Made by a program: the position numbers and the translations under genes | Source: a bacterium | GTDB lineage: Bacteria; Electryoneota; Electryoneia; Electryoneales; Electryoneaceae | Direction: 5' to 3' | Length of the DNA stretch: 64,000 nucleotides | NCBI GenBank assembly: GCA_020444425.1 | Contig: JAHLLB010000004.1 | Coordinates: 1 to 64,000 of the forward strand | Notes under the pieces: model-generated | Told to the model about the DNA's origin: nothing | The model's input: the letters and a program-made list of their open reading frames with translations, nothing else | Databases searched by the model: none | Shown here: one piece after another, positions 1 through 64,000 of the stretch | How positions within the stretch are numbered: the first letter of the stretch is position 1 | Layout of the letters: the number at the start of each line of letters is the position of its first letter

Positions 1-87
1 TGAGTCCTGAGTCCTGAGTCCTGAGTCCTGAGTCCTGAGTCCTGAGTCCTGAGTCCTGAGTCCTGAGTCCTGAGTCCTGAGTCCTGA
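1..87. repeat. Heptamer tandem repeat (TGAGTCC) x ~12
   Basis: Perfect 7-bp periodicity from base 1 to ~87; runs off the window start. Confidence 0.97.
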
Positions 88-103
88 AGGTAAATAACTG
101 ACA

Positions 104-128
104 TGCCCACGACATTTATGTCGTGGAT
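104..128 (+). repeat. REP-like palindrome TGCCCACGACATTTATGTCGTGGAT
   Basis: CCACGACAT/ATGTCGTGG inverted repeat; same element at 18414-18440 and 48128-48152. Confidence 0.85.
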
Positions 129-176
129 CATCCGCCCCAGTAACTCTCCAACCGTCATCTGTATTCAGATTCGGTT

Positions 177-204
177 CGTCCGCGTTTGCAAGCAAACACG
201 GGCA
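177..204 (-). repeat. REP-like palindrome (TGCCCGTGTTTGCTTGCAAACGCGGACG on minus)
   Basis: Stem around GCTTGC core; recurs at 494-521, 18222, 18282, 22948, 48058, 48358. Confidence 0.85.
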
Positions 205-214
205 CGTCTCAATG

Positions 215-242
215 TGCCCCTGATGGCTCCGCCAGCAGGGAT
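215..242 (+). repeat. REP-like palindrome TGCCCCTGATGGCTCCGCCAGCAGGGAT
   Basis: Imperfect inverted repeat; near-identical copy on minus at 18371-18399. Confidence 0.8.
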
Positions 243-302
243 CATCCACCTCTGAAAAACCCGCGTTGTCCAAGCAAACACAGCCACATCGTTTACCAAA
301 CA

Positions 303-380
303 TGCCCTCGGGCTTCAGCCCGGGATTCATCATCGTTCAAGGAACCACAGGAACCACGCCCTCGGACTTCAGTCCGGGAT
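303..380 (+). repeat. Two REP-like palindromes (TGCCCTCGGGCTTCAGCCCGGGAT and GCCCTCGGACTTCAGTCCGGGAT)
   Basis: Copies at 303-326 and 357-380; same pair at 48196-48219 and 48250-48273. Confidence 0.85.
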
Positions 381-440
381 GATCCAGCGTTGGAGACTGT
401 GATCGTCCGTCACGGTCGATTCTGACAGCTATCGCAGATC

Positions 441-467
441 ATCCCGACGAGCAAGCTCGTCGGGGCA
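441..467 (-). repeat. REP-like palindrome (TGCCCCGACGAGCTTGCTCGTCGGGAT on minus)
   Basis: Perfect CCGACGAGC/GCTCGTCGG stem with the shared TGCCC/GGAT ends. Confidence 0.85.
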
Positions 468-493
468 CACCTCACGGCGTGCTTGCACAAGAC

Positions 494-521
494 CGTCCGC
501 GTTTGCAAGCAAACACGGGCA
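494..521 (-). repeat. REP-like palindrome, GTTTGC/GCAAAC type
   Basis: Same 28-mer as 177-204; lies just beyond the gltX stop. Confidence 0.85.
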
Positions 522-526
522 CATTC

Positions 527-2026
527 CTACCCCAACGGTTCAATCTTCGGCAATGGTTGTTCCGGATCATCCGGAACCGGCGGCGTACCGTGTTTGCGCA
601 GATGCGCGGCCAGTGTCCGAATGCGACGGACAACTGTTTCCTGCCCCAGCGATACCAGCAACTCAAACAGGCTCGGGCCACTGCCCATCCCACTTACCGC
701 CAACCGGACCGGGTGGATCAACGCGCCGGCATTCTCCTCCAGCTCTTCAGTGTACACACGCAGCGCCTCTTCCGCCTGCTCTTCATCGAACGTCTGCAAC
801 GCCTCAAACCGGCCGGCCATCTCATCCAAACGCGCCGGCAGATCCTCGTGCTTCAGCCGTTTCTTCGCCGCCTTGCGATCCTCGAGTTCGGTCGGATCCT
901 CAAAGAAATAGCCGCCTTTGTCGAGGATGTCAACCGGGAAATGCGCGCGTGTTTTCAGCAAACGGACCGCTTCGGCCAGCATCGGGCCGGTGCCGTGCGG
1001 ATACTGCCCCGCTTCAATGCGCCTGGCAAATTCCGGACGCAACATCTGCTGCAAATCGCAATCCCGCACCTGCGACATGAACTGCGCGTTCATCCATTCG
1101 AGCTTCTGCTCGTCAAACACTGCGCTGGCCTTGTTGATCCCCTTGAGATCAAACTGTTCGATCAGCTCCTCGCGGGTGTACACGTCCTTGTCCTCGCCGG
1201 CCGACCAGCCGAGCGTCGCCATGTACGACATGATCGCTTCCGGCAAATAGCCCTTGCCGCGATACTCGGTGACTGCCGCCGCGCCGTGACGCTTGCTCAA
1301 CCGTTTCTTGTCCGGGCCGAGAATCAACGGCACATGCGCAAACTCCGGCACCGGCAACCCGAGCGCCTGGTACAACAGCACCTGCTTCGGCGTGTTCGTG
1401 ATGTGGTCGGCACCACGAATGACCATGGTAATTTCCATCTCGGAATCGTCAACCACCACCGCCATCATGTACGTCGGCGTGCCATCCTTGCGCAGGATGA
1501 TGAAATCGTCAATCGTATGCGCTGGAGTCGTGACCGTGCCACGCACATGATCCTTGAACGCCACATCCAGCGTCGGCACCTTGAAGCGGATCGCGTACGG
1601 CTCGCCGGCATCCGCCCGCGCCTTCGACTCTTTCGGGGTCAGCTCACGGTCAGGGCTGCGGAAAGCGTTGATACCGCCACGCGCCATCTCCGCTTCTTTC
1701 ATCGCCTGCGCCTTCTCCATCGGCACAAAGCAGCGGAACGCCGCCCCCCTCTCGATCAGCTCCTCCACCATCTCACGGTGACGCGTCACCCGGGTCGACT
1801 GGCGCAACGGTTCCTCGTCCCACTTCAATCCGAGCCACTTCAACGCGTCAAGGATGTCGTCCTCGTATTCCTGCTTCGAACGCTGGGTGTCGGTATCCTC
1901 AATACGAATCAGGAACTGGCCGTCGTGGTGACGGGCGAACAGGTAATTGAAAATGGCCGTACGCACGCCGCCGATATGGAGAAATCCGGTCGGGCTGGGT
2001 GCGAAACGCACACGGACAGGTGTCAT
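527..2026 (-). CDS. gltX: Glutamyl-tRNA synthetase (GluRS)
   Basis: MTPVRVRFAPSPTGFLHIGGVRTAIFNYLFAR (HIGH-type motif) and KKRLSKRHGAAAV (KMSKS-type motif); full length 499 aa. Confidence 0.97.
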   Translation of the reverse strand: MTPVRVRFAPSPTGFLHIGGVRTAIFNYLFARHHDGQFLIRIEDTDTQRSKQEYEDDILDALKWLGLKWDEEPLRQSTRVTRHREMVEELIERGAAFRCFVPMEKAQAMKEAEMARGGINAFRSPDRELTPKESKARADAGEPYAIRFKVPTLDVAFKDHVRGTVTTPAHTIDDFIILRKDGTPTYMMAVVVDDSEMEITMVIRGADHITNTPKQVLLYQALGLPVPEFAHVPLILGPDKKRLSKRHGAAAVTEYRGKGYLPEAIMSYMATLGWSAGEDKDVYTREELIEQFDLKGINKASAVFDEQKLEWMNAQFMSQVRDCDLQQMLRPEFARRIEAGQYPHGTGPMLAEAVRLLKTRAHFPVDILDKGGYFFEDPTELEDRKAAKKRLKHEDLPARLDEMAGRFEALQTFDEEQAEEALRVYTEELEENAGALIHPVRLAVSGMGSGPSLFELLVSLGQETVVRRIRTLAAHLRKHGTPPVPDDPEQPLPKIEPLG

Positions 2027-2062
2027 GGTCTATCCTTCACGTCAACGTTTTGAGTACCGAAT

Positions 2063-2653
2063 CTAGTCCTTCTTTTCCTGCTCTTCGCCGCCCCAACCCC
2101 ATCCGGCCTCACCGGATTCCTGGCTGCCCGGCGGCATGTACCGTTCGTGGTCCTTGTCGCCCGATGACGACGGTTGCGGCTCCTGTGCCGGTGGCGGCGA
2201 TTGGGGCTGCGGCGGTGCCTGTGGTGCGGGTTCCACCAGTGGCGCCGCGACCGGTTGTTGCACCACAACAGGCTGCTGCGCAACCGGCGGCTGCGGCAGA
2301 TGAGGATGCACGTAGTTCGCGAGCTCGGACGGTCCATTCGCAGGCTCCAGCTCCACCTCGAGCCCGCCGACCATACCCGCGACAGCGTTGTAGACCACGC
2401 CGCCAATGAACGTGATGAAGGTATAAATCACCGACGCGATCACCGACACGATCAACCCGCCAAAGAGCAGTGCGCCGCCGGTCAACGGCAAGGCTGCGCC
2501 GAAATCCTCTTCCAGCAGGCCCGAGATCATCCCCGCCATGCTGCCGAGGAACAATCCGTACAACAACATCACAACCAGCGAGAGCAACAGGTAGACGATG
2601 AAGCTGATCTTGACCAGCGGCATCAACGGTATACGACGGATTTCCCAATTCAT
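2063..2653 (-). CDS. Integral membrane protein, DUF3566-like, with Pro/Gln-rich C-terminus
   Basis: MNWEIRRIPLMPLVKISFIVYLLLSLVVMLLYGLFLG then a second TM pair; internal Met chosen as start. Confidence 0.6.
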   Translation of the reverse strand: MNWEIRRIPLMPLVKISFIVYLLLSLVVMLLYGLFLGSMAGMISGLLEEDFGAALPLTGGALLFGGLIVSVIASVIYTFITFIGGVVYNAVAGMVGGLEVELEPANGPSELANYVHPHLPQPPVAQQPVVVQQPVAAPLVEPAPQAPPQPQSPPPAQEPQPSSSGDKDHERYMPPGSQESGEAGWGWGGEEQEKKD

Positions 2654-2983
2654 CTGCAGCTCCCGGCTGAATTCTGGGGAGAGTCGGAAACGCCGAACCG
2701 GCAAGCATCAACCCGGATCCAGCGTCAAAGGTATCGCCCCCCGTGCGCGACGCAGACAGCTCCCGCCGCGCGGCTAACTTACCGAGACCTCGTCACCCGG
2801 TCAAGCCCATCATACGCCAGCGACGGCGAGCGTGGTCACGGCTCCAACTGGTCTCACACGAGAGCGCCGAACCTCCCTCCGGATGTTTGCGCTCGGCGAC
2901 TCGCCCGTTTATCTTGCTCCGCGCCGCAAAGCACATGGTTTTCCCGTTGCATCGCGGCACAGGTATACAACAGACTTTGCCAC

Positions 2984-3076
2984 GGGGAGATGACCGAGTG
3001 GCTGAAGGTGCTCGCCTGCTAAGCGAGTGTACGGCGTAAAACCGTACCCAGGGTTCGAATCCCTGTCTCCCCGCCA
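2984..3076 (+). tRNA. tRNA-Ser (anticodon GCT)
   Basis: GGGGAGA/TCTCCCC acceptor stem, CTCGCctGCTaaGCGAG anticodon arm, long variable arm, GGTTCGAATCC T-arm, encoded CCA. Confidence 0.96.
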
Positions 3077-3081
3077 GAACC

Positions 3082-3112
3082 AACGCCCGATCCACCAGAT
3101 CGGGCGTTTTTT
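3082..3112 (+). terminator. Rho-independent terminator after tRNA-Ser
   Basis: AACGCCCGATccaccaGATCGGGCGTTTTTT. Confidence 0.9.
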
Positions 3113-3481
3113 AGTGCACACAAACTTCGCACTAGACCTGATCATGCATGCGTCTGCACGCTAGCCCCCTTCAGCCACCTTGTTATGTCCATTACAAGAA
3201 ATACAAAACCTTATGGTAGAGTTTTCACATGAACCTTGAGATTGACACAAGTAAAAAATGCTTTTCATTCCTGTTTATGACCGTTTATGCTGCTTCCTGC
3301 ATAGTTTAGGAGTGTCTAACACTTTGATCATTGCAACCTTATTTCTTTTTGAACGTATATTGCTTCCGACTTGGAGTGTGGCTTCTCGATTGGGACGTTT
3401 CGAGTTAACACACTGCCGGTGTATTGCGTCTGCCCGTGGGGACGGGTGCCGCTTTCTTATCGGCGTAACGATGGAGTTCTC

Positions 3482-5119
3482 ATGAAAACTCGTTTAGTCT
3501 GGGTAGTTTTGATTCTGCTCCTGGCCGGCGTTTGCTCTGCTCAGACAGGCACGGTCACAGGCACAGTTACGGACTCCCTGCTGGTTCCCATCGAAGGCGC
3601 GCATGTCGTGCTGCATACCTCGCATCACGGCGGCGGTGGCCACGGTGGCGGCGGTGGTGGCATGATGCAGGCGTATGAAACGTGGACCGACGCGGATGGC
3701 CTGTTCACCATCGAAGAGGTCGACGCGGGTGATTACAACGCTCGCGCGTCACTGTTCGGTTACGGCATGGACGAAGCCGATATCACGGTCGAGGACGGCG
3801 CAACTGTCACGCTCGACTTCGTGCTGGATTGCTTTACGGATCCGCCCCCGGCGGGTGCGGTCGGTACAGTCACCGGCACGGTCACGGATACCCTGGCGAC
3901 CCCGCTTGACAGCGCGCGTGTCGTGCTGCGTCATGGTTTTCACGGCGGTGGCCACGGTGGCGGCGGCATGATTCAGGTGTATGAGACCTGGACCGACGCG
4001 GATGGCATGTTCACGATCGACTCGGTCGCTGTTGGCGACTATTCCGCGCGTGCGATGCTTTCCGGCTACGGCATGGATGAAGCTGACATCACCGTCGCAG
4101 AAGACGCTACGACAACCGTCGACTTCGTACTCGATGGCAGCGGCCCGCATGGCGGCGGTCATCACGGTGGACACGAACCGCATGGTTGGGAAGAAGTCAC
4201 GTTGAGTGGCTGGGCAATTGTCGTTGACAATCCCGATCCCTGCCGCGACGCGTACTACATTGACGAAGAGAACGACGGCGAAGCGGATTACCGCCTCGGT
4301 TTTGGTCCTCCGGACTACGAACCGCCGTCAGGCGCCGAACTCCCGTTGGATGGTGACGAGATCGACATCGTCGGCGGCGAGCTGTTCCGTGGCCATCCCG
4401 GTGACGTGCCGATGGTCATCGTATTCGAGATCAACGGCCTCGTCTGGTTCGTGCCGGATTCTCTCGGCGGCCAGCACAACAGCCACGGCGGCCAGTGGCA
4501 TCAAGACCACAACGGCTGCAACTACGCCGGTCCGACCGCGATTGAAGCCGAAGGCTATGTCGTTGTTGACGAAAACGCGAACGGCCACAACAAGTACGGC
4601 CTCGACACCAATGCCGACAACGTGGCGGATTTCCGTTTGACCTACGGCGTGATGTCGTATTCGCCGGGGAACGGTTCCGACCGTCCGGTCGAAGGCGACT
4701 GGGTGGAAATCGTCGGTGGTCTGATCGACCACTGCCCGGGCTTGCCCACGATCGTCGTGTACGCGCAGAACAGTGATTTCTGGCGTGAACCCGGTGACAT
4801 TGACGGGCTCGACACGATCACCACGGGCCTGAGCGAAACCTCGGTTTCTGTGCCGGCGGACCACATGGTCCTGAGCACGTATCCGAACCCGTTCAACCCA
4901 ACGACGATGCTGACGGTGACGATGAACCAGGCGTCGAACCTGCAGGTGCAGGTGTACGACGTTCTCGGCCGTGTCGTCATGCAGCAGAATCTCGGCAACG
5001 TGTCGGCTGGTGCGCACCAGCTTCAACTTGACGCCAGCAATTGGGCGGCGGGCGTGTACTTCGTTAACGCCATCGCCGGTAGCCAGCAGCAAACCGTCAA
5101 GGTGCTGTTGCTGAAGTAA
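3482..5119 (+). CDS. Secreted protein with duplicated carboxypeptidase-regulatory-like domains, His/Gly-rich loops and type IX sorting domain
   Basis: Signal peptide MKTRLVWVVLILLLAGVCSAQ; VTGTVTDxL...TLDFVLD repeated twice; C-term YPNPFNPTTMLTVTMNQASNLQVQVYDVLGR...VKVLLLK. Confidence 0.85.
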   Translation: MKTRLVWVVLILLLAGVCSAQTGTVTGTVTDSLLVPIEGAHVVLHTSHHGGGGHGGGGGGMMQAYETWTDADGLFTIEEVDAGDYNARASLFGYGMDEADITVEDGATVTLDFVLDCFTDPPPAGAVGTVTGTVTDTLATPLDSARVVLRHGFHGGGHGGGGMIQVYETWTDADGMFTIDSVAVGDYSARAMLSGYGMDEADITVAEDATTTVDFVLDGSGPHGGGHHGGHEPHGWEEVTLSGWAIVVDNPDPCRDAYYIDEENDGEADYRLGFGPPDYEPPSGAELPLDGDEIDIVGGELFRGHPGDVPMVIVFEINGLVWFVPDSLGGQHNSHGGQWHQDHNGCNYAGPTAIEAEGYVVVDENANGHNKYGLDTNADNVADFRLTYGVMSYSPGNGSDRPVEGDWVEIVGGLIDHCPGLPTIVVYAQNSDFWREPGDIDGLDTITTGLSETSVSVPADHMVLSTYPNPFNPTTMLTVTMNQASNLQVQVYDVLGRVVMQQNLGNVSAGAHQLQLDASNWAAGVYFVNAIAGSQQQTVKVLLLK

Positions 5120-5148
5120 ACTCCACCAGGTGAACAGACATCGTTCAA

Positions 5149-5177
5149 GGCCGGCGGTTCATACCGCCGGCCTTTTA
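5149..5177 (+). terminator. Rho-independent terminator
   Basis: AGGCCGGCGGTtcatACCGCCGGCCTTTT just after the stop at 5119. Confidence 0.9.
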
Positions 5178-5282
5178 TCTTCTCCGGATCGACGTACACA
5201 GTGTCTGTTCGTATTGATCATTTCCCCTTCACAGGCCAGCGTTCAGTTCGTACCTTACCCCGTGTTCGCTGATGGAGTTTCG

Positions 5283-6158
5283 ATGAAGGATTTGCCGAAG
5301 CCGCCCGAACCGTCGATGGGACCGTTTCCGCTGGAAGCCAACCTGCGGCGGCTCAAGCCGAGCCTCGCCAGGCTCGGGCCGATCGTTGCCGGCTTGTCCA
5401 TTCTGTTCGCGCAGGAAGAGTGGTGGGAACGGGTTGGCGAGTGGTTCGGCACAACCACCGGAATCATTATCGTCGGGCTACTCACCGCAACCCTGCTGTT
5501 CTTCGTGCTCGACCTCTATCTTAAACAGGTCTGGTACAACGAACGCGGAATCGGGATCGCGAAGGCGTGGGGCGGGTCGAGAACGTGGTACTCCTTCGAC
5601 GAACTCAAGGGCGGGCAGTTTCACATGCGGAAACGGTCCGGACCGATGACGAGACACGGACGCCTGTATCGGCCCAGCAGCCGCCTGACGCTCAATTTTC
5701 ACACCGGAAGCGTGCGTCTCTGGCCCAACCTCTACGATTCCAAAGGCGTGTATGATCTGCTCAGTATCCTCAGCCGACGGTTCCCGAACACCTATGCACC
5801 GCCTGAGATGCCGAAGGACATGAAGAAGGATCTCGAGAAAGAGCTGCAGAAACAGCGCAAAGAATCGGCGAAGAAACAGAAACCCGCTGCTGCGCCCGGG
5901 CAAGGCCTGTTTGGGCAAAAGGGCGGGCAGAAGACGGACCCAGCCGGCAAGCAAACGCAGGGGCAGGGGATGTTCGGGCAGAAGGGCAGCCAACCAACCG
6001 GACGCGGCCTGTATGGCAAGAAACAGCAATCCGCCGCCGCACCGGAACCGGGCAAGCAAGCCGGCGTACCCGACCAGGGTTACAATCCGATGCTGGATTC
6101 CAAGCGTAAAACCAGCTCCGGCGCTCGGCTGAAGAAAAAGAGCAAACTGCCGTGGTAG
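5283..6158 (+). CDS. Membrane protein with cytoplasmic PH-like region and Gly/Gln/Lys repeat tail
   Basis: TM segment TTGIIIVGLLTATLLFFVLDLYL, then WYNERGIGIAKAWGGSRTWYSFDELKGGQFH; C-term G-x-G-[LM]-[FY]-G-[QK]-K repeats. Confidence 0.6.
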   Translation: MKDLPKPPEPSMGPFPLEANLRRLKPSLARLGPIVAGLSILFAQEEWWERVGEWFGTTTGIIIVGLLTATLLFFVLDLYLKQVWYNERGIGIAKAWGGSRTWYSFDELKGGQFHMRKRSGPMTRHGRLYRPSSRLTLNFHTGSVRLWPNLYDSKGVYDLLSILSRRFPNTYAPPEMPKDMKKDLEKELQKQRKESAKKQKPAAAPGQGLFGQKGGQKTDPAGKQTQGQGMFGQKGSQPTGRGLYGKKQQSAAAPEPGKQAGVPDQGYNPMLDSKRKTSSGARLKKKSKLPW

Positions 6159-6290
6159 GTCAGACGACAGGCAATGGGCGGTAGGCTACAGGCCACAGGC
6201 TCGCGTTTCTGGTCTCTCGTCTTTCGGAAAACAAGTCGGTGGTCGGTGGTCAAGATAGCAGGTGGCTTTGGTGCTGTTGAGGTAAATAAC

Positions 6291-6322
6291 ACGGGGACAC
6301 TTAGCGGAGTAAGTGTCCCCGT
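6291..6322. repeat. GGGACACTT...AAGTGTCCC hairpin element
   Basis: CGGGGACACTTAgcggagTAAGTGTCCCCG; six copies in the window. Confidence 0.9.
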
Positions 6323-6344
6323 TGTTTTCATCTACCCTGTACTT

Positions 6345-6470
6345 CTTTCTACTCGCTACTTCATCTATACTCTATACTTCTTTTGTACTCAGTACTTCTT
6401 TTGTACTCTGTACTTGTCTTGTACTTCTTTTCGACTTCTTTTACTCACCACTCATCACTCACGACTGCCG
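6345..6470. repeat. Degenerate pyrimidine-rich heptad tract (TACTTCT/GTACTCT-like)
   Basis: TACTCGC TACTTCA TCTATAC TCTATAC ..., GTACTCA GTACTTC; similar run at 10330-10375. Confidence 0.6.
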
Positions 6471-6472
6471 TT

Positions 6473-7018
6473 TTAATACCCACCGCCGAAGATCTGGAAG
6501 TCGATGAAGTCGGCGTGATGGAAAATGATCGCTTCCGGGCTGCGACGGAACCCCGCGCCTTCCTTGCTGTGCACTGCCGCGATGTGCAACACTTCGTCCG
6601 GCAGCTTCCGCGCCCAGCCGAGGCCGACGCTGCTGAACGGATGCCGCAGGTAGTTCCCGTGCTCCGCCTTCTTCGCGCCCTTGTCAGCGTCCGGACTGTA
6701 CTCGAGCAGTTTGCCGACGTCCGCGATCAACGACCCCGCCATCAGGAAGTCCCGGTTCAGCGTCAGCTTGCCGCCGTAATGGTCGATCAACAGGTCATGC
6801 ACCGCCGCGCTCATCTTGGCGCAGGCGCGGATGTGTTCGAGGAAACTGATGTCCAGGCCTTCAATCAACAGGCTGAACGGGAATTTCTCCAGGTCATCCG
6901 GAGTCCAGCCGCCACGGTCCATCGCGTCCAGCCACGCACCGATGGTATTCTCACGCAACGTGTCGTCCTTGATCTCGGCGAACTCGGGAATCAACTCCAG
7001 CAAACGGTCTTTCATCAC
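6473..7018 (-). CDS. HD-domain (HDc) family hydrolase
   Basis: LMAGSLIADVGKLLEY...EHGNYLRHPFSSVGLGWARKLPDEVLHIAAVHSKEG: HD-like metal-binding pattern. Confidence 0.6.
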   Translation of the reverse strand: MMKDRLLELIPEFAEIKDDTLRENTIGAWLDAMDRGGWTPDDLEKFPFSLLIEGLDISFLEHIRACAKMSAAVHDLLIDHYGGKLTLNRDFLMAGSLIADVGKLLEYSPDADKGAKKAEHGNYLRHPFSSVGLGWARKLPDEVLHIAAVHSKEGAGFRRSPEAIIFHHADFIDFQIFGGGY

Positions 7019-7215
7019 TCGTACTCCCCATACGAACGGTCAGCTTTCAGGTTTTCACGTCCGCTGAGTATCGGGAGAATTTTTTGAACCCGCAAGAGAC
7101 CGGGGGACGAACGAAGTTGGAGTTTTTGCTCCATGCAAAAAGTTCGAGCTCCCGAACTCGCCATCTTGAGCCGTGCCAGGAACTGGATCAGCAACCCGAA
7201 CGAGGTGCATACCCC

Positions 7216-7917
7216 ATGACCGATACATTGATCGACCCCCAGACATCCCTCGCGGATATCGTTACCGAATACCCGGACACGGTGAGTGTTTTCCTCAAAA
7301 ACGACCTTGACTTCTGCTGCGGTGGCAAGCAAACCCTTGCAGAAGCCTGCAAAAACGCCGGCATTAATGAACCTGAACTGATTAAACAGCTCAACGCTCT
7401 CGTCGAACCCTTCCGGAGGGACACACTCAGCTGGGCGGAACGCCCTCTGAACGAACTGATCGACCACATCGTGACTCAGTACCATGAACCTCTGCGCAAC
7501 ACACTGCCGACACTGATCCTGCTTGCGGAACGCGTTGAGCGTGCCCACGGACCCACTCAGGGCCAACGTCTGACCGAGCTGCGCAAAATCAGCGAGAAGC
7601 TTGAAACCGACATGCTGAAGCACCTGAAGGATGAGGAAGAGCGCTTATTCCGCATGATTTTGAACGGCGACGGCGCGTCAATCCCGGAAACCCTCGATCA
7701 ACTCGTGGCCGATCACGAAGAAGTCGGTGAAATGCTTGCCCGTATTCGTGTGTTGACAGATGAATACAGACTGCCTGAAGACGCCTGCGTCACCTGGCGA
7801 ACGTTTTGGCGCAGTCTGGAGACCCTCGAACGTGAGACCAAGCAGCATGTGCACCTGGAAAACAACGTTCTCTTTCCACGCGCATTACATACCCTCTCCG
7901 ACGCCAACGCGGCCTGA
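7216..7917 (+). CDS. ric: RIC/YtfE/ScdA family di-iron iron-sulfur cluster repair protein
   Basis: ScdA_N motif LADIVTEYPDTVSVFLKNDLDFCCGGKQTLAEAC plus hemerythrin-like LIDHIVTQYHEPLR...LVADHEEVGEML...HVHLENNVLFPRA. Confidence 0.9.
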   Translation: MTDTLIDPQTSLADIVTEYPDTVSVFLKNDLDFCCGGKQTLAEACKNAGINEPELIKQLNALVEPFRRDTLSWAERPLNELIDHIVTQYHEPLRNTLPTLILLAERVERAHGPTQGQRLTELRKISEKLETDMLKHLKDEEERLFRMILNGDGASIPETLDQLVADHEEVGEMLARIRVLTDEYRLPEDACVTWRTFWRSLETLERETKQHVHLENNVLFPRALHTLSDANAA

Positions 7918-7971
7918 GACCCCCTGAACCAGTACTATGACCGGGCAACGTTGACGCCTTTCTCCTGGGAT

Positions 7972-7999
7972 GGCCCGGTGGTCGCAACACCACCGGGCC
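7972..7999 (+). terminator. Probable terminator after ric
   Basis: GGCCCGGTGGTcgcaacACCACCGGGCC stem-loop followed by T-rich stretch. Confidence 0.7.
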
Positions 8000-8223
8000 T
8001 GTCTTCTACGTTGTTTCGCCCGTTTCCAGCTATCTGGAAGCCGCTCCACCAGACTATCCATGATTGAGCAGAGTTCCTTGCGGGCACGACGTACCGGCTC
8101 TGAACGATCTCGCGTGTCCGAACGATTCCGGTTGATTGTGTTATATTCAGGATTGCGCGGAGGTTGGATTTCCATCCCCCACCCCCAGTTTTCAACACAT
8201 AACCCATACAGTTTGAGGGCAGT

Positions 8224-9159
8224 ATGACCACCCAGAACAGCAACGGGCACGAAAAGACGTTCGAAGTCAAGGTCGGCCTCGCGGACATGCTTCGCGGTGG
8301 TGTGATCATGGACGTAACCAACGCTGACCAGGCCAAGATCGCCGAAGATGCCGGCGCGGCATCGGTGATGGCGCTGGAACGTGTCCCCGCTGACATCCGC
8401 AAAGAAGGCGGCGTCGCCCGGATGAGCCGCATCCAGGTGCTGGAAGAGATCATGAAATCGGTCGAAATCCCGGTGATGGCAAAAGTCCGCATCGGCCATT
8501 TCGTGGAAGCACAGATCCTCGAAGCACTCGGCGTCGACTTCATCGACGAATCCGAAGTGCTCACGCCCGCCGACGAAGAGAACCACATCGACAAGCACCC
8601 GTTCAAAGTGCCGTTCGTCTGCGGCTGCCGTAACCTCGGCGAAGCGCTGCGACGGATCGGCGAAGGCGCCGCGATGATGCGCACCAAGGGCGAAGCCGGC
8701 ACCGGCAATGTGGTCGAAGCTGTCCGGCACATGCGCTCGGTGCAGGGCGAAATGCGCCGGATCCAGTCGATGGACCGCACCGAACTGATGAAGACCGCCA
8801 AGGACATGGGCGCGCCGTACGACCTCGTGCTCTATGTGCACGAACACGGCAAGCTGCCGGTCCCGAACTTCGCCGCCGGTGGGGTCGCGACCCCGGCCGA
8901 CGCTGCGATGATGATGCAGCTCGGCGCGGAAACGGTCTTCGTCGGCTCCGGCATCTTCAAGGCCGGCTCGGACATCAAAGTCATGGCCGAACGCCACAAG
9001 GTGCAGGGCGCACTCGCCGCCGCGATCGTGCGTGCGGTGACGCACTTCAACGACCCGGACGAAGTTCTCGCCGCCCAGCGTGACCAGGCAGCAGTGATGG
9101 CCGGGTTGGACGTGCGCTCGATGGCCGAAGAAGAGAAGCTCGCCTCGCGCGGGTGGTAG
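8224..9159 (+). CDS. pdxS: Pyridoxal 5'-phosphate synthase lyase subunit PdxS
   Basis: [56 protein letters not shown]. Confidence 0.98.
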
Positions 9160-9204
9160 AATACTCCAGTCCCGAGTTGTGAGTGATGAGTTGTGAGTAA
9201 ACCC

Positions 9205-9233
9205 CGGGGACACTTACTCCGTAAGTGTCCCCG
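9205..9233. repeat. GGGACACTT hairpin element
   Basis: CGGGGACACTTActccgTAAGTGTCCCCG. Confidence 0.9.
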
Positions 9234-9288
9234 ACAGACTGCTGACAAAGTGGCAACGTTCGGGATTCAAGGAAAATTCGGCTGTTGC

Positions 9289-9395
9289 GTCATTCTGAAC
9301 GGAACGAAGAGAAGTGAAGAAGATCCAGATGATCAATGGGTTACAACTATTGGTTTTCAGAAAAGCTGGACCTTCTTCGCTTCGCTCAGAATGAC
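9289..9395. repeat. MITE-like inverted element (GTCATTCTGAACGGAACGAAG ... CTTCGCTCAGAATGAC)
   Basis: ~28-bp imperfect inverted arms ending GTCATTCTGAA/TTCAGAATGAC-like; related copies at 22999-23089 and 39837-39964. Confidence 0.75.
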
Positions 9396-9454
9396 ACCCC
9401 TGGCAATCCGGGGTTTGTCAACGATCTGCGATTCGCAACTGCTGACATACGTTA

Positions 9455-9485
9455 CGGGGGACACTTTGAGGACAAAGTGTCCCCG
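9455..9485. repeat. GGGACACTT hairpin element
   Basis: CGGGGGACACTTTgaggacAAAGTGTCCCCG followed by TTTT. Confidence 0.9.
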
Positions 9486-9508
9486 TTTTAACTGCCTGGG
9501 AGTGTACG

Positions 9509-10165
9509 GTGCTGGTCGGAGTGCTTGCCCTGCAGGGCGATTACGGAACCCACGCGCAGGCGTTGCGCGACATCGGTATCGAAGCGGTTGAGGTGCGCCG
9601 TCCTGAGGACGCCGGCTTCATGAACCCGAAGGCGCCACGTTACGCCCGAAAAGAAGGCTCGACGCCGGGTTCGTCGTTGATGAAGCAACGGGACCACAAG
9701 ATCGCACTGAAACCCGCCCCGGACGGCCTCATTCTGCCCGGCGGGGAATCGTCCACCATCGACCTGCTCGGCCGCCGTTATGGACTCGATTTCCTGATGG
9801 GCGCGTTCGCCGCATCCGGCAAAACCCTGTTCGGCACCTGCGCTGGAGCGATCTGGCTCGGCAAGGGCCAACACCACAAGGTGACGCCGCTGGGGTTGGT
9901 GGATGTGGACGTCGAACGCAACGCCTATGGCCGCCAGGTGGATTCCTTCATCGCGCCGATCGAGATCAACGGACTCGACAGCCCGTTCGAAGCCGTCTTC
10001 ATCCGGGCACCGAAGTTTACCCGCATCGGCCCGGACGTCGAAGTCCTCGCCGAATACAACGGCGATCCGGTGCTCGTCCGGCAACGCAACATCTGGCTCG
10101 CCACGTTCCACCCGGAACGCACCGCCGACCGTCGCCTGCATCAGCTGATCTTCGGGCAGATGTGA
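9509..10165 (+). CDS. pdxT: Pyridoxal 5'-phosphate synthase glutaminase subunit PdxT (GTG start), with internal insertion
   Basis: VGVLALQGDYGTHAQALRDIG..., LILPGGESSTIDLL, FGTCAGAIWLGKG, NAYGRQVDSFIAPIEI, TFHPERTADRRLHQLI. Confidence 0.95.
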   Translation: MLVGVLALQGDYGTHAQALRDIGIEAVEVRRPEDAGFMNPKAPRYARKEGSTPGSSLMKQRDHKIALKPAPDGLILPGGESSTIDLLGRRYGLDFLMGAFAASGKTLFGTCAGAIWLGKGQHHKVTPLGLVDVDVERNAYGRQVDSFIAPIEINGLDSPFEAVFIRAPKFTRIGPDVEVLAEYNGDPVLVRQRNIWLATFHPERTADRRLHQLIFGQM

Positions 10166-10226
10166 GTCGGAAGTCGGAAGTCGGAAGTCGGAAGTCGGAA
10201 GTCGGAAGTCGGAAGTCGGAAGTCGA
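10165..10226. repeat. Heptamer tandem repeat (GTCGGAA) x ~8
   Basis: GTCGGAAGTCGGAA... immediately at the pdxT stop codon. Confidence 0.97.
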
Positions 10227-10291
10227 GAAAAGGTGTGGCCGTGTTGCAGAAGATGCAAACGCGGCCGTGCTGCTCCAGGCAAGACAGCAAA

Positions 10292-10323
10292 ACGGGGACA
10301 CTTACTCCGCTAAGTGTCCCCGT
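10292..10323. repeat. GGGACACTT hairpin element
   Basis: CGGGGACACTTActccgcTAAGTGTCCCCG. Confidence 0.9.
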
Positions 10324-10365
10324 TGCTTTATTGTACTCTGTACTTCTTTTCGACTTCGCACTTCC

Positions 10366-13300
10366 CTACTTCATCAATACCATCCGCTGCACACTGTTCA
10401 TGTGGCCGGCGATCTCGGTACTGACGAAATAAAGCCCGCTTGCGAGACGGGAACCATCCACGGTCAACGTGTGATACCCCGCCGCCAAGTCACCGCTGGC
10501 CACAGTCATCACCCGCTGGCCGGTCACGTTGTACACCACCACACTCACCGGCGCGGCTTCCGGCAACGCAAGCCGCAGATTCGCCATCGCGTTGAACGGG
10601 TTCGGGTAGACAGCGCCCACCTCGAACTCGGTCGGCAAGAGGTCGGTTGTGGTTTCGGCCGCTTCCAATTCGGCAATCTTGTCTGCGTCGTCCGCGCCAA
10701 ACCAACCGTAATTGTTCCAGCCTTGGAACCAGCGATCCGCCGCGTTCAACTCGATCTTCAGGATTTCGAAGCTGGCCGAATCAATCGCGGCCGGATAGTC
10801 ACCGATCTTGGCCACGAACTGGTACGTACCCGTCGGCGCATACCCCGGCACCTCCTGGAACGGCGCCACACTCAGCGTGTACCCCGCCGGCAGGTTCAGG
10901 TTTTCGTACAGCACAACCGGGCCGTACACCGTGTTGTTCGGCAGGATGAATTCCGACCACGCGTCGATCTGCGTGGTGAACGTTTCCTGGTTCTCAATGC
11001 TGGCGCTGAACCGGAAGTAGCCGCCGCCCGGGCCGATCACAGTCGGCGTGTGGTACGGCGTCATCTCGATGACCACGTTCTGGCCGGTGCCGACATTGAC
11101 CGCTGGTTCCCAGTCGACCACGCTCAGCGCCGGATCATCGAAGAAATCGTAGATCGACGCTTCGATTTCCGCCGGAACCAGCGTGCCCCAGTAGTTGTAG
11201 CCTGCATCGACAGTATCCGTGCCCGCGACGACACGCAGGTTGTAGCCATCGTTACCGTACAGCTGGCAGGTCGAGACCGCGTTACCGCCGACGATCAGGT
11301 CCGGCGAATCGGCGACGGTGAGACCATCATCCGTGTTGCCGGAGACTTCGACACGTGTCAGCTGCGTCACCGTCGAGTTCTGCACGACGATCCCGTCGGC
11401 CTGGTTCAGGCTCGCACGGCTGTCGCTGATCTCGCCGAGGTAACCGTCCAGGACAAGTCCATCCACCAACGAACCGTTGAAGCTGCTGTTGCTGATCGTC
11501 GGCTGGGACGTCAGGTAGCAGCGCATGTTCGCTTCGAAACCGAGCGTGCTGAGATAGCCGGCACGGTTGACGTTGCACCAGTCCATCGTCGAGACCGCAT
11601 CGCCGGTGTCCGACCCGTTGTCGAACAGGATGCCGCCCCAGCCGCCGCTGGTGCCGGTGAACGAGGTGAACGTAATCGGCGAGCTTTCGGTTCCGACAGC
11701 GTTCAGCATGCCGGCATAGGATGAACCAGCGCCGATCCGCAGACCGGCCGCCTGAGCAAATTGCAACGTCGTGCCCGGCTCAATCGTCAGCGTCGGGTAT
11801 GGAACCGAGGTCTTCTGCACGTACAGGTAGGACAGCACGTGGTACGGTTCGCCGTCATTCTGGATGGTGTAGTCTTCCGTGAAGGTCCGTCCCTCGAACG
11901 CGATCGCTTCGATCGCATTGTCCACGTACTCGTTGTTGATCAACGTCAGGCCGGCATCCGAATGGATGTACACCGGATACACACTGGACTCGCTGAAGGT
12001 GCTGCGGCTGATGCTCGGTTCATCTGTCGAGAATGAGCTGACCGTCGCCTCCGCACCATTCCAGCGCGGATGGCCGCCATGCATCAATTCACAATAGTCC
12101 AGCACCGAATTCGCGTTGCTGTGGTCGCTGCCAGAGTTGAACTGAATGCCGCCCCAGCCACCCGGCATGCCGTTGATTGCGCCGAAGGTGATCGGATTGG
12201 ACTCGGTACCGATCGCGTACAGTTCGCCCCAGCGGTCTGAAATGTTGCCGATGTCGAGACCGAACGTTTCCGCGAACAGAATCGTCGTGCCCGGCTCGAC
12301 CGTGACCCGCGGCGCCGCCGTTGCGCTGGAGTAGTCCCAGACGTAAATGTCGCCGAGGACGTGGTACGGCGCATCATTGACCAGCCACGTCAGGTCGTAG
12401 TCGATTGTGTGACCGGAAACGCCGATCGCGTTGATCGTGTTGCCCGTGATGATGTTATCCGTCATCGTGGCGAATGCCTTGCCATCAAAGAACACAGCGT
12501 AGCCATCGTTGTTCCGGATCGCACTGTTGCTGATCGTCGGCTGGAAGGTGTCATCGCTGATGATGCCCGCCGGGAAGCCCCAGCCTTCCTGGCCGGCGTA
12601 TTCGACGACACAGTATTCCATCGTCGACTGCGCTTCGTTGTGGTCGCTGCCGTTGCCGAACAACAGGCCGTTCCAGCCGCCGGTCACTCCGGACGAAGAG
12701 GTGAACTTGATCGGCTCGCTCAGCGTACCCACGGCGTACAACTCACCCGGACGATCCCCGAACGTCCCGAACTGGATGCCGGTACCGTCGGTGAACTGGA
12801 ATGTGTTTCCCGGGGCAATCGTCATCCGTGGAATCGGGTTGCTGCTGTAATCCCAGACAAACAGGTTGCCGAGCACTTCGTACGGGACACCTTCCGAATC
12901 GAAGTAGCAATCGTCGAAGTAGGTGGTGCCGTTAATGCCAATCGCGTCCGGCGAGTTGCCGGAAACGGTCAGATTCGCGATCGACGCCGGGTGGGCACCG
13001 TCGCTGAGCAACATCGCGTGCGCCGCGCTGTTGGTGATTGAGCAATTGCTGATCGTCGGCTGCTGGGTTTCGTCCAAAGCGATCCCGGCCAATCCACCAA
13101 GACCCGAACCGCCTGCATTGTTGATCTCGCACCACTCCAAGGTCGATTCGCTGAGCGCGTAATCGCTGCCGTTGCCAAACACCAGGCCTGCCCATGCGCC
13201 GGACACGCCACTGAGCGCATCGAACACAATCGGCTCGGCCATCGTACCGGCGGCGTGCAGTTCGCCGGCACGGTCACCGAACGTTCCCACCTGCAAACCG

Positions 13301-13926
13301 ACATCCGCCTGGAACAACAACTGCGTACCAGGATCGATGGTCAAACGCGCCAGCGGATCACCGGGATACGCCCACACGTTGCAATTGTTGAGGAAATGGT
13401 AAGGGATACCATCATTGGTGAGGTTAACGCTGGTGCTGACCCAGTTGTTGTTGACACGGATCGCGTCGATTGCGTTTCCACTGTAGCTGTTGCTGTCGAG
13501 ATTGACGCCGGAACCGCCGAGCACATAGATTGCATAGTCGGTTGCGTTGCTGATGACGCAGTGACGCACTGTCGGATTCGAATTGCTGTTTACATAGATG
13601 TTGTTCGTCGCACCATCAACCGTGAACCCTTCCAGCACCGCCGCACTGCTGATCTCACCGTCCAGACGTACGCCGACGCTGAATCCGGACGCATCGATCA
13701 CCACCGCCGCCGGATTGTTGATGTCGCCCTGCACGACCAGTTCCTTGCCGTCGAAATCGACGGATTCCGTGTACGTTCCCGGCGCGACCTGCACCGTATC
13801 GCCAGCCACCGCGTTGTCAATCGCCTGATTGATCGTATTGTAATCCGCAGGCACGTTGATCACCGTGGCCCATGCGCTGCCGGCAAACAAAACTGCCGCC
13901 GCCAGCATCAGGATATTCCGCTTCAT
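10366..13926 (-). CDS. Large secreted right-handed beta-helix-type repeat protein with type IX sorting domain
   Basis: Signal MKRNILMLAAAVLFAGSAWA; INVPADYNTINQAIDNAVAGDTVQVAPGTYTE; repeated PRxTIxPGTxxxFxxxxGxxxGxxxDRxGELxAxGTxxxPIxF modules; C-term YPNPFNAMANLRLALPE...MVLMK. Confidence 0.9.
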   Translation of the reverse strand: MKRNILMLAAAVLFAGSAWATVINVPADYNTINQAIDNAVAGDTVQVAPGTYTESVDFDGKELVVQGDINNPAAVVIDASGFSVGVRLDGEISSAAVLEGFTVDGATNNIYVNSNSNPTVRHCVISNATDYAIYVLGGSGVNLDSNSYSGNAIDAIRVNNNWVSTSVNLTNDGIPYHFLNNCNVWAYPGDPLARLTIDPGTQLLFQADVGLQVGTFGDRAGELHAAGTMAEPIVFDALSGVSGAWAGLVFGNGSDYALSESTLEWCEINNAGGSGLGGLAGIALDETQQPTISNCSITNSAAHAMLLSDGAHPASIANLTVSGNSPDAIGINGTTYFDDCYFDSEGVPYEVLGNLFVWDYSSNPIPRMTIAPGNTFQFTDGTGIQFGTFGDRPGELYAVGTLSEPIKFTSSSGVTGGWNGLLFGNGSDHNEAQSTMEYCVVEYAGQEGWGFPAGIISDDTFQPTISNSAIRNNDGYAVFFDGKAFATMTDNIITGNTINAIGVSGHTIDYDLTWLVNDAPYHVLGDIYVWDYSSATAAPRVTVEPGTTILFAETFGLDIGNISDRWGELYAIGTESNPITFGAINGMPGGWGGIQFNSGSDHSNANSVLDYCELMHGGHPRWNGAEATVSSFSTDEPSISRSTFSESSVYPVYIHSDAGLTLINNEYVDNAIEAIAFEGRTFTEDYTIQNDGEPYHVLSYLYVQKTSVPYPTLTIEPGTTLQFAQAAGLRIGAGSSYAGMLNAVGTESSPITFTSFTGTSGGWGGILFDNGSDTGDAVSTMDWCNVNRAGYLSTLGFEANMRCYLTSQPTISNSSFNGSLVDGLVLDGYLGEISDSRASLNQADGIVVQNSTVTQLTRVEVSGNTDDGLTVADSPDLIVGGNAVSTCQLYGNDGYNLRVVAGTDTVDAGYNYWGTLVPAEIEASIYDFFDDPALSVVDWEPAVNVGTGQNVVIEMTPYHTPTVIGPGGGYFRFSASIENQETFTTQIDAWSEFILPNNTVYGPVVLYENLNLPAGYTLSVAPFQEVPGYAPTGTYQFVAKIGDYPAAIDSASFEILKIELNAADRWFQGWNNYGWFGADDADKIAELEAAETTTDLLPTEFEVGAVYPNPFNAMANLRLALPEAAPVSVVVYNVTGQRVMTVASGDLAAGYHTLTVDGSRLASGLYFVSTEIAGHMNSVQRMVLMK

Positions 13927-14123
13927 CAATCCTCCCTCGCTATCATGCCCTGCGATATTTCGCAGGTTGAACAATCTCGTGTTTTTCTCGTTTTCAATGT
14001 TAGGAATGCCTAATATCGGCAATCGAGCTCGAAAGTTGTACTACATCCGCACCGGGCAGAACTCCCGGAGCTCACGTGCACAAAGACATTTTCTGATGGT
14101 CTGCAGCAACGCTTCGAGACAAG

Positions 14124-14157
14124 AAAAACGCGGCCACCTCCGCAGGGCCGCGTTTTT
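14124..14157 (-). terminator. Rho-independent terminator
   Basis: AAAAACGCGGCCacctccgcagGGCCGCGTTTTT, downstream of the minus-strand gene ending at 14180. Confidence 0.85.
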
Positions 14158-14179
14158 CAAACTGCCAAACTGCTTGTGT

Positions 14180-15403
14180 TTACTTCACCAAAGTCACACG
14201 CTGCACCTGGCTCATCTTGCCCGGCACATTCGCGTGGATGAAGTACATGCCAGAGCTCAAGTCGCCGGCGTCAAAACTGAAGGTGTGCTGACCCGCGGTC
14301 ATCGTACCCTCGCTCAGGATCGCAACCTCTTCCCCAAGAAGGTTGGTCACACGAAGCTTCAGGTTCGCGGTTTCCGGCAACGTCACCGAAACGTTCGTCA
14401 TCGCGTTGAACGGGTTCGGGTACGCCGCATCGAGCGCGTACTCGGTGGGCAGATCGACAACCGACTCGCCGTCAGCGGTCAGTTCCGGCCACTCACCGGA
14501 CGCGTCCCAACCGTGCACCGGAGCCGAATTCGAACCGTTCGCCGACTTCTCGAAGCCGAACGAATCCATCAACACCGCATTCGGGAAGTAGCCCAGGTAC
14601 GAGTTGTGAGTGTACATGCCTGCTGGCGCGAACGACGGAATTTCCTGCGCCATCATCGGAATGAAAATGTCGGCGTTCGCCGGAACATTCGTCGTGATGA
14701 ACGCAAGACGGTTGGATTCACTGCCGTCCGGCAGAGTCACCGTCGTCCAGTAGTTCACGTTGGAGAACGACTGCGGCACATTGGTGAAGAAATCAATGCT
14801 GTAGGTCACGTTGCCACCGGACGCCGGAATCATGGTGTTGATGCCGGTCGTGGTCAGGCCGTACAACGCCGGAGCCGCTTCATCCACCGTCATTTCGATC
14901 GCGTAGATGTAGTCACCCTGGTTGTTGAAGTTGTTGTTGGCCGCGTTACCCGCAACGTAGAACGTCACCGGACCGGTTCCGGCTGCCGGAGCCGTCCAGT
15001 CAAACGACCACATGTTGCCACCCGGATCACCAGCATTGGTGCCGGCCGACGTGTGGTTGACATAGTTGCCGCTGTTCAGCTGCGTGTTCGTCGGATCGGT
15101 AATCGTGAAGGCGCCGGCGAAACTGCCGCCACCATCTTCCGCCGCGATCTGGAAACCCCAACGCTGCTGGCCATCATCACTGAGCGAAACCATCATCGAG
15201 TAGGTCTCACCCGGCATGTACTCTGTCATTGCCGACAGATCCAGCATCCCATCGCCGGAATTCAATCCGAAACTCGAGTGGCACTGCGTGCAATACGACC
15301 CATTGTTGCCAGCATAACCCGCCGGTGGGCCACCAGAAAACGCCATTGCCATGGATGCAATTCCTACGACCGCACAAAGCGTCAGAAGTGTCTTCTTCAT
15401 CAT
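14180..15403 (-). CDS. Secreted choice-of-anchor V-like protein with CXXCH motif and type IX sorting domain
   Basis: FSGGPPAGYAGNNGSYCTQCHSSFGLNSGDGML; C-term YPNPFNAMTNVSVTLPETANLKLRVTNLLGEEVAIL...VTLVK. Confidence 0.85.
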   Translation of the reverse strand: MMKKTLLTLCAVVGIASMAMAFSGGPPAGYAGNNGSYCTQCHSSFGLNSGDGMLDLSAMTEYMPGETYSMMVSLSDDGQQRWGFQIAAEDGGGSFAGAFTITDPTNTQLNSGNYVNHTSAGTNAGDPGGNMWSFDWTAPAAGTGPVTFYVAGNAANNNFNNQGDYIYAIEMTVDEAAPALYGLTTTGINTMIPASGGNVTYSIDFFTNVPQSFSNVNYWTTVTLPDGSESNRLAFITTNVPANADIFIPMMAQEIPSFAPAGMYTHNSYLGYFPNAVLMDSFGFEKSANGSNSAPVHGWDASGEWPELTADGESVVDLPTEYALDAAYPNPFNAMTNVSVTLPETANLKLRVTNLLGEEVAILSEGTMTAGQHTFSFDAGDLSSGMYFIHANVPGKMSQVQRVTLVK

Positions 15404-15731
15404 CTCTCTCCCTTTTACAAAGTAAGCTGTACTTAGTTAATCCGTCGTACCGTCTCATCCCCCCTGACGCAACGGTAAGCGCAAGATAGGCGAACCTAAC
15501 ATTTCACGCCAGAGATATTTGTCCAGACGTAATTTTTTTCTCTCTCCGCTCCGTGTATGGTACAGGGTGCGATCTTCAGGATTACGAACGACTTGGAAAT
15601 GGAATCGATCTGGAGGAGAGACAAGAACAGGGGAACGTTCTTCTTACCTGCCAAAATTCCTGGGCAGTGTGAAATGGGGAGTCTTTCAATGGATGGAGAA
15701 GAGATCGGCAATTCTGAACGCGGCGAGCTGA

Positions 15732-16424
15732 TCAGGACCCGCCGGAAGTGCTCGCCGCAGCCGCGCTGACCGCTACTGCAGATGCTACTGCCGCCTGCAC
15801 ACCGGCGATGGTCTCACCGACGGCCCGGGCGTAGACGTCGTCCTTCTTCCACTTCTTCAGCCGTTTCTTCACCAACGACCTTTCCTGCCGATTGAAGAAA
15901 TGGCGCAGAATGCCGGTAGATTCGCCGAACGCGGCGAGGGTGGAAAGGCGTACGGGTGGAATGTCCGCTTCCAGTGCCGCGTGACGAAGGTCCGTCACCA
16001 GACGTTCACGAATGCCCGGATCGACCAACGGGTACGTGGTGTAAGGAATGATACCGAGGAAACGCTTCCGCTCGGAACGCACAATCCCGCGCGTTTCCAA
16101 CGTCTGCGCGATCTCATGCGTCAGCTTGCTCCGCCTGCCGAGAGTGGACACCCAATTCCGCAACGACTTGGGCCGTTTTGCGGAGTTCATCTGCTCGAGC
16201 ATCCTGTCGACAATCGGATCACCGAACGCGGCAGTGCCGGCGACCATCACCTTCTTGCCCTCGGCCGCAATGCGCCCGTGCATGGCCAACTCCATGACCA
16301 CCGCTCCAGCGCAGGCGTACGACTGGAAGTTCCCGCGAAACTGACCGGTTTCCGGATTCAATGCCAGCAGCACGAAATCCTGATGTAACGCTAAACCGGT
16401 ACCAGAGTCGGGGACATCATCCAT
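15732..16424 (-). CDS. GPP34 (GOLPH3-like) family protein
   Basis: LALHQDFVLLALNPETGQFRGNFQSYACAGAVVMELAMHGRI; middle and C-terminal layout typical of the GPP34 family. Confidence 0.75.
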   Translation of the reverse strand: MDDVPDSGTGLALHQDFVLLALNPETGQFRGNFQSYACAGAVVMELAMHGRIAAEGKKVMVAGTAAFGDPIVDRMLEQMNSAKRPKSLRNWVSTLGRRSKLTHEIAQTLETRGIVRSERKRFLGIIPYTTYPLVDPGIRERLVTDLRHAALEADIPPVRLSTLAAFGESTGILRHFFNRQERSLVKKRLKKWKKDDVYARAVGETIAGVQAAVASAVAVSAAAASTSGGS

Positions 16425-18144
16425 TTCGTACCTCGGGATGTGGACCGGACTTCACATCGAGAATGTGCAGCTGCAGGTAGACACGCCCCATCCACTCATT
16501 TTCCTGCACCGTGTACACGATGTGGTTCGTCGCACGGTTCGGATCCATCCGTTGCAACCGGTCACCCAGGTTGAAGCCGATGCAGTCGATCACCGAGCGG
16601 GATGATCGCACCTTGAACTTGAGATGGTTGGTGCCGACAATCCGCGGGTAGCCGGACAAGGCAACATCATAGCTGACAAACGCCGGCATCGGATTGTTCG
16701 GCCCGAACGGGGCAAACTTCTTCAGGTATTCCAGCAGCTCGTCATTCACGTGTTCCAGCGGCAGTTCGGCGTCAATGTGCAGCTTCGGAATCAGATCATC
16801 TTCGGTCAACGAATCCTTGGCGACGGCGTTGAACCGCTGGCGGAATTCTTCGATGTTCTCCGACCGGATTGACAGACCGGCAGCGTACGTGTGCCCGCCA
16901 AACTGCTCAAGCAGGTCGTTGCACTGATTGAGTGCATCGTAGATGTCGAAGCCGGGAATCGAGCGCGCGGACCCTTTGCCGATACCGTCCTTGATCGTGA
17001 TCATCACCGTCGGACGGTAATACTTCTCGATCAAACGGCTGGCGACGATCCCGATCACCCCGCCGTGCCACTCGTCGCGAGCGAGCACGAGGCCGTAATC
17101 CTCTTCCGGATCGTGCGTTTCTTCGGCTTCCGCGAGGGCTTCGTCGAGGGTATGGGTGTCAATCCGGCGCCGGTTGCGGTTTTCCTGCTCCAGCTCCATG
17201 CTCAAATGGCGCGCCCGCTCGGCATTTTGCGTGATCATCAAGTCCACCGCGCGGTCGGCGGAGCCGAGACGCCCGACGGCGTTAATGCGCGGTGCGATAC
17301 CGTAGATGATCTGGCCGACATCGATCTGGCCGCCACGCAGATGCGCGGTTTCGATCAATGCCGCCAGCCCGATCAACGGATCCCGGTTCACCTTTTTCAG
17401 GCCCAGGTTGACCAGAATACGGTTTTCATCGACGAGGGGGACTATATCGGCTGCGGTACCCACTGCAACCAGGTCGAGGTACCGGTCGAGATAGCTTTCG
17501 CCAAGCTCGAGCTGTTGCGCGACCGCCTGCGCCAGCTTGAACGCGACCCCGCAGCCTGCCAGCTCCTTGAACGGGTACGTCGATCCCGGCAGCTTCGGGT
17601 TGATCACCGCCAGCGCTTCCGGAATCTCTTCTCCGGCCTGGTGGTGGTCGGAGACGATGATGTCCATATCCAGCTCACGGGCGCGATGCACTTCCTCGAC
17701 CGCCGTGATCCCGCAGTCCACCGTGATCAACAACTCCGCGCCGGCTCTCTTCGCCAGCTCAACCCCTTCCACCGAGACACCATATCCCTCGTCCTCACGG
17801 TTCGGGATGTAGTAGCGAACATTGCCGCCAAGGTCACGGAAAAAGAGATACAGCAGACTGCACGACGTGATGCCGTCCACGTCGTAGTCGCCGAAGATGT
17901 AAATCAGCTCTTTGTCCTGCAGAGCACGGATGACGCGTTCGACCGCGACTTCCATGTGCTTGAAGAGGAAAGGATCGTGCAGAGCGGAACGTTCCGGATG
18001 AAAGAACGCCTCCGCCTGTTCGGGGGTTTCAATGCCCCGTTGCAGAAGCAAGCGGGCCACGACTGGTTTCACTCCCATCTCACGAGACAGGGCGAGCACA
18101 GACGCGGAGTCGGCTTCTGCAGCCAACTCCCAGTGTTTCAGCAT
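16417..18144 (-). CDS. recJ: Single-stranded-DNA-specific exonuclease RecJ
   Basis: IFGDYDVDGITSCSLLYLFFRDLG (DHH motif), LITVDCGITAVEEV, IIVSDHHQAGEEIPEALAVINPK, GGHTYAAGLSI (DHHA1). Confidence 0.96.
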   Translation of the reverse strand: MLKHWELAAEADSASVLALSREMGVKPVVARLLLQRGIETPEQAEAFFHPERSALHDPFLFKHMEVAVERVIRALQDKELIYIFGDYDVDGITSCSLLYLFFRDLGGNVRYYIPNREDEGYGVSVEGVELAKRAGAELLITVDCGITAVEEVHRARELDMDIIVSDHHQAGEEIPEALAVINPKLPGSTYPFKELAGCGVAFKLAQAVAQQLELGESYLDRYLDLVAVGTAADIVPLVDENRILVNLGLKKVNRDPLIGLAALIETAHLRGGQIDVGQIIYGIAPRINAVGRLGSADRAVDLMITQNAERARHLSMELEQENRNRRRIDTHTLDEALAEAEETHDPEEDYGLVLARDEWHGGVIGIVASRLIEKYYRPTVMITIKDGIGKGSARSIPGFDIYDALNQCNDLLEQFGGHTYAAGLSIRSENIEEFRQRFNAVAKDSLTEDDLIPKLHIDAELPLEHVNDELLEYLKKFAPFGPNNPMPAFVSYDVALSGYPRIVGTNHLKFKVRSSRSVIDCIGFNLGDRLQRMDPNRATNHIVYTVQENEWMGRVYLQLHILDVKSGPHPEVRNG

Positions 18145-18210
18145 GTTAGAATCTATCGGTTGTTCACGTGTTTCAAAGCCTGGAGACGCCGGGCCATGTT
18201 GTGTGCCCGT

Positions 18211-18330
18211 GTCGGTCGTCGTGCCCGTGTCTGCTTGCAGACGCGGACGATCCGGACGTCATGTACCCGCGTCGGTCGTCGTGCCCGTGTCTGCTTGCAG
18301 ACGCGGACGATCCGGACGTCACGTATCCGC
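18211..18330. repeat. 60-bp direct tandem repeat x2, each carrying a REP-like palindrome
   Basis: GTCGGTCGTCGTGCCCGTGTCTGCTTGCAGACGCGGACGATCCGGACGTCAYGTAYCCGC duplicated with 2 mismatches. Confidence 0.95.
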
Positions 18331-18370
18331 GTCGCAAAAGATGCGGACGCGGACCATCCGTCGCGTGATC

Positions 18371-18440
18371 AGCCCTGCTGGCAGAGCCATCAGGGGCACA
18401 TGCCAGTGCAGATGATCCACGACATGAATGTCGTGGGCAT
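18371..18440 (-). repeat. Two further REP-like palindromes (TGCCCCTGATGG... type and CCACGACAT type)
   Basis: CCTGCTGGCAGAGCCATCAGGGGCA and ATCCACGACATGAATGTCGTGGGCA. Confidence 0.85.
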
Positions 18441-18530
18441 GACTTGCGGCGTCAGTCGTCGGCACTCATTCTCCGGATAAATTATCCGGCAGGTGCGCGA
18501 CGATACATCTCAAAGAACGGGGAGCGGTGA

Positions 18531-18984
18531 GGGGGTCTGTAAGCCGAATTCTGTACTCTCCCGGAGGAGAGTGACGGTCATCGATCTTGGCGCCCTGTTT
18601 CCAACGCGCTCATCGCAGCCTACCCGCGGGTGCAACCGTGACGGACAGTCACGTGTCGACCAAGTTCCGCGAATGCGTACAATCACGGTCACTTGTTAAC
18701 GCCGACTCCCCGCCTATTTGGCCTTGCTCCGGATGGGGTTTACCGTGCCACGCCTGTTACCAGCCGCGCGGTGGGCTCTTACCCCACCGTTTCACCCTTG
18801 CCTGTGCCGGTTTCCCAGCCATCGGCGGTCTGTTCTCTGCTGCACTGTCCGTCGCCTCGCGGCGCCCGGCGGTTAGCCGGCATCCTGTCCTGCGGAGTTC
18901 GGACTTTCCTCCCCTGTCCTGTCTCAAATGCGGTTTTCAAGACCACGTCGACGGGACGCAGGCGACCGTCCAACCTCCTCGGCC
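18531..18984 (-). ncRNA. rnpB: RNase P RNA (bacterial type A-like)
   Basis: Minus strand carries GAGGAAAGTCCGAACTCC and 3' ACAGAATTCGGCTTACAGACCCC signatures at the expected spacing; ends approximate. Confidence 0.93.
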
Positions 18985-19156
18985 ACTCCACAAATCTCAG
19001 CCAAGGTACACAATTTTTCCCGCAAGTGCCGACAGAATCAGAATGTTACCCTCACCGTCTCCGAACAAAACTCTGAGAGACCGGCAATCCCGCGCAGACG
19101 AAAGGGACAGCCGATCTCGACTGTCCCCTGGAAATCAATTTCCGGCACCCTTCGGA

Positions 19157-20479
19157 TCAAGTCACCTCGAACGAGTGCAACCCGCCGAAGAAGTAGTTCC
19201 CGAAGAAGCTGATGAAAACAAACAGCATCCCGAGCACCAGCAACACCGCCGCGCGGTCACCCGACCAGCGACGCTGATAACGGGCGTGCAGGAAAACGGT
19301 GTAGAACAGCCAGATGATCAACGCGCCAACTTCCTTCGGGTCCCAGCTCCACCAGGTACCCCACGCCTGTTCCGCCCAGATCGCGCCGGCGAACAACGCG
19401 CCGACGGTATACAGCGGATAGCCGATTGCCACGGCGGCAAAACTGATTTCCTGGAGAATTGGACGTGCAACCCCCATCTTCGGCAACCACCCCGCCGCGC
19501 TGGATCCGATCACCACGTGCACGATCGGCGTCAGCACCCAGCTCAACACCAGCACCGGCGCGAAGAATTCAAAGATCTTGAGGTAACTGCGCGGTGTCAG
19601 CGTAATTGTTCCGTTCTTAACCAGGAATCCGGCCAGGATCGCTGACAGCAACAGCGCCAGTACAATCGTCATGAACTCGTGCATCCCGTTGCCGCGCATC
19701 TTCAGCGGCAAGCGGTAGTGGATAAACGGCCAGACGGCAGAGGTCACCACCAGTCCGATTCCAAGCCCGATCGCCAGTCCGCCGAGCAGGCTGGCGTCCA
19801 TGCCCTTCCCGACCGCAAAGGACGTGAACGCGCCCTGCTGGTTGCCCGCCATGGCGATGTTCACCTGCGGCGGAAGCAACCCGGCAATGCTGAGCAGCAA
19901 CCACACGGCCAGCGGTGCGCCGATCCAGAACAGGCCGAACTCCAGCCACGAGAACGCCTTCAACTCCTTCACCTTCGCGCTGTGCAGCTTGTCGCTGTCC
20001 GATCCGGAGGTTAACAGCACCAGCGCCGCTGCCGCGAATGCGATCAGGAACGATCCCGATCCCAACGCTGCCAGCGACACGTGAATCGCAAGCCACGTCG
20101 ACTGCAACGCCGGCATCAACTGGCGGTTCACATCCGACGGTAGCAGGCTCGCGGTCACCAACAGCATCACCGCGATCGGCATCATGAACACACCAATTCG
20201 CGTGTTGCGGTAGCGGATGACGAAGATGATCAGGCCGAGCACGACCATCCACGCCATCAGCCCCATGTACTCGTACATGTTGGCTAACGGCACATGGCCC
20301 TGCTGAATGCCGCGCGCGATAATCGCCGCCGTGTGCGGCAAAAGCCCGATCGCGCCGAGACCAGTCGCCACCTTGCCGAGCACATCCTTCTTCAGCGCGA
20401 TGTGCAGGATGTAGAGAACAAACGATACGAGATACGCGTAGAACGATACCCCGTACAAAATTGCGTCCAGACGTTCCAT
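19157..20479 (-). CDS. ccsA: Cytochrome c biogenesis protein CcsA/CcsB-type (system II haem handling)
   Basis: WGTWWSWDPKEVGALIIWLFYTVFLHARYQRRW haem-handling WWD motif; many TM segments. Confidence 0.92.
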   Translation of the reverse strand: MERLDAILYGVSFYAYLVSFVLYILHIALKKDVLGKVATGLGAIGLLPHTAAIIARGIQQGHVPLANMYEYMGLMAWMVVLGLIIFVIRYRNTRIGVFMMPIAVMLLVTASLLPSDVNRQLMPALQSTWLAIHVSLAALGSGSFLIAFAAAALVLLTSGSDSDKLHSAKVKELKAFSWLEFGLFWIGAPLAVWLLLSIAGLLPPQVNIAMAGNQQGAFTSFAVGKGMDASLLGGLAIGLGIGLVVTSAVWPFIHYRLPLKMRGNGMHEFMTIVLALLLSAILAGFLVKNGTITLTPRSYLKIFEFFAPVLVLSWVLTPIVHVVIGSSAAGWLPKMGVARPILQEISFAAVAIGYPLYTVGALFAGAIWAEQAWGTWWSWDPKEVGALIIWLFYTVFLHARYQRRWSGDRAAVLLVLGMLFVFISFFGNYFFGGLHSFEVT

Positions 20480-20487
20480 CGATAACC

Positions 20488-21027
20488 TTACGGGTTGGGG
20501 GACTCTGCGTGTGGTGCATCGAGACCGTAAACGTCGACCACGGCAAACGCCAGCCCGGTCGAGGCACGGTCATGCGGACCTCCCATGCCACTCATGCGGA
20601 AAAACGGCACTTTCTCAAAGGTCCACGTGTAGTCGACGAGTTCATCGCCACTGTAGATCTCGATGCGGGCGGCCTGGTTCTCCGGATGCGGAGAAACGTT
20701 CACCGGCCCGGCATCTTCCATCATGAAATGCGTATAGAAATCCGTCAGTTTCAGCGAATACTCAGTGCCCGGAACCGAGACGGCCTCATCCGGCGACAAA
20801 ACCAGCGTCGCCAGGTCGGTGCCTGTGCTGTCCTGAACCGAAACCCTCAACGAGTCAATCTCGGGCAGGTCAGCATGCTGATGTGCCGGTGTTTCCGATG
20901 TCTGCGTCATCATCCGGTTCTGCGGGACCGACGCAGGCCCGTCCGGTTCGTTGTTCCCCGGCAGCAACCAGATCGCCAGACCGACCACCACCACGATTAC
21001 GATAAACGCGATCGCCTTGCCATTCAT
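20488..21027 (-). CDS. Membrane-anchored protein of unknown function between ccsA and resB
   Basis: MNGKAIAFIVIVVVVGLAIWLLPGNNEPDG anchor; same strand and tightly spaced with both neighbours. Confidence 0.65.
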   Translation of the reverse strand: MNGKAIAFIVIVVVVGLAIWLLPGNNEPDGPASVPQNRMMTQTSETPAHQHADLPEIDSLRVSVQDSTGTDLATLVLSPDEAVSVPGTEYSLKLTDFYTHFMMEDAGPVNVSPHPENQAARIEIYSGDELVDYTWTFEKVPFFRMSGMGGPHDRASTGLAFAVVDVYGLDAPHAESPNP

Positions 21028-21043
21028 CACCTGTCTCCACCGT

Positions 21044-22342
21044 TTACGGTTGGATGCGCTGCACCATGGTTTGGAACTGTTGCTCGAACTCGGCGGCTCT
21101 GCCCTTGGATACGCCCGCCAGCAGGACACGTGTCTCGCCCTCAGCTTCTTCAATCCGGGCGAAGATGTCACGCGGGGCGAGATACAAGCCGAGCATCAGG
21201 CCGATGCTGACAACAATGATCCCTGCCCAGACGAACGGTGACCCACTATCCTTGCGGACTTCGATGACTGTGGTCCACGTACCGTTCGCATCGGTGCGCT
21301 GGTCGTTAAACGAGGACTGGTAGAAACGATACCCGTTGTGGCGCAAGGGAGCGTTCACCTCGATGGTCTTGGTCATCACTTCCTGCCCGTTCTCGATCAC
21401 GGTCAGGTCGGCGATGTAATCGGCGATGTTTGACTGGTCCAGCCGTCCCCCGCCGAACCGGCGTTCGATGCGGTTGGTCAGCCGATCCAGGGTCACCCCT
21501 TCCTCAAAGCCGCGCGACGGCCAGAGGATTTCCACATTCGCCGTGCTGTCCGGCAACATGTCGTCGATCCGGCCGACACGCTGGCCGCCATCCACCGAGA
21601 CATACTGTCCATCACGCAACGGATAATACTCGATGATGAAATCGTTGACGCGAACGTTGAATCCCCACGCGCTTTCGTCCGCCGCCAGCAGATCACCGGG
21701 CAACCCGGAGACATGCTCGCGATATTGCCCGCGTGCGATCAACGCGCCGCCGATCACCAGCAGAATGAATCCGATATGCACAATCCACGCGCCGGAGTGT
21801 GCGATGGAGGCCCGCCGGCCATGGACCAGCGTCGCCTTTGCCGTATCCTTCGTGTTGACCGAGAATCCGGCTTTGCGAATCGCCTCGAGCGCACGCTCCT
21901 TCATTCCGGCGTCGCCCCTCAACTCAGCGAAGTGGTCGTGCCCATCATATTGGCTCTCCGCCGCGATGAACCGTGACCCCGTCACAAGTTTCCACACCAG
22001 TCCCGTCCGGTCGATGACACAGACCAGTAACGACAGCGTGAGCAATCCGAGCAAGCCGCTGTACCACCACGATCGATACGGCGAGTACATCTGCAGCATC
22101 GTCAGAATGGTCGCGCGCGGTTCGCCATACTCCTGATTGTACACGGAGTATGCGAGTCCGGGTTCGCCGCCACGCACCGGCACGATGAATTCGTTCGCGA
22201 ACAGGTTGACCACTGTCAACGCTGTGATCACCAGCAACAGAATGATCGCGAACTTCATGGATTTCAGCGTATCCCAGATCCGGCTGATCGGGTCGCGTGA
22301 CGTGGACTTCTTGCCTGAAGAACGGGTGTCTGTCTGAGCCAT
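21044..22342 (-). CDS. resB: Cytochrome c biogenesis protein ResB/Ccs1-like
   Basis: LKSMKFAIILLLVITALTVV, SGAWIVHIGFILLVIGGALI, GYRFYQSSF, SGSPFVWAGIIVVSIGLMLGLYLAPR. Confidence 0.9.
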   Translation of the reverse strand: MAQTDTRSSGKKSTSRDPISRIWDTLKSMKFAIILLLVITALTVVNLFANEFIVPVRGGEPGLAYSVYNQEYGEPRATILTMLQMYSPYRSWWYSGLLGLLTLSLLVCVIDRTGLVWKLVTGSRFIAAESQYDGHDHFAELRGDAGMKERALEAIRKAGFSVNTKDTAKATLVHGRRASIAHSGAWIVHIGFILLVIGGALIARGQYREHVSGLPGDLLAADESAWGFNVRVNDFIIEYYPLRDGQYVSVDGGQRVGRIDDMLPDSTANVEILWPSRGFEEGVTLDRLTNRIERRFGGGRLDQSNIADYIADLTVIENGQEVMTKTIEVNAPLRHNGYRFYQSSFNDQRTDANGTWTTVIEVRKDSGSPFVWAGIIVVSIGLMLGLYLAPRDIFARIEEAEGETRVLLAGVSKGRAAEFEQQFQTMVQRIQP

Positions 22343-22462
22343 GCAGGGGGTTCCGTTGTCGTGAAACGGTCAAAAGTACATTAATTCGTCCGGCGATCCA
22401 ATGGCTTGAGGAGTTAGGACTGCTTATCCCGGAGCGCGTTTTCCTGTTGTATACTTGCGAAC

Positions 22463-22915
22463 GTGAAAAAGGATTCATCCATGCTCGGAAAGACTCACCA
22501 CGTTGATTCGGAAGCGGCGACGCATCAGCTCGCGGCGGAATTCGCCGACGCCCTGCGGCCCGGCGACCTGGTTTCGCTGCTCGGTCCGCTCGGTGCCGGC
22601 AAGACTACGTTCGTGCGTGGCGTCATGCGCGCGATGGGGTACGCGGGACGGGTGCGCAGCCCGACCTTCACCCTGATCAACCCGTACCCGACCACACCGC
22701 CAGTGCATCACGCCGACGTGTACCGCCTCAGCGATCCGGACGAGCTCGTCGCGCTGGGGTTGGACGATATTCGCGAGGAGGGCGGCGTGCTGCTCATCGA
22801 ATGGGCCGATCGGATTCCGGAGCTGGATGACGCCGCGACGTGGCGGATCACCATCACGCCGGACGCGAATGACCTCGACCGGCGGGTAATTGAAATCTCG
22901 GACTGCCGGCAATAG
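22463..22915 (+). CDS. tsaE: tRNA threonylcarbamoyladenosine biosynthesis ATPase TsaE
   Basis: Walker A GPLGAGKTTFVRGVMRAMGY, SPTFTLINPYP, HADVYRLSDPDELVALGLDD, LIEWADRIPE. Confidence 0.96.
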   Translation: MKKDSSMLGKTHHVDSEAATHQLAAEFADALRPGDLVSLLGPLGAGKTTFVRGVMRAMGYAGRVRSPTFTLINPYPTTPPVHHADVYRLSDPDELVALGLDDIREEGGVLLIEWADRIPELDDAATWRITITPDANDLDRRVIEISDCRQ

Positions 22916-22947
22916 GCTTGGGCTATGGGCTGTGGGTAAAGATACGT

Positions 22948-22974
22948 GCCCGTGTCAGCTTGCTGACGCGGACG
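22948..22974 (+). repeat. REP-like palindrome TGCCCGTGTCAGCTTGCTGACGCGGAC
   Basis: TCAGC/GCTGA variant of the TGCCCGTG...CGCGG element. Confidence 0.85.
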
Positions 22975-22998
22975 CGAGCAATTGGGATACCAAGGTGT

Positions 22999-23141
22999 GT
23001 CATGCTGAATGGAACGAAGTGGAATGAAGAATCTCCAGATTGACTAACGATAAAATAAGCCGGATCTTCTTCACTTCGTTCAGAATGACGTGCTTTCCAA
23101 TTGTAGATAATCTGGAGATCCTTCACTGCGTTCAGGATGAC
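22999..23141. repeat. MITE-like inverted element plus an extra right arm
   Basis: GTCATGCTGAATGGAACGAAG ... CTTCTTCACTTCGTTCAGAATGAC, then CTGGAGATCCTTCACTGCGTTCAGGATGAC. Confidence 0.75.
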
Positions 23142-23226
23142 ACATTCCTAGGTCACTTATGACACATTCCTGCGTCACTTATGACACATTCCTACGTCAC
23201 TTATGACATATTCCTACGTCACTTAC
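23139..23226. repeat. 22-bp direct tandem repeat x4 (GACACATTCCTACGTCACTTAT)
   Basis: Four contiguous 22-bp units with 1-2 substitutions each. Confidence 0.95.
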
Positions 23227-23294
23227 AAGTGACGAGAGACAAAGAACGCCGGACGTAGCACGAGAGACGAAAGACAAGAGACTCGAGACGACCC

Positions 23295-23945
23295 ATGAAT
23301 CCCGTTACCCCCCTCACTCCGCCACGTGGCGGCTTGGTGCTCACCTGGATCGCCGTGGCTGTCGCAGCGGTGATCTGGTACTTCCTGTTCGCCGTGCCCG
23401 GTGTCAACTTCTGGGCCCTGATCGCCCCGGCGACGCTGACCCTCGGCGTCATTGGCGCATCTATCGTCTACCCGGACACCTACCGTGCGAGCGGAAAGCT
23501 GTGGCTGAATTATGTGATCGTCGGCCTCGTCGGGTCCGCTGTGTTGTACGCCATCTTCTGGATCGGGAATGAGCTGGTCGCCGTGCTGCCGTTCATGGGC
23601 GAACAACAAGTCGAGAACGTTTATTCCACCAAGGCACAGGCCGCACCGAACCTGATCGGGACGTTGCTGCTGTTCCCCATCGGGCCTGGGGAGGAACTGT
23701 TCTGGCGGGCGTGGGTGCAACGTGCACTGATGAACAAATACGGCCCGCAGAAGGGCTTCCTGATCGCCACCTTTTTCTACACTGCGATTCACATCCCCAG
23801 CATGAACCTGACCCTGATCGCCGCGGCGCTGGTCGCAGGCATTTTCTGGGGTCTGATGTACATGCGCATCGGCCACATCGGCCCGGGATTGGTCAGCCAT
23901 GCCCTGTGGGACGCCGCCGTGTTCGTCTGGTTCCCATTCCAGTGA
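23295..23945 (+). CDS. CPBP-family (Abi/CAAX) intramembrane protease
   Basis: IGPGEELFWRAWVQRALMNKYG (EExxxR), FFYTAIHIPSM, GLVSHALWDAAVF motifs. Confidence 0.88.
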   Translation: MNPVTPLTPPRGGLVLTWIAVAVAAVIWYFLFAVPGVNFWALIAPATLTLGVIGASIVYPDTYRASGKLWLNYVIVGLVGSAVLYAIFWIGNELVAVLPFMGEQQVENVYSTKAQAAPNLIGTLLLFPIGPGEELFWRAWVQRALMNKYGPQKGFLIATFFYTAIHIPSMNLTLIAAALVAGIFWGLMYMRIGHIGPGLVSHALWDAAVFVWFPFQ

Positions 23946-23967
23946 TCCGCAACTTGAGGACACATCC

Positions 23968-24507
23968 ATGAGCACCTACAACCTCACCGAAGCCATTGGT
24001 TCCGGACCGTTCGTCGAGTACGTCCAGTTTCATATCGACAATCTCGCCGGACGCGATCCGCTCACGGTTCGGCAGCAGGCGTGGGCGCGGTACCGTGACC
24101 TGGTCAGCGGCCTTAACGAGCAGCAGTTGATCACGCCGGAAAAGCCGGACAAGTGGTCGATTGCGGGCGTCTTCCGTCACCTCGCCGACACCGAGCTGAC
24201 CTTCGTCTACCGGATGAAGCTGGCGTGTGTGGTTGATCGTCCCGAGGTGCCCCCCGTCAGCGCCGATGACTGGGCGAAAGCACTCGACTACTGGAATCTC
24301 GATCCGCACCGTGCCATTTCCGCCTACCACGCCCAGGCGGAGGACACAGCAGCGTGGTATGCTTCTTTGCGGGAAAAACTGCGCCGCCGTGAATTCGTCC
24401 ACTCCGAGATGGGGCCGCAATCGGTGGCGCTGGGCTTTCACATCCTCTCTTCGCACGACGAGTTGCACCTGAAGCAGGTCGCACGGATCCGTCAGGCGGT
24501 GCTGTAA
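23968..24507 (+). CDS. DinB-like superfamily protein
   Basis: PDKWSIAGVFRHLADTELTFVYRMKL ... ILSSHDELHLKQVARIRQ metal-binding His pattern. Confidence 0.85.
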   Translation: MSTYNLTEAIGSGPFVEYVQFHIDNLAGRDPLTVRQQAWARYRDLVSGLNEQQLITPEKPDKWSIAGVFRHLADTELTFVYRMKLACVVDRPEVPPVSADDWAKALDYWNLDPHRAISAYHAQAEDTAAWYASLREKLRRREFVHSEMGPQSVALGFHILSSHDELHLKQVARIRQAVL

Positions 24508-24574
24508 CTGGTGGCGTTACTACCCTGAATTGTTGAAAGAAACGATTCAACCCCAATTTGGTTGAAGTGAGACC

Positions 24575-24727
24575 TGCCCTCGGGCTTCAGCCCGGGATTC
24601 TCTGGCCTGTTGTCAAGCATTAACCCGCGTCTGACATCCGTCTCTGATCCTACCCGGGCTAAAGCCCGAGGACGGTGTTGCGATGGTACTTCAACATTCG
24701 ACAATCCCGGACTAAAGTCCGAGGGCA
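24575..24727. repeat. Cluster of three REP-like palindromes (GGGCTTCAGCCC / GGGCTAAAGCCC / GGACTAAAGTCC)
   Basis: 24575-24598 (+), 24647-24673 (-), 24704-24727 (-). Confidence 0.85.
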
Positions 24728-24868
24728 TGATCTATCCTGGGAGATCTTACGTTTCGGGAACCTGAACACTGCGGGAACCTGACTCTTCGGAGTAACCGGG
24801 AAAAGCCTGACACCGTCCCATGATCACAGCGGCGGACATGTGAACTCCGCCGCGACGCGACCACGATC

Positions 24869-26197
24869 ATGGGGGAAATGATGCGCGCGTTGACGGTTGC
24901 CTTGTTGTGCCTGACCATGCTATTCACGTTTGCCGGCGGTCTGCTGGCTGAGGGGACTGTGCAGTCCGATCTGATCTGGATTTCGTCCCTGACCTCGCTG
25001 AAGCAAGTCACTACCTACCTGCCGGAGGGGTACGATCCAAGCGATACCGAAACCCTCTACCCGACCGTATTTTTCCTTCACGGCGGCTACACAACTCCTG
25101 CCAGCTACCCGATGCTGATCGACGTGCTCGACGACATCATCTGGACCGGGGACGGCGAACCGCCGGAGGGCTATATCCACCCCGTGATCTGCGTGATGCC
25201 GGACGGTAACTTCGGCGATTACGGTGGGATGACGTGGTGGAACAACAGCGAGGTCAACGGCGCGTATTCGGACTATGTCTGGAACGATCTCGTCACTTGG
25301 GCCGACGACACCTACAACACCTGCGCCGATCCGAGCAAACGCGCGATCATGGGCCACTCGATGGGCGGGTACGGCGCGCTGTCCAACGCGCTCCGCCACA
25401 CCGACGTTTTCCGTGCGGTCGGTACACACGGTGGCGTGATCGACTTTACCACCACCATCAACGGGATCACGCCGTGGGTGCTGGACGAAAATGGCGGCTC
25501 CGGCCCGTATTCCCCAGCCGCGGGTGTGTGGTCGGAAGTGCTGTTCAGCATGGCGGCGGCGTTCTCGCCGAACCTGGACAACCAACCCGATCCGGTCGAT
25601 CTGCCGATTGACAACAACGGTGACATCGATCCGGACATCTGGCCCGAATGGGTCAACGACGACCCGCCGCACCTCGCGCTGGACCACACCGCCGCGACCC
25701 AACCGGCGATGTACATCCAGGTCGGCGAAGATGACGAACTGTGGGATGAAGTCGCGGCTGCTTTCGTTGACAGCGTGCTCGCGCAGGGGCTCGAATGCCG
25801 CTTCGACATCCACCCGGGCGACCACAACAACGCCCTCGCGGACCGGTTCCCGTACACCCTCGCGTTCTTCGATTCGGTGTTCTACAACATCACCTCCGCA
25901 CCGGAACACGGCCTGCAGCGCACCCTGCCCGACCAGTTCGAGTTGCATCCGGCGCACCCAAATCCGTTCAACGCGACCACCCGTTGCGTGCTCGACCTGC
26001 CGCAACCCGCGCACGTCGAGCTGGCGCTGTACGATACGCTCGGCCGCCAGGTTCGCCGTGTCCACGACGGTTTTCTCGCTCCGGGACGGCATACGTTCGC
26101 CGTCAGCGGCAGGAACATCGCGGGCGGGCTGTACTTTCTCCACGCCGAGGTGGACGGCGTGTCCGGCCTGACACAAAAACTCGTGCTGCTGAAATAG
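24869..26197 (+). CDS. Secreted esterase-like alpha/beta hydrolase (esterase D/enterochelin-esterase-like) with type IX sorting domain
   Basis: YPTVFFLHGGYTTPASY, AIMGHSMGGYGALSNALRH (GHSMGG nucleophile elbow), FDIHPGDHNN; C-term HPNPFNATTRCVLDLPQP...LVLLK. Confidence 0.88.
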   Translation: MGEMMRALTVALLCLTMLFTFAGGLLAEGTVQSDLIWISSLTSLKQVTTYLPEGYDPSDTETLYPTVFFLHGGYTTPASYPMLIDVLDDIIWTGDGEPPEGYIHPVICVMPDGNFGDYGGMTWWNNSEVNGAYSDYVWNDLVTWADDTYNTCADPSKRAIMGHSMGGYGALSNALRHTDVFRAVGTHGGVIDFTTTINGITPWVLDENGGSGPYSPAAGVWSEVLFSMAAAFSPNLDNQPDPVDLPIDNNGDIDPDIWPEWVNDDPPHLALDHTAATQPAMYIQVGEDDELWDEVAAAFVDSVLAQGLECRFDIHPGDHNNALADRFPYTLAFFDSVFYNITSAPEHGLQRTLPDQFELHPAHPNPFNATTRCVLDLPQPAHVELALYDTLGRQVRRVHDGFLAPGRHTFAVSGRNIAGGLYFLHAEVDGVSGLTQKLVLLK

Positions 26198-26250
26198 ATG
26201 TGTCGTATCCCTGATGGGGAGATCCCTGCAGCAATGCCGGGATCGGGGAG

Positions 26251-26284
26251 AAAAAGCCCGGTGATCCATGGATCACCGGGCTTT
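26251..26284. terminator. Bidirectional terminator between convergent genes
   Basis: AAAAAGCCCGGTGATCCATGGATCACCGGGCTTT. Confidence 0.9.
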
Positions 26285-26307
26285 GAAGATCTACTTCTGC
26301 TGGTTCA

Positions 26308-28389
26308 TCATTCCGTCGAAAGCTTCTCGACGACTTCCTCCGGACCTGAGATCAGCAACACGTCCCCATGCTGCAGCACCAGATCCGCCGCCGGGACCAC
26401 GCTTTCCACTACACCCGTCTTGTCCGCTGCACGGCGGCGCACCACCAGCACATCAATCCGGTGTGTGTTGCGCAGGTCCAACTCCTTCAGCGTCTTGCCC
26501 GCAAACTGTACCGGCAGTTCGATTTCCGCCATCGCGTAACCCGGTGCCAACGGCGATTTGTGCATCCGCCGCACGGTGTGTACCTGTGACGCCAGCGAGC
26601 CCGCGAGGTCACGCTTGATGATCTCGTCGGAATACGTGATCGCGACATCGTCCCGGTGTATGCTGCCGATGATCTGGCGCGGATCCTTCGGATCGACAAC
26701 CGGAAGTTCGTCCAAATTGCGCTGAGCGAAAAGACGCATCACCACATCGAGCGTGTCGTCCGGACGCACCGAGGTCGGTGTCAGGTCGGCGATATCCGCC
26801 GCGACCAGGACCGGCTCAAGCGCTTCGACGTCGAACAGGATTTGACGCAGTTCGTGGAACGAGACATGCCCCAGCAGGTTCTTGTCCCGGTCGACAACAA
26901 ACACCGTCGAGTGTTCCTGTGACTCGCTGATCGTGTCGAGTAACGGACGCAGGCGCATGTTGTCCGGCACGGCGAGGTATTCCTCACGCATGATTTCGCT
27001 GACCTGGATGCCCTTGAGCACGTCCACTTCGCCAACCTGCCCCAGCTTGATCCCCTTCTGGACCAGCTTGACCGTATAGATGCTTTCCTTCATCAGCCGT
27101 CCGCCGAAAATCGTGGCGATGATCGAGGACAGCATCAACGGCAGGATAATCGCATAGCCGCCAGTCAGTTCGAACAGAATCAGGATCGCCTGCAACGGAG
27201 CTCGGGTCGCAGACGCCACCACCGCCGCCATGCCGACCAGCGCGTACGGGCCGAAATTCGGCGCGACAAATTCGGGTGACACCGCGTGCGCGGCGTACCA
27301 GACAACACCACCGGTCATCGCCCCGAGGAACAGGGACGGTGCGAGAATACCGCCGGAGCCACCGGACCCGAGCGTCGCCGAGGTTGCAACAATTTTCGCC
27401 GCGATCAGCATCAGCAACAACCCGAACGCCAGTTCGCCGTGCAATGCGGTTTCGATGAACTCGTAGCCGACACCATACACATGCGGCAAGCCAACCGCGC
27501 CAAGCGTTCCGATCAACAACCCACCAATTGCCGGCTTGATCCAATCGGGCACGCGAAGGTTTTCGAAAAACGTTTCGGTTCCGGTAAGGACTTTCGCAAA
27601 CACCACCGCAACCAATCCGGCGGCCAGACCGAGGATCGCGTAATGAATCAGCTCCATCGGGCTGGCAAGGTGATATTCCGGTACGGCAAACGCCGGCGCT
27701 TCACCGAGGATCGAACGGGATATCGCGGTCGCGGTTACCGATGCGACGATGATCGGGCTGATGTTGGAAACCGCGAAGTTTCCCATGATGATTTCGAGAC
27801 TGAACAGCATCCCGGCGACCGGCGCGTTGAAGGTCGCCGCGATACCCGCCGCAGCGCCGCAGCCGACATAGGTCTTCATCTTCCGCGCGCTGACCTTGAA
27901 CAGCTGCCCGAGCGCGGAAGCCACGCCGGACCCGATCTGCACAATCGGCCCTTCCGATCCAGCCGAACCACCGGAGCCGATGGTCACCGCCGACGCGACC
28001 ACTTTCGCAGCGGCAACACGGCTGCGGATGATCCCGCCACGGGTCGCAACCGAGGCCATCACCTCCGGAACACCGTGCCCCTTTGCCTCGGCGGCGAAGA
28101 AGGTGACGATCGGTCCGACGATCAAACCGCCGGCGACAGGGATCAGCAAACGCAGGTACCAGGGAACACCAAGCAGGAATTCGTAGGTGGGTTCGAGAAC
28201 GCCCCAAGTGCCTAATTCGACGGCACCAATTGCGAGGCGGAATCCGACCGCGCCATAACCACCGATCACGCCGATAATCACGCCCATGAGCAAGTTGAAA
28301 ATGTACTCATGGGTCGGAATCAGGCGGATTTCACGCAGAATCCGCTTAAACGGACTCCGCGATTGAGCGCTGTCTTCGGGTTCCATCAT
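26308..28389 (-). CDS. ClC-family chloride channel/antiporter with CBS pair and TrkA-C domain
   Basis: GSGGSAGSEGPIVQIGSGVAS selectivity-filter motif, GSGGSGGILAPSLFLGA, CBS repeats, C-terminal RCK/TrkA-C-like region. Confidence 0.93.
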   Translation of the reverse strand: MMEPEDSAQSRSPFKRILREIRLIPTHEYIFNLLMGVIIGVIGGYGAVGFRLAIGAVELGTWGVLEPTYEFLLGVPWYLRLLIPVAGGLIVGPIVTFFAAEAKGHGVPEVMASVATRGGIIRSRVAAAKVVASAVTIGSGGSAGSEGPIVQIGSGVASALGQLFKVSARKMKTYVGCGAAAGIAATFNAPVAGMLFSLEIIMGNFAVSNISPIIVASVTATAISRSILGEAPAFAVPEYHLASPMELIHYAILGLAAGLVAVVFAKVLTGTETFFENLRVPDWIKPAIGGLLIGTLGAVGLPHVYGVGYEFIETALHGELAFGLLLMLIAAKIVATSATLGSGGSGGILAPSLFLGAMTGGVVWYAAHAVSPEFVAPNFGPYALVGMAAVVASATRAPLQAILILFELTGGYAIILPLMLSSIIATIFGGRLMKESIYTVKLVQKGIKLGQVGEVDVLKGIQVSEIMREEYLAVPDNMRLRPLLDTISESQEHSTVFVVDRDKNLLGHVSFHELRQILFDVEALEPVLVAADIADLTPTSVRPDDTLDVVMRLFAQRNLDELPVVDPKDPRQIIGSIHRDDVAITYSDEIIKRDLAGSLASQVHTVRRMHKSPLAPGYAMAEIELPVQFAGKTLKELDLRNTHRIDVLVVRRRAADKTGVVESVVPAADLVLQHGDVLLISGPEEVVEKLSTE

Positions 28390-28482
28390 CGGTCTTCACT
28401 CCGCCAAGCCAGAGGTCCACATCTCCGGCTTGTGGACAGTCAGGTCACACGTCAAAGCGCGGGGAAGGTACGGCTCATTCGG

Positions 28483-28971
28483 TCAGGCGTCGAAACGCTC
28501 TCCGAGGATATTAGTAAATGCGTGTACTTTAAGCTTGAAGGTACGCGCGGGAGTGGTGATCTCAACCGTTTTACCGGCTTTCGCGCCACGAAGCTGCTGA
28601 CCGATCGGTGACAGAATCGAGATCATTCCCTTCTTCACATCCATCTCTTCCGCGAGCACGAGCTCGTACGAGTAACGCTTGCCGTTGGCAACTTCCTCGA
28701 GGTCGACGACGGAGTACAGGCCAACCGACTTCTTGTCCACATCGTTCAGGTCGATGCTGGCGAGACGCTGGTGACGGTGACGAAGCTGCTGCAACCGCAC
28801 CGCGCAGTAGTTCTGACGTTCCTTCGCCGACTCGTATTCGGCGTTCTCAGACAGGTCACCCTTCTGGCGGGCTTCGTCAATGCGAATCGGAAGATCGACT
28901 TCCAGCTCGTGCGTCACTTCAGCGATTTCTTTTTCGAGGGTTTTGCGGACGGCTTCAATCCGTTCGTTCAT
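28483..28971 (-). CDS. greA: Transcription elongation factor GreA/GreB family
   Basis: RIDEARQKGDLSENAEYESAKERQNYCAVRLQQL; GKTVEITTPAR. Confidence 0.9.
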   Translation of the reverse strand: MNERIEAVRKTLEKEIAEVTHELEVDLPIRIDEARQKGDLSENAEYESAKERQNYCAVRLQQLRHRHQRLASIDLNDVDKKSVGLYSVVDLEEVANGKRYSYELVLAEEMDVKKGMISILSPIGQQLRGAKAGKTVEITTPARTFKLKVHAFTNILGERFDA

Positions 28972-29018
28972 GCGTGCACTTCCTGGCGTTTCTCGCTCGT
29001 AAATAACTACAGAAAAAG

Positions 29019-29056
29019 GCATCGGGGAAGCCGGTTCTTTGCCGGTTCCCCGATGC
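29019..29056. terminator. Long hairpin upstream of the greA-type gene
   Basis: GCATCGGGGAAGCCGGttctttGCCGGTTCCCCGATGC. Confidence 0.6.
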
Positions 29057-29170
29057 GCATCATGGAAAAGCAAAGCTACCGCGCCAAATCGCGCCGCGCA
29101 AGGGCGGAACCCATAAGGGAGGAGTATGCAATCCCATCCGAACACTCAAGCCTGCCATTTCACTGCACAG

Positions 29171-29201
29171 AAAACCCCCATGCCTGAACGACATGGGGGT
29201 C
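29171..29201 (-). terminator. Rho-independent terminator for the upstream minus-strand gene
   Basis: ACCCCCATGcctgaacgaCATGGGGGT preceded on + by AAAA (poly-U on minus). Confidence 0.85.
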
Positions 29202-29226
29202 GGAAATCAGCTTGTTTGTGTCACCC

Positions 29227-32190
29227 CTACTTCATCAGAGTCACCTTGCGCAGCCCGTTCAGCTTACCCGGCACCTCAGCGCGGATGAAGTAAATCCCGC
29301 TGCTCAACTGCGAACCGTCAAAGCTGAAGCTGTGTGCTCCCGCCGGCGTGATGCCACTGGCCAATGTCGCCACCCGCTGCCCCATCACGTTGAACACGCT
29401 GACGGTCAGCTCGGACGCTTCCGGCAGGCTCACATCCACGGCACACGTCGGGTTGAACGGGTTCGGCCACGCCTGACCCATCTCGTACTTGACGGGCAAT
29501 TCCACCGTCGCCGCGGCTGCGCCGTTGAACGCCACCTCGCTGGCCGCCCACACGTCCACCATGTCACCGGACTCAACACCACCAGCGCTCTTGGTGAACT
29601 CGAACGTATCCGCGATGTACAGGTTGGCGTTCATTCCGACACGGCCCTCGAACGTGTACACACCGGCCGGTGCCATCGCGGGCACGGACAACGTCTGGTT
29701 GTACAACGTCACGTTCATGAACGGCGTCATCGTGAACGTCTGCGTGCTCACCGGACCATACAGCGTGCCGTTCGGCAGATGCGCGTACACCTTGTAGTAC
29801 AGATTGGGGTACGAACCCGGCAGGAAGCTCTGCAGGTGCAAGTTGTACACCACGTTGCCACCATTCGGCGGGACCGTGGCCTGAACCGGCGTCAAGGTCA
29901 ACACGGCCGGATCGTTGTTCTGCGGGGCTTCAATGTCTTCCTGCGCGCTCGGCTGGAGCTGCCCAATGCCGTTGTAGGAATCGATCGTACCGCGCAACGT
30001 AATCTCGTCACCGCCCAGGAACCCACTGAAGTCCAAGTTGGCGTCTCCCCAGACGCGCACATCGGCCGGACCGGATCCGTCGTCAACCCAGATATTGAAA
30101 CTGGTTCCCGGTTCACTTGGATCCCACTGGAGCGTACCGGTAATCTCCGCCCATACGCCTTCATAAGGCACTGAGTCGTCGATATCGCCAGTTGCAAAAA
30201 CCATCGGTTCCGGCAATGGATTGCCGCTGGACAGCTCGGTGAACGTAAAGTTGATCAGCTCTGTCGTATCGAAGTACTGGTCAATCGTGCCCGTAATCTC
30301 AATCAAGTCTCCACGGTCGAGGCCTACACCCTGGGCAGGATCCCAGGAGTACACCGCGATGCCGTAGCCGGAATTGTCCTGGATGTAGACGTCCACGTAT
30401 TGCGTGTGAACGGTGTTGTGGCCCTGCGTGACCACCGCGACAAACGTGACTTCCGTCCCGAGATAGGAATCCGGATCGGTCTGGACATCGGCAATCTGGT
30501 CCGGCTGCTCCCAGCTGCCAACTGCCGGTTCGCTGGCCGGCGCAACGCCTTCGTCGTAATGCGCGACGATGGTGTATTCATAATCACCGGACGCCGGAAG
30601 TGCATCGGTGAATTCGCGTGCGTTCGGTCCCACCTGGCCGGCCAGGCTGCCGTCCCGGAAGATCTCGAAACCGGCGAGGTCGTCGATCTCATTGCCGCCG
30701 CCAAGCGTCGCCTGGGTACCGTTCGGATACTCAACGACTGCTTCGATGAAGAGCGCGAGTTCGCCACCGTTGAAGTTACCCCAGTTGCCGCTCGGATTCA
30801 GCAGGAAGCTGTTTGCGCCAACGGCGTCGTTGTAGGTGATCCGGTTCATGCTGTTCATGTCAAGGAAGCCGGCCACGAACGGTTCATCAAAAAAGAGGAA
30901 CTGATCTTCGAGGTTGATCTCCACCCAGCCCGGTTCATGCTCACCGTGCACCATATCGAGGATCATATCGTTCGGCCAGCCGTTCTCGACATCGAACAAC
31001 CGCACGCCGAATTCGGCTGCACCGACGAGATGCATGCGCACCGCAATCAGACGGCACAACTCCGTCGGCGTAAACTTCATGCAGAACGTCCCACCCTGCC
31101 AGTACCACTGGCTGGCCGCCGGTTCCTCAAACTCACCCATCACCACTGCCGGGTTACCCCATTCGGGCGCTTCCCAGGAAACCGTTGCTTCGCCCGTCCC
31201 CTGGTTAACCACAACCGCCGGGTTGATCGCCGGCGCGATGTTACCCGTCCAGTACGCATCCGCAACCGTCGGATCGGATTCGTCGTTGTCATGCAACGCC
31301 GTCACTTCGTACTGGTACGTGCCTTCCGCACTCAGGTAATCCGTGTAGGTGTCGTCGGTCGTCTGGGCGATCTCGTTGCCGTCCCGGTAGACTTTGTACG
31401 TGATGAACTCGTCCAACTCGTTGGACTGCGAATCCCACGCGGCCGGGATGCCCATCGGCGCGCTCATGCCTTCCGGCGCGTCCCACTGCATCACGTTTTC
31501 CACAGCCTGCACCGGGTCCGTGTTCGCGCCACTTTCCGGAGCCAGCAACGAAACCTGGTCATTGGAACTGACCAGCGCCTGGATCGCAAGATTGCACCCG
31601 AACCCAAGCATTTCAGCCCATGCGGTGTACGGCGGCATCGCCTGATACTGCACACCCGTCACAGGATTCGTGCTGTCACACCCGATGAACGGCGCACCAC
31701 TCGCCGTGAACACAACAGCGACCCAGAAGTCATCGGTGAACGTGAAGTTTTCCGCACTCACATCAACCGTCACCCAACCGTCCGGATCGCCGGAAAGCGG
31801 ATCTGAGGTGTACAGCACCGCTCCCGGTTCGCTCCCGCCGCTGCTGTCCAACACCATCAATTGGACATCTTCCATCGGGACCCAACCGCTATTCCCCATC
31901 GCCGCGTGAGTGTAGACACTGACCGCGTCAAGAGTTACCTCGTTGTCCACCATCATGTGAACCGCCCACGCATTGCCCGGAGCTGCAAGCGAAGTCCAGG
32001 CAGTTTCCAACGAACCGTCGTGGTAGCCGAGGAACTCCTGGTCGTACTCGTACCAGTTCAATGTCGTCGCGCCTGTCGCACGATCCACATCGGCCTGCAA
32101 CCCGAAGGGTGCGGGAGTCTGGCCAAAAGCCATACTCACCACAAATAGAAGGAACACCACTGCTGACAAACTGCTCCTGAACCGCGTCAT
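29227..32190 (-). CDS. Large secreted multidomain protein (fibronectin III/OB-like segments) with type IX sorting domain
   Basis: Signal MTRFRSSLSAVVFLLFVVSMAFGQ; YKVYRDGNEIAQTTDDTYTDYLSAEGTYQYEVTAL; C-term WPNPFNPTCAVDVSLPEASELTVSVFNVMGQRVATL...VTLMK. Confidence 0.88.
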   Translation of the reverse strand: MTRFRSSLSAVVFLLFVVSMAFGQTPAPFGLQADVDRATGATTLNWYEYDQEFLGYHDGSLETAWTSLAAPGNAWAVHMMVDNEVTLDAVSVYTHAAMGNSGWVPMEDVQLMVLDSSGGSEPGAVLYTSDPLSGDPDGWVTVDVSAENFTFTDDFWVAVVFTASGAPFIGCDSTNPVTGVQYQAMPPYTAWAEMLGFGCNLAIQALVSSNDQVSLLAPESGANTDPVQAVENVMQWDAPEGMSAPMGIPAAWDSQSNELDEFITYKVYRDGNEIAQTTDDTYTDYLSAEGTYQYEVTALHDNDESDPTVADAYWTGNIAPAINPAVVVNQGTGEATVSWEAPEWGNPAVVMGEFEEPAASQWYWQGGTFCMKFTPTELCRLIAVRMHLVGAAEFGVRLFDVENGWPNDMILDMVHGEHEPGWVEINLEDQFLFFDEPFVAGFLDMNSMNRITYNDAVGANSFLLNPSGNWGNFNGGELALFIEAVVEYPNGTQATLGGGNEIDDLAGFEIFRDGSLAGQVGPNAREFTDALPASGDYEYTIVAHYDEGVAPASEPAVGSWEQPDQIADVQTDPDSYLGTEVTFVAVVTQGHNTVHTQYVDVYIQDNSGYGIAVYSWDPAQGVGLDRGDLIEITGTIDQYFDTTELINFTFTELSSGNPLPEPMVFATGDIDDSVPYEGVWAEITGTLQWDPSEPGTSFNIWVDDGSGPADVRVWGDANLDFSGFLGGDEITLRGTIDSYNGIGQLQPSAQEDIEAPQNNDPAVLTLTPVQATVPPNGGNVVYNLHLQSFLPGSYPNLYYKVYAHLPNGTLYGPVSTQTFTMTPFMNVTLYNQTLSVPAMAPAGVYTFEGRVGMNANLYIADTFEFTKSAGGVESGDMVDVWAASEVAFNGAAAATVELPVKYEMGQAWPNPFNPTCAVDVSLPEASELTVSVFNVMGQRVATLASGITPAGAHSFSFDGSQLSSGIYFIRAEVPGKLNGLRKVTLMK

Positions 32191-32700
32191 GACGTCTCTC
32201 CTGATCAAGAAATCCGTGGGTGGACCCATGTTCTGCAGACAAGGATCCCCTGAATGCCAATTTATGTTATGTTTATCACAAGTAGGGGTAAAAAACAAGA
32301 AAACAGACGTTTCTGCTAAAATTGATACAAGAGTTAGAATAATATCCGACAGGTAACTCTCTGATAATTCTAGACCGAGTGGTCTGAAACTGTTAATACT
32401 CTAAAATAACGATAACTAGCGAAAACGCAAGTCTGTAGCTCTGAGTGGCACCGGGTTTCGGCTGATCAATGGGAAGGCTCTCGACTTGCAGCAACCATGT
32501 AAAAAGGACACGTATCCCGCCAAGGTCCGTGTCCATCGAGTGCCGCACTGCCGGATTTTTTAAACGAGGACTATGGATCCGATTCACACACGTTCAACAC
32601 TCCTCAGTTGGCAAAATCCACCGCCCCGGGAGGCCCTGAACCGGCTTGGGCTGTGCGCTATATTCCGAGATACTCGAGTCGCAGCCACTTTCGGATTCCC

Positions 32701-34872
32701 ATGTATCGCTTGACATTCCTGCTCACCCTGCTGGCTTTGGTCGTTGTGTTGTCGGCCCCCGTCGCAGCGCAACCGGCTCCCGTCCCCCTTACCGCGCAAC
32801 GTGTCGCGGACGATTCCGGCTTGACCTTGCCGGTCGATGACGAATCCCCATTGTTGGACGCGCCGCCCACAGCAGCCAATTTCATTCAGATCGAACCGTT
32901 CGATGGTCAACCCTCGCGCTTCCCGACCCGCGTCTGGCTGCGGTACGACAGTGACAACCTGTACGTGCTCTTCGTTTGCGACGATCCCGATCCAGACAGT
33001 ATCGCGCACCTCGTGCAGCGGCGTGACCGATCCTCCCGCAGCGACTTCGTCACCTTCGGCGTCAGTCCGTTCGGCGATGCCAAGAGCGGGTACTGGTTCC
33101 GGGTTACGGCGGGCAACGTGCAGACCGACGCGACCATGACCAACGTGAACAGCAGTGACAGCAACTGGGACGGTGTCTGGACCTCATCCGTCGTAAGAAC
33201 CGATACCGGCTGGCAGGCATTGCTGGAGATTCCGTTTGCCACGTTCCGGCACAGTGATCCGGAGCGGAAGCCATGGACCGCTGTCTTCGAACGGTTTGTC
33301 TACCGGACACAGGAATGGTCCACCTGGCCGGCGTTCGACCGGCGTGCGCAAATCCGCATTGACGGATTTCTGCCGGTCACCGGCCTGAGCGGTATTCCCG
33401 GCTCTTCGCACATCGAGCTAATCCCGCACGCCGTCGCACGCTGGGATGATTCCCCCGGCGACGAGTGGCGGTCGGAAAACGACTGGGACAACGTCGGGAT
33501 CACGGGTAAAGTCGTGCTCAACCCGTCGTGGTCGATGGACGCCACCTACCAGCCCGATTTCGCGCAGGTGGACGTTGACGATATCGTGATCAACCTCTCC
33601 GACTACCCGGTCTTCCTGTCAGAGAAACGCCCGTTCTTTCTCGAAGGGCTCGACCTGTTCCAGCAACAGCCGATTCAACTGGTGTACACCCGCCGCATCG
33701 CCGACCCGGTGTACGGTGTCCGTGTCACGGGCCAGGAACCGACTGTTCGCGCCAGCGGCTTGTACGCCAGCAACCTCAACGAGGACGGACAGCGCGAAGA
33801 TGATTTCGCCGCGCGGGCGTTGTGGAGCATCTCCGGCCGCAACACGCTCGGCGGCACGATCACCCATCAGCATATGGACGGCGAGAACGTGTCGGCGGCC
33901 TCGTTCGACGCCACCCTGCGTTGGGGGAAACGTAACGAGACGGTCCTGATCGGCGCGGTGTCGGATGTGCCAGGCTGGAACGAGCAGCCGGTCAGCGTGG
34001 AGAGTGAAACGTTCATCGAGGGGCCGTGGCGGCTGGAGATGAACTACGAGGCCGGTTTCCGCGGGCGCGATTTCATGATCAACCACCTCGGCTGGGGACG
34101 CTATTCCGACCAGATCTGGAACTGGGCACGCCTGCAGCGGCGTTGGTTCCCAAAGGATAGCGCGATCGAGAGCTACCGCTTCTACCTCAACCTGTACCAG
34201 GAATCGCACCAGGACACGCGTTACGGCTTCGGCAACGCAACCCTCGGCTACGCCACCCACCTGCGCAACACGTGGGGCTGGGGTGTGTTCGGCTACTACG
34301 GCGGCACGGTCCGGCGCAACTATCTCGACGAGGACGAAACCACCGACCGCATGATCCTGACCGACAACTTCGGCGACTATGTCACCGAACGCTACGACTC
34401 CTGGTCCTACAACGCCTGGATCGAATCCGATTACCGTAAACCGTTGCGCGGCTACATCGAAACCGCGCACCAGAGCCTGCGTGACGGGCAACGCGTTTAC
34501 GTCAACCCGGACCTCTACCTCACCCCGCGCAACAACCTCACCTTCAGCGTCGCGATGCGCTGGTCGCACGTGTGGCAGGTGTACGACATCGCGGACGGGT
34601 CCGAAACCGACTTCCGCGTCTGGCGCTTCGGCGTCGACTGGTCACCGGTGCTGAACACCTCCATCCGCGGCACGCTGCAGTACGTTGACAATTCCGACGA
34701 TGACGACCAGCAACTGCTGGCGAACGTCGTCTTTGCCTGGAACTGGCACCCGGGAAGCTGGTTCTACGTGGTCTATGGCGAGAACCGGGACGAGTCCGAC
34801 GTGTTCAACGCCCGCCCCGGCGACCGTACCATCCGCCTTAAAGCGACGTGGTTTGTGACGTCGGCGTTGTGA
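32701..34872 (+). CDS. DUF5916-type outer-membrane/carbohydrate-binding-like protein
   Basis: Signal MYRLTFLLTLLALVVVLSAPVAAQ; FPTRVWLRYDSDNLYVLFVCDD...; SEKRPFFLEGLDLFQQQPIQLVYTRRI. Confidence 0.85.
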   Translation: MYRLTFLLTLLALVVVLSAPVAAQPAPVPLTAQRVADDSGLTLPVDDESPLLDAPPTAANFIQIEPFDGQPSRFPTRVWLRYDSDNLYVLFVCDDPDPDSIAHLVQRRDRSSRSDFVTFGVSPFGDAKSGYWFRVTAGNVQTDATMTNVNSSDSNWDGVWTSSVVRTDTGWQALLEIPFATFRHSDPERKPWTAVFERFVYRTQEWSTWPAFDRRAQIRIDGFLPVTGLSGIPGSSHIELIPHAVARWDDSPGDEWRSENDWDNVGITGKVVLNPSWSMDATYQPDFAQVDVDDIVINLSDYPVFLSEKRPFFLEGLDLFQQQPIQLVYTRRIADPVYGVRVTGQEPTVRASGLYASNLNEDGQREDDFAARALWSISGRNTLGGTITHQHMDGENVSAASFDATLRWGKRNETVLIGAVSDVPGWNEQPVSVESETFIEGPWRLEMNYEAGFRGRDFMINHLGWGRYSDQIWNWARLQRRWFPKDSAIESYRFYLNLYQESHQDTRYGFGNATLGYATHLRNTWGWGVFGYYGGTVRRNYLDEDETTDRMILTDNFGDYVTERYDSWSYNAWIESDYRKPLRGYIETAHQSLRDGQRVYVNPDLYLTPRNNLTFSVAMRWSHVWQVYDIADGSETDFRVWRFGVDWSPVLNTSIRGTLQYVDNSDDDDQQLLANVVFAWNWHPGSWFYVVYGENRDESDVFNARPGDRTIRLKATWFVTSAL

Positions 34873-35204
34873 GAGCTGGCCCTGTCAACTCGTGACCCGG
34901 GATTCGTTTCCACAGACTCCAGTCCATGCCGGGCTGTTACCGATCACCGAGTACCGGCTACCGTTTACCGTCGTTCCACACCACTCCCGGAGTCAGAGTC
35001 GGAAATCAGCAGGCCGGAAAAGTTCGTCGTTACGCAGATTTCGCCGTATATTCGTTTAAACTAACTTTCCCCCAGCCACCGCGCAGATATCCACGCCCCC
35101 CACGACGCGTCCGCCATCGAACCGGACACCAGCCACGCGTACCCGGATCCGGCTCGTGCATATACAGGAGACCTTCATTCCCCCCACATGGAAAGGAGTA
35201 ACTC

Positions 35205-35678
35205 ATGGATGCGACGACAAACGGACTGCACCGGCATGACCTGTTTGCCCGACTCAACGTGGATGAAATCAAGCAACTCGACAAATTCAGCCACATCGTC
35301 GACTACGCCAAAGGCGATTCCGTCTTCAAACTGCAGGACAAGTGCTCGCACATTTACATGCTGATGGAAGGCACGGTTCACCTGATGCTGCCCGACCGTG
35401 GCCAGGAACTCAACCTCGCCTTCGCACGGGTGATCCGGAACGAGATCTTCGGTCTGTCGGCGTTGATGAACCATTCCCAATACACGGCGGAGGCGCGCTG
35501 TATCTCCGGCTGCCGGGTGATGGCGATCGAGGCGAAACCGCTGCTGCAACTGCTCGAGGAAAACAAAACCGTCGGCTTCGACATCGTCAGCGCCGTCTCA
35601 CGCATCTACTACCACCGCTACCTGCAGATGCTGACCAAACTGCAGGACATTGTGTCGCAGGTGACCGTGCTGCCGTAG
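35205..35678 (+). CDS. Cyclic nucleotide-binding (Crp/Fnr sensor) domain protein without an obvious HTH
   Basis: LFARLNVDEIKQLDKFSHIVDYAKGDSVFKLQDKCSHIYMLMEGTVHLML; only 157 aa. Confidence 0.8.
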   Translation: MDATTNGLHRHDLFARLNVDEIKQLDKFSHIVDYAKGDSVFKLQDKCSHIYMLMEGTVHLMLPDRGQELNLAFARVIRNEIFGLSALMNHSQYTAEARCISGCRVMAIEAKPLLQLLEENKTVGFDIVSAVSRIYYHRYLQMLTKLQDIVSQVTVLP

Positions 35679-35695
35679 TCCGCTGATAGTCATAC

Positions 35696-35725
35696 AAAAA
35701 CGGGGAGCCGAGGGCTCCCCGCTTA
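35696..35725. terminator. Terminator between convergent genes
   Basis: AAAAACGGGGAGCCgagGGCTCCCCGC. Confidence 0.8.
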
Positions 35726-35757
35726 TCCCACATCTCGAGTCTGGTGTCTGTTGCTTT

Positions 35758-35792
35758 TGACTCACAACTCACAACTCAGAACTCAGAACTAT
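35758..35792. repeat. Degenerate heptamer tract (ACTCACA/ACTCAGA)
   Basis: GACTCACAACTCACAACTCAGAACTCAGAACTA. Confidence 0.9.
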
Positions 35793-35798
35793 CTTTCC

Positions 35799-36752
35799 CT
35801 ACTTCTTCAGCTCGGCGTTCAGGGCCGGCAGAACTTCCATCGCATCGCCGACGAGGCCGTAGTCCGCGACCTTGAAGATCGGGGCGTCCTTGTCCTTGTT
35901 GATCGCGACGATGGTCTTGGAGGTCGTCATGCCCGCGAGGTGCTGAATCGCGCCGGAAATTCCGACAGCGATGTACAGCGTCGGCGAGACGACCTTACCT
36001 GTCTGGCCAACCTGTTCGGCGTGCGGACGCCAACCGGAGTCGACCACCGCACGGCTGGCCGCGACCGCCGCGCCCAACGTCTCCGCCAGATCCTCAACCA
36101 GCTTGAAGTTTTCCGGCTCCTTCAGGCCACGTCCGCCACCGACGATGCGGTCGGCTTCGGCGACATCGATCTTCTCGCCACCGGCCTTGCGCGTCTCAAC
36201 CACTTTCGCCTTCGCGGAATAGTCGAGACTGAGGTCGACACGTGCGCCCGCGCCGGCGTCGGCGACAGCGTCGAACGTGTTCGGACGGGTCGAGACGACC
36301 ATCGGCAACGTATTCGCCTTCACCGAACGGTACACCTTGCCGGCGTATTCCGGACGGATCGCCGCAACAGTTCCGCCCTCGCCGGTCAAGCCGGTGACAT
36401 CCTCGATCAGGCCGGCGTCCAGCTTCACCGCAACGCGCGGGGCTAGTTCACGGCCACGGGTCGTCGCCGGAATCAGGCACACCGTCGCGCTCGCCTGCGC
36501 CGCGGCGTCCGCAACGGCGGTGAGGTGCGCTTCCGGCACGTAGTTTTCATGATCGGCGCTGTCGGCGACGTAAATCGTCTCCGCGCCGTGGTTCTTGATC
36601 GCGTCGATGTGGGCGTCCAGGCCCGAGCCGACGACAACGGCGTTCAGGCTGCCGCCCAACGCACCGGCGAGCTTCTTCCCTTCGCTCAGGGCTTCAAGGG
36701 AGGCCTTCTTCAGGCTGCCGCCGGACACTTCACAGTAAACGAGTACACTCAT
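35799..36752 (-). CDS. etfA: Electron transfer flavoprotein alpha subunit
   Basis: YIAVGISGAIQHLAGMTTSKTIVAINKDKDAPIFKVADYGLVGD FAD-binding motif. Confidence 0.97.
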   Translation of the reverse strand: MSVLVYCEVSGGSLKKASLEALSEGKKLAGALGGSLNAVVVGSGLDAHIDAIKNHGAETIYVADSADHENYVPEAHLTAVADAAAQASATVCLIPATTRGRELAPRVAVKLDAGLIEDVTGLTGEGGTVAAIRPEYAGKVYRSVKANTLPMVVSTRPNTFDAVADAGAGARVDLSLDYSAKAKVVETRKAGGEKIDVAEADRIVGGGRGLKEPENFKLVEDLAETLGAAVAASRAVVDSGWRPHAEQVGQTGKVVSPTLYIAVGISGAIQHLAGMTTSKTIVAINKDKDAPIFKVADYGLVGDAMEVLPALNAELKK

Positions 36753-36769
36753 GGCGTTGCTCCCCGATT

Positions 36770-37519
36770 TTATTCGATGACCTTGGCTTCTTCACGCAGC
36801 AAACGAACGAGCTCGGGCACCGCCTCGACACCCTCGCCGACGATCTTCCCGGCCGGACGCTCCGGCGGATAGTCCATCGTCGTGGTCGCCGTGCGGATGT
36901 CGCCAGCTTCGGCGTCCACCGTCTCGATCTGCTTCTTCTTCGCCATCATGATGCCCTTGAGCTTCGGATAGCGGGGCTCATTCAAGCCCTTCTGCGCGGT
37001 GATAACGCACGGCATCGACGCCTCGAGCACCTCGCTGCCGCCCTCGATGTTGCGTTCGGCGGTCAACGTGCCGTCACCAACCTCCAGCTTGTTCACCTCG
37101 GTGACACACGGCAGTTCGAGCAGCGACGCGACCATCGGGCCGATCGCCGTCGAATCGTCGTCCGTCGTGCGATAACCGGTGAAGATCAGGTCGAAACCAC
37201 GATCCTTGATCGCGTTTGCAATCGCCTTGGCGCTGGCCAGCTGATCGTACTCGCCTTCACGTTTTACAAGCACCGCATTGTTCGCGCCCATGGCGACGAC
37301 TTTACGCAGAGCTTCCACCTGGTCATCTCCACCACAGGCCACGGCAGTCACTTCGCCACCGTGCTTCTCGACGAGCGCCAGCGCCTCTTCTGCGGCGTAT
37401 TCGTCGTACGGGTTCAGCACCCAGTTCAGGTCGCGCGTCTCGATCCCGCTTTTGTCTCCATTCAGCCGGATCATGGCGGCGGTGTCGGGCACGAGTTTCA
37501 CGAGCACCGCGATGTTCAT
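36770..37519 (-). CDS. etfB: Electron transfer flavoprotein beta subunit
   Basis: MNIAVLVKLVPDTAAMIRLNGDKSGIETRDLNWVLNPYDEYAAEEAL; MPCVITAQKGLNEPRYPKLKGIMMAKKK. Confidence 0.97.
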   Translation of the reverse strand: MNIAVLVKLVPDTAAMIRLNGDKSGIETRDLNWVLNPYDEYAAEEALALVEKHGGEVTAVACGGDDQVEALRKVVAMGANNAVLVKREGEYDQLASAKAIANAIKDRGFDLIFTGYRTTDDDSTAIGPMVASLLELPCVTEVNKLEVGDGTLTAERNIEGGSEVLEASMPCVITAQKGLNEPRYPKLKGIMMAKKKQIETVDAEAGDIRTATTTMDYPPERPAGKIVGEGVEAVPELVRLLREEAKVIE

Positions 37520-37791
37520 GCTCCCTCCGTGTCGTTTCTGATGAAAAATCTCTCATCTCTGGAATGGCTCGAAATATAGGGCGGGTAAACATTTTCCGCC
37601 ACCAGAGAGGAACCGCTCCGCGCCGGGAGAGACGGGGCAAGACACATCCGGAGCAGGCATCAAGGATTATCCCTGGCGATCCAGGGTTTGTCAACTATCT
37701 CATAAAGGGCATGTTCAGGTGAAGGCTTCAGGTACTTGTCTTGCGTTTCGGGAGGTCTTTTTCCGTTTCTTCCGTGAATTCCGCGGTTCTA

Positions 37792-39051
37792 TCAGTCCGT
37801 TCCGTCCGGCGGCGTGTCCTCGACAATCCCGGACGCCTCCACCTTCGGCAGCAGCTCACGCCATGAAACCGGAATCTGACGCCCGCTCGCGAATTCTTCT
37901 TCAAACGCCTGGCTCAAGGCAAAAGCACGATCATCCTCGGTCTCGAAGTGACGCTCCGGCCACTGGCGGTGCATCAGGTGCAGCAGCCCGGCATGCCCGG
38001 ACAACGCCGTCAGCAACGGTTCCGGCGCGTGACGGCTGAGCGTCTTCGGCGAAACCGGGAAGTGCGCCGCGAGCAGTTCGTCCGACGGTTTCTCCGGTGC
38101 CGCACCCCCCGGGAACTGCCACGCACGCGCGCACGACACCGGACGGGACTCGTCACGGTAGTCGTGACCTGCTGCTAATCCCGACTTGCCAGCAAGTCGG
38201 GGCACACTGATCGCTTCCGAGTCCGTTGCAAACAAAACCGGCTGCAAACCGAGCAGACGCTTCGTGTTCGCCGTATCGCCGAGCAGGTGCGTCAGCACGA
38301 CCTCCGTCGCGCCCCAGCCGCAGCCCATGCCCAAGCCGAGCAACGAGGTCACCACGCCCGCGCCTGTTTTCGCACCGGCGACGGTGTTCGCATTCGCGAA
38401 GCCGAGCGTGTCCGCACACTGCACGCTGATCGTGTCCACCGGAATCGCGTATTCGTTGACCAGCAGCCGCACCCACGCCGCCAGCGAACGCGGCAGCCGT
38501 GAGCCGGCAAGCGGATCAGCCCAGCCGGTGGAATCCACCAGCCGCCAACGTACCTGCCCGTCATGGGGCCGCAACGCTTCCAGCACAGCATCCACGACCA
38601 GCAGCACGTCATACTTCTTCGCCCGGGCGATGTCGATCAATGCGATTTCCGGGACCAATCCCTGCAGAACCGCCGTCCGGGCGGCTTGTGCCGCGTAACC
38701 CGGCGCCATCTCCAGCCCCTTGGGACGGAACCGCATGATCCCCGTTTGCGGCGACACCGGCACCTCAATCACCACGTTTTCAGCACTAGTCTTCGCCACA
38801 CGCGCGAGCCTGTCCGAGCGCGGGTCTTCGCGAACGATGATCGTCAGTTCATTATCCCCGCCACACCATTCTTCGATCACGGCAAGTTGCGGTTCGGGAC
38901 GCGCGTAAACCTCGGCACTGACCGGCATACCTGTTTTCGCCGACCAGTTGGCCAACGTGCGTAAAACCTGCTGTTGGGCGTCAACGGACAGCGGCGCACG
39001 CCCCCAGTTGCCTAGTGTCAGCGACAGTTCAGTGAGGTGTGATCTTTTCAT
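37792..39051 (-). CDS. LeuA/homocitrate synthase-like (HMGL/DRE-TIM superfamily) protein with divergent catalytic motifs
   Basis: EIALIDIARAKKYDVLLVVDAVLEALRP; VQCADTLGFANANTVAGAKTGAGVVTSLLGLGMG matches the HMGL C-terminal core; next to leuD. Confidence 0.65.
   Translation of the reverse strand: MKRSHLTELSLTLGNWGRAPLSVDAQQQVLRTLANWSAKTGMPVSAEVYARPEPQLAVIEEWCGGDNELTIIVREDPRSDRLARVAKTSAENVVIEVPVSPQTGIMRFRPKGLEMAPGYAAQAARTAVLQGLVPEIALIDIARAKKYDVLLVVDAVLEALRPHDGQVRWRLVDSTGWADPLAGSRLPRSLAAWVRLLVNEYAIPVDTISVQCADTLGFANANTVAGAKTGAGVVTSLLGLGMGCGWGATEVVLTHLLGDTANTKRLLGLQPVLFATDSEAISVPRLAGKSGLAAGHDYRDESRPVSCARAWQFPGGAAPEKPSDELLAAHFPVSPKTLSRHAPEPLLTALSGHAGLLHLMHRQWPERHFETEDDRAFALSQAFEEEFASGRQIPVSWRELLPKVEASGIVEDTPPDGTD
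38178..38204 (-). repeat. REP-like palindrome inside a CDS (TGCCCCGACTTGCTGGCAAGTCGGGAT)
   Basis: CCGACTTGC/GCAAGTCGG stem with TGCCC/GGAT frame; read as VPRLAGKSGL. Confidence 0.85.
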
Positions 39052-39077
39052 GCAAACATCCGTTGGATCAGAGACAT

Positions 39078-39108
39078 GACGGGACACTTTCGCTGAAAGT
39101 GTCCCGTC
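39078..39108. repeat. GGGACACTT hairpin element
   Basis: GACGGGACACTTTcgctgAAAGTGTCCCGTC. Confidence 0.9.
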
Positions 39109-39142
39109 AAATTGCGAATTGCAAGCACGAACACTCGCAGGA

Positions 39143-39658
39143 CTACGCCTTCACTTTCCCTTCCTTGATCAGGCGTTCACGCGTGTACGGAATCAACCCG
39201 CCGGCGTCCATGATGCCGAAGACGAAGTCGCTGAACGGCGGAAACTTGAGCTCGCCTTTCGCGCCACGGATCACACCCGCTTCGAAATCGACTTCGATTT
39301 CGTCACCGTGCTCGAACATGTCCTGCGCGTCCTTGGAGGTGATCAGCGGCAGGCCGGTGTTGACACCGTTGCGGAAGTAAATCCGGCTGAAGGTCGGGGC
39401 GATGATCGCGCCGACACCCTTGACCTTGAGACACACCGCCGCCTGTTCACGGCTCGAACCGCAACCGAAGTTCTTGCCCGCGATGATCACGTCACCCGGC
39501 TGCACCTTCGACGCGAACTCGGCATCAAGGTCTTCCATCGCGTGTTCGCCCATCTCCTGCGGATCGTTCACCGTGTACGTGTACTTGCCGGGAAAAATGA
39601 CGTCGGTGTTGACATCGTCGCCGTACTTCCAGACACGTCCCTTGATCTTCGTTTCCAT
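39143..39658 (-). CDS. leuD: 3-isopropylmalate dehydratase small subunit (LeuD/HacB type)
   Basis: GRVWKYGDDVNTDVIFPGKY; VIIAGKNFGCGSSREQAAVCLK; IYFRNGVNTGLPLI. Confidence 0.93.
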   Translation of the reverse strand: METKIKGRVWKYGDDVNTDVIFPGKYTYTVNDPQEMGEHAMEDLDAEFASKVQPGDVIIAGKNFGCGSSREQAAVCLKVKGVGAIIAPTFSRIYFRNGVNTGLPLITSKDAQDMFEHGDEIEVDFEAGVIRGAKGELKFPPFSDFVFGIMDAGGLIPYTRERLIKEGKVKA

Positions 39659-39836
39659 CGCACTACTCCCGCGCAACCGTCGCCGACGCCGGCAACGTAT
39701 GAAAGGCAAAATCGACTGGTGAATTGGATGGTAACCAGGCGGCGTGGATCGTGTCAACCAGCGTCACCCAACGGAGACCACCGAGCGGCTGTTTGCGTGA
39801 CGCCTGCGGGGTATCGTTACAGACGACGGCCACCGA

Positions 39837-39964
39837 GTCATCCTGAAACCGAGTCCGTTTGCGGTTGAAGGAGATCCAGATTATCAACAGGTCAAGGCAG
39901 ATCCAGGCCCCTCCATTTTCTAAGCCGGACCTTCCTCACTTCTCTTCGTTCCGTTCGGAATGAC
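39837..39964. repeat. MITE-like inverted element (degenerate left arm)
   Basis: GTCATCCTGAA...GGAGATCCAGATTATC ... GGACCTTCCTCACTTCTCTTCGTTCCGTTCGGAATGAC. Confidence 0.7.
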
Positions 39965-40258
39965 GTGCTGACGAACCGGTTGCCGTCATCAACCTTGCAG
40001 CCCCTCAACGTGCCCTCACTCCAGAGGAGAGCAGGAGAGATGATCAACCGGGTTTTCAGCCAGCACCTGCGCCGGATCGCTGGTAGTTCGCCCGCGGGAC
40101 ATGTATACTCAATGACGGCTGAAAAACGAAATTTCCCTGAAGCCGCGACCACCCGAACCGGGGGTGCACCTTCAGGGAAGCCGGGTGCCCGAAACATTGC
40201 ACCCGTCCGGGGGGAATACGGCCCGAAATTCCGGGCCAGACACCAAGGAGCGTGTGAG

Positions 40259-42634
40259 ATGAGACGCGTTGGCATGGCGATACTGGCAATCAGCCTGTTC
40301 GGGCTGGCTGCCCTTGCGCTCGCAACGGAAGACCAGACGTATCAAGCTGGGAAAGAAGCGTATTACCAGGCCGTGTCCGACCTTCAGGCCGGTTTGGAAT
40401 TGACTCCGGACCAGATCCAACTGTTGAAACAAGCCGGGTACGGCGGACAGTCCGCGGCGGTTATTGACCACCTCGGCGGACCAGATCAACGTGGCTACAT
40501 CTTCATCGACAGCGATGAACCGGACGGACCGACCTACGACTGGCTCGACATCACAGCTTCCGGTACCGAAGTCAGCGACTCCTATGACATTGGCGATGAC
40601 GACTACATCGGTCCATTCGATATCGGGTTCAATTTCCCATTCTACGGCGGCGACCGCTCGCAGGTCTGGATTCATTCCAACGGCGTGATCAGCTTCGACG
40701 ACTGGGGTGATGACGCGAACTTTACCAACGAGGAGCTGCCGGGAAGCAGCACCGACCTCGAAGGCGCCTGCATCTGCTTCTTCTGGGACGATCTCGACCC
40801 GGAACTCGGAGGTGAATTTGACGGCGGGCAGATCTACTACGAAACGATGACCTATCAGAACCAGGACGTGTTCGTCGTCTCGTTCCATGACGTGATGCAC
40901 TATCCCGGCGCGTCAACGTCACCAACCATGACCTGCCAGGTGATCCTGTTCGAGGATGGGGCCATCCGGATGCAGTACAACAGCTTTGACGCCGGATTTG
41001 AGTTGAATGACGACGCCGAAACCATCGGTATTGTCAACGACGACCTGACGATTTACCTCGAAGCCAGTCTGTATAACGTTCCGCTCGACTATCCATCCGC
41101 CGGCTTGGCGCTGGACTTTTACCAGCTGGATTCCAATGCGTCCATGAATGGGACCGTCACCGACGCCAATACGGGTGATCCGATCGTAGGTGCGGAACTC
41201 GTCTTCGGCTCGGTGTCCACCCTCAGCGGCACCAACGGTGAATACACAATGACCGGCCTGTACGCTGGACCGGGCTTTGTCACCCTGACCGCGACGGGAT
41301 ACTTCCAGCTGGAACAGCAGGTGAACCTGTCCGAGGGACCGAATCAGGTCGATTTCGAGATGGACCCGTTGCCGCCGCCGCAAACGACCGACTACTTCAC
41401 CGATTTCGAGGACGACCCGGGCTTCCTGTTCACTGAAGGCACCACCACCAACACATGGGTCTGGGGTGAGCCAACGCTTGACCCTGACCAGGCGTACTCC
41501 GGCACATACGCATGGGATCTCGCGCTGAACTCGACCTATGAAAACAACATCGACGAGTGGTTGTTCACCGCAACGTCCTGGCTGGTGTCCGACGCCGAAG
41601 CCTACATCAGCTACTGGCACTGGTTCAGCTTCGAAGCCTGTTGCGACGGGTACAATTTGCAAATCTCCACTGACGGCGGCGAGACTTGGGATGTGCTTTA
41701 TCCCGATCAGGGATACACGGACGACGACGGCGTCTACGCCAACGATTACCAATCCTGTTTCAACAACAACGGTGACCGGGACGAACAGTGGGAATACGTT
41801 TCTTACAGCCTCGCGCAATATGTCGGGCAACCGGTCTGGTTCGGTTGGCGGGCGGTGTCTGATCCCAGCATTCGGTACGCAGGCGTGTGCCTGGATGATC
41901 TCGAGATTCACGTCGGCGCGGGCGGTCCAAACGCCACGCTGGATCTGATCAGCCAGTCCGGAGATATTCCGCCGTCCGGCGGAACTGTGGTGTATGACGC
42001 CAGCCTGGTCAGCGGGTATGGTGTCACCGTACCGAACCTCGACTTCTGGACCTGGGTACGGACACCAAGCAACGAACTCGTCGGGCCGCTGTCACAGATC
42101 ACGTTCACCCATCAGCCGTTCATGAATGTGACCGTCACCGGCCGCACGCTGGATGTGCCGGCGTATGCACCGGGTGGCGAATACACGTTCTCCGGTGCGG
42201 TTGGGAACTTCCCCGACGTCATCCGCTTGCAGGATAGCTTCACATTCTTCAAAACGGGCACCGCAACGGTACCCCAGCCCGCCGATCCGTGGAATCCACT
42301 CCACTGGCGAAGCAGTGAGTTTGCCTGGGATGTTGCAGACACCGAAGCGAAGACAACCTGGCTGCCGTCCGAGTTTGCCCTCGGTACGCCCTACCCGAAT
42401 CCATTCAATCCAACGACGAGCGTTTCCGTCAGTTTACCGGAATCGTCGCAGCTGACGGTGAACGTGTACAATCTGATGGGGCAGAAAGTCGCGCAGCTGG
42501 CGCATGGCCATTACCCCGCTGGCGTCCACCAGTTCACCCTGGATGGCAGGCTCCTCTCAAGCGGCCTGTATTTCATTCAGGCAGACGTGCCAGGCCACAT
42601 GAGCCGGATGCAGAAGGTCACGCTCATGAAGTAA
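40259..42634 (+). CDS. Secreted multidomain protein, paralog 1 of 3, with type IX sorting domain
   Basis: Signal MRRVGMAILAISLFGLAALALA; GGPDQRGYIFIDSDEPDGPTYDWLDI; C-term YPNPFNPTTSVSVSLPESSQLTVNVYNLMGQ...VTLMK. Confidence 0.88.
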   Translation: MRRVGMAILAISLFGLAALALATEDQTYQAGKEAYYQAVSDLQAGLELTPDQIQLLKQAGYGGQSAAVIDHLGGPDQRGYIFIDSDEPDGPTYDWLDITASGTEVSDSYDIGDDDYIGPFDIGFNFPFYGGDRSQVWIHSNGVISFDDWGDDANFTNEELPGSSTDLEGACICFFWDDLDPELGGEFDGGQIYYETMTYQNQDVFVVSFHDVMHYPGASTSPTMTCQVILFEDGAIRMQYNSFDAGFELNDDAETIGIVNDDLTIYLEASLYNVPLDYPSAGLALDFYQLDSNASMNGTVTDANTGDPIVGAELVFGSVSTLSGTNGEYTMTGLYAGPGFVTLTATGYFQLEQQVNLSEGPNQVDFEMDPLPPPQTTDYFTDFEDDPGFLFTEGTTTNTWVWGEPTLDPDQAYSGTYAWDLALNSTYENNIDEWLFTATSWLVSDAEAYISYWHWFSFEACCDGYNLQISTDGGETWDVLYPDQGYTDDDGVYANDYQSCFNNNGDRDEQWEYVSYSLAQYVGQPVWFGWRAVSDPSIRYAGVCLDDLEIHVGAGGPNATLDLISQSGDIPPSGGTVVYDASLVSGYGVTVPNLDFWTWVRTPSNELVGPLSQITFTHQPFMNVTVTGRTLDVPAYAPGGEYTFSGAVGNFPDVIRLQDSFTFFKTGTATVPQPADPWNPLHWRSSEFAWDVADTEAKTTWLPSEFALGTPYPNPFNPTTSVSVSLPESSQLTVNVYNLMGQKVAQLAHGHYPAGVHQFTLDGRLLSSGLYFIQADVPGHMSRMQKVTLMK

Positions 42635-42658
42635 TCGAGCCAGAAATGGAGACAAGAG

Positions 42659-42694
42659 AGCGCCATCGGCTCCAGGAGGCCGGTGGCGCTTTCT
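42659..42694 (+). terminator. Probable terminator
   Basis: AGCGCCATCGGCtccaggaGGCCGGTGGCGCTTT. Confidence 0.75.
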
Positions 42695-42993
42695 GTTATT
42701 CTCGGAATAATTATAAATAAAGTAAATCCCTAAAAAGCGTAATATCAACGAGATCCGCGACGAGACTAACTCGTGTGAATGATGTATTTGGAATTTATGG
42801 ATAAGTAATGAATTTTGAATTTTTTTCAAACCGGGTTGAGTACCCTTTGGCAATCATTATATCCTCCGGGAAGGAAGGATAAATCGGCAGTTGCACGGCC
42901 CCCTCTGTCTTGATTGCAGCCGATTCACGTGGTTGAGCTTTGGTAACGAGTTAAAAAAGATGCTCGTTGGATCAAACACAGAGAGGGAGAAGG

Positions 42994-45333
42994 ATGAAAA
43001 AGCTCTTGTTGGTGTGTCTCAGTCTGATGATTGCCGCAGGTGCTGTTTTTGCGGTCGATTACGACAAAGAGGCAGTGCAGATTGCAAAGCAGACGTACTT
43101 CAGTGGGCAGGAACTGACTGCTGATCAGTACATCATGCTGCGCGAAATGAAGATCATCCGTCCGGATGGTCCGTCGATTGATTTCGTTGGTGGCCCGGAT
43201 GCTTTCGGCTACACGTACAAGGACAGCGAAGAAGCGGATGGTCCGGCGTACGTGTGGGAAGACATCACGGGGACTGGTACCGAGATCGGTGACCTTCTCG
43301 GCGATGACGATGTCGAAGGTCCGCTCCCGATTGGGTTCACATTTACCTACTACGGCGTTGACTACACAGAGTTCTACGTCCATTCGAATGGTTGCGTAAG
43401 CCTCGTTGATCTCGGTGGTACCGCAAGCTGGTCGAACAACTCATTGCCCGCATTCCCCGGTCCGGTAATCGCATGGTGCTGGGATGACTTTGACATCAAT
43501 AGTGGTGTTGATGGCGACGTCTTCTATGAAACCCGCATGGTTGACAGCCAGAATGCGCTGGTCATGTCGTATGTCGATTGTGCTCACTACTCCGGCCCGG
43601 CCTCCGGCCTGATGAGTGGCCAGATGATTCTGTTCGAAGACGGAACCATCAAACTCCAGTACAACTACTTTGATGCCAACTGGCCGGTTGATGTCCAGTC
43701 CATCGGTATTGAAGATGGCGGCGGTGTCAACTTCCTGCAGGCTGACTTCTACGATGTTCCGGCGAACTATCCGTATGACAACCTCGCCATCGAGTTCTAT
43801 CCGCCGGCTGGCGGCCCCGATGCGAGCCTCAGTGGTTATGTCTACGATGCCGACACCAACGATCCGATCGTCGGTGCGACGGTCACCCTCGGCGGCAACA
43901 GCACGATGACCGATGGTTCCGGCTTCTACGAATTCCTCGACCTGTATTCTGGTATGTTCTCCTGGTCCGTGAGCGCTACGGGTTACACCGGCCAGTCCGG
44001 CGACGTGGACATTCTGCCGGGTGCGAACGCCGTGGACTTCTACCTTGCTCCAGTGAACCTGGACGCGGATGTTCTCATTGTGGATGTGGATGAAACGCTC
44101 GACTCCGGTCCGGCGATTGACGCCGTCCTGCAGGGTCTGGGTTACAACACGCTGTACACGAACGATTTCTTCGCGTATGACTGGATGAACTACGACAAGG
44201 TTTTCCTGTTCACCGGCATCTATCCGAACGATTTCGACATCGCAACCGATTCTCCGGAAGAAACCGCGATCATTGACTTCATCAATGGTGGTGGCAAGCT
44301 GTACCTGGAAGGTGGCGACAACTTTGGTTTCACCCCGCCGGCTAACCTGATGGCGCTGTTGCCGATTGCCTCGACCAACGACGGTGGTGGCGACCTTGTC
44401 AACGTCATGGGTGAAAACGATCTCGCCGGTCTCGACATGAACTACCTCGGCGAAAACAACTGGATCGACCACATCGAGCCGACGGCTGACGCGTCCCGGA
44501 TCCTGTACAACCCGGCTGACGATGCAGGCTGCGGTATCCTCAATAACGACTTCGCGCTGTTCAGCTTTGAGCTTGGTATGCTCGAGGATAACCTCGACTG
44601 GACGCGTGAGGATATCGTTTCGTTGATCATGGATTACCTCTGCGCCGCGCCGCCGATGTACGAAGTGATCGTTGAGTGCACCACGCCGATCATCCCGATG
44701 GATGGTGGCTACGCCTGCTTCAACATCACCGTCAACAATAACACGCAGATGAGCCACAGCGCGCTGATCTGGGCGAACGTCTACTGCCCGGGTGATTGTG
44801 TTGCCGGTCCGTTCGGCTTCATGTGCATGGAGTTCCCCCCGGGAACCACCTACTTTGACAACGTCTGCGTCTGGGTGCCGGCTGGTGCGAGCGCTGGTGA
44901 CTACCAGTTCAACGTGATGGTTGGTGCGATCCAGCAGGGTTACATCGCTGCGATGGGCTCCGCCATGTTCACCAAGGAAGGCCAGAACATTGCTTCCGTC
45001 GGTACGCCGGATCTCGTCTTCCGTGGCTTCGGTGTTGCTGGTGAAACCGCAGCTGCGGGTCTGCCGACGACGTATCAGATGTCCAACGTCTACCCGAACC
45101 CGTTCAACCCGACCGCAAACGTTAACATCGCCTTGCCGGAAACGGCTGAGCTGACCGTGTCGGTCTTCAACATCATGGGTCAGGAAGTTGCCACGCTCGC
45201 CAGCGGTCAGTTCCAGGCGGGTACGCACAACTTCGTGCTCGACGGCAGCAACCTCGCCAGCGGTCTGTACTTCGTCCGTGCGACCGTTCCGGGTCAGCTG
45301 AACGCGATGCAGAAGGTTACCCTGATGAAGTAA
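42994..45333 (+). CDS. Secreted multidomain protein, paralog 2 of 3, with type IX sorting domain
   Basis: Signal MKKLLLVCLSLMIAAGAVFA; GGPDAFGYTYKDSEEADGPAYVWEDI; C-term YPNPFNPTANVNIALPETAELTVSVFNIMGQ...VTLMK. Confidence 0.9.
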   Translation: MKKLLLVCLSLMIAAGAVFAVDYDKEAVQIAKQTYFSGQELTADQYIMLREMKIIRPDGPSIDFVGGPDAFGYTYKDSEEADGPAYVWEDITGTGTEIGDLLGDDDVEGPLPIGFTFTYYGVDYTEFYVHSNGCVSLVDLGGTASWSNNSLPAFPGPVIAWCWDDFDINSGVDGDVFYETRMVDSQNALVMSYVDCAHYSGPASGLMSGQMILFEDGTIKLQYNYFDANWPVDVQSIGIEDGGGVNFLQADFYDVPANYPYDNLAIEFYPPAGGPDASLSGYVYDADTNDPIVGATVTLGGNSTMTDGSGFYEFLDLYSGMFSWSVSATGYTGQSGDVDILPGANAVDFYLAPVNLDADVLIVDVDETLDSGPAIDAVLQGLGYNTLYTNDFFAYDWMNYDKVFLFTGIYPNDFDIATDSPEETAIIDFINGGGKLYLEGGDNFGFTPPANLMALLPIASTNDGGGDLVNVMGENDLAGLDMNYLGENNWIDHIEPTADASRILYNPADDAGCGILNNDFALFSFELGMLEDNLDWTREDIVSLIMDYLCAAPPMYEVIVECTTPIIPMDGGYACFNITVNNNTQMSHSALIWANVYCPGDCVAGPFGFMCMEFPPGTTYFDNVCVWVPAGASAGDYQFNVMVGAIQQGYIAAMGSAMFTKEGQNIASVGTPDLVFRGFGVAGETAAAGLPTTYQMSNVYPNPFNPTANVNIALPETAELTVSVFNIMGQEVATLASGQFQAGTHNFVLDGSNLASGLYFVRATVPGQLNAMQKVTLMK

Positions 45334-45390
45334 TTCAGCACGTGCGTGCTGAGAGATCTGAGTCAACCGGCTCAGACAGGTGAACAAACC

Positions 45391-45425
45391 AACAGGGACA
45401 CTTGCCGTGGCGAGTGTCCCTGTTT
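45391..45425. repeat. GGGACACTT hairpin element (divergent arms)
   Basis: ACAGGGACACTTGCCgtGGCGAGTGTCCCTGT, followed by TTT. Confidence 0.85.
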
Positions 45426-45621
45426 TACCGTCCCGGAATTCGGATCGATTGGCCCGGACGAATCTACTGTTCTACACTTTCAAGCCAGCCAAGTGGGGCT
45501 CGATCTTCGTACATTACCGGTAGATTCTGCCACACCGCACTTGATCTTTGCAGGTACGGACAGCAGCTTCTGTACCAGGAAATAAGGTTCCTGTAACCCA
45601 CAATCATATCCGGCGTACCCA

Positions 45622-47949
45622 ATGCACGCCATTGCCAGAAGGAAAAACGGAATGCTCCACCGAACCACCACACTTGCACTGGTCGCCCTCCTGTTCCTCG
45701 CAGGTCTGGCGGTCGCAGAGGTCAGCCCGGATCCGGCTGGCGGAAACGCCGACGATCTTCGCTCTCCGTTCCTTAAGCACATCGCTGAAGCGTGGAGTGC
45801 TGGTGAACCTCTGACTCCCGCACAGATCAATCTGCTTCGTCCGTTCATCAATTTCGACATGAATCAGATCGACCTCCAGACCGGACCCGACGCTTTCGGC
45901 TACCGCGCCATCGACAGTGATGAAGAGGACGGTCCCGGCTTCACCTGGTACGACATCACTCAGACCGGCGAGGAGATCGCCGCGCAGTACATGCTGGACG
46001 ATGAGGACGTTGTCGGGCCCTTCGAGATCGGCTTCGATTTCCCGTTTTACGGCGAGAACAAGACACACTTCTGGGTGCAATCGAACGGTGTTATCAGCTT
46101 TTTCCCAACCTTTGTTTTCTCGCTGAACTACCCGCTCCCGAGTTGGTTTTACGGGCCGATGATCGCCTGGTTCTGGGATGACCTTGATCCAGACAACGGC
46201 GACGACGGCGGCAACATTTATTACGAGACTCGCGAAATCGGCGGGCACCAGGTGCTCATCATCTCCTTCATCGAAATTGATGAATACCCCGACGGACCGG
46301 ACCAGGACAATGTCACCGCGCAACTGCTGCTGCGTGACGATGGCAAAATCCGCATTCAGTACCTGCATGTCGACGAGGAGATGCACACCGAAAGCTGCAC
46401 CGTCGGCATCCAGAACGATGATGGGACCATCGGGGTCCAATACCTGCTCAACGCCATGCCTGCCGACCTCCTGCGCGACAGCCTGTCGGTTCAGTTTGAC
46501 CTGCTCGAACCCACCGTGTTCATCCACGGCATCGTCCGCAATGCCATCTCTGCCAAACCCATTCCCGACGCGACCGTGCAGGCGAACGGCTTTTCCGTGA
46601 TCAGTGCGACGGACGGCTCGTTCAGCATCGGACCGTTTGTTGAGGGGCAGACGATCGAGGTGTACACCCGTGCGGATGGATTCTACTCAGAAACAGTTGA
46701 CGTGCAGATCGTGGCACCGACAACCACGACCGCAATCGGGCTGTACAAATTCCCGCAACCCATGGCCCAGAACTACCTCAGCACGATGGAAGTGAACCGG
46801 GGACGGTTGACGGCTGAGGATGACAACTTGAACTGGTTCTACGGTATCCCCGAGAATCAGCCTGACCAGGCTCACTCGGGCGAACGCGCCTGGGGTACGC
46901 GACACGACGGCAACTATCTCCCGCTGGCACAGGACTGGCTGGTGACGCTGCAATCATTCCGCATAATCAGTGAAAACGCCCGGCTAAGCTACTGGCACTG
47001 GTACAGCATCGAGGACTATGACGGCTACAATGTCCAGATTTCCACCGACGCCGGCGACACCTGGACACTGCTCGAACCCATCGGCGGCTATCCCGATACC
47101 GACGGTGTCTGGGTGAACGGATGGCAACCGTGCTTCAACAACCTCGGCGCGAACAACAGTGTCTGGGAACCTGTCGAATTCGACCTCAGCGACTATCAGG
47201 GGCAACAGGTTTGGTTCGGGTTCTATTTCGCTTCGGACGCGTTCATCCAGCGGCCGGGAGTAACCATTGACGACTTGCAGGTGTACGTCGAGGAACGCGG
47301 ATTCCCGATTGAACTGTACGCCGAAACAACGACCTCGTTGATCGGGGAAAACGGCGGCACGCTGGAATACTTCTACATCATCTACAATGAGTCACTTGAC
47401 CCTGTCACCACCGATCTGTGGTCGCAGGTCCGGATGCCAAGCGGAAACGATTACGGCGATCCGGATCAGCAGCTGCTCACCGTTGAACCCGGATTCACAA
47501 CCATTGCGGAACAGACAATGAATGTTCCCGTCAACGCCCCGGGTGGACGGTACCGTCTGGACGCCTTCACCGGCGAGTATCCGGGCATGATCGACGAATC
47601 CGCGTACTTCAACTTCAGCAAGGAACTCGACTCGCAGGGCGACATTCCCGCCCCACCGCCACCTCCCGGCGCAGGTCCCGGCGAGGAGACACATGCGCTG
47701 AGTGTGCATCCGAATCCGTTCAACGAAGCTGCGTCGGTCCGCTTCACCTTGCCGGTGGACGGACGGGTGTCCCTGCGGCTGTACAACGTGCAGGGACGCG
47801 AAGTGATGCGGTTGAACGACGACAAATGGACCGCTGGTTCGCACGCCGTTTCCTTCAACGCCGGCGATCTGGCCAGCGGCGTGTATTTCATCCAACTGCA
47901 GCAACCCGGCGGACAGTCCACGATGCAGAAGGTTTTGCTGCTGAAGTGA
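45622..47949 (+). CDS. Secreted multidomain protein, paralog 3 of 3, with type IX sorting domain
   Basis: MLHRTTTLALVALLFLAGLAVA signal; TGPDAFGYRAIDSDEEDGPGFTWYDI; C-term HPNPFNEAASVRFTLPVDGRVSLRLYNVQGR...VLLLK. Confidence 0.88.
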   Translation: MHAIARRKNGMLHRTTTLALVALLFLAGLAVAEVSPDPAGGNADDLRSPFLKHIAEAWSAGEPLTPAQINLLRPFINFDMNQIDLQTGPDAFGYRAIDSDEEDGPGFTWYDITQTGEEIAAQYMLDDEDVVGPFEIGFDFPFYGENKTHFWVQSNGVISFFPTFVFSLNYPLPSWFYGPMIAWFWDDLDPDNGDDGGNIYYETREIGGHQVLIISFIEIDEYPDGPDQDNVTAQLLLRDDGKIRIQYLHVDEEMHTESCTVGIQNDDGTIGVQYLLNAMPADLLRDSLSVQFDLLEPTVFIHGIVRNAISAKPIPDATVQANGFSVISATDGSFSIGPFVEGQTIEVYTRADGFYSETVDVQIVAPTTTTAIGLYKFPQPMAQNYLSTMEVNRGRLTAEDDNLNWFYGIPENQPDQAHSGERAWGTRHDGNYLPLAQDWLVTLQSFRIISENARLSYWHWYSIEDYDGYNVQISTDAGDTWTLLEPIGGYPDTDGVWVNGWQPCFNNLGANNSVWEPVEFDLSDYQGQQVWFGFYFASDAFIQRPGVTIDDLQVYVEERGFPIELYAETTTSLIGENGGTLEYFYIIYNESLDPVTTDLWSQVRMPSGNDYGDPDQQLLTVEPGFTTIAEQTMNVPVNAPGGRYRLDAFTGEYPGMIDESAYFNFSKELDSQGDIPAPPPPPGAGPGEETHALSVHPNPFNEAASVRFTLPVDGRVSLRLYNVQGREVMRLNDDKWTAGSHAVSFNAGDLASGVYFIQLQQPGGQSTMQKVLLLK

Positions 47950-47959
47950 GTCCTGAGAC

Positions 47960-48053
47960 GTTAGTCTTAAGATCTGAGATCTGAGATCTGAGATCTGAGA
48001 GCTGAGACCTGAGACCGGAGACGTGAGACTTGAGACTTGAGACTTGAGGAAAT
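47960..48053. repeat. Degenerate heptamer tract (TGAGATC/TGAGACN/TTGAGAC)
   Basis: GATCTGAGATCTGAGATCTGAGAGCTGAGACCTGAGACCGGAGACGTGAGACTTGAGACTTGAG. Confidence 0.95.
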
Positions 48054-48057
48054 TAAG

Positions 48058-48273
48058 TGCCCGTGTTTGCTTGCAAACGCGGGTATGTTGCTCCAGGAAC
48101 GGACGAACGTAACCGGCGTGTGATTCATGCCCACGACATTCATGTCGTGGATCCTCCGCTCGTGATACAACACCGACACCGTACCTCAACGGACATGCCC
48201 TCGGGCTTCAGCCCGGGATACACAGAAGTCAAAGGAACCACCGTACTAACGACCTCGGACTTCAGTCCGGGAT
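48058..48273 (+). repeat. Cluster of four REP-like palindromes
   Basis: 48058-48084 (GTTTGC type), 48128-48152 (ACGACAT type), 48196-48219 (GGGCTTCAGCCC), 48250-48273 (GGACTTCAGTCC). Confidence 0.9.
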
Positions 48274-48357
48274 TACCTGACGAGCTCACTGTCGATGCCC
48301 GCGGGAGCTATTTCTCGCTACCGCGGCTGATCCAAAACGTTGAATGATCGGTATCAG

Positions 48358-48384
48358 GGCTGCGTCAGCAAGCGGACACGGGCA
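48358..48384 (-). repeat. REP-like palindrome, GCTTGC core
   Basis: TGCGTCAGCAAGCGGACACGGGCA. Confidence 0.75.
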
Positions 48385-48447
48385 CGTCATACACACGGTC
48401 ATGGATACACTACTTCCCTCACGAACACGCTTCACCTGGCTGCGAGC

Positions 48448-48478
48448 AAAAAAATGTCCCGGCGTGTACCGGGACATG
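48448..48478 (-). terminator. Rho-independent terminator for the minus-strand gene ending at 48514
   Basis: AAAAAAATGTCCCGGcgtgtaCCGGGACAT (poly-U on minus). Confidence 0.88.
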
Positions 48479-48513
48479 GTTGTGTCTGCTTCGAATTTCA
48501 GAACCACCGAACT

Positions 48514-50019
48514 TCACACCGGCATGTTCTGCAACTTGTCAATCAGCGTGCGCACCGCCGCAGCGCGGAAGATCCCCCACGCCTGCATGCTGCCACTCAG
48601 CATTTCCAACCGGTCCACCCACAGCGGCAGGTTTTCCAGCGCAACTGGGGCGTAATCCTCAATGCCTTCGTCCGTGTCAATCGGCATCGGATCGGCGTCC
48701 CCAATTTCAGCCAGGTACAACCGGCTTTCAAACGGGAGCATGTATTCGTCCGGCCCACTGTACGTCAGTGTCGCCAGCGGGATCGAGCGAATGCCTTCCA
48801 GCCCGGTTTCCTCGTACAGTTCCCGGTGGTATGCCGCCTGAATGTCCTCGCCACGATCCACCCCGCCACCCGGAATGCGATAGATCCCGGACGGGTAGTC
48901 AATCTTGCGTTGCAGACAAATTCGTCCATCGCTGCGGCGTAACGCGAACACCACCTCGCCGGAACGGTCTGACCGGGTAAACGGCCTGAAGTTCACGCCC
49001 GGCAGCCGCACATGCACCGGTTCAAAATCGAGCGGCTTCCCTTTCAGCTCGGAGATCATCGTCCCGGCCGCGACACCATCCGGCGACACGTCCGCGTGAC
49101 GGAATCCGAGATACTTGAACGCCTGTTCGATCGCAATCGCGCCGTGCAGGATGATATCGGCACGCAACGGATTGCCCGGCAGCTGGCGACGCTGGCTGAC
49201 TGTCATCTGCGACAGCTTCTCGACCAACGCACGCACGATATCACGATCGAGGTAGTTGATCGCGTCCGGCCCATGTTCTTTCGCGAGCAGCATCGGCACG
49301 TAGCCGGTGAGCGTCGTCGCGGTCGCGCCAATCAACGTGACTTCGGCGTCACGTGGCGGACGTTCGACATGCTTCAGCTGTTCCCGGACAACGTTCTTGA
49401 TGTGCTCCAGCTCCGCCGGAACCGGCGGATCACTGGTCGGTGCGGCTTTCCACAGGTGGCTGGCGCCCAGCTCGAGGCTGATGTACGATTCCGGAATCGC
49501 CCCGGAACCCACCGTCATCTCCACCGACCGGCCGCCGAGATCAAACGTCACCAGCGGCTTGAACCCGTGCCCGTTGACACGGCCCTTCTGCGTGAGCTGA
49601 AACTCACGCACGGCGAAAAACCCAGCGGCGGCTTCTTCCTTCGGCGTCAGGATGCGAGTGCTGACACCGTGATCCTCCTTGAGCCGGTTGATCAACTCGA
49701 CAGCGTTGTTCGCCTTGCGCAAAGCAGCGGTTCCGACCGCGCCCTGCACAACCGCGCCATGTTCCTTCGCTTCCTGGATCAGGTATGCGGCAGCATCGAG
49801 AACGCGTTCGATGGTCGCTTCGTCGATGTTGCCCTCTTCATCGATCCCCCGATTAAGTCGAGTTATTCGCTCATCGAGGTGAACGGTGCGGAAAGAATCT
49901 GCTTCGGGATAGCTGCAAATCGCGAGTTTCATAGCATTGCTGCCAATATCGAGCATGGCATGGAGTGGTGTTACGACGGGGGTGGTGCGAGCAGGACGAT
50001 CTTGTGCGACAGGCTGCAT
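48514..50019 (-). CDS. Ppx/GppA phosphatase - Nudix hydrolase fusion protein
   Basis: Ppx/GppA: MLDIGSNAMKLAICSYPE, VTFDLGGRSVEMTVG, LGASHLWKA, LIGATATTLTGYVPM; Nudix box GGVDRGEDIQAAYHRELYEETGLEG; GGGAGG RBS before ATG 50019. Confidence 0.88.
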   Translation of the reverse strand: MQPVAQDRPARTTPVVTPLHAMLDIGSNAMKLAICSYPEADSFRTVHLDERITRLNRGIDEEGNIDEATIERVLDAAAYLIQEAKEHGAVVQGAVGTAALRKANNAVELINRLKEDHGVSTRILTPKEEAAAGFFAVREFQLTQKGRVNGHGFKPLVTFDLGGRSVEMTVGSGAIPESYISLELGASHLWKAAPTSDPPVPAELEHIKNVVREQLKHVERPPRDAEVTLIGATATTLTGYVPMLLAKEHGPDAINYLDRDIVRALVEKLSQMTVSQRRQLPGNPLRADIILHGAIAIEQAFKYLGFRHADVSPDGVAAGTMISELKGKPLDFEPVHVRLPGVNFRPFTRSDRSGEVVFALRRSDGRICLQRKIDYPSGIYRIPGGGVDRGEDIQAAYHRELYEETGLEGIRSIPLATLTYSGPDEYMLPFESRLYLAEIGDADPMPIDTDEGIEDYAPVALENLPLWVDRLEMLSGSMQAWGIFRAAAVRTLIDKLQNMPV

Positions 50020-50075
50020 GGGGATTCCTCCCAAACTGATGGGCACTCGCCGGTGGAATGCCGCGGTGGTAGGAC

Positions 50076-51071
50076 TCAGAAGCCATTCATTTTCGGGTCG
50101 CCTGCGGTCCAGTCCTGGCCGAGGCTGCGTACGAATTCCTCCACGGTTTCAACCACGTTGGTATCGAGATGCCCGTTTTCCACGGCGGCGTGCGCCATTC
50201 GCAACGCCTCCTTCATCGGTAACGGGCCTCGGTAGGGACGTTCAGTCACCAGCGCATCAACAAAATCGACAGCGGCGATGATGCGCGCGTTCAGCGGAAT
50301 GTCCTCACCCACCAACTGATCCGGATAGCCAGTGCCATCCATCCGTTCGTGGTGATGACGAATGATCGGCAGGCTCGGCTGCAGGCTGCGCAACGGCTTG
50401 CAGATTTCCTCGCCACGGATCGGGTGCGTGCGCATGATCTCACGTTCTTCCGGGGACAACGGTCCCGGCTTCAACAGGATCGCGTCCGGAATCGAAATCT
50501 TGCCGATGTCATGCAGAATTCCGCCACGCTGCAACGCCTGCAAGTCATCCTCGCTCACACCCAGGCGCTTGCCGATTGACACCGAATACGATGACAACCG
50601 CTTGCAATGCCCTTCGGTGTAGGAGTCCTTCGCTTCCACCGTCATCGCGAGCGAGAAGATGATCGACTCAGCACGTTCAAGGTCGTCGGTAAACTGCTTC
50701 AAACGCAGGAGCGAACGGATCCGTGCGGCGAGTTCAGACAGCTGGAACGGTTTGGAGATAAAATCGTCCGCCCCGGAATCGATACCGCGCACGCGGTCTT
50801 CCACACCACCGAGCCCGGTCAGCAGAACAACCGGCACGAGGCGCGTATCCGGGTTGGCCTTTATGCGCTGGCACAGCTCAAACCCGTCCATCACCGGCAT
50901 CATCACATCGCTGAGCACCAGGTCAGGTGGGCGGCTGGTCACCGCTTCAAATGCGTCTTTTCCGTTCTCGGCGAGCTGAGCCTCATACCCCAACGCCTCG
51001 AGCATCTGCCCGAGAACCTCGCGGGTATCAAGTTCATCCTCAGCAACGAGAATCCGGGGGATTGAGTTCAT
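50076..51071 (-). CDS. Response regulator with HD-GYP domain (c-di-GMP phosphodiesterase-like)
   Basis: REC: ILVAEDELDTREVL...LVLSDVMMPVMDGFELC; HD-GYP: GGILHDIGKISIPDAIL, HHERMDGTGYPDQLVGEDIPLNARIIAAVDFVDALV. Confidence 0.94.
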   Translation of the reverse strand: MNSIPRILVAEDELDTREVLGQMLEALGYEAQLAENGKDAFEAVTSRPPDLVLSDVMMPVMDGFELCQRIKANPDTRLVPVVLLTGLGGVEDRVRGIDSGADDFISKPFQLSELAARIRSLLRLKQFTDDLERAESIIFSLAMTVEAKDSYTEGHCKRLSSYSVSIGKRLGVSEDDLQALQRGGILHDIGKISIPDAILLKPGPLSPEEREIMRTHPIRGEEICKPLRSLQPSLPIIRHHHERMDGTGYPDQLVGEDIPLNARIIAAVDFVDALVTERPYRGPLPMKEALRMAHAAVENGHLDTNVVETVEEFVRSLGQDWTAGDPKMNGF

Positions 51072-51156
51072 CGATTGGATCCTGTACTACCTTGAAAGAT
51101 ACGCACTCTAATTCAAGAATTGTCACAAAATTCCAGATTTGGTTTCTCTCGAGCGA

Positions 51157-52221
51157 TTACGAAGCGAGCACCAGAGAAACGTCTTCCTTCTCACCTACGG
51201 AACCGACATGCCAAGCGGTCTCCCCGCGCTCACGCATCCCCTTCAAGAAGTCCTCCACACGGCTCTCCGGTAACGAAATCAGGAGCCCACCCGATGTTTG
51301 CGGGTCAGAGGCCAGTCGTCGCATCTCATCCGGAACCGAGTCTTGAATGCGCGCATCCTTCTCCACGAATGCGAGATTCCGCCGCTCCCCACCGCTGAAG
51401 AACGAGCCCGAGGTGGCGACCTTCATCGCGCCGTCGATTGCCGGTAAGTTGCCCGCATTGAGCGTCACCGTCACTCCCGAAGCCACGGCCAACTCACGCG
51501 CATGTCCAATCAACCCGAACCCAGTAACATCGGTCGCGGCGTGGGCGTCGCATTCACGTGCGACCTCCGCCGCCGCACGGTTGAGCCGGACCATCACCTC
51601 CGTCATCGCACGGACAGCGTTCTCGTCCGACGCGTCATTCATCATTGCGTTCGAAATCAGCCCCGTGCCAAGCGGCTTGGTCAGAATCAACGCGTCCCCG
51701 GGCTGCGCGCCGGAATTGGCCAGCATCCCCTTGCTTGGATCGAGCACTCCGGTCACCGACAGACCAAACTTGATCTCCTGGTCCGACACCGAGTGCCCGC
51801 CGGCCACTGCCACGTTCGCCTCAGCGCAAACCGCCGCCGCGCCACGCAGAATGTCCGCCAGCACCTCCTCCGGCAATTTGCCATCGGGGAAGGCGACGAT
51901 GTTCAGCGCCGTCACCGGCGTCCCACCCATCGCATACACGTCCGACAGGCTGTTCGCCGCGGCGATCCGGCCATAATCGTAAGCGTCGTCCACGATCGGC
52001 GTGAAAAAGTCGAGCGTCAGAACAAGGGCGAGCTCATCCGTCAGCCGATACACGCCTGCATCGTCCAGAGTCGAGGGTCCGACCAACAAATTCGGGTGCT
52101 GCTGTTTCGGCAGCAGCGGCAAGATGCGATCCAGCACCGCCGGATCAAGCTTGCTCGCTCAACCGGCGCACCGAGTAAACTGGGTCAAACGGAACCGTTC
52201 GCTGGCTTTCTTCGTCGTCAT
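51157..52221 (-). CDS. selD: Selenide, water dikinase; selenocysteine-containing form with in-frame TGA at codon 21
   Basis: Extended N-term MTTKKASERFRLTQFTRCAG-U-ASKLDPAVLDRILP aligns with the SelD active-site segment; rest DALILTKPLGTG..., DVTGFGLIGHARELA, SDPQTSGGLLIS; 355 codons. Confidence 0.93.
52128..52146 (-). promoter_or_regulatory. Putative bacterial SECIS hairpin for selD
   Basis: RNA GAUCCGGC-GGU-GCUGGAUC: 8-bp stem (one G-U), GGU apical loop, starting 12 nt after the UGA. Confidence 0.8.
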
Positions 52222-52451
52222 CGTTTCCCGTTCCGAAATCGTTATGGAATGCAGTCGTATGTAGCACCGCGCAACCTTCCCGCGCAAGCACAACCACAAG
52301 ACTCGAACCCAGTTAAAGTCAGCGAATACAAAACTTATCGAATTTTAACGCAAACTAAACTGGCATGCGTATTGCAAAACTCACCTTTGGTTTTTTAGAG
52401 TTCGTTTTTGGAACAAAAAACAAGTCATAGTCAAGATATCGCGAGTTATCG

Positions 52452-52805
52452 ATGAGTTTATTGAGCGCCACAGACCTGGCGATCCAGGCTCGGAAAATCG
52501 CCCATGATTTGTGTGCAAAGATGCAGGCGTTGAACACAGGAAATGGCAACCGTCATGAGCTGGTTGACGCATGCAAGAGCCTGCAAGTTCGAGTTTCTCA
52601 GGTTGTGGACGAGCTCGAACGATCGCTGGTGCACGAAGATGAGACAGTTGCCGTCACCTTCTTCCCGTTCCGGCAGCAGGGCGACGACGTGACTGAACCG
52701 CAGGTTCGTGAATCCGGATCCAGCTATCGCGTCGGTGATTCCCCCGCGGAACAACACCGCGGCACCATGATGCTGCCATCGACACCACCCGAGGAGTCAG
52801 AATAA
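52452..52805 (+). CDS. Small hypothetical protein (117 aa)
   Basis: Stand-alone ORF with AT-rich upstream region and a following hairpin; no family recognised. Confidence 0.5.
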   Translation: MSLLSATDLAIQARKIAHDLCAKMQALNTGNGNRHELVDACKSLQVRVSQVVDELERSLVHEDETVAVTFFPFRQQGDDVTEPQVRESGSSYRVGDSPAEQHRGTMMLPSTPPEESE

Positions 52806-52838
52806 ATCCAGGCAACAGATGTGATGTGTGGGAAGCGC

Positions 52839-52869
52839 GGAACGGGCGGAGCCAAATGGCCCCGCCCGT
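52839..52869. terminator. Hairpin between convergent ORFs, probable terminator
   Basis: GAACGGGCGGagccaaatggccCCGCCCGTTC. Confidence 0.7.
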
Positions 52870-52899
52870 TCATTTGTATCATCCAGCCACTGCGTTTAC

Positions 52900-53670
52900 T
52901 CAGGTACGCAGGAAGTTCTTCACCACATGAATCCCATCCGCCAGCTCATCCTCGTTCTCACGGAATGTATCCACCAGCACCACGCTCGCGTCCGGGAATT
53001 GCTTACGGAACAGATTGCACGCGTTCGGCTCATTATCGAACACCGCGATCACCTCACCCGCCTCGGTAATCGGCTTGATCAGGTCTTGCTTGAATTTGAA
53101 CTCGTCCGCACCGTCCACATCGCTCATGAACAACGCGCCCACCTCGCCACGCGGAGCGGGCAGCTCGTACATACTCAACGAGCGTTCGGTGCCGAATGTC
53201 GACTTGTTCCGATTCCGCTTGCCGGCGAGATACAGCGTCGTTGACCCGGCTTTTGATAATTCCTTAATGAAGTCGACAATGCCCGGCGTCGGCAAATCAA
53301 ACATGATGTACTGGTCGCTGGTCGCCTTCTTGTCGTACTGCTCCTGAATCCAGCCGAGGATGCCCTCTTCCACAATGCCGACGTCGCGCAGCGTGTCCTT
53401 AAGATCAAACTTCATCGTGCGCGGTTTGATTGACGCGATCGCGGTGCGGTGTTCATCCGTCAGCGGGATTTCCGGATTCTGATCCATGATCAGATCGGCG
53501 AGGACTTTCATCACCCGCGGACGTTTGTCCAACAGGCAATCGTCCACATCGACCACGACCAGCGGCAACGTCTTGCCACGGTTGAAGATTTCGCGGGACT
53601 TGTCGGCCAGCTGCTCAAACAGCTCGGCGGGATGTATCGTTCGGTTCTGGAGATCGTCGGCGTTCAGCAT
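52900..53670 (-). CDS. HAD-like hydrolase-fold protein
   Basis: LVVVDVDDCLLDKRPRV (motif I-like) and AVFDNEPNACNLFRKQFPDASVVLVDT (motif IV-like). Confidence 0.6.
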   Translation of the reverse strand: MLNADDLQNRTIHPAELFEQLADKSREIFNRGKTLPLVVVDVDDCLLDKRPRVMKVLADLIMDQNPEIPLTDEHRTAIASIKPRTMKFDLKDTLRDVGIVEEGILGWIQEQYDKKATSDQYIMFDLPTPGIVDFIKELSKAGSTTLYLAGKRNRNKSTFGTERSLSMYELPAPRGEVGALFMSDVDGADEFKFKQDLIKPITEAGEVIAVFDNEPNACNLFRKQFPDASVVLVDTFRENEDELADGIHVVKNFLRT

Positions 53671-53813
53671 GAGATATGTCCTTCAGTTGTCGCCACGGGG
53701 GGGACAGGTGCAAAACCGGGTTCAGTCTCTTGGTTACCCGTGAATTTGTGATGAAAAGTACGAACTCTGAACCCCGAACGAAACTCGAGGGAGACGGGCA
53801 GAAGACAGTCATC

Positions 53814-53910
53814 GGTGCTCAGTGCTCAGTGCTCAGTACTCAGTACTCAGTACTCAGTGGTCAGTGGGCTGCGGGATGCGGACTGCGGGATGCGGACTGC
53901 GGGATGCGGA
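53814..53910. repeat. Heptamer/14-mer tandem tracts (CTCAGTAC/AGTGCTC; CTGCGGGATGCGGA x3)
   Basis: GTGCTCAGTGCTCAGTGCTCAGTACTCAGTACTCAGTACTCAGTGGTCAG, then CTGCGGGATGCGGA x3. Confidence 0.93.
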
Positions 53911-54047
53911 CAGTGTACCGTAATTCGGTCGCCAGTGATGCGTGATCGCAGGCTGTGAGATGCTGTGTGACACCGCGTAGCGGTGAAGGGTGGTTAGCGT
54001 GTGGCTTCAGCCACACGAACAGGTCCGCCTCCCCTCCCCACCTCGCC

Positions 54048-55592
54048 TTAGTTATTCAGCCAGTAGGGCAACTTGCGGGGCGTGTCCGATCCGGACACCT
54101 CGGGATCTTCTGCCGAAGCTGCCCACGCCAGCTCCTTCACCTTTTCCGTCGCCAGTTCATGCCACGCGGCATACTCCGGCTGGTTTGCGGTGGCGAGGGC
54201 GAGGGCTTCGTAGGCGTCGTAAGCTTCCGTCGATTCCCCTTGTTTTTCCAGCAACGGCGCCAGCTTGAACAGCGCTTCCGGCTGGCCGGGGTGGACACGT
54301 AGCGCCTGACGGTAGGTGCGGATGGCATCCTTCTCCTCGTGCCGCGTGATTTGAGCCGCGCCGAGGGCCAGGTGAACCGATATATTCTGCGGATCGAGTT
54401 TCACCGCACTGCGGAAGGAACGGATCGCTTTGGTGAGGTCGTTCTGTTCGAGCCGCAGCATGCCGAGGAGATAGTGCGCGTGGGCCAGTCCGGAATCGAG
54501 ATCGATGGCGCGTTTGACCGCTTTTTCCGCGCCGGGAAGGTCCCCTGCTTCACGCAACGCGAGCGCCTGGTTCAACCGATACCAGCCCTCGGGTTCGACC
54601 GCCTGCTCCGCCGCCATGCCGTACGCCCACGCCGCCTTCTCGTAGTCTTCCAGCTGGTAGTTCGCGTAGCCGAGCTCCGTGAACAGAACCGGGTCCTGCT
54701 CCCCATAACGGCGGGCCTGTTCAAGCGCTTCCACGCCCAGCCGGTAATGGCCTTCATGAATCAACCGGATGCCGCGGTCGCGCAGCTTGACCGGACTCTC
54801 CAGCGTCAACGACGGCGGTTTGTACAATCCAGATTTAGTAAACGAGCCACCTTCCTGGAAGAAGATTTTCGGGGAGGTGCCGGCTGCACCCGTTTCACTC
54901 CCAGCCGCATTCTCGGCACTGTCGGCGACCGTCCCCGTGAGCTCACCGTTTACCCAGGCGAGCGCTTTCTTCGCGTCTGCATTGACCGCATCCAACTCGA
55001 GCGCGGCCTCGAGCGCTTCCGCCGCCGCGCCGCGCTGACCGAGACGTCCATAGAGGACACCGAGGGCGACCAGCGACGCGCCATGCGTCGGCTCCAGATC
55101 AACCGCCCGCTGGTACGCAGTGACGGCCTGCTGCAGGTTGCCGGTCTCCGCTAACGCTCGGGCGTAATTGCGCCACGCCGACGCCATGTCCGGCGCGACG
55201 TCGGTGCCGTGCTTGTAGGCGTTGACCGCACCTTCCGCATAACCCGTGTCGGTAAACAGTATGCCAAGCAGATTCCACGCCGGGTAAAAGTCCGGCGCAA
55301 TCGCGACCACCTGGTGCATCGCGGAGATGGCGTTCGCCTGCCGGCCAAACTGCTGTAGCAACCGGCCCGCACGGTACAACGCGCGGTAATGTTCGCCATC
55401 GAGCTCGTATGCCTCCCGGTAGGCAGCGTACGCCTGTTCGAGCTCTCCCTGCTCTTCGAAGCTCCGGCCATCCGCGAAGTACTGGTTGGCTCGACCGGTG
55501 TCCAGAATCGGCAACGTCTGCGCTGAAACGGCAGATATACCCAACGTGACAACGCACAGCATCAGAAGTAAATGTTTGTAAAACTTATACAT
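54048..55592 (-). CDS. TPR-repeat protein with signal peptide
   Basis: LLLMLCVVTLGISAVSA signal; many repeats such as AYAAYREAYELDGEHYRALYRAGRLLQQFG. Confidence 0.88.
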   Translation of the reverse strand: MYKFYKHLLLMLCVVTLGISAVSAQTLPILDTGRANQYFADGRSFEEQGELEQAYAAYREAYELDGEHYRALYRAGRLLQQFGRQANAISAMHQVVAIAPDFYPAWNLLGILFTDTGYAEGAVNAYKHGTDVAPDMASAWRNYARALAETGNLQQAVTAYQRAVDLEPTHGASLVALGVLYGRLGQRGAAAEALEAALELDAVNADAKKALAWVNGELTGTVADSAENAAGSETGAAGTSPKIFFQEGGSFTKSGLYKPPSLTLESPVKLRDRGIRLIHEGHYRLGVEALEQARRYGEQDPVLFTELGYANYQLEDYEKAAWAYGMAAEQAVEPEGWYRLNQALALREAGDLPGAEKAVKRAIDLDSGLAHAHYLLGMLRLEQNDLTKAIRSFRSAVKLDPQNISVHLALGAAQITRHEEKDAIRTYRQALRVHPGQPEALFKLAPLLEKQGESTEAYDAYEALALATANQPEYAAWHELATEKVKELAWAASAEDPEVSGSDTPRKLPYWLNN

Positions 55593-55894
55593 AATCGATC
55601 CGGTTCGCGGACGTACGCACGGCTTCTACTCGAATTATCGGCAGCCAAACGCCGAACCTCGAGCCCGCCCTCTCTCCTATTGAAACGTCTCCGATTTTTT
55701 TAACCGAGCCTAACCTCCTTTCTTTCGTTGACCATTTTCATACGGTAGCTTTAGGCACGGTTCATGATACGGGTCCAACCTATCTTCGCGCGCACGCCGA
55801 CCTGTCTACGTTCTTATCTTACAGGCCAGTACGGCATTTCTGATGAACCGGGAAAAACCAGTATGAAGAATCCAGATCCGAGGAGACTGATTCC

Positions 55895-58800
55895 ATGGCA
55901 CGCTTGATTCCGATATTCCTCGCCCTGTTGTTCCTCACAGCTTCCGCGTTCGCGGTGGACAACACGATGGCCGACCCAATGGTCAGGCCCTATGCTGTTA
56001 CCAGCAACGCAACCGGCGTCACGTTGAGTTTTGACAACTTGACCGTGAGCTGGACTGCTGAGGGAGATGCCGTCGTACCCGAACTTCCGGGTGCAGGTGA
56101 ACTGGGAGAGGCTGGGGGGCCACGTCTTCCGGTGTACAGCGAGCTGATCGCTGTGCCTGACGGACTCAACCTGGTGGTGGCGAATGTCAACGTCACCTGG
56201 CGGGACCTGGGCGTGCGGCAGCTCGCACACGATTCAGGCCAGGAGTTCGAGACACCGCTCGACATTCAGCTGTTCAAGAAAGCCGCACGTGAATCCGAGG
56301 AAACGGTGAGCGTCGGCAAAACAGGACGCTGGCGCGACCTGCGTGTCGCTTCGGTCGCGATCCGCCCGATGCGCGTTGACGAAGCCACCGGGCACGTGTA
56401 TGTCGCGGACGATCTGGACATCGAATTTGCGTACGAACCGGACACCGACTGGTCCGACGACGGTCTCGACCCGCCGGGGATCAGCGAAGCGTTGCTGCCC
56501 CTGTATGAGATGTACGTCGTCAACGCGGTCGACTTCATCGACTACAGTGAGGTCATTCGCGGTACCTACCTGATGATCTACCCGCAACAGTGGGAAGATC
56601 CGGTGCGAACCCTGGCTGCGTGGCGCGCGCAAACCGGCTTCACCGTTCAGATGGCAACCACCGCCGAAACTGGCAACTCTTTCGACGATATCTACGACTA
56701 CATCCGCAACGTGTACGAAAACGCCAACCCGCCGCTGGAATACGTTGTGCTCATGGGCGACATCGACGATTTGCCGCAAATCGCGACCGAGTACGTCGAA
56801 CCGGGCACACCCTGGCCGATTGACCCGCAAATTGGGACCGACCAGAAATACACCTACGACATTTATGCCGGCAATTCCTACGAGGATGTGCTTCCGCAAT
56901 ACATGATCGGGCGCGTCTCGGTGGATACTGAAACCCAGTGTCTGACCATGGTCAACAAGATCATCCAGTATGAATCGCAGCCACTGATCGGCACCCATCC
57001 GGAACGCTGGACCCGTGCGGTTACCATTGCGGACGCGACGTACGCGATCAGCACCGCGTTGACCCAGGACTGGGTGAAGTGGCAGTTCGAGAATAACGGC
57101 TTCACCGACGTTCACCAGATCGTGCGTACCTGGAGCAATCCGGGCAACGCGCAGATGATCTCCAATGCGATCAACAACCATACCAGCTGGGTGTCGTACC
57201 GCGGATTCGGGTCACACACCTACTGGGCGGGACCGTATTTCTACGACGACGACGTCGAAGACGACATCAATAACACGGATGAGCTCGTTGTCATCACTTC
57301 CATGGTGTGCGGCGGCGGAGCGTACGATGAGCTGGACGACGATCCCTGCTTCGGTGAAACCTGGATCCGGCACGGCTCCCCCAACGACCTCAAGGGGGCG
57401 GTTGCCTTTGTCGCACCTTCGGAAATCGACACTCATACCCGCTGGAACAACATGATGCTGGGCGGGTGGTACACCGCGCTGTTTGACCAGGGGCTGCGTA
57501 CCCTCGGCCAATGCATGCTGTCGGCGAAGATTCAGCTGCACAACAACTATCCGTACCTGTGGAATCCTGGCGGCACCAACGAAAACAGCGTCTGGTTCTA
57601 CTTCCACACCTACAATATCCTCGGCGATCCGGCGCTGCAGCTGCGTGCCGAGGTTCCGAAAGTGCTTGAAGTTGACCATCCGGTCGATCTGCGCGAAAAC
57701 GATTCCTACGTCGAAACACTGGTGCTTGACCAGTACGGCGTACCGGTCGGCAACGCAATGGTAGTAATCACCACAGATCTTACCAGCATTGTCGGGCAGG
57801 CGCGGACGAACGCGTCCGGCGTTGCCAACGTGCTGCTGGACGAAGCGTTGATCCCGGGCGGCCAGTACACCCTGACCGTTACTCGCGCGGATGTGGAACC
57901 CTACTCGTATACCTTCGGCGACGGTGGTGCCGGCGTGGTCAGCATGGTCAGTACAAACGGCGTTGAAGACGCGTCCGACCCCGACACCAACAACGATGGC
58001 TATCTCAACCCGGGCGAACTGATTACACCGGAAGCGTTGCTGGAGGTCGTCAAGGATGGCGGACTTGACCAGATGCTGGTTTCGATCAGCATTCCGTCCG
58101 AATACGGTTCCGTCGAGAATTCCTACCAGTTCTTCGGCACACAGGGGCAGGGAAACCAGGTGACGACGGACGAGCTTCGTATCCGGCTGAAATCCACCGT
58201 GGCGAACAACACACGCGTGCCTGTCACCTTCCAGGTGTTGTCCAACGACGGCAACCAGTCACATCTGGCCGAGCTGCAGCAGATCAAGACTCCGCAGCTG
58301 GTAGTTTCTGACGTGGTCTTCCAGTCCGATTGGTATCCGGGCGATCAGTCGATGGTGGATGTGCGCCTCGATAACCTGGAAACGCTTGTCGGTGCCATGT
58401 CGGTAACCGCGCAGTTGATGGTCGATGATCCGTTCGTCACCGTTCTGGACGGCGATGGAGCCTGGGCAGCCATCTCCGGCGGCGCAACCAATGTCGGAAT
58501 GAACGATCTGTTTGCGTTGGAAATCTCGGATCAGGCGTACCCCGGCCATGTGGTCGAGGGCACGCTGATGCTCACCACAGACCGCGGATTCGATATCGAG
58601 CTCGGCGTCGAGTTTGAGGCGATGGGTTCCGGACCGGATGTCCCGACCGGACCCGCCGGCCCGGGTTACTACATCTTCGAAGACACCGATCCCGGCTACG
58701 ATTACACACCCAACTTCACCTACGAGTCCATCGTCGGGAACGGAGGCTGGGATGTTGGTCTCGACGATGAGGACGAAAACGAAGACGATGTCGTCACCGT

Positions 58801-61174
58801 CGACCTGCCGTTCACCTTCCCCTACTGGGATCAGTTCTACGATGAGGTGTCCATCTGCTCGAATGGCTGGATCACCTTCGGCGATACCGACTTCTACTTC
58901 TTCCGCAACCGGCCGTTGCCTGGCGCGTTGACCCCGGTTGGTGCGGTCTGTGCCCTCTGGGACAACCTTCTCTTCGACACCAACAACTCAGGCGTGTTCG
59001 CCTACCATGACCAGATGAACGGCTATTTCGTGATCGAATGGTACCGCGTCTGGCATGAACGCGACCTGCAGTGGAATGGCAACCTGCTTAACGATCCGAT
59101 GCATTTCCAGATCTTGATTCTGGATCCGGCAATGCATGGAACCGCTGGTGACCTCGGCAAGATCGCCATCCTGTACGACGATATCCGAAACGGGGATGGG
59201 TCGGAAAACTACCTCACCATCGGCCTGACAAGTCCCGACGGCCGCGAAGGCCTGCAGTATGAGTTCGCCGATGAACCGGCTTCGACGGCAGTTGGAGTCG
59301 AGGATGGCCGCCAGCTGATGATCGCCGCGACCAACGTCGCCGAACCCGCGCGGCTCGAGTATTCGCCGCCGCTGGTGCAGATGAATGCTGAAGCCGGTGG
59401 AAACGGCAGCGCGGAATTTACGATCCGCAACGTCGGTGGCCGGGCGACCACCTTCGACATCTGGCCGGAAGGCATTGACTATTCATGGGGGCTGCCAGGC
59501 GAAATCGACAACTTCGGCGAGCCGGATGATCTCGGCTACCGCTGGTACGACAGCCGGGAAACCTTCGGACCGGAATACCAGTGGGTCGACATCGAACAGG
59601 CTGGGAATGAAGTCACGATGAACACCGGTGATCCGGATGGATTCGGGTCCATCTCCGATGAAATCGACCTTCCGTGGGACTTCGACTTCTACGGCGAAAC
59701 CTATTCCAGCTTCTGGATCTGCGAATCCGGCTACATCACCTTCAGCGAGCCGGTGGACGGGTACGGCGAAAGCGCGAACACGTCGTTGCCGCGACCCTAT
59801 GCCCCGCTGGCTTCGATCTTCCCCTACTGGGATAACATCGGCACGGATGAAGGCGGCACAGTTTATGTCCGCACCATGAATGCAGCCGTAGTGGTGACCT
59901 GGTCGGGGATGCACCAGCTCGACTGGGATACGGACGATGGTCCGTACACCTTCCAGGTTGTGTTGACGTCGGACGGCGCGATTCACACCCAATACCAGGA
60001 AATGATCGGCGACCTGGACAGCGCCACCATCGGTATCAACGACGAAACCGGTGACATAGGATTGTTGACCGCGATGAATACTGCGGTGCCGGCGTTCCTC
60101 GAGGACGAACTGGTGGTTCGCTTCTCGCCGGGTCTGCCGTGGTTGACAACCACGCCCGCGACGCACAGCATCGGCAAGGGCGAATCGATCACCGTTCAGC
60201 TCTCCGCCGATTCGGATGACATGCTGGCAGGCCTGCACCAGGGCCGCCTGTTGCTGCTGAGCCAATTGACCGATGAAGCGTACGCAATTCCGGTCGACTT
60301 CCTCGTCACCGATGAGTCCCTCGGTTATGCGCCGCAGATTGGTGATCTGGCCGGCGAGTCGATCGCTCCGGGCGGAACGTTCATGCCGATTGCGCTCGAT
60401 CCGTACGTTGAAGACTGGGACGATGCGGACGCCGACCTCGACTGGGTCTGGTACGGTTCAGACTCGCTGGACGTGTCGATTGACGACAACCACATCGTGA
60501 CGGTTACGCCTGTGGCTGGCTGGAGTGGTCCGACGACAGTCTTCTTCCGCAGCACCGACCCGATGCTTAATTACCAGACGCAGCCGCTGGTCTTTGACAC
60601 TGGCGACGCCAACGATCCGCCACGCTTCCTGACCGCCACCCCGGACGCCCTCGGCGAAACCGGGTTGGATATGACGGTCAACTTCAGCGTCACCGTTGAA
60701 GATCCGGAAGAGGATACCTTCGAACTCGAATGGTATCATGACGGCGGTTTCATCGGCAGCGGCACTTCGGTCGATGTCACCTTCGACACCGAAGGCACGA
60801 CCACGATTCTGGTCATCGCGCAGGACGCTAACGGCGCTGCAAGTGAGATCCGCTGGACGGGCAATGTCTCGGATGTGGGCGTGTTCGATTCCTCGGACGC
60901 CCCGCTGCCGGAAACCAGTTCGCTGGAAGCGGTCTACCCGAATCCATTTAACGCGTCCGTGGTGTTGCGCTATGCGTTGCCGCGGTCGTCGAATGTGCAA
61001 CTCGTGGTCTACAACCTGCTTGGCCAGGAAGTCGCGCGTCACATGCTGCCGGCTTCTCCGGCGGGACGGCACGAAATCGTGCTGGATGCGACCACCTGGG
61101 CCAGCGGCCTGTACTTCCTCGACTGGAGAGCGGGTGATGTTCGCCAGGTACGAAAAGCCGTGTTGCTGAAATAG
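55895..61174 (+). CDS. Gingipain-like C25 family cysteine peptidase, very large, with type IX sorting domain
   Basis: VSYRGFGSHTYWAG (catalytic His) and VVITSMVCGGGAYDELDDDPCFGETWIR...GAVAFVAPSE (catalytic Cys); C-term YPNPFNASVVLRYALPRSSNVQLVVYNLLGQ...AVLLK. Confidence 0.93.
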   Translation: MARLIPIFLALLFLTASAFAVDNTMADPMVRPYAVTSNATGVTLSFDNLTVSWTAEGDAVVPELPGAGELGEAGGPRLPVYSELIAVPDGLNLVVANVNVTWRDLGVRQLAHDSGQEFETPLDIQLFKKAARESEETVSVGKTGRWRDLRVASVAIRPMRVDEATGHVYVADDLDIEFAYEPDTDWSDDGLDPPGISEALLPLYEMYVVNAVDFIDYSEVIRGTYLMIYPQQWEDPVRTLAAWRAQTGFTVQMATTAETGNSFDDIYDYIRNVYENANPPLEYVVLMGDIDDLPQIATEYVEPGTPWPIDPQIGTDQKYTYDIYAGNSYEDVLPQYMIGRVSVDTETQCLTMVNKIIQYESQPLIGTHPERWTRAVTIADATYAISTALTQDWVKWQFENNGFTDVHQIVRTWSNPGNAQMISNAINNHTSWVSYRGFGSHTYWAGPYFYDDDVEDDINNTDELVVITSMVCGGGAYDELDDDPCFGETWIRHGSPNDLKGAVAFVAPSEIDTHTRWNNMMLGGWYTALFDQGLRTLGQCMLSAKIQLHNNYPYLWNPGGTNENSVWFYFHTYNILGDPALQLRAEVPKVLEVDHPVDLRENDSYVETLVLDQYGVPVGNAMVVITTDLTSIVGQARTNASGVANVLLDEALIPGGQYTLTVTRADVEPYSYTFGDGGAGVVSMVSTNGVEDASDPDTNNDGYLNPGELITPEALLEVVKDGGLDQMLVSISIPSEYGSVENSYQFFGTQGQGNQVTTDELRIRLKSTVANNTRVPVTFQVLSNDGNQSHLAELQQIKTPQLVVSDVVFQSDWYPGDQSMVDVRLDNLETLVGAMSVTAQLMVDDPFVTVLDGDGAWAAISGGATNVGMNDLFALEISDQAYPGHVVEGTLMLTTDRGFDIELGVEFEAMGSGPDVPTGPAGPGYYIFEDTDPGYDYTPNFTYESIVGNGGWDVGLDDEDENEDDVVTVDLPFTFPYWDQFYDEVSICSNGWITFGDTDFYFFRNRPLPGALTPVGAVCALWDNLLFDTNNSGVFAYHDQMNGYFVIEWYRVWHERDLQWNGNLLNDPMHFQILILDPAMHGTAGDLGKIAILYDDIRNGDGSENYLTIGLTSPDGREGLQYEFADEPASTAVGVEDGRQLMIAATNVAEPARLEYSPPLVQMNAEAGGNGSAEFTIRNVGGRATTFDIWPEGIDYSWGLPGEIDNFGEPDDLGYRWYDSRETFGPEYQWVDIEQAGNEVTMNTGDPDGFGSISDEIDLPWDFDFYGETYSSFWICESGYITFSEPVDGYGESANTSLPRPYAPLASIFPYWDNIGTDEGGTVYVRTMNAAVVVTWSGMHQLDWDTDDGPYTFQVVLTSDGAIHTQYQEMIGDLDSATIGINDETGDIGLLTAMNTAVPAFLEDELVVRFSPGLPWLTTTPATHSIGKGESITVQLSADSDDMLAGLHQGRLLLLSQLTDEAYAIPVDFLVTDESLGYAPQIGDLAGESIAPGGTFMPIALDPYVEDWDDADADLDWVWYGSDSLDVSIDDNHIVTVTPVAGWSGPTTVFFRSTDPMLNYQTQPLVFDTGDANDPPRFLTATPDALGETGLDMTVNFSVTVEDPEEDTFELEWYHDGGFIGSGTSVDVTFDTEGTTTILVIAQDANGAASEIRWTGNVSDVGVFDSSDAPLPETSSLEAVYPNPFNASVVLRYALPRSSNVQLVVYNLLGQEVARHMLPASPAGRHEIVLDATTWASGLYFLDWRAGDVRQVRKAVLLK

Positions 61175-61204
61175 GTATTTACGATACAACACGCTATATT
61201 GTGA

Positions 61205-61235
61205 GCCCGGATCTAGTGGTCCGGGCTTGTTTTGG
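61205..61235 (+). terminator. Probable terminator after the C25 peptidase gene
   Basis: AGCCCGGAtctagtggTCCGGGCTTGTTTT. Confidence 0.85.
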
Positions 61236-61288
61236 TCATGATCGGACGACGTCCATTCGAGATGAGACGACAGCGAGGAGTGGATAGC

Positions 61289-62410
61289 ATGGGACGCAAG
61301 GACGCAATCTTCACCATCGCATGGTTGGCAGTGATTTCCGTGATGTTCGCGGGTTGCGGCGGTAGTTCTGGGGTAGGTGGCGGTGGAGGGGGACTGGATT
61401 ACGGCCCACCTTTCGGCGAGATCTTTTTTAATGACGGCAGCGGCAATCTCGCGACCGTAGCCTCGGTCGAGAGCAACGCGGATCCGCTGTATTTCCCCGG
61501 CATCGGACTGAATGGCGCGGTGTCCGATCTTGGGTTTGGATTCATCCTCAGCCAGAATTCGAATGATACCAATGCGGATGTGGTGGCCTACGACATCGAA
61601 TCGAGTATGCTGTATGTGATTGATGAAGATGGCGAGGAAACCAGCAGCTACTTCGATGGTGAGGAAGCCGTTGAAAACCTGTACGCGCTTTCCAGCGGAG
61701 GTTCACGCCTTGTGTACGTTCGCGAGCTGGGTTCGGACCACGAGCTGATCCTCGCCGGTGTGACCACCAGTACGGTTGTGCAACTGGCCGCACTTGGCAC
61801 GGGCGAACGCTACTACGGGCGCCCGGCGATCTACATCTCCGGCAGCAAGAACCGCATCGTGATGATGATTGAAAACACGGACACGCAGGATACGAAGCTG
61901 GTTTGCTACAGCAATGAAGGCGATGTCCTCGGCACATTATCCATTCCGGTGCAGGCGGTGTCCATGGATCCGGATGGCGACTACATTGCATTCATCGACG
62001 CGGAAGAACAGAACGAAATTATCTTCTACGACGATGATCTGGAGAACGAGCAGTGGCGCGCTGATTTCAGTGAATTTGGCACCGGCGTTTCCGCCCTGTC
62101 CTGGAGTCCGGACGGCGAAAAGATTGCGTTCTTCACCGGCGCGGCGGGTACCACCGGCAAGCTGGTCGTGTACGACCTCGGCGACGACGCCTTCCAGCAG
62201 GTCTTCCACGACGATACTTACATCTTCCCGATCGGCAGTGACAAGCTCTGGGCGGCTCCAGCATGGAACCCGAACGGCAACGAGTTGGCCTTCACCGTGC
62301 GCACCGGCGATGGCATGTACAATGTCGTCAAGACCGATCTGGCCGGCGTGACCACAACGCTGTATGAGGATGTCGGCGACACCCGTTACGTGGTCTGGAT
62401 GAGCGAATAG
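61289..62410 (+). CDS. Lipoprotein with WD40/TolB-like beta-propeller repeats
   Basis: MGRKDAIFTIAWLAVISVMFAGCGGS lipobox; SALSWSPDGEKIAFFTGAAG, PAWNPNGNELAFTVRTGDG. Confidence 0.82.
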   Translation: MGRKDAIFTIAWLAVISVMFAGCGGSSGVGGGGGGLDYGPPFGEIFFNDGSGNLATVASVESNADPLYFPGIGLNGAVSDLGFGFILSQNSNDTNADVVAYDIESSMLYVIDEDGEETSSYFDGEEAVENLYALSSGGSRLVYVRELGSDHELILAGVTTSTVVQLAALGTGERYYGRPAIYISGSKNRIVMMIENTDTQDTKLVCYSNEGDVLGTLSIPVQAVSMDPDGDYIAFIDAEEQNEIIFYDDDLENEQWRADFSEFGTGVSALSWSPDGEKIAFFTGAAGTTGKLVVYDLGDDAFQQVFHDDTYIFPIGSDKLWAAPAWNPNGNELAFTVRTGDGMYNVVKTDLAGVTTTLYEDVGDTRYVVWMSE

Positions 62411-62452
62411 CTTGAGGCTTGAGGCTTGAGGCTTGAGGCTTGAGGCTTGAGG
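62409..62452. repeat. Heptamer tandem repeat (CTTGAGG) x6
   Basis: CTTGAGGCTTGAGGCTTGAGG... directly after the stop codon. Confidence 0.97.
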
Positions 62453-62476
62453 ACAATATACATCGGAATCGCACAC

Positions 62477-62503
62477 TTACCACGGACTCAAGTCCGTGGT
62501 AAT
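62477..62503 (+). repeat. GGACT-type palindrome with T-tract (possible terminator)
   Basis: TTACCACGGACTcAAGTCCGTGGTAATTTTTT. Confidence 0.75.
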
Positions 62504-62512
62504 TTTTTGTAC

Positions 62513-62575
62513 TCGCTTTTCCTTTCTTTTCCTATCTTTTCCTGTCTTTTCCTGTCTTTTCCTATCTTATACTTT
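62513..62575. repeat. 10-bp pyrimidine tandem repeat (CCTRTCTTTT)
   Basis: CCTATCTTTT CCTGTCTTTT CCTGTCTTTT CCTATCTTA. Confidence 0.9.
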
Positions 62576-62592
62576 TTCTTCGCGTCTTCCCA

Positions 62593-63540
62593 TCACTTAT
62601 ACGCGATCACGATCCGGTCGAGGTCGGCATAATCCTGGTGCAGTTCGACGCGTTTCGCCCAGCTCTGGTGTAGCTTAACCACCGTTTCGCCCTGCCCCGC
62701 TCCGATCTCGCCAACAAACGCGCCGCCGGTAGACAGCCAGTTCTTCAGCCGCCGGGTCAGCTTGCGGTGTATGTCGAACCCGTCCTCGCCGGCAATCAAC
62801 GCTTCCTTCGGCTCATGATCCTTGATGTGCGGCGGCAGGTTCTCCCAGTCCTGAAGCGTCACGTACGGCGGATTGGAGACGATCAACGGCACCGGATGAA
62901 TCGGCGGGCGGAAGGTCACGCTGAACGCGTCTTCGAGGATCAACCACAGCCGGTCGATGTGCTCCCGTTTTGTCACCGGATCAAGGGAACGGCGCTGGTA
63001 CAAGACCGCGTTGTCCGGCAGGTCAGCGGCATGTTCGTCTTTCTTCGGGTCGACTTTGAAAAAGCCGTAGCGGGTGGCGTTCGCTGCCGTGGTCTTGATC
63101 GCCTGCAGCGAAATATCGACCGCGACCACTTCCTGCGCGATCCGCTGTTCGAACAGGGCCAGCGTCATCGCGCCGGACCCGCAGCCGATCTCCATTGCCC
63201 GGCGGACACCGTCCCCGGAGATTCGCTTCGCATGGTCAATCAGAAGCTCGGTTTCCGGACGGGGAATGAGCACACCCGGCTGGATCTCGAGCTCGAGACC
63301 GAAGAATTCGGCCTGGCCAGTGATGTATTCCAGGGGTTCGTGCTTCAGCGATCGTGCGAGCATGCGGTCAAACGTCTGCTTCTGCCTGCCGCCGACAGGT
63401 TGGTGTGGATTGAGGTAGATGTGATACCGTTCCACGCCCATCGCGTGAATCAGCAACAGCTCGGCGAGGTTACGCGCATCCTCCCACCCCGCATCGTGAA
63501 GACGGGCAGTGCTGTCCCTGATGATTTCCGCGCGCGTCAC
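62593..63540 (-). CDS. prmC: Peptide chain release factor N5-glutamine methyltransferase PrmC
   Basis: LEYITGQAEFFGLELEIQPGVLIPRPETELLI, AMEIGCGSGAMTLAL, VPLIVSNPPYV (NPPY); GTG start at 63540 preferred because it lies just after the prfA stop. Confidence 0.94.
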   Translation of the reverse strand: MTRAEIIRDSTARLHDAGWEDARNLAELLLIHAMGVERYHIYLNPHQPVGGRQKQTFDRMLARSLKHEPLEYITGQAEFFGLELEIQPGVLIPRPETELLIDHAKRISGDGVRRAMEIGCGSGAMTLALFEQRIAQEVVAVDISLQAIKTTAANATRYGFFKVDPKKDEHAADLPDNAVLYQRRSLDPVTKREHIDRLWLILEDAFSVTFRPPIHPVPLIVSNPPYVTLQDWENLPPHIKDHEPKEALIAGEDGFDIHRKLTRRLKNWLSTGGAFVGEIGAGQGETVVKLHQSWAKRVELHQDYADLDRIVIAYK

Positions 63541-63556
63541 TGGCCAGCCTCCCGGG

Positions 63557-64000
63557 TCACGACACTCCTTCCCGCAGCCGGTCTTCGGAATCACGCAGAC
63601 GCAGAGCGTCGATCAGGTCGGTCAAATCTCCGTCAAGGACTTCATTGAGACGGTACAGGGTGAGGTTGATCCGATGATCGGTGACCCGGCCCTGGGGGAA
63701 ATTGTACGTGCGGATTTTTGCGCTGCGATCGCCGGAACCCACCAGCAGCTTGCGGCTTTCGGATCGCTTCGATCGTTCTTCCTCGAGCGCTTTCTCATAC
63801 AAACGGGAACGCAGCACATGCATCGCCTTCGCCTTGTTCTTGTGCTGGCTCTTTTCGTCCTGGCACGACACCACGACATTGGTCGGCAGGTGAGTGATAC
63901 GTATCGCCGATTCGGTTTTGTTCACATGCTGCCCGCCCGCGCCGGACGCCCGGAAGGTGTCGATGCGCAGATCGCCATCGTTGATTTCGACGTCCACCTC
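63557..64000 (-). CDS. prfA: Peptide chain release factor 1, C-terminal part (runs off window end)
   Basis: [31 protein letters not shown] (GGQ motif); [24 protein letters not shown]. Confidence 0.96.

Follow-up and report, generated by a model that had tools for sequence, protein, structure and literature searches.

A Ppx/GppA–Nudix Fusion Protein Conserved across One Family of Electryoneota

Known Ppx/GppA and Nudix Proteins

Proteins of the Ppx/GppA type may be distinguished by length. Short Ppx proteins (TIGR03706), such as those of Aquifex (structures 1T6C and 2J4R) or Rv0496 and Rv1026 of M. tuberculosis, display a domain I/II ASKHA fold without a domain III, with the Aquifex Ppx described as consisting of the N-domain only (PMC11234463). 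Rv0496 hydrolyses short polyphosphate (polyP), Rv1026 is without exopolyphosphatase activity, and neither hydrolyses pppGpp, for which E. coli GppA and PPX served as positive controls in the same study (PMC3411833). Long Ppx/GppA proteins, i.e., these two E. coli enzymes along with the PPX of D. radiodurans (DrPPX), add to the same N-terminal catalytic module an HD-like domain, Ppx-GppA_III. Nudix hydrolases, as exemplified by the plant-type Ap4A hydrolase 1F3Y, DR1025, RppH, and DIPP2, have in common instead the Nudix fold and its box.

Considered here is a protein in which a short Ppx/GppA module precedes a Nudix domain, the latter occupying the C-terminal place of the HD-like domain in other Ppx proteins. 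It is encoded within a 64,000-nucleotide stretch of a bacterial contig (JAHLLB010000004.1, from position 1), which we call the window. In a search of the open-access literature, no description of a Ppx–Nudix fusion was found. What is new is the combination, and it is restricted by lineage; the domains themselves are known, and fusions of hydrolase domains confined to one lineage are in general not rare. Where a fusion is conserved, it hints directly at linked substrates for the two enzymes. Here it joins a polyP/pppGpp phosphatase fold to a Nudix domain, beside a regulator of the c-di-GMP-phosphodiesterase type, and so may open a way into the nucleotide-polyphosphate metabolism of a phylum that is uncultivated, as well as into the role of short Ppx proteins when polyP is absent.

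Architecture of the Fusion

The gene (Table 1) is a single open reading frame, running without interruption from an ATG at 50019 and encoding 501 amino acids; the original prediction, made from the sequence alone, had likewise described one uninterrupted frame, though with no strand given. A GTG at 50046 would extend the frame to 510 codons, but the ATG is the more likely start as it is preceded by GGGAGG. All of the signatures to which that prediction pointed are found in the translation, that is, DIGSNAMKLAI, DLGGRSVEM, and GATATTLTGY for Ppx/GppA, plus a full Nudix box, GGVDRGEDIQAAYHRELYEETGLEG.

Table 1. Positions of the fusion gene, its parts, and its neighbors within the window.
Feature	Position	Strand	Basis and remarks
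Ppx-Nudix fusion gene	48514..50019	−	Single ORF; PF02541 + PF00293; AF2 model
Ppx/GppA (ASKHA) half, short domain I/II type, residues 41-326	49042..49899	−	PF02541; Foldseek PDB matches
Nudix half, residues 357-464, complete Nudix box	48628..48951	−	PF00293; alignments; Foldseek
Response regulator, REC + HD-GYP (HD_5)	50076..51071	−	PF00072 + PF13487; directly upstream of fusion
selD (selenide, water dikinase)	51157..52221	−	TIGR00476; in-frame TGA (Sec) 52161-52159
117-aa protein without Pfam match	52452-52805	+	Conserved in two related loci (L040, L042); strand opposite selD
HAD-like protein, weak HAD match	52900..53670	−	Profile match; synteny (neighbor further upstream)
Intrinsic-terminator-like hairpin and T run	48454..48477	−	Consensus match; just 3' of fusion stop

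Against Pfam, the protein matches first PF02541 (Ppx-GppA; E 3.3e-35, 122 bits versus a curated cut-off of 27) and then PF00293 (NUDIX; E 2.3e-13, 50.7 bits versus 21.1); a conserved helical tail, WGxFRA, comes after the Nudix half. The HD domain that ends long Ppx proteins indeed is absent, i.e., there is no match to Ppx-GppA_III (PF21447). Its absence is not unusual, however, since short Ppx proteins consisting solely of domains I and II were frequent in a survey of 386 genomes. More specific NCBIfam models were not reached by either half. The fusion scores 133.3 bits against the exo_poly_only model (TIGR03706, cut-off 307), a test that is not very telling given that the genome's ordinary Ppx falls short as well (241.9 bits). 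Against the GppA model (NF008260, cut-off 624) it scores 43.6 bits, and its best values for the MutT, RppH, NudC, and YtkD equivalogs, with cut-offs of 98 or more, are approximately 17 to 31 bits.

Modeling with AF2 predicts with confidence a defined relative placement of the two domains, with a pLDDT of 92.3 and a pTM of 0.90 at full length (90.8 and 0.87, respectively, for the Nudix half alone). Using Foldseek, the best PDB matches of the full model are the Ppx structures 1t6d, 1t6c, 2j4r, and 8jgr, with H. pylori Ppx/GppA and E. coli GppA also among the matches. The Nudix model matches many Nudix hydrolases, e.g., DR1025, RppH, and ymfB/NudJ, with no clear best.

Distribution and Origin

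Seven genomes of the window's family were compared, that is, the window's own (G000) and six relatives (G001 to G006). The fusion is present in six of these (G000 to G005), with the other five proteins 66, 61, 39, 38, and 33% identical to that of the window; carriers include Candidatus Electryonea clarkiae. Each of the six homologues matches PF02541 and PF00293 and no other Pfam family. In the seventh genome (G006, 80% complete) an N-terminal Ppx piece lies one gene downstream of the same HD-GYP regulator as that beside the window's fusion, but is cut by the contig end before any Nudix part could show. The fusion gene thus is real and is conserved across one Electryoneota family. That two genes had been joined by sequencing or assembly error, a hazard which the original prediction itself had raised and which draft assemblies allow in principle, has nothing else in its favor and is refuted, to the point of having next to no probability, by the same frame and domain junction recurring in six independent assemblies from five genera.

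Beyond the family, the fusion was found in none of 32 genomes from other families of the phylum and in none of the 386 genomes of the survey noted above. Nor was it seen in further surveys of 388 and 400 genomes, though these weigh little given a strict threshold that would miss independent fusions of distant domains. Elsewhere there were no carriers among about 1,100 genomes, a sample covering unrelated fusions incompletely. A search of plasmids returned Ppx-domain matches only, with none spanning both halves. In trees, the Ppx halves of the fusions form one clade (SH-aLRT 100), for which reason a single fusion event in the family's ancestor is likely, and in the Nudix tree the stand-alone and fused proteins are separated, with modest support.

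Joining need not imply coupling. Two independent housekeeping activities might have been fused for the sake of co-expression or stability only, and stand-alone relatives of each half do exist, i.e., short Ppx proteins and Nudix proteins of about 200 amino acids. Against this, five genera have kept the halves together, at 33 to 66% identity, with no separated copies seen, and the predicted placement of the one domain relative to the other is a defined one (pTM 0.90). We consider uncoupled activities to be distinctly improbable.

The Ppx Half and Polyphosphate

Residue columns were read from an alignment of 79 Ppx sequences, an uneven and Acidobacteria-rich sample, with numbering by way of an E. 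coli Ppx sequence. The spacings of this reference (R-E 28, E-D 22, D-E 7, and R-R 31) equal those published for DrPPX, supporting the mapping of DrPPX residues. It is from DrPPX that the reference residues for metal, water, and polyP binding are taken (PMC11234463).

The core Asp, Arg, Thr, and Ser are those of short Ppx proteins and do not vary among the six fusions. Equivalents of DrPPX D7, R86, E114, D136, and E143, both catalytic Glu residues thereby included, are present together in five of the six, that of the window among them. The exception is G002, where Asp replaces both catalytic Glu. The Candidatus Electryonea clarkiae protein (L046, 195-1583) has Asp at both of these positions along with Leu for DrPPX R271, and neither ppk nor an ordinary ppx was detected in its genome.

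Unlike in short Ppx proteins, the Arg of the REG motif, at the polyP entrance (R302 by the published linker numbering of DrPPX), is lost from all six fusions, being A, A, A, P, G, or H, whereas it is kept in 54 of 61 other Ppx sequences. The third Gly of DxGGG, equivalent to the alpha-phosphate contact G140 of DrPPX (PMC11234463), is Arg in the clade of the window (G000, G001, and G003), a state seen nowhere else among the Ppx sequences collected. The equivalent of R271, which is Arg in 66 of 67 other Ppx sequences, is missing among the fusions from G002 and G004 only. The window's protein retains, of the R271, R302, and G140 contacts, R271 alone.

These changes can be set beside the polyP genes of the family. 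A ppk1 is found in G000, G001, G003, and G005, a ppk2 in G000, G005, and G006, and an ordinary ppx in all seven genomes except G002 and G004. In the latter two, none of ppk1, ppk2, or ordinary ppx was detected and yet the fusion is kept, an absence that is suggestive rather than proof given assemblies that are each 92% complete. These are exactly the two genomes whose fusions have lost R271. In the window's genome, by contrast with the fusion, the ordinary long Ppx (contig C20; PF02541 + PF21447) sits beside a polyP-kinase gene.

It is conceivable, the Ppx half being of an exopolyphosphatase family, that the protein is a combined endo- and exopolyphosphatase, with the Nudix domain cutting polyP internally and the Ppx domain trimming the new ends. 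Nudix enzymes that are endo- and exopolyphosphatases are known, that is, TbNH4 and TbNH2 of T. brucei (PMC6522730) as well as yeast DDP1 (PMC8064635), and the window's genome has both ppk1 and ppk2. Such an enzyme nonetheless would have been kept by G002 and G004 despite no detectable ppk1, ppk2, or ordinary ppx, would be without the entrance Arg in every case and without R271 in those two, and would duplicate in the window's genome an ordinary Ppx already found beside ppk. We view the combination as quite unlikely. More generally, polyP, which the original prediction had included among possible substrates, is weakened as a candidate and is unlikely to be the main one, as the entrance Arg is lost from all six fusions, G140 has become Arg in three, and two carriers lack detectable ppk1, ppk2, and ppx. 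True hydrolysis of polyP or of NTPs by the Ppx half is possible, since five of the six retain both catalytic Glu.

That the Ppx half might be a decayed pseudo-domain was rejected as a general description, as it evolves about as fast as ordinary Ppx: in the same genomes, identities to G000 are 63, 61, and 41% for the Ppx half versus 68, 58, and 42% for ordinary Ppx. The two catalytic Glu-to-Asp changes of G002 do stand out from this general picture.

The Nudix Half

The box pattern applied here was Gx5Ex7REUxEExGU. Its metal-binding residues (Gly, Glu, and Arg) are intact in all six fusions, with the final Gly of the box being Ser in G001. The Nudix half is the more conserved of the two in 14 of 15 pairwise comparisons, with identities to G000 of 72, 62, 47, 45, and 44% versus 63, 61, 41, 36, and 31% for the Ppx half. 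With the one half better conserved, and the other changing at about the rate of ordinary Ppx, both are under constraint.

The nearest stand-alone relatives are Nudix proteins of about 200 amino acids from three genomes, all outside of the phylum (G097, G238, and G082). These share with the fusion the same box and a C-terminal W-x-A-W-G-x-F-R tail, but have no fused Ppx; those of G082 and G097 are 30 to 36% identical over the fusion's Nudix half. No functional clue was seen near such genes in three neighborhoods (L033, L034, and L035). Better-known Nudix hydrolases (1F3Y, DR1025, RppH, and DIPP2) are 17 to 27% identical in fold matches, with no diagnostic substrate motif in common. A Pro approximately 16 residues past the box is seen in ADP-ribose pyrophosphatases. 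Among the fusions it occurs in four of six only, and assigning a Nudix substrate by way of signature motifs led nowhere.

Alarmones and a Preferred Reading

The original prediction had been of a two-step enzyme clearing pyrophosphates or alarmones. Its broader part stands, in that there are two domains of hydrolase fold, a Nudix box in six of six, a Ppx core in five of six, and a shared operon. As to alarmones, the Ppx half would remove the 5' gamma phosphate of pppGpp and the Nudix half would cleave its pyrophosphates, yielding pGp. A precedent for the outcome is found in E. coli, where MutT and NudG break (p)ppGpp down, giving pGp, both in vitro and in vivo (PMC5845004); the fold matches to H. 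pylori Ppx/GppA and E. coli GppA, and the one RelA/SpoT protein of the window's genome, also are in keeping with it. Against this, pppGpp is left uncleaved by the short M. tuberculosis Ppx proteins (PMC3411833), the positive controls of that study, E. coli GppA and PPX, are long and end in C-terminal domains not found in the fusion, and no (p)ppGpp pointer is present among the operon genes. Clearance specifically of alarmones is, on balance, unlikely.

We prefer, with about even confidence, a Nudix pyrophosphohydrolase joined to a Ppx module of altered specificity that binds phosphate chains, the protein acting upon or sensing some small phosphorylated metabolite and not polyP. The fusion itself, its conservation, its residue states, and the predicted fold are what the analysis shows; what we infer as to catalysis, ligand, and coupling of the domains is as follows. 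The Nudix domain, as the invariant catalytic part, would cleave a pyrophosphate linkage within that metabolite, probably a nucleotide, a prediction made because the metal-binding box is complete. The Ppx half probably binds a phosphate chain, as its fold and most of the phosphate and metal site are kept. It might then remove an end phosphate, either from the metabolite that the Nudix domain cleaves or from one related to it, or else report the presence of ligand to the Nudix domain.

Gene Neighborhood

The HD-GYP regulator and selD, both of which had been picked out as neighbors from the outset, share the fusion's strand and stand directly upstream of it. An HD and an HHxERxDGTGYP-like motif are readable in the regulator. 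G000, G001, G003, and G005 all show selD, regulator, and fusion in this order, and further upstream the HAD-like gene and the small opposite-strand frame are common also to G003 and G005. About 5 kb separates selD from the fusion in G004, where no regulator is seen nearby, and the G002 contig breaks off immediately upstream of its fusion. Judging by gene order, spacing, and conservation, the three genes probably are co-expressed. The hairpin beyond the fusion's stop probably marks the operon end, as a match to consensus in a region where terminator-like hairpins are no more numerous than in shuffled sequence.

With this operon in mind, the reporting role of the Ppx half can be carried further, that is, to a ligand sensor with an active site shifted from polyP, gating the Nudix domain and, along with the REC-HD_GYP regulator, forming in Electryoneota a unit that would tie nucleotide-pyrophosphate turnover to c-di-GMP control. 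We offer this as a doubtful extension.

The neighboring selD is itself a selenoprotein gene, its in-frame TGA being read as Sec to give CAGUASK. The TIGR00476 score rises from 344.6 bits without the Sec-containing stretch to 372.5 bits with it (model positions 1-309), the same TGA is present in four relatives (L040, L041, L042, and L047), and SelA is encoded in the window's genome. Standard ORF calling misses this N-terminus.

Elsewhere in the window, a REP-like palindrome, CCCGGRCTGAAGYCCGRG, occurs in 7 copies versus 0.06 expected, grouped at 307-378, 24579-24723, and 48200-48271 with copies about 54 bases apart. Large secreted proteins bearing the C-terminal sorting domain of type IX secretion (PF18962) are encoded at 42967-45333, 45622-47949, and 55895-61174 (+), the last being a member of the C25 peptidase family.
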